Origin: Clostridia bacterium
Lineage (GTDB): Bacteria; Bacillota; Clostridia; Oscillospirales; Acutalibacteraceae
Direction of reading: 5' to 3'
Assembly: GCA_017613735.1 (NCBI GenBank)
Contig: JAGADF010000005.1
Span: forward strand, 1-56,277
Length of the DNA: 56,277 nucleotides
Made by a program: the position numbers and the translations under genes. The notes beneath the pieces are model-generated. The model worked only from the letters and a program-made list of their open reading frames with translations, had not been told where the DNA came from and did no database searches. How positions within the stretch are numbered: the first letter of the stretch is position 1; each line of letters opens with the position of its first letter. This document shows, piece after piece, positions 1 to 56,277 of the stretch.

Positions 1-39
1 CACCCTAAAATAAGATAATTTTTCGTCAGAACAATGAAT

Positions 40-75
40 AAAACGGGGTTCAGGCTGACGCCTTAACCCCGTTTT
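40..75 (-). terminator. Rho-independent terminator after the GH31 gene
   Basis: Positions 40-55 and 60-75 form a 16-bp hairpin with one mismatch and a TGAC loop. An A/T tract follows on both sides, so it could stop transcription in either direction. It lies about 70 bases downstream of the GH31 stop codon and inside a larger inverted repeat (3-14 with 100-111). Confidence 0.8.
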
Positions 76-142
76 TGAAGCCGTTATAACGGAAAAGTGC
101 TTATTTTAGGGCTTAAACCTCCTTGTCGGTATCGCCCTAATT

Positions 143-2434
143 TTATATTCTCTCTTCGATAAGCTTTTTAAGCTCTTTCGGGATTGAAGCTGTTTTAAGC
201 TTTGCCCTTATCTCGTCAGGTTTCGTCAGCTTTCTGAAAGGAAGGTATTTCACGTTCTTTTTCATCGTGTTGCCCTGAAGTCTCGAGAACGCCCAGATGA
301 CCTCATCCCTCGGGGCGTTTTTCTCTTTTCTGACGACATTTTCAAGTGTTTCGGTCGCGGTTTCGGTTACGTCCAGTCCTTCGAAAACGACCTGCGCCTG
401 CTTTTTGTTTTCGTCATGCAAATCCTTAAAAATGACCTTGATATTCCTCTTTACGGGAAGGACGGAAGTATCGCCCTCGGCGGCGTTTACGGTAAACGAA
501 ACGCAGCCGTTTTCATACGTTATTGCGAACCTGGTTGTCGCGAAATGGTTTTCATAATCGGTCTTCGAATTGTCCTCATAAAGAGTAAATTCTCCGTTGC
601 CGGAAAATGCCCATATTTCAAGGTTTTCGGGATTGTCTGTTCCGTTGCCCTCATCAGCCGAAAGCGGAATAATCGCGCCCTCTTTCGCGAGAACGGGAAT
701 CGTGTCAAGGTCTCTGAAAAGAGTTAACTCCCTTTCGCCCTCATAGGTCTGTCCCGTAAAAATGTCAACCCATCTGCCTTCGGGAATCCACGCGTCGACG
801 GCTCCCATATTAACAGAGTTGTACTGTTTTTTCGTAATCGGGCAGACAAGAAGCTCGGTGCCGAACATATACTCATTTCTGTACTTATACGCACCGTCGT
901 TTTCGGGGTATGAATAATACATAGGCTCGCATAAAGCCTCGCCGGTTTTATGAGTGCGGTAATCCATCGTAAAGATATACGGAATAAGCTTATGCCTGAA
1001 ACGAAGCCATTTTTCGGCGTTTTCGCACACATCCGCGCGGTATTTCCACGGCTCCTTGCCGAGAAGCTCGATAGCCGTTGAATGAAGTCTCATTATGGGT
1101 GAAAGCACACCGAACTGAAGCCAGCGAATATAGAGCTCGTCATCGCGGTAGCCGAAGTGATGACCGCCTATGTCGTGGCTCCACCACGAATAAGCGGCGT
1201 TCGCCGCGTTGACCGTAAAATACGGCTGAAAATCAAATACCTTCCAGTTGACCGCCGTATCGCCCGAAAAACCGAGCGGGTATCTGTGAGAGCCGAGTCC
1301 CGCATAGCGCGAAAGAATCAACGGCATCCTGCCGTCCTCGGCATTATCGTAAAAATGATAATGATTAAGCGCGTTAAGCGGGTCGAGACCGTCAACGTCG
1401 CATTTTCTGCCCTGCTGCCAGTCAATCCACCAGAAATCGACGCCCTCTCTTTCATAGGGCTTATGAAGAACGTCAAAATACGCGTTCCATTGGTCTGCAT
1501 TTCCGCATTTGAAATCAACCTTCTGTTTCGTTTCGGGGTTAATTCCGACCGCCTTCGCCATTTCTTCATACATATCCTCATAACAGTAAACGCCGTCGGC
1601 GGGATGAAGATTAAGGGTGATATGAAGATTCTTTTTCTTGAGCTCCCTTAAAAACTCCCTGTAATCGGGAAAAAGCTCGGTATTCCACGAATAACCCGTC
1701 CAGCCGCGGTACTTTACGCCGAATTTTTCTTCGATATCATGTACCCAGTGCCAGTCCATATCGACGGTAGCGACCGTAAGCGGCACATTTTCGCTTTCGA
1801 ATTTATCCATAAGGGAAAGGTACTCTTCCTGAGTGTAGGCATGATAGCGGCTCCACCATACGCCGAGGGCAAACCTCGGAATAAGCGGAACGGGCGAACT
1901 TATTTTATAGAACGCCGAAATGGTTTCGCGGTAATTTCTGCCGTATGCGAAAGCGTAGTAATCGGTCGAATTCTTTTCTCTTTTTATAAACAGTCCGTTT
2001 TCGTCAAGCAGAACGGATTTGCTGTCGTCAAGAAGATACGCTCCGCCGTCGGTTATAAGCCCTTCGTCAAGCTTAACCTCGCCGAAGGTTCCGTCAAGCG
2101 TGCGGCACGTACCCCTGAAATTCTTCTGCCTTGAAAAAATCTCGGTTTTCCCCGTGTCCTTGAAAACAACGCTGTATGGCTTGAACTGTTTTATCAGAAA
2201 GATTCTGTCCTCGGTTTCGACAATAACCTCGCCGTTAACTTTTGTAACATTCATTTTCCCCGCGTCGAAGCGTCTGTTCCAGACCGTAAAGGAGGGCAAA
2301 TCGGTCGTCATATCCACCTGCTCAACCCTTATCAATCTGGAATCGAGCAGGGTTATTCTTACCCCGTAGCCCGTAAAAATCTGGTCGTCGTTCGCTTTCG
2401 CGTCGGTTTTTACTTTAAGGGATTCCTTAAGCAT
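143..2434 (-). CDS. Glycoside hydrolase family 31 (alpha-glucosidase/alpha-xylosidase type)
   Basis: Predicted to cleave alpha-linked glucose or xylose residues from oligosaccharides; no signal peptide is visible, so it probably acts in the cytosol. The barrel begins near residue 185. The nucleophile region reads WWIDWQQG (Asp about 338), the acid/base region SGDTAVNW (Asp about 392), and HDIGGHHFG follows, all typical of GH31. The C-terminal beta domains end at about residue 700. I start at the ATG at 2434 (763 residues) because GAGGAGT sits 6 bases upstream. The in-frame ATG at 2449 has no such site and would overlap the preceding methyltransferase gene. With the 2434 start the two genes are 4 bases apart and probably co-transcribed. 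The family is clear; substrate specificity is not. Confidence 0.93.
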   Translation of the reverse strand: MLKESLKVKTDAKANDDQIFTGYGVRITLLDSRLIRVEQVDMTTDLPSFTVWNRRFDAGKMNVTKVNGEVIVETEDRIFLIKQFKPYSVVFKDTGKTEIFSRQKNFRGTCRTLDGTFGEVKLDEGLITDGGAYLLDDSKSVLLDENGLFIKREKNSTDYYAFAYGRNYRETISAFYKISSPVPLIPRFALGVWWSRYHAYTQEEYLSLMDKFESENVPLTVATVDMDWHWVHDIEEKFGVKYRGWTGYSWNTELFPDYREFLRELKKKNLHITLNLHPADGVYCYEDMYEEMAKAVGINPETKQKVDFKCGNADQWNAYFDVLHKPYEREGVDFWWIDWQQGRKCDVDGLDPLNALNHYHFYDNAEDGRMPLILSRYAGLGSHRYPLGFSGDTAVNWKVFDFQPYFTVNAANAAYSWWSHDIGGHHFGYRDDELYIRWLQFGVLSPIMRLHSTAIELLGKEPWKYRADVCENAEKWLRFRHKLIPYIFTMDYRTHKTGEALCEPMYYSYPENDGAYKYRNEYMFGTELLVCPITKKQYNSVNMGAVDAWIPEGRWVDIFTGQTYEGERELTLFRDLDTIPVLAKEGAIIPLSADEGNGTDNPENLEIWAFSGNGEFTLYEDNSKTDYENHFATTRFAITYENGCVSFTVNAAEGDTSVLPVKRNIKVIFKDLHDENKKQAQVVFEGLDVTETATETLENVVRKEKNAPRDEVIWAFSRLQGNTMKKNVKYLPFRKLTKPDEIRAKLKTASIPKELKKLIEERI

Positions 2435-2438
2435 AATA

Positions 2439-3473
2439 TCACTCCTCATTTATGGCAAAAATGTCCGTATCCCAGTCGGGCAGAGACGGCTCGTGCCTTA
2501 AATACAAGCGGTAATTCCCGCAGATTTCGTTTATAAGAAGCGGTAACGAAAAAATGTCCTCGCTTCTGTGATAAGCGGCAATTTTCATTTTCGGTCTGTA
2601 TTGTTTAATAGTTTTTTCCGCCCCGAGAATTGCGTTTTTCTCGTTGCCCTCGACGTCAAATTTGAGGAACGTCGCCCTTTCGCCGTCAAGGATTTCATCA
2701 ACGGTTTTCTGCTTTATTTCTTTTCCACTTTGCGAAACGGACGTCCCCCTGCCCTTTTTGTCCGAAACAAAAACCGTTTTCTCTTCTTCGCCAACCGCGC
2801 AGTTAAAATATAGAACATTATTAATATGCTCCGTGTTCTTTTTCAGCTTTTCGAAGCTTCTCTTATCGGGCTCAACCGCGAAGACCTTTTTAAGCCTGCA
2901 AATCTTTTCAAGCTCCGAAACCGTATCGCCCCTGTACGCGCCAAGGTCGACAAAAATCTCGTTTTCAGGGTTTAATAATTCATAGTTGCTTTTTCTGTCC
3001 GTCTGGCAGGAAAAAAGATAATTAATATCGCCCGAAAGGCGATAGTTTATAACCGAGTCAAAAACCTCTCTCGACTTTTCGTCGCCAAAAAGCGAACGCG
3101 CGGCGTTTATCTTTTCAATATTTTTTTCGTAAAAATCCTCGTTGAAAACATTTTCGCCGTAAACGGGAACGCTCGGCGCGAAAAGAGTGATTTCTTCCGC
3201 CTTTTGCCTTACCGATTCGATTACGTTTTCAAGGGACGTGCCGAAGCACAGAAGAGCAATCATATCGGGACTTTTTTCTTTAGCCGAGGAATAGCTTTCA
3301 ACCGTAAATCCCCTGAAAACCTGATTCCTGACAAAGCCGTCGGACGCAAAAACTCCGCTGACTTTTATTCCCTGACGAATACATTCGTCAAGGATTTTGT
3401 CCGCGCCGTCGCCCATACCGTAAAGGTAGACGGGCTCGGTCCGTTCTTTTAAATTCTGCCATAAATCAGTCAT
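2439..3473 (-). CDS. FkbM-family methyltransferase with N-terminal nucleotide-binding-like domain
   Basis: Predicted SAM-dependent methyltransferase. The C-terminal half carries the FkbM pattern: FVDLGAYRGDT (about 174-184) for SAM binding, AVEPD (about 199-203), and FDVEGNE near residue 272. The N-terminal 110 residues begin with a glycine-bearing strand-turn (YLYGMGDGADKIL). They resemble the small sugar-nucleotide or NAD-binding domain often fused to FkbM proteins in clostridial surface-glycan genes. The substrate is unknown, with a glycan or lipid the usual guess. It is the first gene of a two-gene unit with the GH31 gene. A promoter (TTGAAA, 17 bases, TATTAT) lies just upstream. Confidence 0.85.
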   Translation of the reverse strand: MTDLWQNLKERTEPVYLYGMGDGADKILDECIRQGIKVSGVFASDGFVRNQVFRGFTVESYSSAKEKSPDMIALLCFGTSLENVIESVRQKAEEITLFAPSVPVYGENVFNEDFYEKNIEKINAARSLFGDEKSREVFDSVINYRLSGDINYLFSCQTDRKSNYELLNPENEIFVDLGAYRGDTVSELEKICRLKKVFAVEPDKRSFEKLKKNTEHINNVLYFNCAVGEEEKTVFVSDKKGRGTSVSQSGKEIKQKTVDEILDGERATFLKFDVEGNEKNAILGAEKTIKQYRPKMKIAAYHRSEDIFSLPLLINEICGNYRLYLRHEPSLPDWDTDIFAINEE

Positions 3474-3502
3474 TTCGTTCCCCGCCGATTATCTTTGATT
3501 TA

Positions 3503-3531
3503 ATAATAACAAATAACATTTCTCTTTTCAA
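3503..3531 (-). promoter_or_regulatory. Promoter of the FkbM/GH31 unit
   Basis: On the minus strand TTGAAA (3531-3526) and TATTAT (3508-3503) are 17 bases apart, about 30 bases upstream of the methyltransferase start. Confidence 0.6.
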
Positions 3532-3593
3532 GCAATACTTCGACAGTTTTCACGGTATTCGCCCTATAAAATATAGATTAACAGTTTGTTCAT

Positions 3594-3622
3594 TTGATTT
3601 TTTTAATGTTTTATGGTATTAT
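3594..3622 (+). promoter_or_regulatory. Promoter of the citrate synthase gene
   Basis: TTGATT (3594-3599) and TATTAT (3617-3622) are separated by 17 bases and lie 30 bases before the ATG at 3653. The in-frame ATG at 3623 directly follows the -10 box and therefore cannot be the start. Confidence 0.65.
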
Positions 3623-3652
3623 ATGCGTCCACGAAAGCAAAGGAGGGAAAAT

Positions 3653-5020
3653 ATGGCTAAGAAGGACTATTCGGCAATTACCCCCGAAATCAAGAAATAT
3701 TCGAAACTTTGCAGCGCAGACTGTAAGATTGATAAAAAGCTCTATGTCGAGCATCAGGTCAACAGAGGTCTCCGCGACCTCAACGGAAAGGGCGTCCTGA
3801 CGGGACTTACGGAAATATCCGAAATCAACAGTAAAAAGATTGTTGACGGCGTCGAGGTTCCCTGCAAGGGCGAGCTTTATTACAGAGGCTATAAAATAGA
3901 GGACCTTGTAAACGGCTTTGTAAAGGACAACCGTTTCGGATTTGAGGAGATTACTTATCTTCTTCTCTTCGGCGTTCTGCCTACGGCGGACGAGCTTGAG
4001 GAATTCAGGCAGGTGCTCAATTCCTACCGCTCGCTTCCGAATTCATTTATAAGAGATATTATAATGAAAGCTCCGTCGACGGATATGATGAATTCCCTTG
4101 CGCGAAGCGTTCTTACAATGTATTCCTACGACAACAACCCCAACGACACGAGCATTCCGAATGTTCTTCGTCAGTGTCTTCAGCTCATAGCGACTTTTCC
4201 GCTCCTTTCGGTATACGGCTATCTTTCATACGACTATTATATAAAGGATTCGTCGAGCTTTTTCATTCACAAGCCCGTACCCGAGCTTTCGACGGCTGAA
4301 AATATTCTTCATATGCTCAGAATCGACTCGTCCTTTACCCCGCTTGAAGCTAAAATACTCGACCTCGCGCTTGTTCTTCACGCGGAGCACGGCGGCGGTA
4401 ACAACTCAACCTTTACAACCCACGTTGTTTCCTCATCGGGAACGGACACATATTCGGCAATAGCGGCTGCGCTCGGCTCTCTTAAAGGTCCAAAGCACGG
4501 CGGCGCGAACATAAAGGTCTGTCATATGTTTGACGATATCAAGGCGAACGTAAAGGACTGGACGGACGAGGAAGAGGTAAGCGCATACCTTCTTAAAATT
4601 CTTCACAGGGAAGCGTTTGACAGAACGGGACTCATATACGGTATCGGTCACGCGATATACTCGGTTTCGGACCCGAGAGCGAATATTTTCCGCTCATACG
4701 TCAAATCTCTTTCGGAAGAAAAAGGACTTGCCGACGAATTCAATCTTTACTCGCTTGTCGAGCGGCTCGCTCCCGAGATTATTTCAAACGAGCGCAAAAT
4801 GTATAAGGGCGTAAGCGCGAACATAGACTTTTACAGCGGTTTCGTTTACAATATGCTCAGTCTGCCGTACGAGCTTTACACTCCGATTTTCGCAATAGCG
4901 AGAATAAGCGGCTGGTCGGCTCACAGAATTGAAGAGCTGATTAACGCGGGTAAAATCATACGTCCGGCGTATATGGCGGTTCAGCCCAGACGCGAATACA
5001 AGCCGATTAAAAACAGATAA
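3653..5020 (+). CDS. gltA: Citrate synthase (Si type family)
   Basis: Condenses acetyl-CoA with oxaloacetate to form citrate, feeding the oxidative branch toward 2-oxoglutarate and glutamate. The protein has 455 residues from the ATG at 3653, preceded by AGGAGGG. Catalytic-region motifs are in order: HAEHGGGNN (second His about 246), GPKHGGAN (His about 282), GIGHAIYSVSDPRA (His about 333) and NIDFYSG (Asp about 392). The common GHRVY is GHAIY here, a form I recall from other Firmicutes. 2-Methylcitrate synthase cannot be excluded from sequence alone. The gene is monocistronic, with its own promoter and a terminator at 5029. No aconitase or isocitrate dehydrogenase gene lies in the window. 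Confidence 0.93.
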   Translation: MAKKDYSAITPEIKKYSKLCSADCKIDKKLYVEHQVNRGLRDLNGKGVLTGLTEISEINSKKIVDGVEVPCKGELYYRGYKIEDLVNGFVKDNRFGFEEITYLLLFGVLPTADELEEFRQVLNSYRSLPNSFIRDIIMKAPSTDMMNSLARSVLTMYSYDNNPNDTSIPNVLRQCLQLIATFPLLSVYGYLSYDYYIKDSSSFFIHKPVPELSTAENILHMLRIDSSFTPLEAKILDLALVLHAEHGGGNNSTFTTHVVSSSGTDTYSAIAAALGSLKGPKHGGANIKVCHMFDDIKANVKDWTDEEEVSAYLLKILHREAFDRTGLIYGIGHAIYSVSDPRANIFRSYVKSLSEEKGLADEFNLYSLVERLAPEIISNERKMYKGVSANIDFYSGFVYNMLSLPYELYTPIFAIARISGWSAHRIEELINAGKIIRPAYMAVQPRREYKPIKNR

Positions 5021-5028
5021 AACAAATT

Positions 5029-5062
5029 AACCTTGACGGGAAACCGCCAAGGTTTTGTTTTT
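5029..5062 (+). terminator. Terminator after citrate synthase
   Basis: An 11-bp stem (5029-5039 with 5044-5054, one A-C mismatch) with a GAAA loop is followed by TTGTTTTT. Confidence 0.85.
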
Positions 5063-5173
5063 CAGTATGTGTTTTTTGCCTGTCAGAGCCTGTTTTTGAC
5101 CACTTACCGATTTTTCGGTCACAAAACAGAAAGCAGAGGCTATAATGCGTTTGTAATCAGACGGGAAACAGAA

Positions 5174-5650
5174 TCACCTGTTCAGAAGCCAGACTCCGAG
5201 ATTAAGATACCCCGCAAAGCTTACCCAGACAAGATAAGCAATCATAAGATTCCCCGCGAATAAGTCGACCTTCCTGAACGCCCTGATTGTCAGAAAAATC
5301 AATGCCCACAGCGCGACGAGCCAGATGAACGCGATTAAAAATGCCTGAGCGTTAAAGAAAATAATGCTCCAGAAAAAGTTGAACGCGAGCTGGGCAATAT
5401 AGAAATAAATCGCGGTCCGCCTGTTCTTTAAAGGATTCTGAAGACTGACTCTCGCGGCGCAAAAACCCATAAGAGCGTAAAGAGCGGCCCATACAATCGG
5501 GAAAACTATCGCTGGAGGCGACAAGGGTGGCTTCGTTATTGTTTCGTTATAAATCTTAGTGCCCTCTCTTGTTAAAAGTCCCGCGACAAAACCGACCGCT
5601 TCGGTCAGGACAATCCAGAACACATAGTTTTTCCATGGTTTGTTTTTCAT
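5174..5650 (-). CDS. tspO: TspO/MBR family membrane protein
   Basis: Small integral membrane protein of the TspO/peripheral-benzodiazepine-receptor family, whose members bind tetrapyrroles or cholesterol and are linked to porphyrin and stress signalling. The 158 residues hold five hydrophobic segments. Family motifs are visible: PPLSPPAIVFPIVWAALY in the first third, FNFFWSIIFF in the middle and YLVWVSFAGYLN near the C-terminus. I start at the ATG at 5650 because GGGGTG lies 6 bases upstream; a GTG at 5659 overlaps that site. The gene is alone, divergent from the zinc-ribbon protein at 5775. Its role in this organism is not evident. Confidence 0.9.
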   Translation of the reverse strand: MKNKPWKNYVFWIVLTEAVGFVAGLLTREGTKIYNETITKPPLSPPAIVFPIVWAALYALMGFCAARVSLQNPLKNRRTAIYFYIAQLAFNFFWSIIFFNAQAFLIAFIWLVALWALIFLTIRAFRKVDLFAGNLMIAYLVWVSFAGYLNLGVWLLNR

Positions 5651-5700
5651 ATAATTCACCCCATATTAAAAATATGTGTCATTAACGGGTTATTATTCCT

Positions 5701-5741
5701 TTGTCATATAAATTGACAAATTATAATAAAACAAATATAAT
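5701..5741 (+). promoter_or_regulatory. Promoter with overlapping dyad upstream of the zinc-ribbon membrane protein
   Basis: TTGACA (5713-5718) and TATAAT (5736-5741) are separated by 17 bases. A dyad, TTGTCA-N7-TGACAA (5701-5719), overlaps the -35 box and also offers a TTGTCA on the opposite strand toward tspO. It could be an operator or simply two back-to-back -35 elements. Confidence 0.7.
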
Positions 5742-5774
5742 CAAAAATGAAAAAAGAAAAGGAGTTGACGTTTT

Positions 5775-6644
5775 ATGCGTTGCGAATACTGTCAGAGCGA
5801 TTTTGACGACAATCTTATGAACTGCCCCGTGTGCGGCGCTCCCGTACCGCCTCCCGAGGACAAAAAACCCGATTATTTTTCACAGGCGAATGAATCATAT
5901 CCGCAGGCGGGCGCGCCTTACGCGCAGAACGGATTTATTCCTGCGGCGCCCATGATTAATCCCTTACATGCGAAAACCGATATGCTTGTCAAGGACAGTC
6001 TTTTCCTTGCAACCTGCATTCTTAATACCGTTGCGACGGCTCTTCCGCTGTTCGGCGATTTCAAAGGCTTTAACGTAATAGGCGTAATCGTTACCATATT
6101 CTTATGGCTCATCTACGCCGACGGTAAAAAGAATATTCTTCCGAATCCTGCGAGAATCCGTATAATCAGCGGCTGCATTTACGCGACAAAGGTAATTCTT
6201 TACGTTGTCAGCGGATTGCTTGCTCTTATGGGCCTTCTTTGCTTCTTCTCGGCAAGCTCGTGGATTAAATATTTCACCGACGCTTTTAACCCCGGAACAG
6301 TGCCGGCAGACGATTTCGAGAGATTATTCTCAATGGGCGGCTGGGCAATAGGCATAGGCTTCATTTTCGTAGCAGGATTTATGGCAGTTCTCAACTATTT
6401 CTCATACGGCAAGATTCACAAGTTCGTAAAGAGCTGTTATGAAAACATACAGACAGGCGTAAACGCGCTTGAAAACAGAAATATAACCTCTGTATGGCTT
6501 ATTGTTTTCACGGTAATTATGGGAATATCGGCTGTTGCAAATATTACGAACAGTCCCGTATCGGCGGTTTCGTTAGGCTGTCAGGCGGCGACCTGCGTTA
6601 CAAGCTACCTTCTTATTAAGAAATACTATATTGAATATAATTAA
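5775..6644 (+). CDS. Zinc-ribbon multi-pass membrane protein, unknown function
   Basis: I do not recognise a specific family. The N-terminus is a zinc ribbon, with CEYC at residues 3-6 and CPVC near 18-21. A Pro/Gln/Tyr-rich linker follows, then four to five hydrophobic segments between about residues 75 and 285. Such zinc-ribbon membrane proteins are common and mostly uncharacterised in Clostridia. GGAG lies about 12 bases upstream of the ATG, and a consensus promoter sits at 5713-5741. The downstream hairpin at 6658 ends the transcript. The linker resembles the Tyr-Pro-Gln-Ala stretch of the SHOCT membrane protein at 16225, probably by low complexity rather than shared domain. Confidence 0.8.
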   Translation: MRCEYCQSDFDDNLMNCPVCGAPVPPPEDKKPDYFSQANESYPQAGAPYAQNGFIPAAPMINPLHAKTDMLVKDSLFLATCILNTVATALPLFGDFKGFNVIGVIVTIFLWLIYADGKKNILPNPARIRIISGCIYATKVILYVVSGLLALMGLLCFFSASSWIKYFTDAFNPGTVPADDFERLFSMGGWAIGIGFIFVAGFMAVLNYFSYGKIHKFVKSCYENIQTGVNALENRNITSVWLIVFTVIMGISAVANITNSPVSAVSLGCQAATCVTSYLLIKKYYIEYN

Positions 6645-6657
6645 ACGAAGAAGAATA

Positions 6658-6690
6658 AAAAGCCACGGTCTTTCGACCGTGGCTTTTATT
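6658..6690. terminator. Bidirectional terminator between convergent genes
   Basis: A perfect 13-bp stem (6658-6670 with 6675-6687) with a TTTC loop is flanked by A and T tracts. It separates the zinc-ribbon gene (+) from the giant dockerin gene (-). Confidence 0.9.
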
Positions 6691-6704
6691 GTGTTTATTA
6701 ACTT

Positions 6705-9700
6705 TTAGAAAAGCAAAAGCTTTCTGTCAAGGAATGCTGCATCGAATGCGTCAATAACGGTATCACCGTTTACATCCGCCTTTGCTTCCTGCTCAGCCGT
6801 CAGCGTGGTATTCCCTGCCGACGCACTGATTAAAAGACCGACATCATTTAAGTCAAAGTAACCGTCGCCGTTAATATCGAACGGCGCGCTTGTCGGGATA
6901 ATTCTGTTACCCGCAATATTACTTTCTGTGGCAAGCGTTGTAGTCGAGTCAAGGTAGAAGTCCTTTGCAAATGTAAGAGTATTATAACTGTAATCGTCCG
7001 CCTCAATATAATCGCCTGCATCTGTCCAGCTGAGCGTAATGTTGACATTATAGGTAGGTCTGTCAGGCGTAAAGCCGTCGCCTGCGCCTATGAGGTTTGC
7101 AAGAACTTTACCGCCTTGGATGTTAATATCACCGTAAGCGATAATATATTTGACCATGCTTGACGGGTCTGCCACACCGGTACCGATACCTGCGCCGTAA
7201 TAGGTTCGGCTTGAATATGTGTATTCGCCGCCCTGAGCGTCAATCTCACCGCCGTATACGGTGACGTCAAACTGCTTGGCGGTTGTACCCGTAGCATTAT
7301 ATCCTGAACCGATACCTGCTGCGCCCGAACCGCCCAGTGCGATAATCTTACCGCTGTTAATTGTGATTGTTCCGCTCTTTCCCTGAATACCGCCGCCTAT
7401 ACCTGCGCCTCCGACGGTGGCTCCGCTGATTGTGGCGTTGCCGCCGTCTGCGTTAACTGTTGCGCGGGCAATTTCAATTACCGAAGCGCTGTGCAACGCA
7501 CTGCCGCCGATGCCTGCCGCGCCGTTGTATCCGTGTGCGGTAATCTTACCGCCGAGGATGTGGATTTCACCCGTATCACTGTTTCCGGAGCCGCCTATAC
7601 CCGCAAAGTTGCTTGTTCCCGAAGCGGGAGGAACGCTGCGGAACGCACCCGTGTTTTCTTTCTGACCGTAGATATAAACAGCTCCCGAAGCGCCGACTGC
7701 GATATTCTGCGCGCGAAGCGTAACTCCGTCGCAGAGAATAATATGCGATGTGCCGTTAACGTTGATAGCTCGGGTTATTGTTGTGTCAGCATTTACTACA
7801 TACCAACCGCCGTCGTTCAGATAAACTGTACTTGCATCCGTCAGTACGGTGTAGTTTGTGCAAGCCATTCTGTTACCGAAGCCGTCATAGTATTCTACGA
7901 AATCAGTCGCAGGAACAATTGTAGTGTAGCCGTTGAGCGGAATGTCAACAAGATTTGTTGTTCCGCTGTAGAAGAAATCGTTTTCAAGAGTTATGTCTGC
8001 CTTATAAATCGTAGCATAATAACTGTCGGATACATTTGTCCAGTTAAGCGTTACGCTGTAGCCGTCGCCGTTTGCTGCAGCCATATCTGCGCCGACAAAG
8101 CCGTTTGCCGTTATATTACCGCCGTTGAATGTAACCGAACCGCTGTTACCGCCGCCGATAGCCGCCGCATTAACGCCCGATTCAACCGTGATAACACCGC
8201 CGTTGATATTGATTGTACCTGCATCCTCGCCGTTTGAAACGCCGATACCCGCTGTATTGTTATCGGGAAGCGTAACCTCAAGCGCACCCGTTCTGCCCGA
8301 CTGAGCGTAAATATTAAGCGTTGCGCCTTCGGGTACTTCAATACCCTTGACTGCAGTAAGCGTTGCGCCGTCGCAGATAATGAGGTTAACCGTGCCGCTG
8401 ACTGATATTCTTGAATTAACCGTTGTATCGTCTGTTACGACGTACCACGTATTTGAAAGAGCAGTCGTACTGCCGTCAACAGTGTAATATGCAGTACAGG
8501 TCTGAGCGTCGCCGTTTTCGTCAACATAGCCGACAGCGGGAATTGCCTGGAAATCTGCAATAATATCTGTATCGCTTCTGAAAGTATATGAGAAATCAAA
8601 CGGGAAACCGTCAGCAGTCCAGCCGTTGAAAATGAAGCCGAACTTTTCGGGATCTGCGAACGGAGTTGCTGTCATGCCGTTTTTGACCGTCTGCGCAGGG
8701 GCAAGCTCGGTTACTCCGTCGCTGTCAAGGAAACGAACTGTCAGGTCAACATCGGGAATGATTGTTGCACCGGCAATGTTTGAAGTTGTAGCCGAAGTCA
8801 TTGTTCCGTCAAGAATGAAATCCTTTGCGAATGTAACAACGCCCGTGTAGCCGTCCGAATAATATGTATCTTCGGTTGAAGTCCAGTTAAGTGTAATAAT
8901 ACAATCCTGATTCGAATAAGTCGGCGAGTCACCGATTCCCGTACCGTTTGTACCCGCAGCCGCAAATACAGTACCGCCGTTAATTGTAACTGCCTTCATC
9001 GGTACGCCGTCTCTTGCGCCTATAGCCGCCGAGTTTGTGCCGCCCTGAGCTGAAACATAACCGCCGTTAATGACTATCGGCTGAGCGGATGTATCCTTTG
9101 CCCTGCCGCCGATACCGGCGTGATAACCGCTTGAGCTTGCGTTAACATAACCGCCGTTTATTGTAATTGAATCAAAGACTGCCGAGTAACCTGCGCCTAT
9201 TGCGCTTCCGCTTGAAGATGTGGCTGTAACGTTGCCGCCGTTAATGACGATTACCGTATTGTCGCCTGAATTCTGGCTGTTGTAAGCCGAACCGACAGCC
9301 GCTGAATATGTGCCCGCGACAGCGTTAACCTCGCCGCCGTTAATTGTGATATATCCGCCGCCGTGGTTGGAACCGCCGCCGATAGCTGCCGAATAGGTAG
9401 CGCCCTTTGCATTAATAACACCGCCGTTAATTGTGATATTGCCGGGAACAGCGTATGACACTCCGCCGATAGCCGCATTGTTGGCGTCAGGGCTCTTACA
9501 GTTGAGTTCACCCGTACCGCCTGACTGAGCGTAAATATTCAGAGTATTGGAACCTGTACATGTTATTCCCTTGGGAACATCAAATACACAGCCGTCACTG
9601 AGTATGATATTGACTGTTCCGCTTATAACCAATCTTTTTGCAAGACTGATTTCGCCTGAAACAACATACCAGCCGCTTGAAAGCGTAACAGCTTCACCGG

Positions 9701-12224
9701 TGGTTTCAATATAATCGTAGCTGCCCTGCGTCTTAACCTGTGAAGTGCCGTTTGCATCAATGTAGGGAACGTCGCCGCCCTCAACCCAGTGTGCGCGCAG
9801 AACGGTATTTGCCGTAATGGGAGTTGAGAAATCAAATGCAACGCCGTTAAGACGCCATTCAACAAATCTATATCCCGTCTTTATGGGATTGGACGGTTGC
9901 GCAACCGTCTGACCGTCAACTATTTTTACCTGTGAATAAATCGAGGTTGAACCGGTTTCATCGTAAAAATCAACCGTGAAAACGTCATCGGTGCACGGAA
10001 CAATTCTGTTGCCGTCAATATTGTCAAGCGTTGCAACGGTGTTCGTGCCCTGAATGACGAAATTATTTTGTAAGTTAATTGTATCCGCATTATAGTTGGT
10101 TGCAAAAATTGAGCCGTCCGGAGAATTCCAGTCGAGATTTACAACCGCCTTGCTTGCGTCAGGAGCACCGATACCGTAATACGTGGTAGTAACATGAGTG
10201 CTTGAATTCGTGTATGAATAAGCGTTTGCGGAAACAATACCTCCGCTGATATTAACGGTCGAAACTCCGCTTCTTGAAGCATTGGAACCGCCGATAGCAG
10301 CCGAATATGCGCCGCCTGTTGCAATAACGGTTCCGCCGGTGATATCAACTCTTGTGCCGATGCCCATATAACCGTCGCCTATTGCCGGCGCGCTGTATCC
10401 CTTTGCGGTAACCTTGCCGCCGTTAAGGGTGATATAGCCGCCTGCCGAGTATCGGCCGCCGCCGATACCTGCGGCATAGTTTGAAGCTGTTGCCGTTATC
10501 TCACCGCCGTAGATAAATATATTGCCCGACTTTGCCGTTGTATTCGCGTCAGACTTTGCGTCGGAACCGATTGCCGCATTACCGTCACCGGGATATGAGC
10601 AGTTAAGCTTGCCCGAGTTATTTGTCTGTCCGAAAATGGTCAGATAATTACCCTGCTCAACACGAATACCGCCGTTATTGAGGTTAAGCGTATATCCGTC
10701 GCGAAGAATAATTGAGACATCTCCCTGGATTGTGATTCTTGTGTTATATGTCGCGCCTGTGCCGACTACGTAATAACCGGTTGTAAGCGTTGTGGGAAGA
10801 TTCGTTGAACAAATCTCGGTGTATTCATTTCCGGCAAGAGTTTGAGTAGCACCGTTTGTGCCGATATAAGAAACCGAATAGTGCTGGTCCCATTTTGCAA
10901 GGACATCAATGTCGCTTGATACTGCCGTATTGAAATTATATGCTGAGCCGTTAAGCTCCCAGCGCACAAAGGTATAACCCGTTTTTGTCGGATTTTCGGG
11001 TTTGACGGGAATACCGCCCGGGATAACCTTAATCGGCGAAGCGATAGGCGTTACTCCGTCGTCGTCATAAAGATTGACATAGTTATAAGGTCCGTTATAG
11101 GCGTGAATCGTATTGCCGCCGATATTATCGGGCGTTGCGAATACGGGATTGCTGCCGACCTGGAAATCATTGAGAATTGAAATATTTGATGAAGAGTAGG
11201 ACTCGGCGTATATGGTGTCGGTCGTACTTGTCCAGTCAAGAACGGTTGACGAACCGCCGATGGAACCGTTAGCAGTAACGTTACCGCCATTAATTTCTAC
11301 AACGCCGATTGAACCTTTGTACTGCATTCCGGTATAAACGGAATAAGTGGCGTATTTACCGATAGCTTCACCCTTTGTGCCGTTCGCATCGGCAACAGTC
11401 GTTGCAGTAACAGTACCGCCGTTGATAGTGATATCGCCGCAGTTTGTAAGATAACCGCAACCGATAGCCGCAGCACTGCCGCCGTATGTCGTAGTTGCAG
11501 TAACGGTGCCGCCGTTGATCACGGTGGTACCCCAGTCACCGCCTGTTGCAGTTCCGGTCTTACCCGCGCCGCCTATACCTGCGCCGCCTCTGCCGCCTGT
11601 TGCGGTAACTGTACCGCCGTTAATAATAAGCGTTCCGTTTGCATTTGCATTGGCGTCATTGTGACTGCCGCCTATAGCCGCGCTGTCCTCACCGCCTGTT
11701 GCGGTAACTGTACCGCCGTTTATTGTGATAGTACCGCTGCCCGATATGCCTGTATGCTGATATTCACCATTTGCAACAACCGTACCGCTGTTAATTGCCA
11801 GCTGACCGTTAACCTTAATGGAGTCTGAACGGTTTGACTGATATACCTGATAAGCGGATATTGCTTTAAGCGTACCGGTACCTGCCGACTGACCGTAGAT
11901 ATTAAGCGTTGCGCCTGAATTGATAACAAATCTGTCTCTCGATTCAAGGGTAAACCCGTCGCAGAGAATCAAATCCGCGTTACCCGAAACATAAATCGCA
12001 CCAAAAACCGAAATGTCCGAGTTAACAACATATACGCCGTCATTCAACGTGATGTAACTGTTGCCGCCCGTAAAAACCGTGTAATCGGTAACGGAATGCG
12101 ACAAACCGTTTTCATCGACGTAACTGACCGCGTCGAGCGCAACAACATTGACCGAAAAGATGTTGCACAAAAACAGCAAGCATATAGCAAATGCCATTAC
12201 CTTTCTCATTTTGAAATTTTTCAT
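6705..12224 (-). CDS. Giant secreted five-module beta-helix protein with InlB-type repeats and C-terminal dockerin
   Basis: A 1839-residue predicted extracellular protein. A signal peptide (MKNFKMRK, then a hydrophobic core to about residue 29) is followed by five homologous modules starting near residues 33, 448, 818, 1231 and 1445. Each opens with Y-hydrophobic-D/G-x-x-G, then a strand ending YVV, an xLxDGxxL stretch, a zIYxQ-x-x-x-GxL line, and Gly-rich INGGxVxAxGG coils that read as a right-handed beta-helix. Each closes with LxWTxxxD...xDFxLxG...N-I-x-G-x-xI. InlB/Listeria-Bacteroides-like repeats (xPxKxGYxFxxWxxNG) follow modules 1-3 only. The last 60 residues are a type I dockerin with two Asp/Asn-rich calcium loops (DINGDGYFDLND and DVNGDTVIDAFD). 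The coils resemble the carbohydrate-binding Cthe_2159-type fold, but binding is inference. No catalytic motif is recognised. Confidence 0.88.
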   Translation of the reverse strand: MKNFKMRKVMAFAICLLFLCNIFSVNVVALDAVSYVDENGLSHSVTDYTVFTGGNSYITLNDGVYVVNSDISVFGAIYVSGNADLILCDGFTLESRDRFVINSGATLNIYGQSAGTGTLKAISAYQVYQSNRSDSIKVNGQLAINSGTVVANGEYQHTGISGSGTITINGGTVTATGGEDSAAIGGSHNDANANANGTLIINGGTVTATGGRGGAGIGGAGKTGTATGGDWGTTVINGGTVTATTTYGGSAAAIGCGYLTNCGDITINGGTVTATTVADANGTKGEAIGKYATYSVYTGMQYKGSIGVVEINGGNVTANGSIGGSSTVLDWTSTTDTIYAESYSSSNISILNDFQVGSNPVFATPDNIGGNTIHAYNGPYNYVNLYDDDGVTPIASPIKVIPGGIPVKPENPTKTGYTFVRWELNGSAYNFNTAVSSDIDVLAKWDQHYSVSYIGTNGATQTLAGNEYTEICSTNLPTTLTTGYYVVGTGATYNTRITIQGDVSIILRDGYTLNLNNGGIRVEQGNYLTIFGQTNNSGKLNCSYPGDGNAAIGSDAKSDANTTAKSGNIFIYGGEITATASNYAAGIGGGRYSAGGYITLNGGKVTAKGYSAPAIGDGYMGIGTRVDITGGTVIATGGAYSAAIGGSNASRSGVSTVNISGGIVSANAYSYTNSSTHVTTTYYGIGAPDASKAVVNLDWNSPDGSIFATNYNADTINLQNNFVIQGTNTVATLDNIDGNRIVPCTDDVFTVDFYDETGSTSIYSQVKIVDGQTVAQPSNPIKTGYRFVEWRLNGVAFDFSTPITANTVLRAHWVEGGDVPYIDANGTSQVKTQGSYDYIETTGEAVTLSSGWYVVSGEISLAKRLVISGTVNIILSDGCVFDVPKGITCTGSNTLNIYAQSGGTGELNCKSPDANNAAIGGVSYAVPGNITINGGVINAKGATYSAAIGGGSNHGGGYITINGGEVNAVAGTYSAAVGSAYNSQNSGDNTVIVINGGNVTATSSSGSAIGAGYSAVFDSITINGGYVNASSSGYHAGIGGRAKDTSAQPIVINGGYVSAQGGTNSAAIGARDGVPMKAVTINGGTVFAAAGTNGTGIGDSPTYSNQDCIITLNWTSTEDTYYSDGYTGVVTFAKDFILDGTMTSATTSNIAGATIIPDVDLTVRFLDSDGVTELAPAQTVKNGMTATPFADPEKFGFIFNGWTADGFPFDFSYTFRSDTDIIADFQAIPAVGYVDENGDAQTCTAYYTVDGSTTALSNTWYVVTDDTTVNSRISVSGTVNLIICDGATLTAVKGIEVPEGATLNIYAQSGRTGALEVTLPDNNTAGIGVSNGEDAGTININGGVITVESGVNAAAIGGGNSGSVTFNGGNITANGFVGADMAAANGDGYSVTLNWTNVSDSYYATIYKADITLENDFFYSGTTNLVDIPLNGYTTIVPATDFVEYYDGFGNRMACTNYTVLTDASTVYLNDGGWYVVNADTTITRAINVNGTSHIILCDGVTLRAQNIAVGASGAVYIYGQKENTGAFRSVPPASGTSNFAGIGGSGNSDTGEIHILGGKITAHGYNGAAGIGGSALHSASVIEIARATVNADGGNATISGATVGGAGIGGGIQGKSGTITINSGKIIALGGSGAAGIGSGYNATGTTAKQFDVTVYGGEIDAQGGEYTYSSRTYYGAGIGTGVADPSSMVKYIIAYGDINIQGGKVLANLIGAGDGFTPDRPTYNVNITLSWTDAGDYIEADDYSYNTLTFAKDFYLDSTTTLATESNIAGNRIIPTSAPFDINGDGYFDLNDVGLLISASAGNTTLTAEQEAKADVNGDTVIDAFDAAFLDRKLLLF
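11593..11720 (-). repeat. Internal 29-bp exact repeat in the giant gene
   Basis: A 29-base sequence occurs identically at 11593-11621 and 11692-11720, 99 bases (33 codons) apart, encoding the GGTVTATGG coil. Similar diverged copies lie near 11402 and 11497. This shows coil duplication inside module 1. Confidence 0.85.
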
Positions 12225-12274
12225 AAACTCACCTCATAATACAGAGTTTAAAATAATATATCACATTTTAATTA

Positions 12275-12310
12275 TATAAAAAAGAATGTCCTATATCAAT
12301 TAGGACATTC
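12275..12310 (-). terminator. Terminator after the LuxR-type regulator gene
   Basis: A perfect 10-bp inverted repeat (12284-12293 with 12301-12310, 7-base loop) is followed on the minus strand by a run of six T. It lies 46 bases downstream of the regulator stop and upstream of the giant gene, separating the two transcripts. Confidence 0.8.
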
Positions 12311-12356
12311 GGGTAGGTTGGTACTATTTATGTAATTTTTTGTTGTTTTTTTAGAT

Positions 12357-13763
12357 TCAGTCGGATTTTTCCGAGTCCATTCCGAAAATTCTGAACAACT
12401 CAACGCGGCTGTTTATGCCGAGCTTTTTATAAAGCTCGGACGTGTGGTTTTTGACGGTTGACTCCGAAACTCCGAGTTCGCCCGCAATCTGCCGCCTCGT
12501 TTTCGCCGCAAGAAGAAGAGAAGCAATTTCCTTTTGTCTGGGCGTAAGATTGTATTTGCCGAAGCGGTCGGTCTGTTCGACCCTTTCCTTAATAAGCTCC
12601 ATATCATTATCGCTTATCTGCTCAATCCAGTCGGACGAGAAAAGATACTTAAAGCTCAACGGCGAAAGAATAAGCAACCCGATAACAACAACGAGAATCG
12701 CAACAAGTGTTGCATAGGGCATAAGCGCGGGGAAATAGTCCTCAAAAACATCATCGGAAAAATAGCAAAGCGGAGAAACAAGGACAAAAATCACGGTGCA
12801 TTTTTTCAACAGCTTATAGCTTGCAAACCGCCTCTGGGCGCAGGCAAGCATATAGATACACAGCGGCCAACCGATTACGGAAAGTCCGCTGAAAAAATAC
12901 TGCGGATTAATAGAACCGATTTTTTCGCTGAACGCCGTTATCACCGCCATTATTATTGCAAAAACAAAGGTAATGTTCCATAAATGCCAGACCTTGAGTT
13001 TAAGCCACGCAAGCCCTGCAAAAAGAATTACGCCCGAAATCAGCAAGCCCGCAAGAAGATAGCGCGCGGCAATAACGTTGTCGCTGTCGACATTTCCCCA
13101 GGTGTAGCCGTCGATTACAAAATAGACAATGAAATAAGCGAACGCCCAGTAAAGCCCTCTCGTATCGTTTTTATCGGAGCTTTCCTTGACCTCAAAATCC
13201 TTTTCTTTAAACATAAGAAGACATACGCACATAGCGATAAGAACCGCTACGGGCAATATCTTCGCCCATATAAGCTCGCTTGCGGTCTCGGTATTCGTAC
13301 ACCTTATAAACGCGCAGGCGAAATACATTATTATAATACCGACAAGCCGTTCGGAATTGTTTATCGCAAAGGCGAAGCCGCACCTCGCGCTCGTTACCGC
13401 GCCGCCCAGACCGATAAACGCAATAATCGCAAAAACAAACCTGATATTTCCTACGGGCAAAAGAGCGAACGGAACAAAACCGATAAGCGAAACAATAACG
13501 CTTATTCTTATAAGAGGTTTAAATTTTTCGCTCCACAAAAGCATAACGACAAGAGACGCAAGCCCGTAAAAAGCGGTCGTTACTATACTTCCCGAAACAC
13601 CCGCAACAGAAACTCCCATCGGCATAAAATGGCCGCGCAGAGAATAAAGAACAAGTTCAAAAGCGTACGCCATAAAGTAACAAAACTTTGAAAGGCGCAC
13701 ACTTTTAAGACTGATATTTTCTCTTCCGTTATTAATACCGGAATACCGCTTCAGTTCGCTCAA
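12357..13763 (-). CDS. Membrane-bound LuxR-type transcriptional regulator with MFS-like sensor region
   Basis: A 468-residue protein. About residues 25-380 form roughly ten to twelve hydrophobic segments resembling an MFS-type bundle. The C-terminus (about 400-460) is a LuxR/GerE helix-turn-helix, with LTPRQKEIASLLL, then GVSESTVKNHTSELYKKL. It is therefore predicted to be a DNA-binding regulator tethered to the membrane, with the transmembrane part sensing an unknown signal. It follows the small membrane protein gene by 13 bases and both read from the consensus promoter at 14237-14265. Its own terminator precedes the giant dockerin gene, making that gene a plausible but unproven target. I see no phosphorylatable receiver domain. 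Confidence 0.88.
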   Translation of the reverse strand: MSELKRYSGINNGRENISLKSVRLSKFCYFMAYAFELVLYSLRGHFMPMGVSVAGVSGSIVTTAFYGLASLVVMLLWSEKFKPLIRISVIVSLIGFVPFALLPVGNIRFVFAIIAFIGLGGAVTSARCGFAFAINNSERLVGIIIMYFACAFIRCTNTETASELIWAKILPVAVLIAMCVCLLMFKEKDFEVKESSDKNDTRGLYWAFAYFIVYFVIDGYTWGNVDSDNVIAARYLLAGLLISGVILFAGLAWLKLKVWHLWNITFVFAIIMAVITAFSEKIGSINPQYFFSGLSVIGWPLCIYMLACAQRRFASYKLLKKCTVIFVLVSPLCYFSDDVFEDYFPALMPYATLVAILVVVIGLLILSPLSFKYLFSSDWIEQISDNDMELIKERVEQTDRFGKYNLTPRQKEIASLLLAAKTRRQIAGELGVSESTVKNHTSELYKKLGINSRVELFRIFGMDSEKSD

Positions 13764-13776
13764 ATTTATTCTCCGT

Positions 13777-14205
13777 TTATTTCCAGTTGTATTTTTCGAC
13801 TATGCCGTAGTCGTTTTCAATTGAAAGAACATTGTTCTCTATTGAGTATTTATAAACGTGTTCCTTTGTATTGCCCTTGAAAACAATGATAACCGTGTCG
13901 CCGTCAATTTTATAGGTAAATTCCTGAATATCAACGCCCATTGTGTACGAACCGGTTTTATCTTCGTTGAAAAGATAGTAGAATTCGTCGTCGGTAGTGC
14001 CCGCCCATAAGCCAACGATGGATTTTTCATCGCTTTTCTTGTCGGCATTGGTGACAGATTCAAACTGCTCGGCAACCCTTGTCGACTCAGTCGTCGTCAA
14101 ATCCTCGGGCTTAATCTTTTTTACACGAAAGAACCTAAAATAACACGTAACCGCAATCGCGGCGGCCACAATAACCGAAGTAACAATTATAATAATCTTT
14201 TTCAG
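13777..14205 (-). CDS. Small membrane-anchored or secreted protein, possible CTG start
   Basis: Unrecognised protein of about 142 residues. It has an N-terminal positively charged and hydrophobic segment (KKIIIIVTSVIVAAA), a short linker, then a domain containing IVGLWAGTTDDEFYYLF, GSYTMG and repeated beta strands, in the style of small lipocalin-like extracellular domains. The open frame extends to 14313, but a perfect sigma-A promoter (TTGACA, 17 bases, TATAAT) lies inside that extension at 14265-14237, so translation must begin later. The codon best placed behind AAGAAGTGAT (8-base spacing) is CTG at 14205; a GTG at 14214 is the more conventional but poorly spaced alternative. It precedes the LuxR-type regulator by 13 bases and may be its partner. 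Confidence 0.65.
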   Translation of the reverse strand: MKKIIIIVTSVIVAAAIAVTCYFRFFRVKKIKPEDLTTTESTRVAEQFESVTNADKKSDEKSIVGLWAGTTDDEFYYLFNEDKTGSYTMGVDIQEFTYKIDGDTVIIVFKGNTKEHVYKYSIENNVLSIENDYGIVEKYNWK

Positions 14206-14236
14206 AGTAATCACTTCTTTCGGAATTTCTTCTTCA

Positions 14237-14265
14237 ATTATACTTGAATAAATCTGCGTTGTCAA
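14237..14265 (-). promoter_or_regulatory. Perfect consensus sigma-A promoter of the small protein/LuxR unit
   Basis: On the minus strand TTGACA (14265-14260), 17 bases, TATAAT (14242-14237). All twelve consensus bases are present with ideal spacing. Predicted transcription start is near 14230, which gives a 5' leader of only about 16-25 bases. Confidence 0.85.
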
Positions 14266-14405
14266 TTTTGCAAATGTCGATTTTGCCATATTTTTATTCT
14301 TATTATTAACCATTTTTTGAATATTTGCTATTGATATTTACCGCCTTTAAGTTGTATAATATCTTTTGGTAAATTTTTATCAATATAATAAAGGAGTTCG
14401 CATTT

Positions 14406-15101
14406 ATGATTAACTATTCAAATGAAGTTAAAGAAATGTGCTGCGTTAAAAAAGGTCCTCACCACGGACCCGCGCCGATTCCCGAAGAAGGTAAATGGAT
14501 TGAAGCAAAACAGATTACCGACATTTCGGGCTATACTCACGGTGTGGGCTGGTGCGCTCCCCAGCAGGGCGCATGCAAGCTTTCTTTAAACGTTAAGGAC
14601 GGCATTATCGAAGAGGCTCTTGTTGAAACAATCGGTTGCTCGGGCATGACTCATTCGGCGGCTATGGCGGCTGAAATTCTTCCCGGCAAAACAGTTCTTG
14701 AGGCTCTTAACACAGACCTTGTCTGCGACGCCATCAACACCGCTATGAGAGAGCTGTTTTTACAGATTGTTTACGGCCGTTCGCAGTCCGCATTCTCCGA
14801 CGACGGTCTTGTTATCGGCGCGGGCATGGAAGACCTCGGAAAAGGCTTCCGCTCGATGGTCGGCACAATGTACGGCACGAAGGCAAAGGGCGTTCGTTAT
14901 CTTGAAATGACCGAAGGTTATTGTACGAGAATGGCTCTTGACGAGAATAACGAGGTTATCGGTTATGAGTTCGTATCCCTCGGCAAGATGACCGACCTTA
15001 TGAAGAAGGGTATGTCGCCCAACGAAGCATACGAGCAGTCAAAGGGTACTTACGGCAGGTTCGCCGACGCCGCAAAGTACATTGACCCGAGAAAAGAATA
15101 A
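14406..15101 (+). CDS. NifU/IscU-like iron-sulfur scaffold protein paired with GGGtGRT protein
   Basis: A 231-residue protein related to the IscU/NifU N-terminal scaffold on which Fe-S clusters are built. Candidate ligand cysteines are Cys50 and Cys57 (GWCAPQQGACKL), Cys78 (IGCSGMTHS, the IscU-like GC motif) and Cys107 (DLVCDAI). The first 30 residues hold an extra Cys pair (MCC, 11-13). The C-terminal 90 residues, with the motif EGYCTRM, go beyond a plain IscU. AAGGAG precedes the ATG. It is followed after 14 bases by the GGGtGRT-family gene, an arrangement I recall from other Clostridia. Actual cluster binding and the acceptor are unknown; no IscS-type desulfurase lies nearby. Confidence 0.8.
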   Translation: MINYSNEVKEMCCVKKGPHHGPAPIPEEGKWIEAKQITDISGYTHGVGWCAPQQGACKLSLNVKDGIIEEALVETIGCSGMTHSAAMAAEILPGKTVLEALNTDLVCDAINTAMRELFLQIVYGRSQSAFSDDGLVIGAGMEDLGKGFRSMVGTMYGTKAKGVRYLEMTEGYCTRMALDENNEVIGYEFVSLGKMTDLMKKGMSPNEAYEQSKGTYGRFADAAKYIDPRKE

Positions 15102-15115
15102 GAGGAGGAATAGTA

Positions 15116-16114
15116 ATGGCACAGTTTGAAGGTTACGAAAGACGCGAGGCTAAAATCCTCGAAACCCTTAAAAAGTACAGTATCTCCTCTATTGACGAGT
15201 GCAAGGATATTTGTGCTGAAAAAGGCATTGACCCCTATACCATAGTTCAGGAAACCCAGCCCATCTGCTTTGAAAACGCGAAGTGGGCTTACACAGTCGG
15301 CGCAGCCATCGCCATCAAGAGCGGCTGCACAAAGGCTGCCGACGCGGCAGCAGCTATCGGCATCGGTCTTCAGTCATTCTGCATCCCCGGTTCAGTCGCC
15401 GAAAACCGTAAGGTCGGTCTCGGTCACGGCAACTTGGGCAAAATGCTTTTAAGCGAAGAAACAGAGTGTTTCTGCTTCCTCGCCGGTCACGAAAGCTTTG
15501 CCGCAGCCGAAGGCGCGATAAAAATCGCCCTTAACGCGAACAAGGTTCGCGAAAAGAACTTAAGAGTTATTCTTAACGGTCTCGGCAAGGACGCCGCTTA
15601 TATTATTTCAAGAATCAACGGCTTCACATATTGCGAAACCGAATTTGACCCCTATACGGAAACAGTAACCGTTACAAATCAGATTCCTTTCTCAAAGGGT
15701 CCGAGAGCAGACGTAAAGTGCTACGGCGCGGACAACGTTCCCGAAGGCGTTGCAATTATGAAGCTTGAAAACGTAGGCGTTTCAATTACCGGTAACTCGA
15801 CTAACCCTACACGTTTCCAGCATCCCGTTGCGGGCACATACAAGAAATGGTGCGTTGAAAACGGCGTAAACTATTTCTCGGTTGCTTCAGGCGGCGGCAC
15901 GGGACGTACGCTTCATCCCGACAATATGGCTGCCGGTCCGTCCAGCTACGGTATGACCGATACAATGGGCAGAATGCATTCCGACGCCCAGTTCGCAGGT
16001 TCATCCTCAGTTCCCGCTCACGTTGAAATGATGGGACTTATCGGCATGGGCAACAACCCCATGGTCGGCGCTACGGTTGCTGTCGCAGTCGCAGTTGAAG
16101 AGGCTATGAAATAA
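15116..16114 (+). CDS. GGGtGRT family protein (conserved, function unknown)
   Basis: A 332-residue soluble protein carrying the signature SGGGTGRTLHP at residues 258-268, which defines the GGGtGRT family. Other conserved-looking parts are glycine-rich: GIGLQSFCIPGSV, GLGHGNLGKM and GLIGMGNNPMVGATVAVAVAVEEA. Cysteines at 29, 33, 51 and 71 could take part in metal or cluster contacts. GAGGAGG lies 8 bases before the ATG. It is co-transcribed with the NifU-like gene and ends in a strong terminator, so the two make a self-contained unit. Involvement with Fe-S clusters rests only on this pairing; no enzymatic activity can be read from the sequence. Confidence 0.88.
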   Translation: MAQFEGYERREAKILETLKKYSISSIDECKDICAEKGIDPYTIVQETQPICFENAKWAYTVGAAIAIKSGCTKAADAAAAIGIGLQSFCIPGSVAENRKVGLGHGNLGKMLLSEETECFCFLAGHESFAAAEGAIKIALNANKVREKNLRVILNGLGKDAAYIISRINGFTYCETEFDPYTETVTVTNQIPFSKGPRADVKCYGADNVPEGVAIMKLENVGVSITGNSTNPTRFQHPVAGTYKKWCVENGVNYFSVASGGGTGRTLHPDNMAAGPSSYGMTDTMGRMHSDAQFAGSSSVPAHVEMMGLIGMGNNPMVGATVAVAVAVEEAMK

Positions 16115-16130
16115 GCCCTGAAAAATAATC

Positions 16131-16162
16131 AAAGCCTGTCCGTAAAGGACAGGCTTTTGTTT
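16131..16162 (+). terminator. Terminator after the GGGtGRT gene
   Basis: An 11-bp perfect stem (16131-16141 with 16147-16157), GTAAA loop and TTTTGTTTT tail. Confidence 0.88.
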
Positions 16163-16164
16163 TA

Positions 16165-16194
16165 TTGACAAGGACAAAATATCTGTTGTATAAT
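16165..16194 (+). promoter_or_regulatory. Promoter of the SHOCT membrane protein gene
   Basis: TTGACA (16165-16170), 18 bases, TATAAT (16189-16194), starting within 10 bases of the preceding terminator stem. Confidence 0.82.
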
Positions 16195-16224
16195 TATTTA
16201 AACAATAAAAACGGAGGTATTATT

Positions 16225-17004
16225 ATGGCGACCTACGAAAAAAGAAAAAATATTATAGGCGGGGCGATTATGTATTCTCTTATGCTTTTAAGCTGCATTA
16301 TCTCCTGCATTTCCTACATTCCCACATTTGCGCGCGGTTATGCAACGCCCTATACTTACTGCTATTTCGTTGAAACTATTCTTATGTTTTTAATTATAAT
16401 CGCGGCTTTTATAGTAATGATTATAAGAAAAAGACAGAGCGGCTTCGGCGTTGCGCTTCCCATGGCTGAATCGCTTGTTTCACAGATTGCTTTCTTTATC
16501 GCGCTTATAATCCAGAATTCGTCGTCCTATTACAGGGCGCATCCGAACTGGACTACATATCTTACCTTCCTTCTGATAATCCCGATTATTCTTGTAATAA
16601 TCTATTTCTTTGTTCCTAACACCGCGCTGAAGGTTATTTCCGCCCTGACGGTTATTATTGCTCTTATTGTCAGGATGACCTCGACCTTGATTGAAATAAT
16701 AAGGGCGATAAACGGTCATTATTTCCGCGGTATGTACGCTTTTTCGGTATTCCTCGGACTTACTATGGCGGTATTGCTTTATTCGCTTATAGTCGTTCAG
16801 ATTTTCGTTTCGTTCAAAAAAGCGGGCGCGCCCGCAGCTGCTTATCCGCAGGCGGGTTATGTTCCCGCTCAGCCTGTCGCTCCCGTCCAGCCGAGAGAGG
16901 TTCCGAAAGAGGAAATTCTTAAAAACTATCAGAATCTTCTTACAAACAACCTCATCACGCCCGAACAGTATGAAGAAAAGAGAAAAGAGCTTTTCGGCGA
17001 ATGA
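16225..17004 (+). CDS. Multi-pass membrane protein with C-terminal SHOCT domain
   Basis: A 259-residue protein with about six hydrophobic segments between residues 10 and 200. An Ala/Pro/Gln linker follows, then a C-terminal SHOCT domain (about 226-259, ILKNYQNLLTNNLITPEQYE). SHOCT is a short helical module seen at the ends of many bacterial membrane proteins and thought to mediate oligomerisation. I start at the ATG at 16225 behind ACGGAGG. The frame is open back to 16165, but that stretch is the promoter. It overlaps the next small gene by 4 bases. Function is not recognised. Confidence 0.85.
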   Translation: MATYEKRKNIIGGAIMYSLMLLSCIISCISYIPTFARGYATPYTYCYFVETILMFLIIIAAFIVMIIRKRQSGFGVALPMAESLVSQIAFFIALIIQNSSSYYRAHPNWTTYLTFLLIIPIILVIIYFFVPNTALKVISALTVIIALIVRMTSTLIEIIRAINGHYFRGMYAFSVFLGLTMAVLLYSLIVVQIFVSFKKAGAPAAAYPQAGYVPAQPVAPVQPREVPKEEILKNYQNLLTNNLITPEQYEEKRKELFGE

Positions 17005-17198
17005 TGGACAGAGATTATAATAACGGGCGCGCTTCGGGTTTTATTTTAGGGCTGTTCTTTTGCCTTTTCTTCAGAATAAGCTCGTGGCTTTGCTCTTTGC
17101 CTATGTGGCTGACGCTCATACTCCACTTTGTAATCGGGCTGAGCCTGAAATGGTTTTTCGCAACCCTTGTCGTATGGCTTCTTGTCGGCATAATCTGA
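17001..17198 (+). CDS. Small hydrophobic membrane protein
   Basis: A 65-residue frame whose ATG overlaps the TGA of the SHOCT gene (ATGA), the usual sign of translational coupling. A polar start (MMDRDYNNGRASG) leads into two hydrophobic segments (about 14-35 and 36-65), with a C-terminus that ends in membrane. I recognise no family. A longer frame on the opposite strand covers part of the same DNA but lacks a ribosome binding site. The coupling makes this the more likely real gene, and it may act with the SHOCT protein. Confidence 0.5.
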   Translation: MMDRDYNNGRASGFILGLFFCLFFRISSWLCSLPMWLTLILHFVIGLSLKWFFATLVVWLLVGII

Positions 17199-17290
17199 TA
17201 TTGCGTTATAGTTTTCGCCCGCTGGGGCGGCAACGCCGAAACGCCCGTAAAAGAAAACAAAAACCCGTATTCGCATAAAGAGCATTAAAA

Positions 17291-17324
17291 AAACAGGTAA
17301 GGATTTTTCCTTACCTGCTTTTAT
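17291..17324. terminator. Bidirectional terminator between convergent genes
   Basis: Positions 17294-17303 pair with 17308-17317 around a TTTT loop. The stem extends through flanking A and T tracts with one mismatch. It serves the small membrane protein (+) and the PI-PLC gene (-). Confidence 0.85.
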
Positions 17325-17332
17325 TTTGTCAG

Positions 17333-20300
17333 TCAGCCGTACAGATAAAAAAGTCTGTCAATCTCCGCCGCGTCGAAGGCGTCAATAACGCCGTCGCCGT
17401 TCATATCGCCGATTTCAATTTTTTCTGCCGAAAGAGCGCTTTTGTTAACCGCCGAGTTAATAATCAGACTTATATCCGCAACGTCAACGGTTCCGTCCAG
17501 CGTAACGTCGCCCTTCTGGCGGATTAAAATGTCAAACGTCGCCGACGAGCCGTTAATTGTGAGCGTGCTCGTAAAGGTTACGTGATTATTCTTAAACGCC
17601 TTAAGAGTATAAGTTCCGTTTTCGATATTTCCGATTAAAAAGCCTGTGCTGTTGCCGCTGACGGCTGTTTCGTATGCGGGCGTTTCGTTTCCGTCGGCAA
17701 AAAGCTGAATCGTAATCGGGTCGCTGCCCGAATAGCCGCTTGTAACCGCGCCGCTGAGAACGGGGCCGTAATAAAGCTGACAGAGTACGTATGAATTCTG
17801 AGTCGCGGTAAAGGTAAAGGTATCGGAGGCTTCGCCCGTGCCCGTTACCTCGCCCGAGGAATTGACAATCACCCAGCCTTTAACGGTTTTGTCGCCCGTA
17901 TATTCAACCGTAACCGTGCTTCCGCTTACAACCGCGGAATTGTCGTCAAGAACCGACGGGCCCGAATAAACCGTTATTTCGGAATTGCAACTGCCCGACG
18001 GAATATAAAGAACGCCGTTTTTACCCTCAAAGCTGTTTTTATTCACGCAGCCTCCCGAATAAAGAGCGGGCATTGAGTCAAACTCATTTGTAAAGCCGTT
18101 TATTGCCGTTCCGGTTTCGGACATATAAAGTGAATAAACCTCGGACGGTTTAAGCGCCCTCGTAAAGCAGTAAACGTTATCGAGAGAAAGCGTACAGGTT
18201 CCCCAGTAAGCCGTATACCCGCCGAAATACATACTCGTTTCTCCGCTTGTCAGGAAACTGAGCAGTCCCCCGTTCGCCTGATAGCCCGACGCGCCCGTAA
18301 CCGTAACCGATTCTGAAAGTTCGCCGTTAATAAAAATATCGAAATGATAATCGTCAATAATATCAACCGTCACGAACTGCCAGACCTTATTCGTTATATC
18401 GCCGTTCGCGGTTGTATAGTCAAAATACTGCCCCGCAGACGAAAGGTTGGGGTCGCTTCCGCCGTCGCCGTTATTGAAACGGATGTAACCGTCGGTGCCT
18501 ATGCAGAAATACTTTTTCGCGTCAAGGTCTCCCTTTGCAAAGGTTACGGACTCAAGGTCGCCGTAGTAATTGCCGTTAATTCTCTGCCAGAAACTGACTG
18601 TCAGTCCCTTTGAGGTGTCGGCATTGTAAAACGGATTCGTTCCCGTGGCGATATAATTCGCATACTGACCGCCGTTCTGGGTATAAGGGAAGGAAGCCGT
18701 ACCCGTTCTTCCGTCGTTATCGTTCAAATCAAGAGTAACCGTTTTACCGTTGTCCTGCCAGCCGGTAACCGCCGTTCCGCCAAGAGACGAGGTAAAAGTA
18801 TTCAGATATGCATAACTCGGCGTATTTGTAATCTCGTCAACGGTTTTCGCGTAATTCAGGAACTGAACCGAGTCAAGGTAACAGTCGGCAGTTCCCGCCA
18901 TAGTCGGGTAAATGCTGAAAGACGCACCGTAATAAAGCTTTATGTCTGAACTTGACAGGAATGAGAAAATTCCGTCATTACCGCTGAATCCGTAAGGATA
19001 GCCCGAAGCGCAGATATCGCTCAGGACGTATTCTTTTGCCGGCGCGCCGTTGACGTAATAGCGTAAAATATGCTTGCCGTTAACGGCTTTGTCGATTGTA
19101 ATGTCAATGTCAACCCACTGTGACGAGGTTGTATTTACCTCAGTCGAGGAATTAATGTCAAAATAACAGCCGTTCCATCCGCCTGCTCCGCCGTTGCCGT
19201 CGTTAAAGAGGATTGTTCCGTTCGCCATAATAATAAAGTAACGGTTATCGGTATTCCTGCCCGTTGAGAAATTAATAAGCGACGTGTTCCAGCCCGAATC
19301 GGTACTGCAGTATTTTGAAAAACTGATTGTTACACCGTGCGACAGGTCGGCGTTCGCAAACGGATTTTCGCTTTCCCTAACGGCGCTTCCGACCTTTGCG
19401 TTAATATTGCACATGGTGCAGTCGGTTACGACATAGGGAATCTGCCTGTCGTTGGCATAGGTCTGAGAATAAATACCGTCCTCGCCGTACATTGTAAGAG
19501 CGGGCGTGTTCGTAAAGGCGTTATCGGCAATGCTAAGAACGCTTGACGACGTGTAAAACGCGGTCATTCCCGTGCAATCCTTAAATGCGTAAACGCCTAT
19601 TGAAGAAACGGAATTCGAGTGAATATCAAGGTTTTCAAGGCTTGAGCACTTTGCGAAAGCGCCCTCGCCTATGGAAGTGATACCCGACGGAAGAACAACC
19701 TCGGTGACGTGGTCAAAGCCGTAAAAGGCATAGTCGCCTATTGAGGTAATGCCGTCGCCTACAACTATTTTGGTAATTATATCGCTGTTGTACTGACCGT
19801 CAAAAAGAGCGTTTTTAAGCTGGTCGCCCCACGGAGCGGTCGAGCCCATACCGTTAACGCCGTTAGCGGAGGTATAGGCGTAATTGTTCATATTTCCGCT
19901 GCCCGTAAGAGTAAGAACTCCCGTAAGTCTGTTGAGCGTATAGGAAATATTGCCGTCCGTGCCCGAAACGAGAGTCGAAACGCCCTCGTTATTGAGAATA
20001 ATGTATCTCGCAAGCTCCTCGGTCGCAAAGTCCATAGCGAAAATCCCCGATGGCTTGGTTTTATTGTATGTAAATGTCGCGTAGCCTGAATTTACCTTAC
20101 CCGCAAGATTTTCGGGATTGGGTACTGTCGAATCCGAAACAGTCGACGAGAAATTGATATAGTATTCGCCTCTGTAATGTCCTAGAGAAAGCATTTCCTG
20201 CGTGGCAAGCTTTTTTGAGTCGGTATTCCACTTGTAATGGTCCTGAACGTGGAACGTGCCGACACCCGTGTTTGTATTGGTTACATTCGCGTAAACAGGC

Positions 20301-21034
20301 GTTGTATAGGTTCCGTCCGAATAGTCGCCCCACTTGATTTTCTGACCGGATTCCTCCTCGCTTGCAGTTGAGCCCGAGGTTGCGATAATCTGGTCAAAAC
20401 GGTTCATAAGAACGCATTTACCCCTGACCTGGTCAAGAGTGGGCACGCTTTTGCCGAGGTACCAGTAATCGTGATAATTATAGTCCTCGCCGTAAAAGTA
20501 TTTGCCCTGACCGTAGCCGTGAATATATTCGTAAATTGCGGATGTAAAGGTCGCCGCGCCCGCGTCGCCGTCATCCTCTTTTATTGAAACGAGAACGGTT
20601 TCGCTCGGGTGAGCGTCAAGCCAGGTATAGATATGCTGAAAAACATAATCGAGCCAGTAATAATCGTTGCCGTCCCAGCAGTCCGCCGAGCCGTGAACGG
20701 TTTTTACGGAATGGTTTGAATCGCACTCGCACCTGATATCAAGAAAACGTATGCCTGCATTAAGCTGTTCGGGAATATTCATACTTTGACATTTTGCGGC
20801 AGAGGACACAAGCCAGTCGTTGTAAAACTTTCTTGCGCAGCTGTCGTGAGTTCCGGGAATGGTAATCTCGGTAAGTTTTGTCTCGCCCCTTATTGCCTTC
20901 ATCCATTCGTACGACGGCACGTCGGAAAGAGTCACCGCCGTTTCATACACGGATGCAGCTCCGATACCTACAGGCGGCACCAGAGAAAGCATCATAAAAA
21001 CAGTAAGAATTAAAGATAGGGTTTTCTTCAACAT
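17333..21034 (-). CDS. Secreted PI-PLC X-domain protein with LRR, two LamG-like domains and dockerin
   Basis: A 1233-residue predicted extracellular protein. Signal peptide (1-27); PI-PLC X-like domain (about 40-345) with both family histidines, ITIPGTHDS (His63) and TVHGS (His114), plus GIRFLDIR; BspA-type leucine-rich repeats (about 425-510, SIGDYAF and SIGEGAF); two LamG/concanavalin-like domains (about 560-735 and 805-970); an Ig-like stretch; a carboxypeptidase-regulatory-like beta domain (about 1093-1170); and a C-terminal dockerin with loops DVTLDGTVDVAD and DMNGDGVIDAFD. It should cleave phosphatidylinositol or glycosyl-PI type lipids by acid-base chemistry. LamG and dockerin suggest attachment to glycans and to a cohesin scaffold. 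The dockerin end closely matches that of the giant protein at 6705. No cohesin gene lies in the window. Confidence 0.87.
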   Translation of the reverse strand: MLKKTLSLILTVFMMLSLVPPVGIGAASVYETAVTLSDVPSYEWMKAIRGETKLTEITIPGTHDSCARKFYNDWLVSSAAKCQSMNIPEQLNAGIRFLDIRCECDSNHSVKTVHGSADCWDGNDYYWLDYVFQHIYTWLDAHPSETVLVSIKEDDGDAGAATFTSAIYEYIHGYGQGKYFYGEDYNYHDYWYLGKSVPTLDQVRGKCVLMNRFDQIIATSGSTASEEESGQKIKWGDYSDGTYTTPVYANVTNTNTGVGTFHVQDHYKWNTDSKKLATQEMLSLGHYRGEYYINFSSTVSDSTVPNPENLAGKVNSGYATFTYNKTKPSGIFAMDFATEELARYIILNNEGVSTLVSGTDGNISYTLNRLTGVLTLTGSGNMNNYAYTSANGVNGMGSTAPWGDQLKNALFDGQYNSDIITKIVVGDGITSIGDYAFYGFDHVTEVVLPSGITSIGEGAFAKCSSLENLDIHSNSVSSIGVYAFKDCTGMTAFYTSSSVLSIADNAFTNTPALTMYGEDGIYSQTYANDRQIPYVVTDCTMCNINAKVGSAVRESENPFANADLSHGVTISFSKYCSTDSGWNTSLINFSTGRNTDNRYFIIMANGTILFNDGNGGAGGWNGCYFDINSSTEVNTTSSQWVDIDITIDKAVNGKHILRYYVNGAPAKEYVLSDICASGYPYGFSGNDGIFSFLSSSDIKLYYGASFSIYPTMAGTADCYLDSVQFLNYAKTVDEITNTPSYAYLNTFTSSLGGTAVTGWQDNGKTVTLDLNDNDGRTGTASFPYTQNGGQYANYIATGTNPFYNADTSKGLTVSFWQRINGNYYGDLESVTFAKGDLDAKKYFCIGTDGYIRFNNGDGGSDPNLSSAGQYFDYTTANGDITNKVWQFVTVDIIDDYHFDIFINGELSESVTVTGASGYQANGGLLSFLTSGETSMYFGGYTAYWGTCTLSLDNVYCFTRALKPSEVYSLYMSETGTAINGFTNEFDSMPALYSGGCVNKNSFEGKNGVLYIPSGSCNSEITVYSGPSVLDDNSAVVSGSTVTVEYTGDKTVKGWVIVNSSGEVTGTGEASDTFTFTATQNSYVLCQLYYGPVLSGAVTSGYSGSDPITIQLFADGNETPAYETAVSGNSTGFLIGNIENGTYTLKAFKNNHVTFTSTLTINGSSATFDILIRQKGDVTLDGTVDVADISLIINSAVNKSALSAEKIEIGDMNGDGVIDAFDAAEIDRLFYLYG

Positions 21035-21067
21035 ATAATCACCGTTAATTGTCGCGCATTTTTTATA

Positions 21068-21096
21068 ATTTTATCACAGTATGAGCCGTTTATCAA
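21068..21096 (-). promoter_or_regulatory. Promoter of the PI-PLC gene
   Basis: On the minus strand TTGATA (21096-21091), 17 bases, TAAAAT (21073-21068), about 34 bases before the ATG at 21034. Confidence 0.65.
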
Positions 21097-21148
21097 CAAA
21101 AAACGCCGATACGCCGAAGACGTTTGTTATAAAGCATTCCTAATTATA

Positions 21149-21177
21149 TTGAAAAGTGTACCGTAAAATGATATAAT
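21149..21177 (+). promoter_or_regulatory. Promoter of the E2-like acyltransferase gene
   Basis: TTGAAA (21149-21154), 17 bases, TATAAT (21172-21177), with an extended -10 (TGATATAAT). Confidence 0.8.
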
Positions 21178-21229
21178 GGCTTTCAGGCAGTCATTATCAA
21201 TCGCGCACTTAATACCTGGAGGAATAAAA

Positions 21230-22225
21230 ATGTCCGATAATTACAAGCAGTACACTCTCGGCTGGCACCGCGGAGAGAGAAAAGAAGAATTTGAAAAAAA
21301 GAAGGTTTACGAGCTTAAAGAAAGCGAAGAAAGCCTTGATTTTTTAAGAAAAGCAACGGGCTACACCCTTACAATTTCACAGCAGACAATTCCCGTAGCG
21401 GGCTTTGTAAGAGAGGCTGACGTAACAAAGCTCTGGAGCGTTTACGAAAAGCTCCGTTCCCAGACGGACAGGCCTATAAGAATCAGCTTCAACACCCTTA
21501 TGCTCCGCTTTTTTACAGAGTGCCTTAAATCCGCGCCGATACTTAACGCGCACCTTAAATACAAGCCATTTAATGCAAGCGGAACGCTGACATACAAAGG
21601 CTCGGTTGAGGTTTCAATGCCCGTTATTCTTCCCAACGGCAGGATGATTCCCATTGTGCTTCATGACGCGGGAAACAAGAATCTTGACGAAATGGCTTTC
21701 GCAGTTTCGGAAATTGAAAGAAAGCTTTATAATACCATTCTTGACGAAACACTTTATGACGTTGCGAAACAGAGAATGTTCCTTCTCGTAAGGCAGGGAC
21801 ACATTCTTCAGGCGGCGGCGACCGGACTTTCAAGCTTTATCGGTAAAAACAAGGTAAAATTCGCGCCCTCAAAAATCAGACGCGAATACCGTAAAGAGGT
21901 AAAACCCGAAGACAGACTCTGCGCCGAGGACATAGGCGAGGGAACGGTCTGTATTTCGGATTTAGGCTCGATTTATTCGGGAAAAGGCTTTGCGACCACC
22001 TCCCCTGTTTTACAGCCGACGACGGCGGTTATAGCCTTCGGCAGAGTCCGTGACGAAGAAAAGGTTTATAAAAAGGAAGACGGTCAGCTTGATCTGAAAA
22101 CCGTTAAAATTCTTCCGATAACAATTCTGTTCGACCATAAAATCGGCGGTTTTCCCGATATTGTTCCGTTTCTTGACAAAATGGACTCCCTTTTCGAAAA
22201 CCCCGAAGTAATACTCGACTGGTAA
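21230..22225 (+). CDS. Stand-alone 2-oxoacid dehydrogenase E2-like acyltransferase
   Basis: A 331-residue protein matching the catalytic domain of dihydrolipoamide acyltransferases (chloramphenicol-acetyltransferase fold). It has no lipoyl domain and no E1/E3-binding domain. The region that normally reads DHRxxDG is DHKIGGF here. The catalytic His303 is kept, but the usual Asp and Gly of HxxxDG are replaced by Gly307 and Phe308. The ATG at 21230 follows CTGGAGGAA; longer in-frame starts overlap the promoter. It is a single-gene transcript without E1 or E3 neighbours. It may be an acyltransferase with another acceptor, or a non-catalytic homologue; the partner and acyl group are unknown. Confidence 0.8.
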   Translation: MSDNYKQYTLGWHRGERKEEFEKKKVYELKESEESLDFLRKATGYTLTISQQTIPVAGFVREADVTKLWSVYEKLRSQTDRPIRISFNTLMLRFFTECLKSAPILNAHLKYKPFNASGTLTYKGSVEVSMPVILPNGRMIPIVLHDAGNKNLDEMAFAVSEIERKLYNTILDETLYDVAKQRMFLLVRQGHILQAAATGLSSFIGKNKVKFAPSKIRREYRKEVKPEDRLCAEDIGEGTVCISDLGSIYSGKGFATTSPVLQPTTAVIAFGRVRDEEKVYKKEDGQLDLKTVKILPITILFDHKIGGFPDIVPFLDKMDSLFENPEVILDW

Positions 22226-22229
22226 AACA

Positions 22230-22263
22230 AAACTCCCGAACACCTTAAAGTGTTCGGGAGTTT
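22230..22263. terminator. Bidirectional terminator of the acyltransferase gene and tRNA-Pro
   Basis: A perfect 14-bp stem (22230-22243 with 22250-22263) with a CTTAAA loop. On the minus strand it ends in TTTTGTTTT just after the tRNA. Confidence 0.9.
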
Positions 22264-22268
22264 ATTAA

Positions 22269-22341
22269 TCCGAGTGGCGCGACTCGAACGCGCGGCCTCC
22301 TGCTCCCAAAGCAGGCGCCCTACCAGCTGGGCTACACCCGG
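22269..22341 (-). tRNA. tRNA-Pro (anticodon TGG)
   Basis: The 73-base gene folds as a full cloverleaf. Acceptor stem CCGGGTG pairs with CACTCGG (one G-T pair), the D arm contains AGCTGGTAGG, the anticodon stem is CCTGC/GCAGG with loop TTTGGGA (anticodon TGG at 22308-22306), and the T arm is GCGCG-TTCGAGT-CGCGC. The discriminator is A and CCA is not encoded, so it must be added after transcription. It reads proline codons, with U34 giving wobble. Confidence 0.97.
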
Positions 22342-22369
22342 AAATATATTCAATTCAAACCGCCGTGAC

Positions 22370-22399
22370 ATTATATAACAGTCGCGGCGGTTTTGTCAA
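22370..22399 (-). promoter_or_regulatory. tRNA-Pro promoter embedded in a hairpin after the dehydrogenase gene
   Basis: On the minus strand TTGACA (22399-22394), 18 bases, TATAAT (22375-22370). A 12-bp inverted repeat (22358-22369 with 22381-22392) places the -10 box in its 11-base loop, so the same DNA may end the upstream dehydrogenase transcript and start the tRNA. Confidence 0.75.
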
Positions 22400-22425
22400 T
22401 AAATTCGGAAGCGTTCCGGTTTCGG

Positions 22426-23385
22426 TCAGGGATTGACTACATTAATCGGGGTCCCGTTAATAAACGCCTCGATATTTCTCTTAAACACGTCGACAAGGCG
22501 TTTTCTCGTTTCAAAGCCTGCCCAGGCGATATGCGGAGTAATCAGGCAGTTTTTCGCTTTAAGCAGCGGGTTGTCCGGCATAGGCGGCTCGGTCGAAAGC
22601 ACGTCGACTCCCGCCCCGCCGAGTTTTCCTCGGTTAAGCGCGTCGGCGACTGCCTTTTCATTGAGCACGGGGCCTCTTGAGGTGTTAATAAGAATCGCGC
22701 CGTCCTTCATTTTATTAATGAAAGCCTCGTCGACCATACCCGTTGTTTTTTCGGTCAGAGGGCAGTGAAGCGTAACAAAATCGGATTGACCGAGAAGCTC
22801 GTCGACAGAAGCCCATCTGAAATTTTTCCGTCCGCTCTGGTCGGTTTCATGGCCCGAAACGGCAAGAATATTCATATTAAAGCCCTCGGCTATATTTGCG
22901 ACCGCCTGACCGATTTTACCGAAACCGATTATACCGAGCGTTTTGCCCTCAAGCTCGGTCAGAGGGGTTTTCCAGTAACAGAAATCCGCATTTGCTTCCC
23001 ACTCGCCGTTGTGAACCGACAGCGAATGGACGGCGACTGCATTCGTGAATTCAAGGATGAAAGAAAACGTCAGCTGAGCGACGGCGGAGGTTGAATATGT
23101 AGGAATATTCGAAACGGGAACGCCGATGCTTTTCGCGTATTCGCAGTCGACAACGTTGTATCCCGTCGAAAGAAGAGCTATGAACTTAAGCTTATCAAGG
23201 CGCGAGAGAATATCCCTGTCAAGCGGGGTCTTGTTCGTTACGACAATGTCCGCGTCCTTAATCCGTTCAAATATCATTTCATCGGGAGTCCGGTCATATA
23301 CGACCGTTTCACCGAACCTTTCAAGAAACGACCAGTCAAGGTCGCCGGGATTGGTAGTGTATGCGTCAAGAAGTACGATTTTCAT
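22426..23385 (-). CDS. D-2-hydroxyacid dehydrogenase (hydroxypyruvate/glycerate dehydrogenase-like)
   Basis: A 319-residue NAD(P)-dependent enzyme of the D-isomer 2-hydroxyacid dehydrogenase family, interconverting 2-oxoacids and D-2-hydroxyacids. The Rossmann motif GFGKIG lies at 154-159. The catalytic residues are seen in NTSRGPVLNE (Arg), DVLSTEPPM (Glu) and TPHIAWAG (His). The STGYNVVD and IPTYSTSAVAQ elements are typical of the glycerate dehydrogenase subgroup. I start at the ATG at 23385 because GGAG sits 8 bases upstream; the frame stays open for another 120 bases of AT-rich leader without a site. Glycerate kinase lies 15 kb away in the same window, and the two could act in one pathway, but the substrate is inferred. 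Confidence 0.88.
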   Translation of the reverse strand: MKIVLLDAYTTNPGDLDWSFLERFGETVVYDRTPDEMIFERIKDADIVVTNKTPLDRDILSRLDKLKFIALLSTGYNVVDCEYAKSIGVPVSNIPTYSTSAVAQLTFSFILEFTNAVAVHSLSVHNGEWEANADFCYWKTPLTELEGKTLGIIGFGKIGQAVANIAEGFNMNILAVSGHETDQSGRKNFRWASVDELLGQSDFVTLHCPLTEKTTGMVDEAFINKMKDGAILINTSRGPVLNEKAVADALNRGKLGGAGVDVLSTEPPMPDNPLLKAKNCLITPHIAWAGFETRKRLVDVFKRNIEAFINGTPINVVNP

Positions 23386-23477
23386 AACTAAATCTCCGTA
23401 ATAATTATTATTTAATTCATTATAACATATTATTTGACTGTATTTAAATATTTTCTTTAAAAAAATTAATAAAATAT

Positions 23478-23506
23478 TTGACCTTAAAGTAAATATAGTA
23501 TACAAT
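23478..23506 (+). promoter_or_regulatory. Promoter of the VTT-galK-GNAT-PLP-mutase operon
   Basis: TTGACC (23478-23483), 17 bases, TACAAT (23501-23506). It lies only 44 bases before the proposed TTG start and 5 bases before the upstream ATG at 23511. Confidence 0.65.
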
Positions 23507-23549
23507 TATAATGTTATATTCTGTTCATCGCAGAGGAGTTCTTATTGTT

Positions 23550-24299
23550 TTGAAAAAGAAAAAATGGACGAGAAAACGCGTTATGAACGTCATAGGCGTT
23601 GTTCTCATTATCTCAGGCGCGGTCCTGCTGTTTCTGGCGATACTTTTCGGCATAGACGGCTTTACGGACAAAATCCGCGCCATTCAGGAAAAGCTTAACG
23701 AATTCGAGTTATTCGTCGCTTCCCTGCCCAACAAGTGGCTGGTCGTCATCGCAGTTCTGCTTTTGTTCTGCGCAAAGGCGTTCCTGCCTATACCGATACC
23801 GACAATATGCCTTATATCGGGTATTGTTTTTCCCTCGCAGGTTTCGTTTATTATAAACGTTGTCGGCGTATCGATTCTTCTTACAATTAAATTTTTCTGG
23901 GGAAAGCGTTTCGGCCCGGGCGCAGTAAGCAAGCTGTATAAGAAAAACGAAGCCATAACAAACGCTCTCGCCTCAAAGGAAGGCAGGGGCAATCCGTGGC
24001 TTCTTTTCGGGCTCAGAATCGTTCCCTACGCCCCGCTTAATATGGTAAGCCAGATTTACGGCTCCATGAATTGCGAATACGATTTGTTTATGATTATTTC
24101 GCTTCTCGGCTTTTTGCCGAAGCTTCTTTCGTATACGCTTATCGGTCAGAACGTGTTTAACCCGTTTTCGCTTGCGTTCATTCTACCCATAGTCATTCTT
24201 CTTATGATTTCGGGCATATCGCTTATAGGCTTTAATCTTTTACTTGAAGGTATTCAGAATAAAAAATCATCAAGAAGCATTATAAAGGAGGACGAATAA
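23550..24299 (+). CDS. TVP38/TMEM64 (VTT domain) family membrane protein
   Basis: A polytopic membrane protein of the VTT/DedA superfamily, about 249 residues, with six hydrophobic segments. VTT features include the re-entrant-like stretch FLPIPIPTICLISGIVF, then FWGKRFG and the later GLRIVPYAPLNMVSQIYG. Family members move lipids or ions across membranes; the role here is unknown. The frame opens with an ATG at 23511, but the -10 box ends at 23506, so that codon would be at or before the transcript start. A TTG at 23550 behind GAGGAG (11-base spacing) fits better. The start remains uncertain. The stop overlaps the galactokinase start (TAATG). Confidence 0.82.
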   Translation: MKKKKWTRKRVMNVIGVVLIISGAVLLFLAILFGIDGFTDKIRAIQEKLNEFELFVASLPNKWLVVIAVLLLFCAKAFLPIPIPTICLISGIVFPSQVSFIINVVGVSILLTIKFFWGKRFGPGAVSKLYKKNEAITNALASKEGRGNPWLLFGLRIVPYAPLNMVSQIYGSMNCEYDLFMIISLLGFLPKLLSYTLIGQNVFNPFSLAFILPIVILLMISGISLIGFNLLLEGIQNKKSSRSIIKEDE

Positions 24300-25576
24300 T
24301 GTTCAGTTCAGCTCTTATCTCCGCCGTTAAAGACGGTCAGTTTGACGAAAGATTCAGGAGAGTGTATGTCACTGACGAATTAATTAAGGCGCAGTATGAA
24401 AGATATATCGAGCTCGCCGAAACCTTTACCGAACTTTTCGGCGACAACAGGGATCTGAGAATGTTCTCCGCCCCCGGCAGAACCGAGGTCGGCGGAAACC
24501 ATACCGACCACAACCACGGCAAGGTTCTTGCGGCGGGCATTAATCTTGACGCGATTGCAATAGCTTCAAAGAACGACGACAACACCGTCAGAATCAAGTC
24601 AAAGGGCTACAAGATGGACGTTGTCGACCTTAACGAGCTTTTTGTAAAGCCCGAGGAGGCAGGCAAATCCCAGGCTCTCGTCCGCGGCGTATGCGACGGC
24701 TTTGTCCAGAACGGCTATAAGGTCGGCGGCTTTGACGCGTGCACAATGTCGAGCGTTCTTTCGGGCTCGGGACTTTCGTCTTCGGCGGCGTTTGAGGTGC
24801 TTGTCGGCACAATGCTCAACTACCTTTTCAACGACGGCAAAGTCGACGCGGTCACTATTGCGAAAATCGCTCAGTACGCCGAGAATAAATTCTTTGACAA
24901 ACCCTGCGGACTTATGGACCAGACCGCTTGTTCGGTAGGTTCGTTTGTTACGATTGATTTTGAAAATCCCTCCTCCCCCGTTATAAGCGAGGTTAAGTTC
25001 GATTTTGCGTCCTGCGGTCATTCGCTTTGCATTGTCGACACCAAGGGAAATCACTCCGACCTTACGGACGACTACGCGGCAATCCGCTCCGAGATGGAAA
25101 GCGTCGCCGGATTCTTCGGCAAAAAGATTCTCCGCGAGGTAAGCAAGGACGAGTTTTATAAATTCATCCCCGAAATCAGGGAAAAGCTGGGCGACAGACC
25201 TGTTCTTCGCGCAATTCATTTCTATAACGACAACGAAAGAGTCGACAAAGAGGTTGCGGCTTTAAGAAATAACGATTTCGATACATTCAAGGCGACTATC
25301 CTTGAAAGCGGACTTTCTTCCTATATGTATAATCAGAACGTCTTTTCTTCAAAGCAGCCCAACGTCCAGCCCGTATCGGTAGCTCTTGCCATAAGCGAAA
25401 AGGTACTCAAAGGCAAGGGCGCGTGGAGAGTTCACGGCGGCGGTTTCGCAGGCACTATTCAGGCGTTCGTTCCCAACGAGCTTCTTGATGAATACAAGCG
25501 CGAAATCGAAAGAATATTCGGTGAAGGAAGCTGCCACGTTCTTGCAGTTCGTCCCGTAGGCGGCGCAGAGATTTAA
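24299..25576 (+). CDS. Galactokinase-family sugar kinase (GHMP)
   Basis: A 425-residue GHMP kinase, predicted to phosphorylate galactose or a related sugar at C1 with ATP. The substrate motif is APGRTEVGGNHTDHNHG (58-74). The nucleotide loop is SGSGLSSSAAFE (155-166). The catalytic Asp lies in CGLMDQ (about 207), and GFAGTIQAF is near the C-terminus. Classical galactokinases read GEHTDYN; here the Glu that contacts the sugar is Asn, a form I recall from other clostridial members, so galactose is not certain. GGAGG precedes the ATG. It overlaps the VTT and GNAT genes by 1 base each. No galT or galE is seen nearby, so a Leloir route is not shown. Confidence 0.85.
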   Translation: MFSSALISAVKDGQFDERFRRVYVTDELIKAQYERYIELAETFTELFGDNRDLRMFSAPGRTEVGGNHTDHNHGKVLAAGINLDAIAIASKNDDNTVRIKSKGYKMDVVDLNELFVKPEEAGKSQALVRGVCDGFVQNGYKVGGFDACTMSSVLSGSGLSSSAAFEVLVGTMLNYLFNDGKVDAVTIAKIAQYAENKFFDKPCGLMDQTACSVGSFVTIDFENPSSPVISEVKFDFASCGHSLCIVDTKGNHSDLTDDYAAIRSEMESVAGFFGKKILREVSKDEFYKFIPEIREKLGDRPVLRAIHFYNDNERVDKEVAALRNNDFDTFKATILESGLSSYMYNQNVFSSKQPNVQPVSVALAISEKVLKGKGAWRVHGGGFAGTIQAFVPNELLDEYKREIERIFGEGSCHVLAVRPVGGAEI

Positions 25577-26313
25577 TGATTAAGCTGTTAGATGAGAATA
25601 CACCGTTCCCTTCATTAAACGACGGTGTGTTCTCGCTTCGTCAGAAGGCGTTTTTCAATTCATACGGCGTAAAGGCGCCGTTTTTTATGACCTGGGTTCA
25701 GACTGATGAAAACGAGGATGAATCCGCCGTCATAACCTCGCTTTCGGGCGACGTTACGCTTGCGCTTTCGGGCAGAGCGGATTTTGACGAAATAAGCGGA
25801 TTCCTTTCGGCAGTCGGCTTTTCAAGCGTGTTCTTCAATAAAAAATACGCCTCCCGTTTTGCCTTTGAAAACGGCGAGTCGGGAAAGATAATGAAACTTG
25901 AAAAGGAATTGCCCGAAACCGAAGTCTTTTTTGACGAGCCCGATTACAAGGCGGTTTTCGGTCTGCTTTTCGAAAACGGCGGCGTCTCTTTTCCGGACTG
26001 GTTTACGGACCTTTCGCTTCGTGCGAGAAAGGGCTTTGCCTATATTCTTACCCATAAGGAAAACGGCAAAACAGTCGCCTGCGCCTTATGTCAGGCGACC
26101 GACGAAAAGAGCGCGCTTATAGGCTCGGTCAAGACGGACAGGGAATTCAGGAATAAGGGAATCGGAACGTTTCTTGTTACGAAGCTTTGCGCATTTCTTC
26201 AGAAAGAAAACAAAACCGTCTTCCTTTGCAGGGAAGAAAATAAAAACGAGGATTTCTATTCGCGCATAGGTTTTAAAAACTGCGGCGAATGGATGAGTAT
26301 CAAAAATGAGTAA
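25576..26313 (+). CDS. GNAT-family N-acetyltransferase
   Basis: A 245-residue protein whose C-terminal half is a GNAT fold. The acetyl-CoA loop region reads VKTDREFRNKGIGTFLV (about 190-206), followed by FYSRIGFKNCGEWM. The N-terminal 120 residues are not recognised and may be a degenerate second GNAT-like half. It overlaps the galactokinase stop by 1 base (TAATG) and the next gene by 8 bases, so it depends on coupled translation. The acceptor cannot be told from sequence; a sugar phosphate or amino acid from the operon is a guess. Confidence 0.78.
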   Translation: MIKLLDENTPFPSLNDGVFSLRQKAFFNSYGVKAPFFMTWVQTDENEDESAVITSLSGDVTLALSGRADFDEISGFLSAVGFSSVFFNKKYASRFAFENGESGKIMKLEKELPETEVFFDEPDYKAVFGLLFENGGVSFPDWFTDLSLRARKGFAYILTHKENGKTVACALCQATDEKSALIGSVKTDREFRNKGIGTFLVTKLCAFLQKENKTVFLCREENKNEDFYSRIGFKNCGEWMSIKNE

Positions 26314-27574
26314 TTTTTTTAAATTTTCAGAAAGAATTGACGAACTGTCCGAAACCGCTTTAAAAAAAGCCGAAGGTCAGTTCAGGAAAATAGAACAAAC
26401 CGCGAAATACAATCAGCAGAAGGTGCTTTCCGCCTTTATTGAAAACCGAGTCAGCGAAGCGCATCTCGGCACAAGCACGGGTTACGGTTACGGCGACACG
26501 GGAAGAGATACGCTTGATAAAATAGTTGCAAACGTATTCAATACCGAGGACGCGGTAATCCGCACAAGCCTTGTCAGCGGCACACACACCCTCTGCGTTG
26601 CGCTTTTCGGCATTTTAAGACCGAATGACGTTATGCTGTGCGTTTCGGGCACGCCCTACGACACGCTTCATTCGACAATAGGAATCGACGGCGGCAAAAA
26701 CGACGGCAACGGCACGTTAAAGGATTTCGGCGTGATTTACAGGGAGATTCCGTTAAAAGACGACGAAAGCTTTGACATCCCCGAAATTGAACGTCAGGCT
26801 GCCGGAAGCGACGTAAAAGTGGTTTACATTCAGCGGTCGAGAGGTTATTCGGTAAGACATTCGTTTTCAGTTGACGAAATAAAAGAGGTCTGCGATTCGG
26901 TTCACAGAGTCAATAAAAACGCAATCGTTTTTGTCGACAACTGCTACGGCGAATTCGTTGAAGAAAAAGAGCCGACGGACGTCGGCGCAGACCTTATGGC
27001 GGGCTCGCTTATAAAGAATATGGGCGGCGGCGTCGCTCTCTGCGGCGGCTATATTGCGGGCAGGCACGATTTGGTCGAGCTTTGCACATACAGAATGACA
27101 ACTCCCGGTCTCGGGCGCGAGGTCGGAGCTTCATTAAATCAGAACAGAAATCTCTATCTCGGTCTTTTTCACGCTCCGCACGTTGTCGGCGAAGCGCTTA
27201 AAACAGCGGTTTTCGCTTCGGCTCTTTTTGAAGAAATGGGCTTTGAAACAGACCCGAAATACAACGATAAAAGATGCGATATTGTTCAGCTTATAAAGCT
27301 TAAAAACCCCGAAAACCTCTGCGCGTTCTGCAGAGGAATTCAGAAAGGCTCGCCCGTCGACTCGTTCGTCACGCCCGAGCCGTGGGATATGCCCGGCTAC
27401 GACAGCAAGGTCATTATGGCGGCGGGCACGTTTACGGGCGGTTCGTCAATCGAGCTTTCTGCGGACGCGCCTCTGAGAGAGCCTTATGCAGTCTGGATGC
27501 AGGGCGGGCTCAATTTTGCGAGCGGTGAAACGGCGGTTAAATTTGCCGCTATGGAGGTAGACAATGAATCTTAA
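26306..27574 (+). CDS. Methionine gamma-lyase family PLP enzyme (YnbB/aluminium-resistance family)
   Basis: A 422-residue PLP-dependent fold type I enzyme of the family annotated as methionine gamma-lyase or aluminium-resistance protein. Motifs are GYGYGDTGRDTLD (59-71), SLVSGTHT (88-95) forming the phosphate-binding region, FVDNCYGEF (209-217, Asp211 for the PLP nitrogen) and the Schiff-base lysine in GSLIKNMGGG (Lys237). The true reaction of this family is poorly defined; C-S lyase activity is the usual suggestion. Its start lies 8 bases inside the GNAT gene and its end overlaps the phosphohexomutase by 11 bases. Confidence 0.87.
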   Translation: MSNFFKFSERIDELSETALKKAEGQFRKIEQTAKYNQQKVLSAFIENRVSEAHLGTSTGYGYGDTGRDTLDKIVANVFNTEDAVIRTSLVSGTHTLCVALFGILRPNDVMLCVSGTPYDTLHSTIGIDGGKNDGNGTLKDFGVIYREIPLKDDESFDIPEIERQAAGSDVKVVYIQRSRGYSVRHSFSVDEIKEVCDSVHRVNKNAIVFVDNCYGEFVEEKEPTDVGADLMAGSLIKNMGGGVALCGGYIAGRHDLVELCTYRMTTPGLGREVGASLNQNRNLYLGLFHAPHVVGEALKTAVFASALFEEMGFETDPKYNDKRCDIVQLIKLKNPENLCAFCRGIQKGSPVDSFVTPEPWDMPGYDSKVIMAAGTFTGGSSIELSADAPLREPYAVWMQGGLNFASGETAVKFAAMEVDNES

Positions 27575-29054
27575 ATATCTTAAAAGCGGTACGGATATAA
27601 GAGGAAGCGCGGTCGAAACCGCTTCAAAGTCCGGCTACGACCTGACTGACGAGGTTGTTGCGCGTTTTACCGCGGGCTTTGTCGATTTTCTTATGAAAAA
27701 GACAGGCAAAACCTCCCTTCTTATTTCCGTGGGGCACGACAGCAGAGTTTCGGCAGAAAGAATTTCGGCTGCGGTAAAAAAAGAACTGTCCGCCTTTGAC
27801 GTTGACATTCTTGACTGCGGACTTTGTTCAACTCCGGCTATGTTTATGACTACCGTCGTTAAAAACTGCGACGGCGCGGTACAGATTACCGCGAGCCATC
27901 ACCCCTGGGACAGAAACGGACTTAAATTCTTTACACGTGACGGCGGACTTGAAAGCAATGAGCTTGACTCGGTTATTGCTTTCGCGGAAAACTATACGCC
28001 AAAGGGCGACGCGGTTAAGAATACCTTAAAAAAGATTGACTTTTTAGCCGACTACTCCGCAATTCTTCGCGATATGATTAAAAAAGAGGTCAACGCCGAA
28101 AACTATGAAAAACCGCTTGACGGCTTTAAAATTATAGTTGACGCGGGCAACGGCGCGGGCGGTTTTTACGCGTACGACGTGCTTGAGCCTCTGGGCGCCG
28201 ATATTTCGGGCAGTCAGTTTTTAGAGCCTGACGGTATGTTCCCGAATCACATTCCCAATCCCGAAAACAAGGAAGCGATGAACTTCGCGTTCAGAGCTAC
28301 GGTCAATTCAAAAGCCGACCTCGGCGTAATTTTTGATACGGACGTCGACAGGGCGGGCTGTATTGACAAAAGCGGACTCGAGATTAACAGAAATCGTCTT
28401 GTCGCTCTTGCGGCGGCGATTGCGCTTGAAGGCAACGAAGGCGGAACAATCGTTACGGATTCGGTCACTTCCTCGGGACTTACGGATTTTATCAATAATC
28501 ATCTCGGCGGAAAACACCTTCGCTTTAAAAGAGGTTACAAAAACGTAATTGACGAGGCAATCCGCAGAAACAGTGAGGGCGAGAACACTCCCCTCGCCAT
28601 TGAGACCTCGGGACACGCGGCTTTTAAGGAAAACTATTTCCTTGACGACGGCGCATATCTTGTAACAAAGATTATTATTCTCGCCGCGCGCCTTCGTAAA
28701 GAGGGCAGGGATTTGGCCTCGGTCATTTCTTCTCTAAAAGAACCTGAAGAAGCCGAGGAAATAAGACTTAATATTCTTTGCGAAAACTTTAAGGAATACG
28801 GTCAGAAGGTTATTAAGGAGCTTACCGAATACGCCGAAAAAACAGACGGCTGGATTTTGGCGGATGATAATTACGAGGGCGTTAAGGTTTCTTTTGACAA
28901 AGATAACGGCAACGGCTGGTTTTTGCTGCGCTTAAGCGTGCACGACCCCGTAATGCCTCTGAATATTGAAAGCGACGAACCGGGCGGCAGCAAAATAATT
29001 GAAGAAAAAATACGCAGCTTTCTTTCGGGCTACGAATATCTGAGCAAATTTTAA
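27564..29054 (+). CDS. Phosphomannomutase/phosphoglucomutase family protein
   Basis: A 496-residue alpha-D-phosphohexomutase that would shift phosphate between C1 and C6 of a hexose. The phosphoserine loop is TASHHPWDRNG (Ser111). The metal loop is DTDVDR (258-263), where most relatives have DGDGDR. The sugar loop is ETSGH (347-351), and the C-terminal phosphate-binding region follows. The changed metal loop keeps all three Asp and the Arg, so activity is plausible. It is the last gene of the VTT-GalK-GNAT-PLP operon and could take the kinase product onward if that is a hexose 1-phosphate. Confidence 0.88.
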   Translation: MNLKYLKSGTDIRGSAVETASKSGYDLTDEVVARFTAGFVDFLMKKTGKTSLLISVGHDSRVSAERISAAVKKELSAFDVDILDCGLCSTPAMFMTTVVKNCDGAVQITASHHPWDRNGLKFFTRDGGLESNELDSVIAFAENYTPKGDAVKNTLKKIDFLADYSAILRDMIKKEVNAENYEKPLDGFKIIVDAGNGAGGFYAYDVLEPLGADISGSQFLEPDGMFPNHIPNPENKEAMNFAFRATVNSKADLGVIFDTDVDRAGCIDKSGLEINRNRLVALAAAIALEGNEGGTIVTDSVTSSGLTDFINNHLGGKHLRFKRGYKNVIDEAIRRNSEGENTPLAIETSGHAAFKENYFLDDGAYLVTKIIILAARLRKEGRDLASVISSLKEPEEAEEIRLNILCENFKEYGQKVIKELTEYAEKTDGWILADDNYEGVKVSFDKDNGNGWFLLRLSVHDPVMPLNIESDEPGGSKIIEEKIRSFLSGYEYLSKF

Positions 29055-29062
29055 ACATTTGC

Positions 29063-29090
29063 TTGACAAAACAACAAAAATATATAATAT
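29063..29090 (+). promoter_or_regulatory. Promoter of the acp-proS unit
   Basis: TTGACA (29063-29068) is followed after 16 bases by TAATAT (29085-29090). A TATAAT at 29083-29088 is closer to consensus but only 14 bases away. Confidence 0.6.
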
Positions 29091-29118
29091 CTAATTATAA
29101 CTTTTAAGGAGTTTCATT

Positions 29119-29352
29119 ATGGTATTTGAAATTATTAAGAAAATCGTTGCCGAACAGTTCGGCATAAGCGAAACCGAGGTTACTCTCGACCTTGTATTTG
29201 AAGACGACCTTGACGCCGACAGTCTCGACCTTGTCGATATAGCCATGTCAATCGAGGACGAATTCAAACTGGAAATTCACGGCGACGAGTTTGACGACCT
29301 TGACCACCCGCTTACAGTCGGCGACATAGTTAAGTTCGTAGAAGAAAATTAA
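29119..29352 (+). CDS. acpP: Acyl carrier protein
   Basis: A 77-residue acidic four-helix protein that carries growing acyl chains as a thioester on a 4'-phosphopantetheine arm. The attachment serine is Ser35 in DADSLDLVD. Length and acidic composition match fatty-acid-synthesis ACPs. AAGGAG precedes the ATG. No fatty acid synthase genes are adjacent; prolyl-tRNA synthetase follows 18 bases later. A specialised role (for example D-alanylation) is less likely because no dlt-like genes are present. Confidence 0.93.
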   Translation: MVFEIIKKIVAEQFGISETEVTLDLVFEDDLDADSLDLVDIAMSIEDEFKLEIHGDEFDDLDHPLTVGDIVKFVEEN

Positions 29353-29370
29353 AGATAAGGATTTGTTAAA

Positions 29371-30807
29371 ATGGCAGAACAGAAAAAAATGGTTGACGAA
29401 ATCACCTCTATGGAGGAGGATTTCGCGAAATGGTACACCGACGTAGTTAAGAAGGCGGAATTAATCGGCTATACAAGCGTTAAAGGCTGTATGGCAATAC
29501 GTCCCTACGGCTACGCGATATGGGAAAATATGGTTTCCATTCTCGACAGAGAGTTCAAAAAGACGGGGCACAAAAACGTCTGTATGCCCATGTTTATTCC
29601 CGAAAGTCTTCTGAATAAGGAAAAGGACCACGTCGAAGGCTTCGCTCCCGAAGTCGCGTGGGTTACTCACGGCGGAAACGAGCCTCTTGAAGAAAGAATG
29701 TGCGTACGTCCCACAAGTGAAACGCTTTTCTGCGACTACTACGCGAATACAATTCAGTCTTACAGGGATTTGCCCCAGCTTCTCAATCAGTGGGTAAGCG
29801 TAGTAAGATGGGAAAAGACAACAAGACCTTTCCTTCGTTCAAGGGAATTTCTCTGGCAGGAAGGTCATACGATTCACGAAACAGCCGAGGAAGCAATTGC
29901 GGAAACCGAGCAGATGCTTAATATCTATGCCGACTTCTTTGAAAAGAGCCTTGCAATCCCCGTTGTAAAAGGCTTAAAGACCGATAAAGAAAAGTTCGCG
30001 GGAGCCGAAAAGACCTATACAATTGAGGCTCTTATGCACGACGGCAAGGCGCTCCAGAGCGGCACCTCGCACTATTTCGGCGACGGCTTCGCAAGAGCAT
30101 TCAATATTCAGTTCTTAGGCAGGGACAATAAACTCCATTACCCGCATCAGACCTCGTGGGGAACCACTACGAGAATGATAGGCGCGGTCATTATGGCTCA
30201 CGGCGACAATAACGGACTTGTTCTTCCGCCCGCTATCGCGCCCATTCAGGTTATAGTTCTGCCCATAGCCCAGCATAAAGAGGGCGTACTCGAAAAGGCG
30301 AATGAGATTAAAGAAAGAATTTCCGCATTCTGCCGCGCGGACATTGACGACAGCGATAACAGTCCCGGCTGGAAATTCGCCCAGTACGAGATGAAGGGCG
30401 TTCCGCTTCGTCTTGAAATAGGTCCCAAGGACATTGAAAACAATCAGTGCGTACTTGTCAGAAGAGATACGAGAGAAAAGTATTTCGTTTCTCTTGACGA
30501 GCTTGAAACAAAGATTCCCGAGCTTCTTAAAGCCGTTCACGACGGGCTTTACAATGCCTGCCTTGAAAGGCGCGAAAAGATGACTTATGTCGCTAAAACG
30601 CTTGACGAATTAAAGGATATCGCCGAAAACAAGCCCGGCTTTATTAAGGCTATGTGGTGCGGCGACGAAGAATGCGAAAATGCCCTTAAGGAACAGGCGG
30701 GCGTTACCTCAAGATGTATTCCGTTTGAGGAAGAATGTCTTGACGAAAACTGCGTCGTCTGCGGTAAAAAGGCGAAGCATATGCTCTACTGGGGCAAGGC
30801 TTATTAA
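29371..30807 (+). CDS. proS: Prolyl-tRNA synthetase (short, archaeal/eukaryotic-like type)
   Basis: Charges tRNA-Pro with proline. The 478-residue length and the lack of the bacterial editing insertion mark the ProS type 3 subgroup. Class II motifs are seen: a motif 1-like region near GYAIWENM, motif 2 in [22 protein letters not shown], and the proline/ATP site near [14 protein letters not shown]. The C-terminal domain contains CGDEEC and CVVCGKK, consistent with the zinc-binding end of this type. It follows acpP by 18 bases and ends in a strong terminator. A tRNA-Pro gene lies 7 kb upstream. No T-box leader is visible before it. Confidence 0.95.
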
Positions 30808-30814
30808 AAAAGTT

Positions 30815-30855
30815 CACCTGAGCCGATTTCGGTTAAATCGGTTCAGGTGTTTTTT
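30815..30855 (+). terminator. Terminator after proS, abutting the GH28 ribosome binding site
   Basis: A 15-bp stem (30815-30829 with 30835-30849, one G-T pair), CGGTT loop and six T (30850-30855). The GAGG of the next gene begins at 30856, so this hairpin is also positioned to influence GH28 expression. Confidence 0.88.
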
Positions 30856-30867
30856 GAGGTAAAGAAA

Positions 30868-32172
30868 ATGCTTTATTATGTTGAAGATTTCGGAGCTTTA
30901 GGCAACGGCATAACCGACGACGGCGAAGCAATACAGAAAGCCATTGACGCGTGTTTCGAAAACGGCGGCGGCAGCGTGGTGCTGTCCTCGGGCAAACCGT
31001 ATTACAGCCATTCGGTTACTCTTAAAAGCAACGTTGACCTGCATTTTGAAAAGAATGCAGTCTTAAAGGCGAGCGCCGATATTGACTCATACATCCGCCC
31101 GTGCGAAATGATTAACAATCCCGAAACGGCGCTTATAGGCAATCCCGTTACGGGGAAGCCGTCCTTTGTTTTCATATACGGCTTTGAAGCGGACAACTGC
31201 TCGGTTACCGGCGAGGGCACAATAGACCTCGGCGGCGACGCCTTTGTCGAAAGAAAGAGTCCTTATTACGTTACGGGCAATTTTTACCCGAGACCGACGG
31301 GCATTTATATCGAAAACAGTAAGCATATCACCTTTAAAGACATTACGCTTACAAACGCGCCTTTCTGGACTCTTCATCCCGCAGGCTGCGACGACGTTCT
31401 TATTTCGAATATTAGAATTCTTAATCCCCTTGACAGGGCGAATTCCGACGGCATTGACCCCGACCATTCGTCGAATGTAAGAATTACGGGCTGTCATATT
31501 GAGTGCGCGGACGATTGCATCTGTTTAAAGACCACAAACGGCAACCGCGAATACGGGGCGACAGAGAACGTTATTATTTCGGACTGCACCCTTATTTCGA
31601 CTTCCGCCGCTTTGAAAATCGGCACCGAGGGCGTCGGCGATTTTAAAAACATTGACGTTCACGACTGCGTTATTTCACGCTCGAACAGGGGTATTTCGAT
31701 TCAGATTCGCGACGGCGGAAACGTTGAAAACGTAAGCTTTTCAAATATCAGTATCGAAACAAGACGTTTCTGCGAGGACTGGTGGGGAACTGCCGAGCCG
31801 ATTGCAATAACCTGCTTTGACAGAGACGAAAACACCTCGGCGGGCAAAATAAGTAACATAAGGTTCTTTAATATAAACTGCAAGGGCGAAAACGGAATTC
31901 TTGTTCACGCGACAGAAAAGAACAGAATTGAAAACCTGCTTTTTGAAAACGTGAACGTTACTCTTTCAAAAAGTTCAAAATGGCCCTGCGGCTTATATGA
32001 CTTAAGGCCGTGTCTTGAATACGGGGTTATAAACGAAAAGAATTCACCCGTATATATGCGGTATGCCGATAACGTCACCTTCAGAAACTGTGTGTTTAGT
32101 TTTGATAAAATGAGCGAAAAATACGGCGAAATCAAAAACATTGAAAACTGTAAAATTGTAGTTTTTGAATAA
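30868..32172 (+). CDS. Glycoside hydrolase family 28 (polygalacturonase-like)
   Basis: A 434-residue right-handed beta-helix enzyme of the pectinase family, expected to hydrolyse galacturonan-type or related oligosaccharides. It lacks a signal peptide, so it probably acts on imported oligomers. Catalytic Asp residues are in RANSDGIDPD (Asp about 194) and ADDCICLK (Asp about 215 and 216). The usual GHG is not evident (ALKIGTEGVG there), and RIK is replaced by IQIRDGG, so the exact substrate may differ from homogalacturonan. The ATG at 30868 follows GAGG with an 8-base spacing. No promoter is visible between the preceding terminator and the start. Confidence 0.87.
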   Translation: MLYYVEDFGALGNGITDDGEAIQKAIDACFENGGGSVVLSSGKPYYSHSVTLKSNVDLHFEKNAVLKASADIDSYIRPCEMINNPETALIGNPVTGKPSFVFIYGFEADNCSVTGEGTIDLGGDAFVERKSPYYVTGNFYPRPTGIYIENSKHITFKDITLTNAPFWTLHPAGCDDVLISNIRILNPLDRANSDGIDPDHSSNVRITGCHIECADDCICLKTTNGNREYGATENVIISDCTLISTSAALKIGTEGVGDFKNIDVHDCVISRSNRGISIQIRDGGNVENVSFSNISIETRRFCEDWWGTAEPIAITCFDRDENTSAGKISNIRFFNINCKGENGILVHATEKNRIENLLFENVNVTLSKSSKWPCGLYDLRPCLEYGVINEKNSPVYMRYADNVTFRNCVFSFDKMSEKYGEIKNIENCKIVVFE

Positions 32173-32185
32173 TTAACAAAAAAGC

Positions 32186-32216
32186 AAGGGTTAAGGCGTT
32201 TGCCTTAACCCTTTTA
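32186..32216. terminator. Bidirectional terminator between GH28 and the murT operon
   Basis: A perfect 12-bp stem (32186-32197 with 32202-32213) with a GTTT loop, flanked by A and T tracts. Confidence 0.88.
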
Positions 32217-32218
32217 AT

Positions 32219-32674
32219 TTATCTTTCCTTATAAAAATACGAATCTTCGAATTCTTTAAAATCCTTATAATCCTTTTCCCATAGCGCCCACTGATAGTTT
32301 TCTTTATAAAAATCCCCGTCGCGCACCCAGATATATCTGTGGCCGTCTTTGTCTTTATAAAGCGCATAGATTAGTCTGTCGCGGAAAGCCTGGTCAAATC
32401 TGCTTTCGCCCTCGTGCCTTGCGCCGCCGAGCCATTTCATTTCAACGGCGGTTAAATCTTCGGGAACCTCGTCAACGGCGTAAAAGTAACTGCCGTCGTA
32501 TGTAACGGACGAATAATCCTCGCTTATAAGCACGGGATGATTTTTTTCGACGTTTATTATCTTAACCGCAAACGCGATAAGCACGCCGACAAGAGTTACA
32601 AGAGTGAAGCCGAAAACTGCGTATATCAGCCGCTTTTCAAACGAGCTTTTTTTAGCTCTTTTTTCTTTTTTCAT
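32219..32674 (-). CDS. Small single-pass membrane protein, unknown function
   Basis: A 151-residue protein: a Lys-rich cytosolic start (1-15), one transmembrane segment (about 16-40), then an extracytoplasmic domain rich in aromatic and charged residues, with WLGGARHEGESRF and RYIWVRDGDFY. No family is recognised. Its ATG overlaps the TGA of the aminotransferase gene (ATGA), so it is the last member of the murT-gatD-aminotransferase operon and its product may work at the cell surface with them. Confidence 0.7.
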   Translation of the reverse strand: MKKEKRAKKSSFEKRLIYAVFGFTLVTLVGVLIAFAVKIINVEKNHPVLISEDYSSVTYDGSYFYAVDEVPEDLTAVEMKWLGGARHEGESRFDQAFRDRLIYALYKDKDGHRYIWVRDGDFYKENYQWALWEKDYKDFKEFEDSYFYKER

Positions 32675-33921
32675 TTTTTGTCTGCGACTTCAAGAACGCC
32701 GTTCTTAACGATTTCAAGTCCCTTTAGAAGCTCTTCCTTTTTAACGGTGAGCGCGGGCATAAGCTTGACTACGCCGTTGTCCCTGCCCGCTCTTTCAAGT
32801 ATAAGGTTATGGGCAAAGCAGTAGTTGACAACCGCCTGGGACAGCTCGCTCTTTTTCATATCAATTCCCCAGATACAGCCGATTCCGCGGATTTCAAAGC
32901 CTAAATGCCCGAGGTTTTCTTTAAGGTATTTTTCAATTATTTCGCCGCTGTCGCGCGCCATCTTTTCAACGTTGTTTTCGAGGTTGAATTCAATGCCCGC
33001 CTTTGAAGCGACCATAGCCATCTGATTTCCCCTGAATGTGCCGTTATGCTCGCCGGGAGTAAAAACGTCGTATTCGGGTCTGAAGAGCGTTAATGCGAAC
33101 GGGAAGCCGTAGCCGCCTATTGATTTTGAAAGAACAACCATATCGGGAACAATGCCCGCTCTCTCGAATGAGAAGAACGTGCCCGTTCTCGCGTTGCCGA
33201 CCTGAATATCGTCAACTATAAGAATAATGCCGTGCTTTGTGCAGAACTCTCTTACAGCCTTTAAATACTCAACCGAAAGGACATATACGCCACCCTCAGC
33301 CTGAACCGTTTCGAGGATGAACGCCGCCGGCTTTTCGACTGCGGAATGGTCGTCCGAAAGAAGAGTTTCCATATACTCTATCGTATCGAAATTATCGAAC
33401 ATATAAGGCGCGGGAATATGAACGACATTTTCAAGCGGAACGCCCGCGCCGCCTCTTGAGCCCTCGTCGCTCGTAAGCGCAAGAGCGCCAAGCGTCATAC
33501 CGTGGAACGCGCCCATAAGCGCCCAGACGGTACGTCTTTTTGTATATTTTCTCGCGAGCTTTAAAGCCGCCTCAACCGCATTTGTACCCGTCGGGCCTGG
33601 GAACATAATTTTATAATCAAGTCCTCTCGGCTTTAAAAGCTTATTTTCAACAGTGTCAATAAGCTCGGCTTTCGGGACGGTCATCATATCAAGACCGTGC
33701 ATAAGCCCGTCGCTCATAAGGTAGTCTACGAGCCTTGACTTGATATAGTCGTTATTGTGGCCGTAATTAAGCGCGCCCGCGCCGTTGAAGAAATCGAGAT
33801 ATTCGTTCCCGTTTTCGTCAATTATGGTCGAGCCTTTAGCCTTTTTGAATACTGCGGGGAAATTTCTGCAATACGAGCGTACGTTTGATTCGTATTCTTC
33901 AAAAATTCTTGAATTGTCCAT
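32671..33921 (-). CDS. Class III aminotransferase, diaminobutyrate-2-oxoglutarate type
   Basis: A 416-residue PLP enzyme closest in pattern to EctB/Dat, which makes L-2,4-diaminobutyrate from aspartate semialdehyde and glutamate. Seen: FFNGAGALNYGHNN (44-57), GPTGTNAVEAALK (109-121), AFHGMTLGALALTS (138-151), IVDDIQVGNARTG (235-247) and the PLP lysine in LSKSIGGYG (Lys266). Ectoine genes ectA and ectC are absent, so an ectoine role is unlikely. It sits 13 bases after the GatD-like gene and overlaps the small membrane protein gene. This points to a role tied to the MurT/GatD ligase, perhaps in cell-wall modification, which is inference. Confidence 0.85.
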   Translation of the reverse strand: MDNSRIFEEYESNVRSYCRNFPAVFKKAKGSTIIDENGNEYLDFFNGAGALNYGHNNDYIKSRLVDYLMSDGLMHGLDMMTVPKAELIDTVENKLLKPRGLDYKIMFPGPTGTNAVEAALKLARKYTKRRTVWALMGAFHGMTLGALALTSDEGSRGGAGVPLENVVHIPAPYMFDNFDTIEYMETLLSDDHSAVEKPAAFILETVQAEGGVYVLSVEYLKAVREFCTKHGIILIVDDIQVGNARTGTFFSFERAGIVPDMVVLSKSIGGYGFPFALTLFRPEYDVFTPGEHNGTFRGNQMAMVASKAGIEFNLENNVEKMARDSGEIIEKYLKENLGHLGFEIRGIGCIWGIDMKKSELSQAVVNYCFAHNLILERAGRDNGVVKLMPALTVKKEELLKGLEIVKNGVLEVADKK

Positions 33922-33934
33922 TATGACACCGTCC

Positions 33935-34648
33935 TTATCCTAAATATTCCTTATTCGGATTTTCAAATTCCTTCAGCCTTTTTTCGTATGCTGTTCTTAT
34001 ATCGTTTTCGCACGGAAGAGCCGCGTTTTCAATACCCAGAAGCGAAAGAAGATATTTCGTGAAATCGGGATTGAGAATAAGCAGGGGCCCTAAAAGATAG
34101 GTCGCAAAGAAATTATTTCTTCTTATGCCCTCAAACCTGCTGCCCGGATGAAGCCCGTCGCCGCGAATATTCTCAAAAAGTCCTTCGTCTTCGCTTTCGC
34201 CGTAGGAATGTGAAAACTGCGCCTTGAAGCCGACAATTTTCATTTCGTCAAACTTTCCGAAATAAAGGGAATTATATCTTTTCATCATTTTTCTTTTGGC
34301 GTACGTCCCGAAAATGCCGAGAGCCTTTATTTTTTCGCCCTCGTCGGTTTCAATGTAATCGCCGAATATTTCAAGCGCGTTGCCGATAATGAGAAAGACC
34401 TTGCCCGCTTCAATAAGCTCGATAATTCTTTCTTTATAGGGTGAAAGCTTTTCGATAACGATTTCCTGACCTCTTTCGGTCATAGGTCCCATATAGATAA
34501 AATCGACGTCGTTCTTTGCAAAATACGGCTCGTCATTGACCTTGGTTTTGACAACCGTCGCGTCGGGAAGGCATTGTTCAATGTATTTCATTTCAACCGC
34601 TTCGCCGTAAAGGTTGGCAAGCGCGGGATACAAGAATTCAACAGTCAT
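33935..34648 (-). CDS. gatD: GatD-like subunit lacking the glutaminase catalytic residues
   Basis: A 237-residue homologue of GatD, the class I glutamine amidotransferase subunit that supplies ammonia to MurT for amidating the D-Glu of lipid II. Collinearity with GatD is clear through DFIYMGP, LIIGNALEIFG, ALGIFGTYA and ATYLLGPLLILNP. The nucleophile position (Cys in ICGGYQFLG of the staphylococcal protein, as I recall it) is Gly89, and the His of TYLHGP is Leu186. The known glutaminase chemistry therefore cannot operate. It may be structural or bind another donor. It overlaps murT by 1 base (TAATG) and precedes the aminotransferase by 13 bases. Confidence 0.85.
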   Translation of the reverse strand: MTVEFLYPALANLYGEAVEMKYIEQCLPDATVVKTKVNDEPYFAKNDVDFIYMGPMTERGQEIVIEKLSPYKERIIELIEAGKVFLIIGNALEIFGDYIETDEGEKIKALGIFGTYAKRKMMKRYNSLYFGKFDEMKIVGFKAQFSHSYGESEDEGLFENIRGDGLHPGSRFEGIRRNNFFATYLLGPLLILNPDFTKYLLSLLGIENAALPCENDIRTAYEKRLKEFENPNKEYLG

Positions 34649-36033
34649 TACGCGTTCCCTCCCGTTCTTTCTCTTAAACGCCTCTTGATTTCGTCGCGTA
34701 CCGCAAGAGCCTCGTCATTTCTGTAAAGCTCATGCAAAACATAAATCTTGTCCGCGTCCCACCTGACGGCGTCGGGCGTATCGGACTCCTTATCTATACA
34801 AATAATTTTGCTTTCGTCAACGCCCGCGATTTCAAGGCGGACCTTGTAGTCGATGGCGCGGACGCCGCCGATAATAATTCTCTTAATGCTTTCGTCGCCT
34901 AAAAATTCAAAATCCGCGTCGTAAATCCAGCATATATTTTCGCTCGAAGCGGCGTTGTCGTGGACGTCGTCGAGAAGAAGTATAACCTCTTTCGTTCCCT
35001 CGGCTCTTTTTACGTAATCGAATACGCATGAGCAGGCAATAGGATTCTGACCTTTCGCCATATTCGAGATAACCTCGATATCGCCGATTTTTTCTTCGGA
35101 AAAACGCGTTTCAACTATTTTCTGATTTGAAAGAATGTCTGAAAGCTTTTTAGCCTCAATGCCGAACTGCTCAAGCAAGGCGACTACGGCGGTAAGGTTA
35201 TAGGCGTTGAAAATACTGTCGTTAATGAGCTTGAACTGCGTGCTTTCAAGTCCCCTTGTCATTGTAAGCGTAAGGTTTTCAAAATCAGCCTTCGCAAGAT
35301 AATCGGGCTTGGGCGAAGAGAACGAACAGTTCGGGCAGTGCGCCCTGCCTATGTGATGATAACGGACAAAATCGTATTTCAGTTCGCTGTTGCAGACGGG
35401 ACAAAGCCTCATATCGTTAACAATGTTAATCGATTCGGGCAGGTCCGTCTCCATTCTTTCAATGCCGAAATACACTCTTTCGTTTCCGGGGGCGATTCTC
35501 GAAGAAACAAGGTCGTCCGCGTTAAGAACGAGTTTTGTCGTTTCGGGAACATATTTTGATATTATATCGAGTATATATTCCGAGTGAGCGTTTCTTCTTA
35601 TGGAATCCCTGAAAAGATTTGTGCACAGAAGAAACGTCGGCTTAACGTAAGGGTAAATGCGCACCGAGCTTCTTTCATCAATTTCAAAAACGGCAATCTC
35701 CTTTTTCGCCTTGCCGAAAAGAGTGCTGCCCGAAATCAGCGAGCTCGCAACGCCCGCGTTGATATTCGAGCCGAATCTGTTATTGAGAACGTCGTAGCCC
35801 AGGTCGGTCAGCGCGTCGATAATAAGGTTACAGCAGGTCGTTTTACCGTTGGTTCCCGTAACGCCGATAATGGTTTCGGGTTTATCGATTCTGCCTAAAA
35901 AATCGGGGCAGAGAGTAATTGCAAGCTTACCTGGAAAATAGCTCGCGTTCATTTTCAGTATTCTTTGGGTAATCAGCGCGATTTTCGCAAGAAAAAGCGC
36001 AAATAAAAATCTCGGTGTCTTTTTCAATTTCAC
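34648..36033 (-). CDS. murT: MurT-type lipid II amidating ligase subunit
   Basis: An approximately 461-residue Mur-ligase-family protein. The ATP P-loop GVTGTNGKTT lies at about 57-66. A MurT-specific zinc ribbon has CPVC at 211-214 and CPNC at 233-236. The C-terminal MurT domain keeps WIYDADFE, which carries acidic residues equivalent to the interface region used with GatD. In characterised systems MurT activates the alpha-carboxyl of D-Glu in lipid II and forms D-isoglutamine with ammonia from GatD. Here GatD appears glutaminase-dead, so the donor may differ. The start is uncertain: the ATG at 36045 has no ribosome site, while the GTG at 36033 follows AGAGGA closely. A promoter and paired direct repeats lie upstream. 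Confidence 0.88.
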   Translation of the reverse strand: MKLKKTPRFLFALFLAKIALITQRILKMNASYFPGKLAITLCPDFLGRIDKPETIIGVTGTNGKTTCCNLIIDALTDLGYDVLNNRFGSNINAGVASSLISGSTLFGKAKKEIAVFEIDERSSVRIYPYVKPTFLLCTNLFRDSIRRNAHSEYILDIISKYVPETTKLVLNADDLVSSRIAPGNERVYFGIERMETDLPESINIVNDMRLCPVCNSELKYDFVRYHHIGRAHCPNCSFSSPKPDYLAKADFENLTLTMTRGLESTQFKLINDSIFNAYNLTAVVALLEQFGIEAKKLSDILSNQKIVETRFSEEKIGDIEVISNMAKGQNPIACSCVFDYVKRAEGTKEVILLLDDVHDNAASSENICWIYDADFEFLGDESIKRIIIGGVRAIDYKVRLEIAGVDESKIICIDKESDTPDAVRWDADKIYVLHELYRNDEALAVRDEIKRRLRERTGGNA

Positions 36034-36054
36034 TGTTCCTCTCATTTAAAAATA

Positions 36055-36107
36055 CACTACAGATTGTAATATCACTTTATTATATCACTACCTATTGTAA
36101 GTTGCAA
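36055..36107 (-). promoter_or_regulatory. murT operon promoter with two 15-bp direct repeats (candidate operator)
   Basis: On the minus strand TTGCAA (36107-36102), 17 bases, extended -10 TGATATAAT (TATAAT at 36084-36079). On the plus strand CACTACAGATTGTAA (36055-36069) and CACTACCTATTGTAA (36086-36100) match in 13 of 15 bases and are 31 bases apart, about three helical turns. One fills the -35/-10 spacer, the other lies over the start of the transcript. Each has an imperfect TAC...TGTA dyad, reminiscent of BlaI/MecI/CopY operators but with a 3-base centre. Confidence 0.65.
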
Positions 36108-36138
36108 GAAAAACAGATAAATATATGCTTATTTTTTA

Positions 36139-36167
36139 TTGTATTTTTCATTATTATTTGTTAAAAT
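36139..36167 (+). promoter_or_regulatory. Promoter of the flavodoxin-fold oxidoreductase gene
   Basis: TTGTAT (36139-36144), 17 bases, TAAAAT (36162-36167), about 45 bases before the ATG. Confidence 0.55.
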
Positions 36168-36211
36168 CATTTCAGATAATAATTAACAGAATTCTTATAG
36201 GAGGGCGTAAA

Positions 36212-36829
36212 ATGAAAGTTCTTATGATTAACGGAAGTCCCAGGGCAAACGGCAACACCTTTACCGCGTTAAAGGAAATGGAAAAAGTATTCGGCGAAAA
36301 CGGCGTCGAAACCGAAATCGTAACCGTCGGCAACAAGGAAATAAGGGGCTGTATTGCCTGCGCAACCTGCGCCGAAAGAGGCAAATGCGTTTTTGACGAT
36401 ATTGTCAACGAAACTGCGGAAAAATTCAAAGAAGCCGACGGGCTTGTAATAGCCTCGCCCGTATATTACGCTTCAGCAAACGGCACGCTCATTTCGTTTC
36501 TCGACCGCCTTTTCTATTCGGCTCATTTTGACAAATCAATGAAGGTCGGCGCGTCCGTCGCGGTCGCAAGAAGAGCGGGAACAACCGCAACCTTTGACGA
36601 ATTGAACAAGTATTTCACTATCGCCTCAATGCCCATTGCTTCTTCAAACTACTGGAACGAGGTTCACGGCAGGGCGAAGGGCGAAGCCGTAAACGACGAA
36701 GAGGGAATGCAGACTCTGCGTATGCTCGCGAGAAATATGACGTTTCTTATGAAGAGCATTGAACTCGGCAAAGAAAAATACGGCCTTCCCGAAAAGGAAG
36801 AAAAGACCTGGACGCACTTTGTAAGATAA
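36212..36829 (+). CDS. NAD(P)H-dependent FMN reductase / flavodoxin-fold oxidoreductase
   Basis: A 205-residue flavoprotein of the NADPH-dependent FMN reductase/WrbA-like group. The FMN phosphate loop is NGSPRANGNTFTAL at the N-terminus, ASPVYYASANGTLISFLDR supplies the second flavin contact, and a cysteine-bearing segment (GCIACATCAERGKC, about 48-61) is typical of the iron-sulfur flavoprotein-like branch. Whether it holds a cluster is open, since the four cysteines fit the spacing loosely. AGGAGGG precedes the ATG at 36212. It is monocistronic, divergent from the murT operon, and ends at a bidirectional terminator. Confidence 0.87.
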   Translation: MKVLMINGSPRANGNTFTALKEMEKVFGENGVETEIVTVGNKEIRGCIACATCAERGKCVFDDIVNETAEKFKEADGLVIASPVYYASANGTLISFLDRLFYSAHFDKSMKVGASVAVARRAGTTATFDELNKYFTIASMPIASSNYWNEVHGRAKGEAVNDEEGMQTLRMLARNMTFLMKSIELGKEKYGLPEKEEKTWTHFVR

Positions 36830-36838
36830 AAGCTGAAA

Positions 36839-36873
36839 AAAAGCGGTATCGGCTGACTGCCGATACCGCTTTT
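36839..36873. terminator. Bidirectional terminator between convergent genes
   Basis: A perfect 15-bp stem (36839-36853 with 36859-36873) with a TGACT loop, ending the flavoprotein gene (+) and the glmU-to-HAD operon (-). Confidence 0.92.
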
Positions 36874-36874
36874 A

Positions 36875-37477
36875 TTATTTGTGATTTTCCTTATACGCCT
36901 TGTAATCAAATTCGGTGATTTTATCGCCCTTGACCATAAACACGCGCTTCGCCATTTCCATAAGCGGCGCGTCGCTTATCGCGTCGGTGTAAAAATTGTC
37001 AATCTCGGCGTCGGGGAAAAGCTCTTTAAACGCTTTCGCCTTGTTTTCACGGTAGTTTACCCTGCCGATTTCGCCCGTCGCAAGGTCAACCTCGGTGCCT
37101 ATCATACGGCTTTCGTCAATACCCATACGCCTGAGCATAATTTTAAGCATCGGTTCGGGACAGGCGGAAACGATTATATCGTCATCGCGCCTTACCTCTT
37201 CGTAAAACGGCTTGATTTTCTTTTCGTGCTTATCCCAGAATCTTTCAAGCTCTTCCTCAAGGTTATTAACCTTCGCAAGATATTCCTTAAGCATATAGCC
37301 GTATTCGTTTTTTACGTCGTCAATCTGGATTTTATTTCTTTTATACTTAATAAAACCCTCCGTAAACTTGCCGGCGTATTTAAAAACTCCGAACGGGTCC
37401 TTTTTGAAAAAATAAAGAAAAATCCCGAGTCCGCTTTCGCCGTCGTATATCGTATTGTCAAAGTCGTAAACGTTCAT
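36875..37477 (-). CDS. HAD-superfamily phosphatase (SerB-like HAD-IB)
   Basis: A 200-residue haloacid-dehalogenase-type hydrolase. The nucleophile motif is YDFDNTI (Asp5, Asp7), motif II is in VSACPEP, and motif IV is TDAISDAPLM. The helical cap between residues 20 and 90 fits subclass I. The closest described group is HAD-IB (phosphoserine phosphatase-like), which removes phosphate from small molecules. Its ATG overlaps the glycerate kinase stop (TAATG), so it is the last gene of the operon. A link to phosphoglycerate or phosphoserine is possible but only contextual. Confidence 0.83.
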   Translation of the reverse strand: MNVYDFDNTIYDGESGLGIFLYFFKKDPFGVFKYAGKFTEGFIKYKRNKIQIDDVKNEYGYMLKEYLAKVNNLEEELERFWDKHEKKIKPFYEEVRRDDDIIVSACPEPMLKIMLRRMGIDESRMIGTEVDLATGEIGRVNYRENKAKAFKELFPDAEIDNFYTDAISDAPLMEMAKRVFMVKGDKITEFDYKAYKENHK

Positions 37478-38589
37478 TACCCTACCTCAATGTCCTTTGC
37501 CTTTTCCACAAGAAGATTATATGCATTCTTTATTGCATTTTCAAGTGTTATTTCTCCGCCTTTTATTTTATAAGCTCTGTCGAAGCCCATTTTAGCCGTG
37601 TCAAGCCCGTCCTCGATATCGCCGCTTATGAGAATACACCTTTTATTTTTTGCATTTGCAAGCGAGCTTATTCTTTCGGGCAGTTTTCCGAAAAGCGTCT
37701 GGAAATCGGTTCTTCCCTCGCCCGTTATTATAAGGTCGGCTTTTTCCACAAGCTTTTCAAGTCCGGCTTTTTCGCTTAAAACCTCGAAACCCGATTTTAT
37801 TTCACAGTCAAAAAACGAATAAATTCCGCCGCAAAGTCCGCCCGCCGCGCCGACGCCTTTTTTGTTTTTAAAAGGCTTTTTTGTAAAGCTTTCAAAAACG
37901 ACCGAAAGATTTTCGAGCCCTCTGTCAAGCGTTTCAATCCCGTTTTCGTCGGCACCCTTCTGAGCGGAAAAGACGTACGCCGCGCCGTTTTTACCGCAGA
38001 ACGGGTTTTCCACGTCGCAGGCAAGAATGAATTTCAGGTTCCTGTATTTTTCAAATTCATCCCTTATTTTTACGCCTCTGATTTTAAGCATATTTTCGCC
38101 CGTAGGCAAAAGGCTTTCTCCGTTTTCATCCGTAAAATCAATGCCCAGCGCATTAAGCGCGCCTGTTCCGCCGTCGTTTGTCGCGGAGCCGCCGAGAGCC
38201 AGAATTATATTTTTCGCGCCGCTGTCCGCGGCGTTTTTTATCAGTACGCCCGTTCCGTATGTCGACGCCTTAAAGGGATTGAGTCTTGAGCTTTCAACGG
38301 TCGTAATGCCGCTCGCCGCAGCGGTTTCGACAAACGCCGAGCCGTCCGAAAGAGAAAGAAAAGCCCCCGTCATTTTTTTAAAGAATATGTTTTCGGTTTC
38401 GCACTCGACATATTCCCCGCCGACAATGCTTTTAAGACACTCGCCCGTACCCTCGCCGCCGTCGGCAAGAGGAACGCAGATTACTTCGCAGCCGGGATTT
38501 TTAATTAGAATTCCTTCCTTTATCGCTTTCGCCGCGTCAAAGGCGGAAAGACTTCCCTTAAACGAATCGGGGCAGACAAGAATTCTCAT
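37477..38589 (-). CDS. glxK: Glycerate kinase
   Basis: Phosphorylates D-glycerate with ATP to 2- or 3-phosphoglycerate. The 370-residue length and motifs match the GlxK/GarK family: CPDSFKGSLSA at the start, PLADGGEGTGE (about 41-51), LALGGSATNDGGTG (about 130-143) and LIITGEGRTDFQT near residue 287. It starts inside the mfd stop (ATGA overlap) behind GAGGAGG, and ends overlapping the HAD gene. A hydroxypyruvate reductase-like dehydrogenase elsewhere in the window could supply glycerate. Confidence 0.92.
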   Translation of the reverse strand: MRILVCPDSFKGSLSAFDAAKAIKEGILIKNPGCEVICVPLADGGEGTGECLKSIVGGEYVECETENIFFKKMTGAFLSLSDGSAFVETAAASGITTVESSRLNPFKASTYGTGVLIKNAADSGAKNIILALGGSATNDGGTGALNALGIDFTDENGESLLPTGENMLKIRGVKIRDEFEKYRNLKFILACDVENPFCGKNGAAYVFSAQKGADENGIETLDRGLENLSVVFESFTKKPFKNKKGVGAAGGLCGGIYSFFDCEIKSGFEVLSEKAGLEKLVEKADLIITGEGRTDFQTLFGKLPERISSLANAKNKRCILISGDIEDGLDTAKMGFDRAYKIKGGEITLENAIKNAYNLLVEKAKDIEVG

Positions 38590-41500
38590 TTTTCCTCCTC
38601 CTTACCGATATGGGAAAAGATTTCCTTCAACGCCTCAAGCGAGTTCTGGTCGGGCAGTTTTCTGACGGTTATACAGGGTTTGCCCGTGAAAACGACATTT
38701 ACTCTTGAGCGCATTTCGGCTGAAAGATTAAGAGCCAGCGACGTGTCAATTTCTTTCATATAAAGATAAACCGTCTCGCCCTTCTGACCGATTTCATAGA
38801 TGCTTTTCGCCGAAGCGGTATTTCTCATCAGCGAAACGTCCATAAGTCCCATAACGCTTTCGGGGATTTTTCCGAAACGGTCCTCAAGCTCGTCAATACA
38901 GTCGGCTCTGTCCTCCTCGTTTCTTATATCAGCAATACGCCTGTAAACGGAGAGCCTTTGCGGAATTGACGAAATATAGCTTTCGGGAATATGAGCGTCA
39001 ATCTGTAAATCTATAAGACATTCCTTTTCGGTTTTGACCTTTTCGCCCTTTTTGCTGCCTACGGCTTCGTTGAGAAGCTGAATATACATATCGTAGCCGA
39101 CAGCCGCCATATAGCCGTGCTGCTGTGCGCCGAGAATGTTTCCCGCTCCCCTGATTTCGAGGTCGCGCATAGCGATTTTAAAGCCCGAGCCGAACTCGGT
39201 AAACTCCCTTATTGCGTTAAGCCGCCTTGTCGCGATTTCACTAAGCTCCTTGCCTCTTGTAAAGGTGAAATACGCGAAAGCCCTTCTTGAGCTTCTTCCT
39301 ACGCGTCCTCTTATCTGATGAAGCTGGGCAAGTCCGAGTCTGTCCGCGTCCTCGATTATAAGCGTATTGACATTGGGCACGTCGACGCCCGTTTCAATAA
39401 TCGTAGTACAGACAAGAATATCGATTTCGCCCTCGGTAAGCCGCTGCCAGATTGACGAAAGACGTTCCTCGCTCATTTTTCCGTGAGCGACCTCAACTCT
39501 CGCGTCGGGTAAAAGCTCCTTGATTTTCGCGGCTGTTTTTTCTATTGTTTCAACTCTGTTATGAAGATAATATACCTGCCCTCCGCGGCGAAGCTCCTTT
39601 TCCATGGCTTCGCAGAGTATTCCCATATCCTGCTCAATGACATAGGTCTGAACGGGGCGTCTGTCCTGCGGAGCCTCCTCAATTGTCGACATATCGCGTA
39701 TGCCCGACATAGCCATATTAAGAGTTCTCGGTATAGGCGTCGCCGAAAGCGTAAGGACGTCTACGGTCGGGAACATCTCTTTGAGTTTTTCCTTCTGGGC
39801 GACTCCGAAACGCTGTTCCTCATCTACGATTACGAGTCCCAGATCCTTAAACTGAACATCGTTTGAAATAAGTCTGTGAGTGCCGACAATTATATCAACA
39901 GAGCCGTGCTTTAATCTTTTAACTATTTTTTCCTGCTGCTTCGGAGTGCGGAATCGCGAAAGCATTTCCACCTCTATCGGGAAGCCGCCGAAACGGTTCA
40001 TTATAGTCTGATAATGCTGAAAAGCGAGAATTGTTGTAGGAACAAGAATTGCGCACTGCTTGCCGTCGGCGACGCATTTGAAAGCCGCTCTCAAAGCGAC
40101 CTCGGTCTTGCCGAAGCCAACGTCGCCGCACAGCAGTCTGTCCATAGGATGCGGTCTTTCCATATCCCCTTTGATTTCATCCGCCGCGCGAAGCTGGTCC
40201 TCGGTCTCGTCAAACGGGAAACGCCTTTCAAAATCCGACTGCATATCAATATCGGGTGAAAACGCGTGACCTTCCTTCTGCATACGCTCGGCATAAAGCT
40301 TTATAAGCTGGTCAGCCATATCCTGAACAGCCTTTGAAACGCGCTTTCGGGTATTTTCCCAGTCGTGCGAGCCCATTTTATTAAGCTTTATCGGCTTGTC
40401 GTTTTCGCTTTTGGCGTTTATATATTTTGATACTAAATCGAGCTGGGTTACGGGAACATAAAGAACGTCGTTTTTCGCATACAGGATTTTGATATAGTCC
40501 TTTATGATATTGCCCATCTGAAGCTTCTGAATACCGTCAAAAATACCTATGCCGTGAGCCGAATGAACAACGTAGTCGCCTTTGTGAAGTTCGTCAAGGG
40601 AGTGGATTGAATCCGAAAAATGCCTGTTCTTATTTCGCTTTGAGGTTGTCGCCGCCGCTCCCCTGCCGTATGAAACAAGGCTGAATCTTAACGGCGTCAG
40701 GTTTTCGCCCGAGGAAAACGAGCCGACAATAACGCTTACCGCGCCCTTGGGAAATTCGTCTGGAATCTTTCTGAATGCAAAGGCGGTTATTTTTTCCTTC
40801 TGTAAATCGTTCGCAATACTCTGCGCCGCCTTATACGTGCCCGTCGAAACGACGTAAACCGACCTTTTTTCAACAGGCTTCGGTATGTCCTCAAGCAGAA
40901 CGGACAGCTGACCGTTCCACGGCGCGGACTGAATCGCGTTTACGGTAGTAAGATTTTTGACGGGCGTGTCGAAGCTTCCCCTTGCGAAATTGTCAAAATA
41001 GCTTGCGCCGTCATCCGAAAAGCGTTTGAAAAGCTCGTCGGGAGTGAGCGAAAAACGGTCAAGTCCCTTACAGAGAACTCCGTCCTCAAAGCCCGCCTTT
41101 ATGTCCTCAACAAGCAGTTTATGATAATTTTTCATGTGCTCGGCAACTGCCGCCGACTCGCTTACAAAGAGCATTCCGTCCTTCGGAAGATAATCCAGAA
41201 CCGTTGAAAACTCGTCATATATCAAGGGAAGATACTTGTCTACCGACAGTACCTTAACGCCGTCCGACAGCCTTTCCATATCCCTTTCGAGCATTTCTCT
41301 GGCTTTTACGCTGCCCTTGCCCTTTACGGAGTCTTTAAATGCGGAAATGAGCTGTGAAAATTCCGCTTCCGCGCCGGTAATGGCCTCGGTCGACGGAGTC
41401 AGACGTATATGCTTTATATGCTCAATTCTTCGCTGACTTTCGGCGTCAAAATAACAAAGCGTGTCAACCGTGTCGCCCCAGAGCTCAGCGCGAACGGGGT

Positions 41501-42065
41501 TGGCGCTGTCTGTCGGGAAGAAATCAAGTATTCCGCCCCTGACCGAGAACTGACCTACGCCCTCTACCATATCGCTTCTCTCATACCCGCAGGCAGTGAG
41601 TATTCTTACGGCATCGTCCAGTTTCAGAAAACCGTCTTTTTTAACGGTTAAGGTATTCTCTTTAAGCTTTAAGGGCGGAATTGTACGCTGAACCGCCGCC
41701 GCAACGGGACAGACAACAGCCGTATATTTGCCCGAAAGCATTTTATTAAGAACGGAAATACGTCTCTGTTCGTATTCGTGAGACTGACCTGATGAACCCG
41801 AAAACATAAAATCCCTCTGCGGAAAAACGAGCGCGTTTCCGCCGAAGGAATTAATATCAAGAGCCAGTTTCGTGGCAGTCGCTTCGTCGGGCGCAATAAC
41901 AACAGCCTTGCGGGAAAGATAATCGCAAAGCGAAAAAATATAATGCGCCTTGTTAACGTGCGAAAGCCCCAGAACGCCTTGGGGGAGGAGGTGTTTTTCA
42001 ATACACCTCGCCGTTTCAAGGAATTCAGGGGAGTCTTCAAGCACCTTTGTAAATGCTGTTGACAT
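38586..42065 (-). CDS. mfd: Transcription-repair coupling factor Mfd
   Basis: A 1159-residue translocase that removes RNA polymerase stalled at DNA damage and recruits UvrA. Domains are in the expected order: UvrB-like N-terminal region (about 1-340), CarD-type RNA polymerase interaction domain near 490-560 (YVVHSAHGIGIFDGI), RecG-like helicase with Walker A GDVGFGKTE (about 645) and Walker B VIVDEEQRFGV, motif III SATPIPRTL, the C-terminal helicase lobe ending QIRGRVGRS, and the TRCF C-terminal domain. Length is normal. It lies 8 bases downstream of pth and overlaps glycerate kinase by 4 bases. The pth-mfd order is common in Firmicutes. Confidence 0.97.
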   Translation of the reverse strand: MSTAFTKVLEDSPEFLETARCIEKHLLPQGVLGLSHVNKAHYIFSLCDYLSRKAVVIAPDEATATKLALDINSFGGNALVFPQRDFMFSGSSGQSHEYEQRRISVLNKMLSGKYTAVVCPVAAAVQRTIPPLKLKENTLTVKKDGFLKLDDAVRILTACGYERSDMVEGVGQFSVRGGILDFFPTDSANPVRAELWGDTVDTLCYFDAESQRRIEHIKHIRLTPSTEAITGAEAEFSQLISAFKDSVKGKGSVKAREMLERDMERLSDGVKVLSVDKYLPLIYDEFSTVLDYLPKDGMLFVSESAAVAEHMKNYHKLLVEDIKAGFEDGVLCKGLDRFSLTPDELFKRFSDDGASYFDNFARGSFDTPVKNLTTVNAIQSAPWNGQLSVLLEDIPKPVEKRSVYVVSTGTYKAAQSIANDLQKEKITAFAFRKIPDEFPKGAVSVIVGSFSSGENLTPLRFSLVSYGRGAAATTSKRNKNRHFSDSIHSLDELHKGDYVVHSAHGIGIFDGIQKLQMGNIIKDYIKILYAKNDVLYVPVTQLDLVSKYINAKSENDKPIKLNKMGSHDWENTRKRVSKAVQDMADQLIKLYAERMQKEGHAFSPDIDMQSDFERRFPFDETEDQLRAADEIKGDMERPHPMDRLLCGDVGFGKTEVALRAAFKCVADGKQCAILVPTTILAFQHYQTIMNRFGGFPIEVEMLSRFRTPKQQEKIVKRLKHGSVDIIVGTHRLISNDVQFKDLGLVIVDEEQRFGVAQKEKLKEMFPTVDVLTLSATPIPRTLNMAMSGIRDMSTIEEAPQDRRPVQTYVIEQDMGILCEAMEKELRRGGQVYYLHNRVETIEKTAAKIKELLPDARVEVAHGKMSEERLSSIWQRLTEGEIDILVCTTIIETGVDVPNVNTLIIEDADRLGLAQLHQIRGRVGRSSRRAFAYFTFTRGKELSEIATRRLNAIREFTEFGSGFKIAMRDLEIRGAGNILGAQQHGYMAAVGYDMYIQLLNEAVGSKKGEKVKTEKECLIDLQIDAHIPESYISSIPQRLSVYRRIADIRNEEDRADCIDELEDRFGKIPESVMGLMDVSLMRNTASAKSIYEIGQKGETVYLYMKEIDTSLALNLSAEMRSRVNVVFTGKPCITVRKLPDQNSLEALKEIFSHIGKEEEK

Positions 42066-42073
42066 ATATTACC

Positions 42074-42679
42074 TCAACTGTTAAATTTGTTCATTGCCTC
42101 ATCAATTTTGCCGTCGATAATAAGCTCAACCGCATCGGCGGCATTTTCAAATACGGGGACAAGAGCTTTCTGCTCATCCTCTGTAAATCGCGAAAGCACC
42201 CAGTCGGCAAGGTCATATTCCTCATCCGGCTTTTTGCCTACGCCGATTTTGATACGCGGAAAAGCGTCGCTCTGAAGATGATAAATGATGCTTTTTATTC
42301 CGTTGTGTCCGCCGTCGGTGCCCTTTCTTCTTATGCGCATTTTACCGACGTCAAGCGAAACGTCGTCAAAAATAACAATAATGTTTTCGGGCTTGATTTT
42401 ATAAAACGAAGCGGCTTCCCTGACGGCGATTCCGCTGTTGTTCATATAGGTTGAAGGCTTTAACACAAGCACTCCCCTGCCCGCAATTTCAGTTCTCGCG
42501 GTAAGGGATTTGAACTTAAGCCTGTCAATTTTAAAGCCGCGTTTTTCCGCCATTAAATCAACGCACAGAAAGCCCGAATTATGTCTTGTCAGGGCGTATT
42601 TCCTGTCGGGATTACCGAGCCCCACGACCATAAATTCAGGCGCGCTTACAATTTCGCCTTTACGAAATCTTTTAAACAT
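42074..42679 (-). CDS. pth: Peptidyl-tRNA hydrolase
   Basis: Releases peptides from prematurely dissociated peptidyl-tRNA. The 201-residue protein carries the family signature VVGLGNPDRKYALTRHNSGF with the catalytic His33, the TYMNNSG motif, and DDVSLDVGKMRIRRKGTDGGHNGIKS. A short N-terminal extension of about 16 residues precedes the first strand. It overlaps glmU by 8 bases and is followed by mfd after 8 bases, a typical Firmicute cluster. Confidence 0.95.
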   Translation of the reverse strand: MFKRFRKGEIVSAPEFMVVGLGNPDRKYALTRHNSGFLCVDLMAEKRGFKIDRLKFKSLTARTEIAGRGVLVLKPSTYMNNSGIAVREAASFYKIKPENIIVIFDDVSLDVGKMRIRRKGTDGGHNGIKSIIYHLQSDAFPRIKIGVGKKPDEEYDLADWVLSRFTEDEQKALVPVFENAADAVELIIDGKIDEAMNKFNS

Positions 42680-44069
42680 TACCGTTTTTTTCCTTTTCTC
42701 TGTCTTTAAATCCGGCTACCCAGCCTTCCTTGTTAATCTGTCTTGCGCGCGCAATCGCAAGCGACGCGGGCGGAACGTCCTCGGTAATGGTGGAGCCTGC
42801 CGCGGTGTATGAGTAATCGCCGACCTTTACGGGCGCGATGAGGTTAGTGTTACAGCCGATAAATACGTTGTCGCCTATAGTCGTGCGGTATTTCGCCTTG
42901 CCGTTATAGTTAACGGTTACCGTGCCGCAGCCGAAGTTTACGTTCTTGCCGACATCCGAATCGCCGACATAGGTAAGGTGAGAAACCTTTGTTCCGTCGT
43001 CAATGGACGAATTCTTAACCTCAACGAAATTGCCGAGATGGACATTATCGCAGATAACCGAATTCGGTCTTATCTGAACAAAGGGACCTATCGACGCGTT
43101 GTTGCCGACCTTTGCGAGACGGCATTTGGTATTGTCGAGAATACTGCTTTCGCCGATTATACTGTCCTCAATATATGTGTTCGGGCCTAAGATACAGCCT
43201 CTGCCGATTTTTGTATCGCCGTATATCATAGTGTTCGGAAGAATGGTGACGTCCTCGCCGATTTCTACGGTCGGGTCAATCATAATGCCGTCAAAGCATG
43301 GGAAATTAACGCCCGAATCAAGCAGCTTGTTAATAACGCTCATACGCGCAACCTCGTTGAGCGCGTTGACCTCGCGGCGATTGTGAGCGTCAAGGACGAC
43401 GTTGCTGTTCGTGGAAGTGAAAACGCCCGCCTTACAGCCGTTATCAATAAACAGTTTAACGACGTCGACAAGGCGGTAAGTACCGTCGAGCCTCGGTTCA
43501 ACGTTGTCAAGTGCTTCAAGAAGAATGCCCGCCTTGAACCAAAACGCGCCCGAGCTTACTTCCTTAATCTTTTTCGTCTTTTTGTCAGCGTCGCGCTCTT
43601 CGACGACGTTTATAAAGCTGTCGTTTTCGTCACAAACAATTCTGACGTGCCCGAAGGGTTTGTCGGTAATCGCCGAAATCGCCGTGACGTCAAGTCCCGA
43701 CTGCCTGTGTACCGTAAGCGCGGAATGAATTGTCTCCGCATCCATAAACGGAGTGTCGCCGTTGATTATAAGGACGTCGCAGTCCTGATAAAGACGGAGG
43801 AATTCGCCCGCCTGCATAACGGCGTGCGCGGTGCCCTTCATCTCAAACTGTTCAACAATCGAAGCGCGTTGTCCCACGCAGTCGATAACGGATTTTTCGT
43901 TTTCGCCGGAAACTACGCAGATACGCTCAATACCGCTGTTTTCAACCGCGGTAAGTACCCAGTCGAGCATAGGGCGCGAAAGCACCATCGACATAGTTCT
44001 CGGGTAAGAAGATTTCATTTTGTCTTTGCCGCCTGCGGCAAGTATAACGGCAATGCTGTTGTCTATCAT
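42672..44069 (-). CDS. glmU: Bifunctional GlmU (GlcNAc-1-P uridylyltransferase / GlcN-1-P acetyltransferase)
   Basis: Makes UDP-GlcNAc for peptidoglycan in two steps. The N-terminal pyrophosphorylase (about 1-230) has LAAGGKDKMKSSYPRTM, where the usual G-x-G-T-R-M-x-S loop is GGKDKMKS, and NGDTPFMDAETI. The C-terminal left-handed beta-helix (about 250-455) has repeated hexapeptides, the catalytic-His region TKVSHLTYVGD and NFGCGTVTVNYNGKAKY. Length (465) fits. I start at the ATG at 44069 with GGGGGA 6 bases upstream; the frame also opens with a TTG at 44075. It is the first gene of the glmU-pth-mfd-glxK-HAD operon. The loop change (Arg replaced by Lys) is worth noting but probably tolerated. 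Confidence 0.93.
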   Translation of the reverse strand: MIDNSIAVILAAGGKDKMKSSYPRTMSMVLSRPMLDWVLTAVENSGIERICVVSGENEKSVIDCVGQRASIVEQFEMKGTAHAVMQAGEFLRLYQDCDVLIINGDTPFMDAETIHSALTVHRQSGLDVTAISAITDKPFGHVRIVCDENDSFINVVEERDADKKTKKIKEVSSGAFWFKAGILLEALDNVEPRLDGTYRLVDVVKLFIDNGCKAGVFTSTNSNVVLDAHNRREVNALNEVARMSVINKLLDSGVNFPCFDGIMIDPTVEIGEDVTILPNTMIYGDTKIGRGCILGPNTYIEDSIIGESSILDNTKCRLAKVGNNASIGPFVQIRPNSVICDNVHLGNFVEVKNSSIDDGTKVSHLTYVGDSDVGKNVNFGCGTVTVNYNGKAKYRTTIGDNVFIGCNTNLIAPVKVGDYSYTAAGSTITEDVPPASLAIARARQINKEGWVAGFKDREKEKNGNV

Positions 44070-44120
44070 AAACAATCCCCCGTTTCAAGAGAATTAATAA
44101 AACCATATTTCCGCTATTAT

Positions 44121-44149
44121 ATATTACCATAAGAAATTTCTTTTTTCAA
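44121..44149 (-). promoter_or_regulatory. Promoter of the glmU operon
   Basis: On the minus strand TTGAAA (44149-44144), 17 bases, TAATAT (44126-44121), about 52 bases before the ATG. Confidence 0.6.
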
Positions 44150-44201
44150 CTTAATATTATGTATTTATTTATACCAAATTAAAGTAATCTTGCCTAATCG
44201 G

Positions 44202-44230
44202 TTGACAAAAGAGTCATTTTGTTGTAAATT
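44202..44230 (+). promoter_or_regulatory. Promoter of the repeat-linker membrane protein gene
   Basis: TTGACA (44202-44207), 17 bases, TAAATT (44225-44230), about 57 bases before the ATG at 44287. The -10 box is weak. Confidence 0.55.
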
Positions 44231-44286
44231 AATACTGTATAGTTTTGACTATCTTTAAAACGATTTTTATTTTAAGAGGGATATTT

Positions 44287-45264
44287 ATGGCTAAAAAAGA
44301 GAAAACCCCGTTGACATTTGAAGAACTTGCCCGTGAAAAGGAAAGAAAGGAAAACAAATCAAAGCTCTTTAAGAGAACTTTCTTAAAGGCGTTCGCCCTT
44401 TTCGCGGCATTCGCAATTATTTATTTCACGATAATGATTGCTTTTATTCCCGAGATTATTTCAAAGGAAGTTCCGGTCGTTATCTCAAACGCCCCGTCGC
44501 AGTCGGGTACTTCTTCCGTAACTCCCGCTTCAACAAATACCACTCCCGCCTCTACGGACAATAACGGCGGCTCGAACGACGCGACTCCCGCTGACAACGG
44601 CGGCTCGAACGATGCGACTCCCGCTGACAACGGCGGTTCGGACAATACAACTCCCGCTGAGCAGGACGCGCTTACAATCTTCAACGAAGCCATCAATAAG
44701 GTTAAGTCCGAAGCAAAAGCCATTATACACACAAGAGGTGGCTCAAAAACAGTGGACGGAGTTGACCCCGTTGATGCTTCAAGTAAATTACCTCTTATCA
44801 TACCGAAGAGTTTTGCTAATAGCATTATCAATACTGCTATGGGTTCAAACGGTGTTAAGGATGACGGCTCTCAGATCGGCTCCGATGACTTCCCGGTTGA
44901 GCATCAGACATATTCTTCACAGCTTACGGCTGACGATGTTGTTTCTGCTACAAAGAACGGCAATGTCATTACCATTGTTATCAAGGATGACGAACTCGGT
45001 CAGGCGGATAACGGTCACAACCAGAAAGCCATGAACGTTATCAAGGCGGCAACAATCATGGAAAACATCCCGTCGGTTGCTTCTTCAATTGTTAGTGATG
45101 CCCAAACATCTGCAAAGAGCGGTACAATCGTTGCAACTCTTGACGATAACGGTCACGTAGTAGCTGCTGACTACAGCTTTAACTGGGATATTAGAATTAC
45201 TGGTTCAGGTATTGACGCTATTATCCATCTCGCATCAGAAGAGCACTACACAATGTCTTATTAA
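44287..45264 (+). CDS. Membrane-anchored protein with Asn-Gly-Gly-Ser repeat linker
   Basis: A 325-residue protein. A charged cytosolic segment (1-35, KEKTPLTFEELAREKERKE) leads to one transmembrane helix (about 37-58). A low-complexity extracellular linker rich in Thr, Pro, Ala, Asn and Gly (about 70-128) includes three 11-residue repeats, followed by a folded domain of about 190 residues. That domain contains TADDVVSATKNGNVITIVI and ATLDDNGHVVAADYSFNWD, which resemble surface lipoprotein-type beta sheets. No enzyme family is recognised. AGAGGG precedes the ATG, and it has its own promoter and terminator. The architecture suggests a sensor or adhesion-like domain held off the membrane. Confidence 0.8.
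   Translation: MAKKEKTPLTFEELAREKERKENKSKLFKRTFLKAFALFAAFAIIYFTIMIAFIPEIISKEVPVVISNAPSQSGTSSVTPASTNTTPASTDNNGGSNDATPADNGGSNDATPADNGGSDNTTPAEQDALTIFNEAINKVKSEAKAIIHTRGGSKTVDGVDPVDASSKLPLIIPKSFANSIINTAMGSNGVKDDGSQIGSDDFPVEHQTYSSQLTADDVVSATKNGNVITIVIKDDELGQADNGHNQKAMNVIKAATIMENIPSVASSIVSDAQTSAKSGTIVATLDDNGHVVAADYSFNWDIRITGSGIDAIIHLASEEHYTMSY
44563..44661 (+). repeat. Three tandem 33-bp repeats in the linker
   Basis: Units at 44563-44595, 44596-44628 and 44629-44661 encode NGGSNDATPAD and close variants. Units 1 and 2 differ at one base; unit 3 has diverged more. The copy number could vary by slippage. Confidence 0.92.
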
Positions 45265-45280
45265 TCTTTGAATTACAATT

Positions 45281-45312
45281 AACCGCGGTGTCAAAAACAC
45301 CGCGGTTTTTTT
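45281..45312 (+). terminator. Terminator after the repeat-linker protein gene
   Basis: A perfect 11-bp stem (45281-45291 with 45297-45307), CAAAA loop and seven T. Confidence 0.9.
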
Positions 45313-45326
45313 GTTTGGTTTGTTTG

Positions 45327-45356
45327 TTGACTTTATTATGTTTCTTAATATATAAT
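45327..45356 (+). promoter_or_regulatory. Promoter of the SDR/zinc-ribbon gene
   Basis: TTGACT (45327-45332), 18 bases, TATAAT (45351-45356), 37 bases before the ATG at 45394. Confidence 0.7.
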
Positions 45357-45393
45357 TATAAGGTAAACAATTATTTTTGGAGAGGTGGAAAAT

Positions 45394-46959
45394 ATGGCAG
45401 ATAAAAAAACAGTAATGCTCACAGGCGCGTCCGGTAATATGGGTTTCGCCGGTTTCAAAGAGCTTTACGCTAAAAAGGACAAATTCAACATTGTCATTCT
45501 TCTTCGCGACAGCGCAAAGAACCGCGAAAAGTTTGAAGGCTTTATGACCGACAGTTCGGTAAAAATCGTCTGGGGCGACCTCACGAAGTACGAAAGCGTT
45601 CTTGAGGCGATAACAGGCGCGGACTACGTTCTTCACGTCGGCGGTATGGTTTCCCCCGCGGCTGACTGGAAGCCCTACAGGACTCAGAAGACAAATATCG
45701 GCGCAGCGGAGAATATCTGCAAAGCAGTTCTCGCCCAGCCGAACGCAGACGATATAAAGGTCTGCTACATAGGTACGGTTGCCGAGACGGGCGACAGAAA
45801 CTACCCCATTCACTGGGGACGCTGCGGCGACCCGCTTAAGGTTTCGGTTTATGACCACTACGCGGTTTCCAAGTGCCGCGCCGAGGCGGTATTCGTTGAA
45901 AGCGGTATCAAGCACTGGGTTTCAATGCGTCAGTCGGGTATTCTTTATCCCAACATTCTTAAGAATATGGACCCGATTATGTTCCATGTTCCGATTAACG
46001 GCGTTCTCGAATGGTGTACGGTTGAGGACTCGGGCAGACTTCTTGCAAACCTTTGCGAAGAGGATATGAAGGGTAACCTCGGCGACGATTTCTGGAATCA
46101 TTTCTATAACATCGGTTCGGGCAAGGAATACAGAATATCGAACTACGAGTTCGAATGCCTGCTTCTGGGCACTCTCGGTCTTGCAGGCCCCGAAAAGCTT
46201 TTCGAGCCTCACTGGTTTATCACGAAGAATTTCCACGGTCAGTTCTATGCAGACTCCGACAAGCTTGAAGAATACCTCCATTTCAGAGAGAATCTTCCCG
46301 TTCAGGAGTATTTTGACCGCCTTGCAAATCAGGTTGAATTCTATTTCAGAATTCCCCGCCATCTTCCCAAGGGCGTTGTTGCGGCCGCGGCTAAACCGTT
46401 TATGAAAAAGCTTGCAAAGACTCCCGACTTCGGCACAATCGACTGGGTTGAAAAGAACAATCAGGTTCGTTTGAGCGCTTACTACGGCTCAAAGGAAGAA
46501 TACGAAAAGATTCCGAAGAAATGGGAGGATTTCGAAATTCAGAAGTTCGACAAGGACACTTCAGCGGCTGAGCAGTTCAAGCTTGACCACGGCTATGACG
46601 AGTCAAAGCCCGAAAGCGAGCTTGATATTGAAGATATGAAACAGGCGGCGAAATTCCGCGGCGGCGAATGTCTTTCGGATTCAATGACAAAGGGCGACCT
46701 TGCAACCAAGCTTAAATGGAAATGCGGTCACTGCGGCGCTGAATTTGAGGCAAGTCCCGCGCTCATTCTCCTCGGCGGTCACTGGTGCCCCGAATGCTTT
46801 ATTCCTCATAAGGCTTGGGACTACGACTCAATCGCCAAGACAAATCCGTTCTTCGCTCAGGTATGGTACCCGAACCACAAGAAGGACGAACACAACAAGT
46901 ATCCCTTTGACGAGCTGTTCCACATCAACGGCAAGCCCTGGGACGAGATTAAGAGATAA
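45394..46959 (+). CDS. Extended SDR (NAD-dependent epimerase/dehydratase) with C-terminal zinc-ribbon region
   Basis: A 521-residue protein of unusual architecture. The N-terminal about 300 residues are an extended short-chain dehydrogenase with LTGASGNMGFAG for NAD(P) and the catalytic YAVSK (in VYDHYAVSKCRAE). The C-terminal 180 residues contain a four-cysteine ribbon (CGHC near 443, CPEC near 464) within WKCGHCGAEFE and GGHWCPEC. It ends in a conserved-looking WYPNHKKDEHNKYPFDELF stretch. The combination suggests an oxidoreductase with a metal-binding or substrate-presenting tail. Substrate unknown. The ATG at 45394 follows GGAGAGGTGG. Two other SDR genes lie next to it on the opposite strand. 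Confidence 0.82.
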   Translation: MADKKTVMLTGASGNMGFAGFKELYAKKDKFNIVILLRDSAKNREKFEGFMTDSSVKIVWGDLTKYESVLEAITGADYVLHVGGMVSPAADWKPYRTQKTNIGAAENICKAVLAQPNADDIKVCYIGTVAETGDRNYPIHWGRCGDPLKVSVYDHYAVSKCRAEAVFVESGIKHWVSMRQSGILYPNILKNMDPIMFHVPINGVLEWCTVEDSGRLLANLCEEDMKGNLGDDFWNHFYNIGSGKEYRISNYEFECLLLGTLGLAGPEKLFEPHWFITKNFHGQFYADSDKLEEYLHFRENLPVQEYFDRLANQVEFYFRIPRHLPKGVVAAAAKPFMKKLAKTPDFGTIDWVEKNNQVRLSAYYGSKEEYEKIPKKWEDFEIQKFDKDTSAAEQFKLDHGYDESKPESELDIEDMKQAAKFRGGECLSDSMTKGDLATKLKWKCGHCGAEFEASPALILLGGHWCPECFIPHKAWDYDSIAKTNPFFAQVWYPNHKKDEHNKYPFDELFHINGKPWDEIKR

Positions 46960-46974
46960 CTTTTAAACAACATA

Positions 46975-47006
46975 AAAACCGACAGTTCGGATGAACTGTC
47001 GGTTTT
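46975..47006. terminator. Bidirectional terminator between SDR genes
   Basis: A perfect 14-bp stem (46975-46988 with 46993-47006) with a GGAT loop. Its arms are identical to those of the terminator at 50894. Confidence 0.92.
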
Positions 47007-47023
47007 TTATTTTTTCTTGTTTA

Positions 47024-48049
47024 TTATTCGCCTTTCATATCAAGGAGTTTTACCGTACCTTCATAGGAAGCGACGGATACCTTGATGGAATCGGTAATTG
47101 CCGAAACGATATCGTCTTCCTCAACGCCGAGGTCAAGGCAGTACTGCCTGTCGATAAACAGGTCAATGTCCATAATATACGGAAGCTGAAGCGGGTCCAT
47201 ACCGCTTTCGATGCCTCTTTCCTTATAGTCCTTGACAATTTTGCCCATGCCCATTTTCATCATCCACGGAGGAATGCCGACAATCTTTCTGCCGCCCATG
47301 CCGCGCGCGTCATAGACGTAGCCGAGGAATTCTTTCCAGTTCATGTTATACATACCGATAGGAATCGCCTCGAAGAAGCGCTTGCCCTGTTTGTTTTCAG
47401 CCGCGCCCGCAATAGCCTGACCGACCTGACGGCAGGTAAGCATTGCCGTACCGCCCTTCGGGTAAAGGGTGCAGGGAAGCTTGTCCATACCCGCAATCTG
47501 CTCAATAAGAACTGTCCATACGGGCTTTCTTCCGGGCTGAGTGCCGAAGATATAGGGAAGCTCAAGAACCGCTACGCTGAAATTCTCGTCGCAGGCGTTT
47601 TTACAAACCTCTTCCTGCTGAAGACGGGATTTGAAATAAGGGTTATTTTCAACAAGGTTCATATCGGGACGCTGTTTCGCAAGGAACGCAAAATACGAGC
47701 CGAGAACAACCGCCCTCTTAACGCCGGCCTTTTTACACAGCGGGAAAATCCTCTCAAGAGGCGCAATATTGTACTTGTAATAGTAATCCATTACGGGATG
47801 AGGGAACTCCACTCTTTCGTCAACGCCCGCCGCGAAAATGAAGCAGTCGCTTCCCTTGAGCATCTTTTCGATTTCTTCATCCGTTTTCTTGTTGATGTCG
47901 CCGAAAACGATTTCCATTTCCTCGGGGATGGGAGCTCCTTCGGGAAGCGGAGGAAGGGCAACGCTTGTTACCTTATGGCCTCTTTTAATAAGAGTCGTAG
48001 CCGCTTCACAGCCGAGAAGACCCGTGCCGCCAATCATAAATACCTTCAT
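47024..48049 (-). CDS. NAD(P)-binding extended SDR-like protein
   Basis: A 341-residue Rossmann protein beginning MKVFMIGGTGLLGCEA, the nucleotide-binding turn of extended SDRs. The expected YxxxK catalytic pair is not clear; the nearest is NPYFKSRLQQEE, so it may be atypical or act with altered chemistry. Later parts (LPYIFGTQPGRKP, GGTAMLTCRQVGQAIAGA) resemble NmrA/epimerase-like substrate domains. It lies 34 bases after the classical SDR gene on the same strand and convergent with the zinc-ribbon SDR. Function and substrate are not recognised. Confidence 0.8.
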   Translation of the reverse strand: MKVFMIGGTGLLGCEAATTLIKRGHKVTSVALPPLPEGAPIPEEMEIVFGDINKKTDEEIEKMLKGSDCFIFAAGVDERVEFPHPVMDYYYKYNIAPLERIFPLCKKAGVKRAVVLGSYFAFLAKQRPDMNLVENNPYFKSRLQQEEVCKNACDENFSVAVLELPYIFGTQPGRKPVWTVLIEQIAGMDKLPCTLYPKGGTAMLTCRQVGQAIAGAAENKQGKRFFEAIPIGMYNMNWKEFLGYVYDARGMGGRKIVGIPPWMMKMGMGKIVKDYKERGIESGMDPLQLPYIMDIDLFIDRQYCLDLGVEEDDIVSAITDSIKVSVASYEGTVKLLDMKGE

Positions 48050-48083
48050 AATAAATCTCCTTTTATTTTATTTCACAAAATAA

Positions 48084-48920
48084 TTATTTATCTTTGAATA
48101 CGGGGTCAAAAAGCGGAAGCTTCGAAGCCTTCATAACCGCGCTGAAAAGACGCCCGCCCTGAACGGGAGTAATTCTTCCGAAGTAATTCATAAACGCGGC
48201 GTCGAAGCCGTGAACGCCGAGAGGACGCTTTGTCTTAATGTCCGACATAATCATTTTAACCATTCTCTCGCACGAGGTAGAAACCATATTAAGAGCCTTC
48301 TGCGCCTTGTCGTCGGACTCCGACTGATTGCGGAAAATATCGGTCTTTGTAAAGCCCGGGCAGATAATGCCGACGTAGCATTTGCCCCTTAATTCCTCGC
48401 GGATTGACTCGGTAAGAGCCTTCAGCGCGGACTTGCTCGCGGAATAAACGCTTGTTCCCGCAAGAGACATAAGCGCCGCCGAAGAATCGACGTTGATAAT
48501 GGCGGGCGAATCGGATTCAAGAAGCATCGGCAAAAGCGCGTGCATTGAATAGACCGCCGAATAGAAGTTAATGTCCATCGCCTTTTTGATTTCTTCAACC
48601 GTATAGTTCTGGAAACGGTCGAATTTCGGAAGAATGCCCGCGTTATTTATAAGCACGTCGATTTTCGTTCCGTTTTCTTTAAGCTCGTTTGCAAAATCGA
48701 GCCAGTTCTGTTCACTCGAAACATCAAAGAGTTTATATGAAAATGAAGAAGCGTTTTCGCCTAATTCTTCAACAACCTTTTTCATTTTTTCTTCGCTTCT
48801 GGCTATTCCTATAACGGTGCAGTTATGCTCGGTTATAAGCTTTAAGGCAATACCCTTGCCCATACCGCCCGAAGCGCCCGTAACGACTACGGTTTTATTA
48901 TTAATCCAGTTTTTGTTCAT
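48084..48920 (-). CDS. Classical short-chain dehydrogenase/reductase
   Basis: A 278-residue NAD(P)-dependent oxidoreductase. The cofactor motif is TGASGGMGKG (14-23), the structural motif is NNAG, and the catalytic set is Ser in VDSSAALMS plus YSASK. The C-terminal extension of about 50 residues after the fold is hydrophobic and may be membrane-associated. Hydroxysteroid, sugar and fatty-acid substrates all fit this family. It is first in a two-gene unit with the 47024 SDR. Confidence 0.87.
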   Translation of the reverse strand: MNKNWINNKTVVVTGASGGMGKGIALKLITEHNCTVIGIARSEEKMKKVVEELGENASSFSYKLFDVSSEQNWLDFANELKENGTKIDVLINNAGILPKFDRFQNYTVEEIKKAMDINFYSAVYSMHALLPMLLESDSPAIINVDSSAALMSLAGTSVYSASKSALKALTESIREELRGKCYVGIICPGFTKTDIFRNQSESDDKAQKALNMVSTSCERMVKMIMSDIKTKRPLGVHGFDAAFMNYFGRITPVQGGRLFSAVMKASKLPLFDPVFKDK

Positions 48921-49027
48921 TCCATCACCTTAAAAACCTTAGAGTATAAATTCATTATACCCCAACGGCAGGTGTTTTTCAATAGAAAAAAGAATTATCG
49001 GCGGTCTAAAATTATATGATTTTTCTA

Positions 49028-49056
49028 TTGTATTAAATGTTTTTATGTATTATAAT
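49028..49056 (+). promoter_or_regulatory. Promoter of the PaaK-ACT unit
   Basis: TTGTAT (49028-49033), 17 bases, TATAAT (49051-49056), about 74 bases before the ATG. Confidence 0.7.
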
Positions 49057-49129
49057 GTCAACTAATAACTTTTAACGTATTAAAGCGAAAAAGTTATATT
49101 AATAATTCTTATGAAAGGACGTGACACCC

Positions 49130-50428
49130 ATGGGCAATTATTTCCAGAAGGAAATCGAATGCGCATCAAGAGAACAGATTGTTGCCATCCAGAACGAAAA
49201 ACTTGTCAGCCAGGTCAAGAGAGTTTACGAAAACGTACCCTACTACCGCGCTAAAATGGATGAAAAGGGCGTTAAACCCGAAGATATTAAGTCCATTGAA
49301 GATTTACACAAACTCCCGTTTCTTATGAAAAGCGACCTGCGCGACGCCTACCCCTACGGTCTTTTAGGCAAACCCTTAAGCGAATGTGTCAGAATTCACT
49401 CAACAAGCGGAACCACAGGAAGACGTGTCGTCGCCTTTTATACTCAGCATGATATTGATATATGGGACGAATGCTGCGCGAGAGCTCTTGTAGCGGCGGG
49501 CGCGTCAAAGGACGACGTTGTTCAGGTAGCTTACGGCTTCGGTCTTTTTACCGGCGGCGCGGGACTTAACGGCGGCTCGCATAAATTAGGCAGTCTTACC
49601 CTTCCCATGTCTTCGGGCAACACCGAAAGGCAGATTCAGTTTATGATTGACCTTAACGCAACGGTGCTTTGCTGTACGCCCTCATACGCGGCTTATCTTT
49701 CCGAATCGGTCAACGAAAGAGGCGTTAAGGACCAGCTTAAATTAAAAGCGGGTATCTTCGGCGCGGAAGCGTGGAGCGAAGAAATGAGAAAGAGCATTGA
49801 GGAAGGTCTCGGTCTTAAGGCATTCGATATTTACGGCCTTACCGAAATTTCGGGCCCCGGCGTTGCGTTCGAATGTGAAGAGCAGAACGGCATGCATATA
49901 AACGAGGATCACTTTATTGCCGAAATTATCGACCCCGATACGGGCGAGGTTCTTCCCGACGGAAGCGTCGGCGAGCTTGTTTTCACCTGTATTGACAAGG
50001 AAGCGTTCCCGCTTATTCGTTACCGTACAAGGGATTTGTGTTCGCTTTCGCGCGTTCCCTGCCCGTGCGGCAGAACCCACGTCAAAATGGGCAAGCTTAT
50101 GGGCAGAAGCGACGATATGCTTATCATCCGCGGCGTAAACGTATTCCCGTCGCAGATTGAAACGGTACTTATCAAAAACGGCTACGCGGCAAACTATCAG
50201 ATTATTGTTGACAGGGTTAACAACTCCGATACTTTTGACGTAAACGTAGAAATCACGCCCGATATGCTTTCTGATACTACAATGGGCATTTCAGAGCGTG
50301 AAAAGCACCTTGTAAACGACCTTAAGGCGATGCTCGGCATCAAAGCGGCGGTACATATCGTCGAGCCTAAGTCAATCGCAAGAAGCGAGGGCAAGGCGGT
50401 AAGAGTAATCGACAAGCGTAAATTCTGA
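49130..50428 (+). CDS. paaK: Phenylacetate-CoA ligase family adenylate-forming enzyme
   Basis: A 432-residue ANL-superfamily enzyme that activates an aryl-acid (phenylacetate or indoleacetate type) to its CoA thioester with ATP. Motifs: HSTSGTTGRRVV (P-loop-like), IYGLTEISGPG, RYRTRDLCSL and the hinge GRSDDMLIIRGVNVFPSQIE. Length is typical. I start at the ATG at 49130; a GTG at 49121 lies too close to AAGGA. The ACT-domain gene follows 14 bases later, a pairing I recall from anaerobes that use 2-oxoacid:ferredoxin oxidoreductases to make arylacetyl-CoA, but no ior or vor genes are present here. The substrate is therefore inferred from family only. Confidence 0.92.
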   Translation: MGNYFQKEIECASREQIVAIQNEKLVSQVKRVYENVPYYRAKMDEKGVKPEDIKSIEDLHKLPFLMKSDLRDAYPYGLLGKPLSECVRIHSTSGTTGRRVVAFYTQHDIDIWDECCARALVAAGASKDDVVQVAYGFGLFTGGAGLNGGSHKLGSLTLPMSSGNTERQIQFMIDLNATVLCCTPSYAAYLSESVNERGVKDQLKLKAGIFGAEAWSEEMRKSIEEGLGLKAFDIYGLTEISGPGVAFECEEQNGMHINEDHFIAEIIDPDTGEVLPDGSVGELVFTCIDKEAFPLIRYRTRDLCSLSRVPCPCGRTHVKMGKLMGRSDDMLIIRGVNVFPSQIETVLIKNGYAANYQIIVDRVNNSDTFDVNVEITPDMLSDTTMGISEREKHLVNDLKAMLGIKAAVHIVEPKSIARSEGKAVRVIDKRKF

Positions 50429-50442
50429 AAGGCGGTATAAAA

Positions 50443-50880
50443 ATGTTTGTAACACAGTTATCAATTTTTGTTGAAAACCGTTTCGGAAGAATTGCAGAAC
50501 TGACAAGACTTCTCGCCGATAACGGAATTGATATGAGAACAATTTCCATAGCCGACACAAAGGAATTCGGCATCGTCAGAATTATCGCGGACAATCCCGA
50601 CAAGGCTGCCGAGGTTTTAACCGCCGACGGCTGGATTTTCCAGAAAACGCCCGTTATAGCGGTTGTTATTCCCGACGTACCCGGCGGTATGGCTGACGTG
50701 CTTGACGCGCTTACCGAAAAGGAAATCGGCGTTGAATACATTTACGCGGTTATCGCAAAGAAAGCCGAAACGGCGTGTATGATTTTCAGAGTCAAGGATA
50801 AGCACTCGCAGGCGGCTATTGACGTGCTCAACGAAAAGGGTTATACAATCCTTTCTCAGGAAGAGGTCAACGCAATTTAA
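50443..50880 (+). CDS. Tandem ACT-domain protein
   Basis: A 145-residue protein of two ACT domains (about 1-70 and 71-145), small amino-acid-binding modules. The first begins TQLSIFVENRFGRIAELTRLL; the second contains VVIPDVPGGMADVLDALTEK. It is co-transcribed with the PaaK-type ligase and may sense an aromatic amino acid to regulate the pathway. It lacks any catalytic domain. A terminator follows. Confidence 0.9.
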   Translation: MFVTQLSIFVENRFGRIAELTRLLADNGIDMRTISIADTKEFGIVRIIADNPDKAAEVLTADGWIFQKTPVIAVVIPDVPGGMADVLDALTEKEIGVEYIYAVIAKKAETACMIFRVKDKHSQAAIDVLNEKGYTILSQEEVNAI

Positions 50881-50893
50881 CAGAGTAAAAATT

Positions 50894-50927
50894 AAAACCG
50901 ACAGTTCAGACGAACTGTCGGTTTTTT
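50894..50927. terminator. Bidirectional terminator after the ACT gene
   Basis: A perfect 14-bp stem (50894-50907 with 50912-50925) with an AGAC loop. The arms match the terminator at 46975. Confidence 0.92.
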
Positions 50928-51970
50928 TAATTTATAATTTCCCTTAAAACAAGTATCTCGTCGGGCGAGAGATTATTGACATATTCCTCAAGCGAAATGA
51001 AAACATATCTCTCGTCAAGCAAAACGATTTTTGAATACTCGCCCGCGATAAACGGGACGAAGCTGTTTGCAAACGAGTCCTTTAATATGAGAAGCGTTTT
51101 CCCGTTTCCGTTTTTGTTTTCAATTTCAACCGTTCCGTGATTTCCGCCCTGAAAAACATTGTATTTGTCCTTGGTTTCAAGCGCGTCAAGACAGTAAAAA
51201 TCGGTTTTCTGCCCGTCCGCGGTAACGCCGATTTCAGGCACCGACGGGATTATTATTTCGTCCGTCTGTTTCGAAATGGGTATTTTTGAAAACAGAGTCC
51301 CCTGAAAATCCTTGGTGACGGTTTTTGTTTCATAACTGTCAAGCGAAGCGGGTTTCGCTCTCCTCGCCCGGCAAAACGCCTTATACGCCTCGTACGCGCC
51401 GTAAATATTCCAGTGGTGGTCGGTTTTATAATAAAAATCGGGATTCGAAAGCGCGCCGTACAAGTCAATTATTTCCGCCTTTTCGAGCCTCCTGCTCAGC
51501 TCGTTATACAGCCGTTCATAATCGTAAACGCGCGCTCCCTTTATAAAACCGTCTTTCAGTTCGGCGCACGCCGACGGCACATACATAACGTAAACCTTAT
51601 TTTTTTCGGCTATTGAGTTTATTTTTTCCGCATAGCGAAGAAGAGACTTTTTATTAAGGTCCTCCTCGCTTATTATCTGCACAAGTCTTCCGTCGTCACA
51701 GACGTACGCTCCGTCGATTTCCCGCTGTCCGGAAAGATAGAAAAGCCCCGTCTGAAAATACACCAGTCTGTCCCTTAACGGAAACTGATCGGACGTAAAG
51801 CTTTCGAGCGAATCCTGAAAATCCCCGTTCAGAACGTTAAAAGAAATATTCTTTTTCCCTGTGAGGCTTCTGTTCTCAAGCTCGGACACGTCCCTGTCCG
51901 GCAACGCAAACAGCGCCGCCGTAACAAGAGAAAGCGAAAGAACAAATAATACTGCGAAAAATTTTTTCAT
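50927..51970 (-). CDS. DHHW-motif secreted protein
   Basis: A 347-residue exported protein with an N-terminal signal or anchor (1-22) and the DHHW motif at 184-187 (YKTDHHWNIYGAY). The early NGDFQDSLESFTSDQFPLRDR and the late LKDSFANSFVPF and DERY belong to the same SGNH/AlgX-like family of surface-polysaccharide acyltransferase partners. Such proteins usually sit beside an MBOAT acyltransferase; none is found in the window. The SGNH-like catalytic set is consistent with an O-acetyl-handling role, but the acceptor is unknown. It lies 32 bases after the DUF4358 gene in the same direction. Confidence 0.85.
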   Translation of the reverse strand: MKKFFAVLFVLSLSLVTAALFALPDRDVSELENRSLTGKKNISFNVLNGDFQDSLESFTSDQFPLRDRLVYFQTGLFYLSGQREIDGAYVCDDGRLVQIISEEDLNKKSLLRYAEKINSIAEKNKVYVMYVPSACAELKDGFIKGARVYDYERLYNELSRRLEKAEIIDLYGALSNPDFYYKTDHHWNIYGAYEAYKAFCRARRAKPASLDSYETKTVTKDFQGTLFSKIPISKQTDEIIIPSVPEIGVTADGQKTDFYCLDALETKDKYNVFQGGNHGTVEIENKNGNGKTLLILKDSFANSFVPFIAGEYSKIVLLDERYVFISLEEYVNNLSPDEILVLREIIN

Positions 51971-52002
51971 TTAAATAACCTTGTAATTATTATTTACCGG
52001 AA

Positions 52003-52509
52003 TCAGTCCTGATTAAAAAAGCTGTGGAAGGCATTTGAAATCTTCTGTACGTCATCCCCGACAATGAGCGCGGCGCAATTCCCCTCGACCTCAATTCTCG
52101 ACGCGTCAAGCTTTGTAAGCTGGGTTTTATCATAGGTCGAATAAAGCGCCTTGCGCTTTGAAATATGGTTTTCAAGCTCTTTTCTCGCTTCGGTAAGGTC
52201 GTCGGCTTTTTTAACCTGAATAACCGCTATTTCGTCGGCGTTGCCCTTGCCCTCGGTAGCGTAATAGATGAAAAAACTGTCAACCTTTGAATAATCCATT
52301 GTTGAAATGTTTTCAAATATTTCTTCGGGATTCGGGTCCTCGGAAGAAGCGTAAGTCATATCGCCGAAGCTCGTCGCCGATGCCATGGCGTTTTTAAGCT
52401 CGTACATACTGACCTTTTTTTCGTTTTTGCCTTTTCCCGAGCAGGCGCAAAGGCAGACCGCAAGCAGAAAAACCGCTGCCGCAACGGGTATTAAAACTCT
52501 TTTTTTCAT
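52003..52509 (-). CDS. DUF4358-type lipoprotein
   Basis: A 168-residue predicted lipoprotein. The signal peptide ends in the lipobox LCAC with Cys23 as the lipidated residue, followed by a Lys-rich stretch. The rest matches DUF4358: alpha/beta with MYELKNAM, MDYSKVDSFFIYYATEGK, and VIQVKKADDLTEAR. The family has no known function. GAGGGG lies 7 bases before the ATG, within the end of the transglutaminase gene. I recall DUF4358 and DHHW genes being neighbours in other Clostridia, and that arrangement is repeated here. Confidence 0.85.
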   Translation of the reverse strand: MKKRVLIPVAAAVFLLAVCLCACSGKGKNEKKVSMYELKNAMASATSFGDMTYASSEDPNPEEIFENISTMDYSKVDSFFIYYATEGKGNADEIAVIQVKKADDLTEARKELENHISKRKALYSTYDKTQLTKLDASRIEVEGNCAALIVGDDVQKISNAFHSFFNQD

Positions 52510-52511
52510 TT

Positions 52512-53645
52512 TTATCCCCTCGAATTTGTTACGGTTTCCGCTTCTTCAAACTCACTGTAATCGGAGCTGTCGGAAAAACTCTCATAATCAAAATCGTCCG
52601 AATCGTCGCTGTAATCCTCGCCGAAAGCCTCGTCAATAGCCGCGTTTATCTTCTCCGCGACTTCGTCGTCAACCTCTGTGGGCTCTTCGCCGTAATAATC
52701 GATATAGAAACATAAAACATATTTGTCTTTATCGTTGAGCATCCAGTCATAGCCTACGGAATACTCGCCGTCAAGCCTTGAAACAAGCGTGTCAACCATA
52801 TACTGAGCTTCGTTTTCGTTATCGGAGTTTATCTCCTTTTTAAAGGTTGCGCTGATAACGCTTTCCCTGTTATCAATCGCGTTCATAAGCCACTCGGGAA
52901 TATCGTAGATATCTTTAAGATTTTCGCAAATGAAGAAAATATAGTTGTATTTCTTGCCCGTTGCAGCAGGGAAATACTCCTTCGTCCAGGTATGTTCCTG
53001 AGAACAGCGGCTGTCGTCCATATTGAAATTGCGGTAATTTTTGGACTCGCTGTCGCTGTAGCAGTCCGTATGGTACCAGCCGTCGTCAAGCTTAACAAGA
53101 TCCCACGAATGAATAAGGTCGCTTGAATGAATAACCTTGCACTCGATATCGAGCATCTGCATAAACATTCTGAACGTCGTTGCATAACCTACGCAGACCG
53201 CGCTGTGATATTTAAGCACGTCGTGCGGATTGTCGTTATCGCCGTTATTTAAGGGAATAACCGTAAGAATGCCGGTTGTGCTTGTAAGAGAGCCGGTAAG
53301 CCATTCGTAAACCGCCTTTTCCTTTTCGAAATCGGTCATATCGTCGGTGATGATTTCGTCAAGAATGTCCGTCGCCATATCGAGCGTTTCTTTTTCATTA
53401 TCATTAAGCTTTGACGTGTCGCCCGATTTATAGGCGTCCGAAATAGGCAAAGTCGATTTTATCTTATATTCGCCCGCAATTGTAACGTCGTCTTCGCGGT
53501 CAACGTCTTCGGAAAATCCCGAAAACTCATCAAGCTTTTTTTCAGCCTTTTTCTGGCCTGCAAGCGTTACAACCGAAAGCGCGATACTTGCGCAAAGCGC
53601 AATCGAAATAAACACCATAAAAAATGTCAGTTTTTTCTCTTTCAT
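52512..53645 (-). CDS. Transglutaminase-like domain membrane protein
   Basis: A 377-residue protein with one N-terminal transmembrane segment (about 8-29) and an extracellular transglutaminase/cysteine-protease-like domain. The catalytic triad is visible: Cys151 in AVCVGYATTF, His179 in IHSWDLV and Asp194 in YHTDCY. The C-terminal 60 residues are strongly acidic with Asp/Ser/Tyr runs. Such domains cleave or crosslink peptides at the surface; the substrate is unknown. It is the first gene of the transglutaminase-DUF4358-DHHW unit. Confidence 0.85.
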   Translation of the reverse strand: MKEKKLTFFMVFISIALCASIALSVVTLAGQKKAEKKLDEFSGFSEDVDREDDVTIAGEYKIKSTLPISDAYKSGDTSKLNDNEKETLDMATDILDEIITDDMTDFEKEKAVYEWLTGSLTSTTGILTVIPLNNGDNDNPHDVLKYHSAVCVGYATTFRMFMQMLDIECKVIHSSDLIHSWDLVKLDDGWYHTDCYSDSESKNYRNFNMDDSRCSQEHTWTKEYFPAATGKKYNYIFFICENLKDIYDIPEWLMNAIDNRESVISATFKKEINSDNENEAQYMVDTLVSRLDGEYSVGYDWMLNDKDKYVLCFYIDYYGEEPTEVDDEVAEKINAAIDEAFGEDYSDDSDDFDYESFSDSSDYSEFEEAETVTNSRG

Positions 53646-53715
53646 AGGTATTTGCTCCTTGTAAAAATTATTGCCATACTATTATATCACTATCATTTTT
53701 TATGTCAATAATCCC

Positions 53716-53748
53716 GTAAAAAAAGAGGATGACCGAAGTCATCCTCTT
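53716..53748 (-). terminator. Terminator after ppdK
   Basis: A perfect 11-bp stem (53723-53733 with 53738-53748) with a 4-base loop, followed on the minus strand by a run of T. Confidence 0.9.
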
Positions 53749-53767
53749 AATTATCAAAAGACTTATT

Positions 53768-56277
53768 TTAAGCCTTGTCCTTGATAGCTGCCTGAGCTGC
53801 CGCAAGACGCGCAATCGGTACGCGGAACGGTGAGCAGGAAACATAGTCAAGGCCGATTCTGTGGCAGAATTCAACAGATACGGGGTCGCCGCCGTGCTCA
53901 CCGCAGATACCGCAGTGCATTTCGGGACGAACCTTCTTGCCCATTTCAACCGCCATTTCCATAAGCTTGCCGACGCCTGTCTGGTCGAGCTTTGCAAACG
54001 GATCGTTTTCGAAAATCTTCTTGTCATAGTAAGCGCCGAGGAACTTGCCTGCGTCGTCACGGCTGAAGCCGTAAGTCATCTGGGTAAGATCGTTGGTGCC
54101 GAAGCAGAAGAATTCAGCTTCCTTAGCGATTTCGTCAGCTGTAAGAGCAGCTCTCGGAATCTCAATCATTGTGCCGACTTCGTACTTGAGGTCGCTGCCT
54201 GCAGCTGCGATTTCAGCGTCTGCAGTAGCTACAACGATATCCTTAACATACTTAAGCTCTTTAACTTCGCCTACGAGAGGAATCATAATCTCGGGAACGA
54301 TTGCCCAGTCGGGATGAGCCTTCTTAATGTTGATTGCAGCGCGGATAACAGCCTTTGTCTGCATCTTAGCGATTTCGGGATATGTAACCGTAAGACGGCA
54401 GCCACGGTGACCCATCATGGGGTTGAACTCGTGGAGGTCGGAAATAACCTGCTTGATATATTCAACACTCTTGCCCTGTGCATCTGCAAGCGCCTTGATG
54501 TCAGCTTCTTCGGTGGGAACGAACTCATGGAGAGGCGGGTCAAGGAAACGGATTGTTACCGGGCAGCCCTCAAGAGCTTCATAGAGCTTTTCGAAGTCAC
54601 CCTGCTGATAGGGAAGAATCTTCTCAAGAGCAGCTTCTCTTTCTTCAACCGTCTCAGCGCAAATCATCTCACGGAAAGCGCCGATTCTTTCAGGCTCAAA
54701 GAACATATGCTCCGTACGGCAAAGACCGATACCCTCTGCGCCGAGCTCACGAGCCTTTTTAGCGTCTGCAGGTGTGTCTGCGTTTGTGCGGACCTTAAGT
54801 GTTCTGTACTTGTCAGCCCAAGCCATAACTCTGCCGAAGTTACCTGTTACGGAAGCCTCTACTGTCGGGATGATGCCGTCATAGATGTTACCTGTTGAGC
54901 CGTCGATTGAAATATAGTCGCCCTCACGGAATGTCTTACCGCCGAGGTCAAACTTTTTGTTTTCTTCATCCATCTTGATATCGCCGCAACCCGATACGCA
55001 GCAAGTACCCATACCGCGGGCAACAACTGCAGCGTGTGAAGTCATACCGCCGCGAACCGTAAGAATACCCTGAGCAGCCTTCATACCTGTAATATCTTCG
55101 GGTGAAGTCTCAAGACGAACAAGAACAACCTTCTCGCCTCTTTCGTTCCACTCTGCTGCGTCATCAGCGGTGAAAACAATCTTACCGCAAGCTGCGCCGG
55201 GTGAAGCGCCGAGGCCCTTGCCCATAGGTACAGCAGCCTTAAGAGCAGCTGCGTCGAACTGCGGGTGAAGAAGTGTATCGAGGTTTCTCGGATCTATCAT
55301 AAGAACTGCTTCTTCCTCAGTCTTCATACCTTCGTCAACGAGGTCGCAAGCGATCTGAAGAGCTGCGGGAGCCGTTCTCTTGCCGTTACGGCACTGAAGC
55401 ATATAGAGCTTGCCCTTTTCAACGGTGAACTCCATATCCTGCATATCGTGATAATGCTTTTCAAGAATGTCGCAAACTCTGATGAAATCTGCATAAGCCT
55501 GCGGGAACTTGTCAGCCATTTCCTCTATCGGCATGGGAGTACGAACGCCTGCAACAACGTCTTCGCCCTGCGCATTTGTGAGGAACTCACCCATAAGCTT
55601 CTTTTCGCCTGTAGCGGGGTCACGTGTGAACGCAACGCCTGTACCGCAATCGTCGCCCATGTTGCCGAATGCCATCATCTGTACGTTAACTGCAGTACCC
55701 CATGAATACGGGATATCGTTATCACGGCGGTAAACGTTAGCTCTGGGGTTGTCCCATGAACGGAAAACTGCCTCGATAGCGCCCTTCAACTGCTCTTTGG
55801 GATCTGTCGGGAAATCCTTGCCGATCTTTGACTTGTACTCTGCCTTGAACTGAGCAGCAAGCTCTTTAAGGTCGTCAGCCGTAAGCTCAACGTCCTGCTT
55901 AACGCCGCGAGCTTCTTTCATCTCGTCGATAAGCTGTTCAAAATACTTTTTGCCGACTTCCATAACAACGTCGGAATACATCTGAATAAATCTTCTGTAG
56001 CAGTCCCAAGCCCAACGGGGATTGTTTGACTTCTCAGCCATAACTGCAACAACGTCTTCATTAAGGCCGAGGTTGAGGATTGTGTCCATCATACCGGGCA
56101 TTGAAGCGCGTGCGCCCGAACGAACGGAAACGAGAAGCGGGTTCTCCTTATCGCCGAACTTTTTGCCTGTGATAGCTTCCATCTTGATGATGTGCTCATC
56201 AATCTGCTCCATGATGTCATCGGCAATCTTTCTGCCGTCATCATAGTATCTTGTGCACGCTTCCGTGCTGATTGTGA
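53768..56277 (-). CDS. ppdK: Pyruvate, phosphate dikinase (5' end outside the window)
   Basis: Interconverts pyruvate, ATP and phosphate with phosphoenolpyruvate, AMP and diphosphate; in anaerobes it often runs in the glycolytic direction. About 836 residues are present. The frame stays open to the right edge and begins TISTEACTRYYDDG, so roughly 40 N-terminal residues are missing and the ATG at 56212 is internal. The phosphohistidine lies in GGMTSHAAVVARG, the PEP-utilising region in AEGIGLCRTEHMF, and the catalytic cysteine in CGICGEHGGDP. The C-terminus is complete, followed by a terminator. The usual length is about 874. Confidence 0.96.
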   Translation of the reverse strand, partial: TISTEACTRYYDDGRKIADDIMEQIDEHIIKMEAITGKKFGDKENPLLVSVRSGARASMPGMMDTILNLGLNEDVVAVMAEKSNNPRWAWDCYRRFIQMYSDVVMEVGKKYFEQLIDEMKEARGVKQDVELTADDLKELAAQFKAEYKSKIGKDFPTDPKEQLKGAIEAVFRSWDNPRANVYRRDNDIPYSWGTAVNVQMMAFGNMGDDCGTGVAFTRDPATGEKKLMGEFLTNAQGEDVVAGVRTPMPIEEMADKFPQAYADFIRVCDILEKHYHDMQDMEFTVEKGKLYMLQCRNGKRTAPAALQIACDLVDEGMKTEEEAVLMIDPRNLDTLLHPQFDAAALKAAVPMGKGLGASPGAACGKIVFTADDAAEWNERGEKVVLVRLETSPEDITGMKAAQGILTVRGGMTSHAAVVARGMGTCCVSGCGDIKMDEENKKFDLGGKTFREGDYISIDGSTGNIYDGIIPTVEASVTGNFGRVMAWADKYRTLKVRTNADTPADAKKARELGAEGIGLCRTEHMFFEPERIGAFREMICAETVEEREAALEKILPYQQGDFEKLYEALEGCPVTIRFLDPPLHEFVPTEEADIKALADAQGKSVEYIKQVISDLHEFNPMMGHRGCRLTVTYPEIAKMQTKAVIRAAINIKKAHPDWAIVPEIMIPLVGEVKELKYVKDIVVATADAEIAAAGSDLKYEVGTMIEIPRAALTADEIAKEAEFFCFGTNDLTQMTYGFSRDDAGKFLGAYYDKKIFENDPFAKLDQTGVGKLMEMAVEMGKKVRPEMHCGICGEHGGDPVSVEFCHRIGLDYVSCSPFRVPIARLAAAQAAIKDKA

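What the first reader, a model, noticed from the sequence alone, without database searches (positions are those of the whole stretch)
33935..36033. MurT paired with a GatD-like subunit that has lost both glutaminase catalytic residues
The small subunit aligns collinearly with GatD, yet the nucleophile position (ICGGYQ in characterised GatD) reads IIGNALE, with Gly89, and the catalytic-His position (TYLHGP) reads TYLLGP, with Leu186. The MurT partner keeps its P-loop, zinc cysteines and the WIYDADFE region. A ligase that keeps its ATP site but has a dead glutaminase must use free ammonia, another amine donor, or have another substrate. The 1-base gene overlap argues against decay, since both frames are intact.
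Basis: partly seen in the sequence, partly recalled or inferred. Interest (0 to 1): 0.75.

Follow-up and report, generated by a model that had tools for sequence, protein, structure and literature searches.

The report
Cell-wall amidase pair without its glutaminase
In many gut Clostridia a two-protein enzyme that normally uses glutamine to cap a cell-wall building block has lost the glutamine-splitting half's chemistry yet is kept intact, which suggests that it now attaches some other amine to the wall.

Summary
GatD-like protein 33935-34648(-) has Gly89 for the nucleophilic Cys and Leu186 for the catalytic His. The third triad residue, on the partner (S. aureus MurT Asp349), is Asn370 here. 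It is no one-off: of 144 MurT rows collected from Clostridia, 79 pairs form one clade (tree supports 99 and 99/96) in which none keeps Cys or His. Their MurTs are mostly remodelled at the GatD-facing loop (RDQLDR[YF]GE became RDxxxRN[GA]H: His in 69 of 79, Asn in 75) and the KNP loop is longer (79 of 79). dN/dS is about 0.08-0.09: maintained. In the order sample 66 of 247 genomes have MurT_C, one match each: 47 dead type, 19 canonical type. In the window a diaminobutyrate aminotransferase (EctB type) follows; EctB and an ATP-grasp ligase recur beside some dead pairs and beside each other. Best reading: an old sister subfamily of lipid II isoglutaminyl synthase, a Mur-type ligase with GatD as scaffold using a non-glutamine amine, perhaps diaminobutyrate here. 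Amine and product are not shown; no structure could be predicted.

The parts
34648..36045 (-). MurT-type Mur ligase of the glutaminase-dead subfamily (465 aa)
   Evidence: MurT_C 91.1 bits, Mur_ligase_M 27.2 bits; NCBIfam MurT 189.8 and 202.6 bits against a cut-off of 800; 180 bits to S. aureus MurT 7q8e_A
33935..34648 (-). GatD-like class I glutaminase homologue without catalytic Cys and His (237 aa)
   Evidence: GATase_3 36.7 bits; 58.4 bits to 9sq9_C
34382..34384 (-). codon of Gly89 at the nucleophile (S. aureus Cys94) position
34091..34093 (-). codon of Leu186 at the catalytic-His (S. aureus His189) position
34936..34938 (-). codon of MurT Asn370 at the third triad position (S. aureus MurT Asp349)
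   Evidence: PMC6113224 passages
35584..35610 (-). MurT residues 146-154 RDSIRRNAH: interface loop, usual canonical form RDQLDR[YF]GE (S. pneumoniae 135-143, mapped by offset)
   Evidence: loop described in PMC6085368
35041..35058 (-). MurT residues 330-335 (AKGQNP): KNP loop with two inserted residues
   Evidence: six residues in 77 of 79 dead-clade rows, five in 2, four in 50 of 50 canonical
35839..35856 (-). MurT P-loop GTNGKT (residues 64-69)
35326..35403 (-). MurT zinc-ribbon insertion with C215, C218, C237, C240
   Evidence: each of the four Cys in 79 of 79 dead-clade rows
32671..33921 (-). EctB-type L-2,4-diaminobutyrate:2-oxoglutarate aminotransferase (416 aa), directly downstream
   Evidence: NF006733 574.5 bits over cut-off 438; TIGR02407 543.1 just under 552.2; 390.7 bits to solved diaminobutyrate transaminase 9s1q_A, SKS Lys region aligned
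32219..32674 (-). 151-aa protein, possible membrane anchor (read by eye), last gene of the putative operon
   Evidence: no family over cut-off; present in the nearest relative L031 at 60% identity over 141 residues

Best explanation
The pair belongs to an old, maintained sister subfamily of lipid II isoglutaminyl synthase in which GatD has become a non-catalytic scaffold. SHOWN: all three glutaminase triad residues are missing in the window pair, the ATP site and zinc ribbon are kept, the subfamily is one clade, its MurT KNP loop is longer in all 79 rows and its GatD-facing loop is rewritten in most. INFERRED (about 0.6): MurT still activates a carboxylate, most likely the alpha-carboxyl of D-Glu2 in a muropeptide precursor, as an acyl phosphate, and an amine that does not come from glutamine attacks it. 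INFERRED, weaker (about 0.35): in the window and its EctB-linked relatives that amine is L-2,4-diaminobutyrate made by the next gene (or a product of it), giving an amino-acid substituent or cross-link branch on D-Glu instead of a plain amide; other subclades would use other amines.
For: Triad loss. One clade: 78 rows on one side of a branch, SH-aLRT 99 (KNP and DNAAD columns dropped); 38 of 65 sampled rows, 99/96, in 100% of 200 bootstrap trees (interface-loop columns dropped as well). MurT change: Asp139 and Glu143 (S. pneumoniae numbers, mapped by offset) in 50 of 50 canonical; in the dead clade His at the Glu143 place in 69 of 79 and Asn at the Tyr141 place in 75 of 79; no canonical row has that His. 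That loop lies at the GatD interface where it could form an ammonia channel (PMC6085368, passages). Purifying selection: dN/dS 0.098/1.10 for GatD, 0.089/1.18 for MurT. Scaffold and non-glutamine precedent: S. aureus C94G. Operon link: EctB next to the dead pair in the window, L064 (same genome as L031), L032, L034, L042; ATP-grasp PF14397 next to dead pairs in L038-L042 and L187; a tblastn check of 104 pair-bearing loci of 5 kb or more found neither in any of 22 canonical loci. In the genus only G000 and G033, the two with this pair type, have EctB among 39 genomes, some incomplete. EctB directly precedes a PBP transpeptidase in G215 (L228); a racemase follows the dead pair in L116 and an asparagine-synthase-type gene in L188. 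D-diaminobutyrate on D-Glu, and diamines on the D-Glu alpha-carboxylate, exist in other bacteria (PMC9603630, PMC10628300; passages).
Against: No biochemistry and no structural model (structure prediction was busy on all 15 tries). 39 of 49 tested dead-pair genomes have no EctB, so diaminobutyrate cannot be the general amine. EctB in dead-pair genomes overall is not significantly enriched (10 of 49 against 2 of 31, p 0.11); the enrichment in the window's subclade (7 of 14 against 5 of 66, p 0.0005) was chosen after seeing the tree, and related genomes are not independent. EctB and ATP-grasp do not co-occur significantly by genome (7 of 12 against 25 of 68, p 0.21). EctB plus ATP-grasp also occurs in two genomes without MurT_C (G058, G266). 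The window genome's MurE has the DNPR motif, so position 3 is probably diaminopimelate, unlike the wall of Clavibacter; the window genome and G033 had no ATPgrasp_ST match. In S. pneumoniae, alanine at Asp139 or Glu143 had only minor effects on activity, which weakens the loop argument. Five other rows in at least three lineages lost the Cys without the KNP insertion (L191, L193-195, L197), so Cys loss alone does not demand a new amine.
Confidence: 0.6

Rival explanations
1. It still makes plain D-isoglutamine but takes free ammonia, which is plentiful in rumen and gut (general knowledge); GatD is a structural subunit only.
For: S. aureus GatD C94G with MurT amidates lipid II with NH3 or NH4Cl at pH 8.5, and GatD is needed structurally (PMC3266927, passages). 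Other rows lost the Cys independently; two of them (L191, L197) keep an interface loop close to the canonical one (DQLDRYG then Asp or Ser), and all five lack the KNP insertion. D16 (D/E in 77 of 79) and Arg124 (74 of 79) persist in the clade. Alanine at Asp139 or Glu143 of S. pneumoniae MurT had minor effects.
Against: The S. aureus complex did not use NH3 or NH4Cl at pH 7.5. In the large clade MurT itself is changed at the GatD-facing loop and the KNP loop, which mere loss of glutaminase does not require. The EctB and ATP-grasp links have no role in this reading.
Confidence: 0.27
2. The ligase acts on a different carboxylate outside the D-Glu of peptidoglycan (another wall polymer or a peptide metabolite), with diaminobutyrate as building block.
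For: Below NCBIfam equivalog cut-offs for MurT and GatD. The neighbour PF14397 is named sugar-transfer associated ATP-grasp. The canonical DNAAD motif is lost.
Against: Acceptor-side residues of MurT are kept (N94, D123, E124). Single-locus links to transpeptidase, racemase and AsnB-type genes point to the wall. In the order sample each of 66 MurT-bearing genomes has one MurT_C match only, as if one type replaced the other.
Confidence: 0.18
3. GatD-like kept a catalytic or ligand-binding pocket with new residues (T/S-G-N-A-x-E motif, Arg124) and does some other chemistry or senses a ligand.
For: The replacement motif is itself conserved: Thr 0.87, Gly 0.96, Asn 0.82, Glu 0.90 of dead-clade rows.
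Against: The oxyanion-side Gly is lost and the His position varies between Thr, Ile, Leu, Val, Met and Gln. Motif conservation may be structural.
Confidence: 0.1
4. Gene decay or misalignment.
For: Little: two relatives (G005, G017) show one stop within the aligned stretch of the GatD match.
Against: Open frames and one-base overlap in the window, dN/dS about 0.09, 79 clade rows in the same state.
Confidence: 0.01

Closest known systems
Lipid II isoglutaminyl synthase MurT/GatD (S. aureus, S. pneumoniae)
   Different: No Cys/His/Asp triad, an oxyanion-side Gly lost, no DNAAD, two-residue insertion in the KNP loop, interface loop mostly RDxxxRN[GA]H in place of RDQLDR[YF]GE; far below equivalog cut-offs
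S. aureus GatD C94G / MurT laboratory variant (PMC3266927)
   Same: Cys to Gly at the same place; complex expected to be glutamine-independent
   Different: Here the state is natural, old and accompanied by changes in MurT
EctB diaminobutyrate aminotransferase
   Same: Neighbouring gene meets NF006733 and matches solved enzymes
   Different: No ectoine synthase match in 12 EctB genomes (no positive control rang)
Type B peptidoglycan with D-diaminobutyrate bridge on D-Glu (Clavibacter, PMC9603630) and diamines on the D-Glu alpha-carboxylate (Negativicutes, PMC10628300)
   Same: Chemistry proposed here: amine on the D-Glu alpha-carboxyl
   Different: Other lineages; the window genome's MurE motif indicates diaminopimelate at position 3; no enzyme for these steps was named in the passages read

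Membership tests
Lipid II isoglutaminyl synthase subunit GatD | Catalytic Cys and His of a class I glutaminase | tested here: not met
   Gly89 and Leu186
Lipid II isoglutaminyl synthase subunit GatD | NCBIfam equivalog score | tested here: not met
   73.9 bits against cut-off 400 (NF045636); 55.3 against 450 (NF052463)
CobB/CobQ-like GATase_3 domain (Pfam) | Score over gathering cut-off | tested here: met
   36.7 bits against 27
Lipid II isoglutaminyl synthase subunit MurT | ATP-site and acceptor residues (P-loop Lys, acidic pair, Asn94) | tested here: met
   K68, D123, E124, N94 kept
Lipid II isoglutaminyl synthase subunit MurT | Zinc-ribbon cysteines | tested here: met
   C215, C218, C237, C240
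Lipid II isoglutaminyl synthase subunit MurT | Asp349 (S. aureus) of the shared triad and DNAAD motif | tested here: not met
   Asn370; DNAAS
Lipid II isoglutaminyl synthase subunit MurT | NCBIfam equivalog score | tested here: not met
   189.8 and 202.6 bits against cut-off 800
Lipid II isoglutaminyl synthase | Glutamine-dependent amidation of D-Glu | not testable with these tools
   needs purified proteins
Type B-like peptidoglycan (amino acid on D-Glu alpha-carboxyl) | Substituted D-Glu in the stem peptide | not testable with these tools
   needs muropeptide mass spectrometry
Type B-like peptidoglycan (amino acid on D-Glu alpha-carboxyl) | Position 3 residue other than diaminopimelate, as in Clavibacter | tested here: inconclusive
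   own MurE carries the DNPR motif, which speaks against it; the motif's meaning is recalled, from no call
EctB diaminobutyrate aminotransferase | NCBIfam NF006733 cut-off | tested here: met
   574.5 bits over 438
EctB diaminobutyrate aminotransferase | NCBIfam TIGR02407 (ectoine EctB) cut-off | tested here: not met
   543.1 bits, just under 552.2

The most novel reading that the evidence does not exclude
The dead-GatD MurT subfamily is a family of amino-acid (not ammonia) ligases for the alpha-carboxyl of D-Glu2, and in the EctB-linked branch it attaches diaminobutyrate: a candidate for enzymes that decorate or cross-link peptidoglycan through D-Glu, here spread through gut Clostridia.
Probability: 0.28. 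Interest if true: 0.88.

Novelty: new variant of a known kind. Interest (0 to 1): 0.67.

Why it matters
MurT/GatD is a studied antibacterial target whose annotation is easily carried over to gut anaerobes. If a large clade lost its glutaminase, a label as isoglutaminyl synthase would be wrong for it, and its walls may carry an unexpected amine on D-Glu, a position that matters for cross-linking and for innate-immune recognition of muropeptides (general knowledge). The clade also offers a natural case of a glutamine amidotransferase that turned its glutaminase into a scaffold, and a testable candidate for amine-to-D-Glu ligases.

Tried and rejected
Type B wall as a settled explanation: not adopted, because the own MurE has DNPR. 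Mapping MurE's amino-acid loop onto MurT's DNAAD by profile comparison: hhalign stopped before the C-terminal domain. Empty-site test of the operon in ten genus members: of 13 window genes compared only the HAD gene was found in the fetched stretches, so uninformative. Ectoine as the fate of diaminobutyrate: no ectoine-synthase match in 12 genomes, but no control rang either. 1,3-diaminopropane through a group II decarboxylase: short, weak matches in 6 of 12 genomes, over cut-off in one. L200's class III aminotransferase beside a canonical-type MurT: clustered with EctB at first, but 22% identical and known only at Pfam level, so not counted. An RNA element: Rfam gave only a tRNA in the window. 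Automatic gene picking failed in some high-GC loci (for example L224, L227), so adjacency there is taken from coordinates, and the absence of EctB and ATP-grasp beside canonical pairs was checked again by tblastn.

Known blind spots: rows were collected with the window GatD and MurT_C, so the 79 to 50 ratio is no unbiased frequency. Of 123 phylum genomes with MurT_C, residues were read only for the 30 best places, 20 further places chosen mostly for low score (two of them in one genome), and those already fetched; the others are judged by score alone. One row with a short MurT (L053) was left out of the tree. L129, L128, L192 and L188 are divergent members without the full loop signature.
Full report
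WHAT IS THERE. On the minus strand, 36045 to 32219, four genes follow each other closely: a MurT-like Mur ligase (34648-36045, 465 aa), a GatD-like protein (33935-34648, 237 aa; one-base overlap), an EctB-type diaminobutyrate aminotransferase (32671-33921) and a 151-aa protein of no known family. MurT and GatD are clear homologues of the solved staphylococcal and streptococcal subunits but score far below NCBI's equivalog cut-offs (189.8 and 202.6 against 800; 73.9 and 55.3 against 400 and 450). The genome has one MurT_C match.

Gly89 stands for the Cys nucleophile and Leu186 for the catalytic His. In S. aureus the third triad residue is MurT Asp349 (PMC6113224, passages); here it is Asn370. 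In the passages seen of that paper, MurT D349N is said to abolish (figure legend) or severely reduce (text) activity in vitro, and GatD C94S to abolish it. So all three parts of the shared triad are gone. An oxyanion-side Gly, the following Gly-Gly-Tyr-Gln and the canonical Glu/His pair at 142/144 are gone too, while Arg124, an acidic residue at 16 (Glu here), the P-loop, the acidic pair, Asn94 and the four zinc cysteines stay.

IT IS A CLADE, NOT AN ODDITY. From the genus, order and phylum samples and a named genome collection 144 distinct MurT rows were aligned. By GatD: 50 with Cys (49 with His, 1 gap), 10 with no adjacent GatD reading frame found, 84 without Cys (79 Gly, 4 Ser, 1 Ala). Of those 84, 79 belong to one clade, and none of the 79 has Cys or His. 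In a MurT tree with the KNP and DNAAD columns left out, 78 of them (one short row dropped) form one side of a branch, SH-aLRT 99 (quick method); in a careful 65-row tree with the interface loop left out as well, the 38 sampled members do so with 99/96 and in 100% of 200 bootstrap trees. The five others (L191; L193-195; L197) fall inside the canonical side; the trees need at least four changes of state, so loss of the Cys happened more than once, but the large clade is one event. L191 and L193-195 keep the His.

DISTRIBUTION. In 247 genomes drawn from the order, 66 have MurT_C, each with one match; 47 are of the dead type by residues, 19 of the canonical type (16 with Cys/His GatD adjacent, 3 with canonical-type MurT and no adjacent GatD frame; for one of these, G089, a Cys-bearing GatD lies about 3 kb off). 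So in this sample a genome has one type or the other. Exceptions seen elsewhere: L040 holds two dead pairs in tandem and G013, 9% contaminated, holds both types. In 348 phylum genomes, 123 have MurT_C; among those whose residues were read, the dead-clade members are the window, one more of the order (G072), two of the class (G508, G571) and one further off (G433).

THE LIGASE PARTNER CHANGED TOO. Most canonical MurTs have RDQLDR[YF]GE at S. pneumoniae 135-143, a loop at the GatD interface that could conduct ammonia (PMC6085368, section 11 read and passages). In 50 of 50 canonical rows the Asp139 and Glu143 equivalents are present. In the dead clade the Asp remains in about 1% of rows, Asn replaces the Tyr in 75 of 79, and His replaces the Glu in 69 of 79; no canonical row has that His. 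The paper notes that other Mur ligases have a magnesium-binding His in this loop and MurT has none; the His found here is in a different column from MurE's in our alignment, so equal function is not claimed. The paper also reports that alanine at Asp139 or Glu143 had minor effects on activity, which tempers the argument. The KNP loop near the ATP ribose is six residues long in 77 of 79 and five in 2 of 79, against four in 50 of 50 canonical. The five independently Cys-less rows have no such insertion; L191 and L197 keep most of the canonical interface loop, L193-195 do not.

MAINTAINED, NOT DECAYING. Between the window and its nearest relative (L031), dN/dS is 0.098/1.10 for GatD, 0.089/1.18 for MurT and 0.045/1.01 for EctB; dS is near saturation, so ratios are approximate. 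Two relatives' GatD matches (G005, G017) contain a stop within the aligned stretch.

THE NEIGHBOURS. EctB follows the dead GatD in the window, L064/L031 (one genome), L032, L034 and L042. An ATP-grasp ligase of PF14397 lies beside the dead pair in L038, L040, L041 (directly downstream), L039 (downstream, other strand), L187 (upstream) and L042 (after EctB). A tblastn check over the 104 pair-bearing loci of 5 kb or more found neither in any of 22 canonical loci. EctB and ATP-grasp are themselves neighbours in G508, G058, G266, G149 and G160, two of which (G058, G266) have no MurT_C match. Over 80 genomes (49 dead type, 19 canonical, 12 without MurT_C), EctB over cut-off is in 10, 0 and 2; strong PF14397 matches (over 90 bits) are in 27, 1 and 4 (adding G072 and G295, weaker but over cut-off, gives 29 of 49). 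Dead against canonical for PF14397: p 0.0001. Genomes are related, so p values overstate. EctB overall is not significant (p 0.11); in the window's subclade it is 7 of 14 against 5 of 66 (p 0.0005), a grouping chosen after the tree. EctB and PF14397 by genome: 7 of 12 against 25 of 68, p 0.21. Within the genus, EctB occurs in 2 of 39 genomes (some incomplete), exactly the two with the window's pair type, and in none of the 13 with the other dead type. Single loci show an EctB-transpeptidase operon (L228), a racemase after the dead pair (L116) and an asparagine synthase after it (L188).

HOW IT MOST LIKELY WORKS. The published C94G experiment is the key analogy: with the same Cys-to-Gly change, S. 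aureus MurT/GatD lost glutamine use but still amidated lipid II with NH3 at pH 8.5, not at 7.5, and neither subunit worked alone (PMC3266927, passages). So GatD without its Cys can remain an obligatory scaffold. In the clade here the loss is old, and MurT at the former ammonia entrance was rewritten. The reading preferred is a Mur-type ligase that takes an amine directly. For the window the operon suggests diaminobutyrate. Amines on the D-Glu alpha-carboxylate and D-diaminobutyrate bridges on D-Glu are known chemistry elsewhere (PMC10628300, PMC9603630, passages). Steps shown: sequence, clade, selection, neighbours. Steps inferred: carboxylate, amine, product.

LITERATURE. Searches (68 papers with MurT and GatD, 40 listed, seen as titles and abstract starts) listed no paper on a glutaminase-dead GatD subfamily in what I saw; many subscription papers and all preprints are not held. 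The 2018 structure paper says only that murTgatD is widespread in the Clostridiales (section 6 read); the 2025 archaeal study builds a MurT/GatD tree without mention of a dead GatD in the passages read.

VERDICT. Observation confirmed and extended; first interpretation partly supported; novelty: new variant of a known kind, with an open and testable question about the amine.

Noticed in passing
window 6705-12224 (-) and 17333-21034 (-): Two large proteins (1839 and 1233 aa) end in a type I dockerin domain, one with beta-helix and Flg_new repeats, one with leucine-rich repeats, suggesting a cellulosome-type surface system.
   Followed up: no
L193, L194, L195 (G319, G397, G452), L191 (G372), L197 (G548): At least three further, independent losses of the GatD nucleophile inside the canonical side of the tree; L191 and L193-195 keep the catalytic His, and none of the five has the KNP insertion.
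   Followed up: partly
L040:2458-7706: Two glutaminase-dead MurT/GatD pairs of different subclades lie in tandem, followed by an ATP-grasp ligase.
   Followed up: partly
L228:6360-8980: EctB-type aminotransferase directly followed by a PF00905 transpeptidase gene, a possible link of diaminobutyrate to wall cross-linking.
   Followed up: partly
L221:3037-5407, L226:243-2716: EctB plus PF14397 ATP-grasp form a two-gene unit in genomes (G058, G266) without a MurT_C match, so this unit may work without MurT.
   Followed up: no
L062, L145, L149, L189, L190, L196, L198, L200, L205, L178: MurT rows of canonical type with no GatD reading frame found next to them (some loci are short; for L062 a GatD lies further off).
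   Followed up: no
window 30847-32172 (+): A GH28 polygalacturonase-like gene lies between the operon's end and a 478-aa gene (29371-30807) that I read by eye as prolyl-tRNA synthetase.
   Followed up: no
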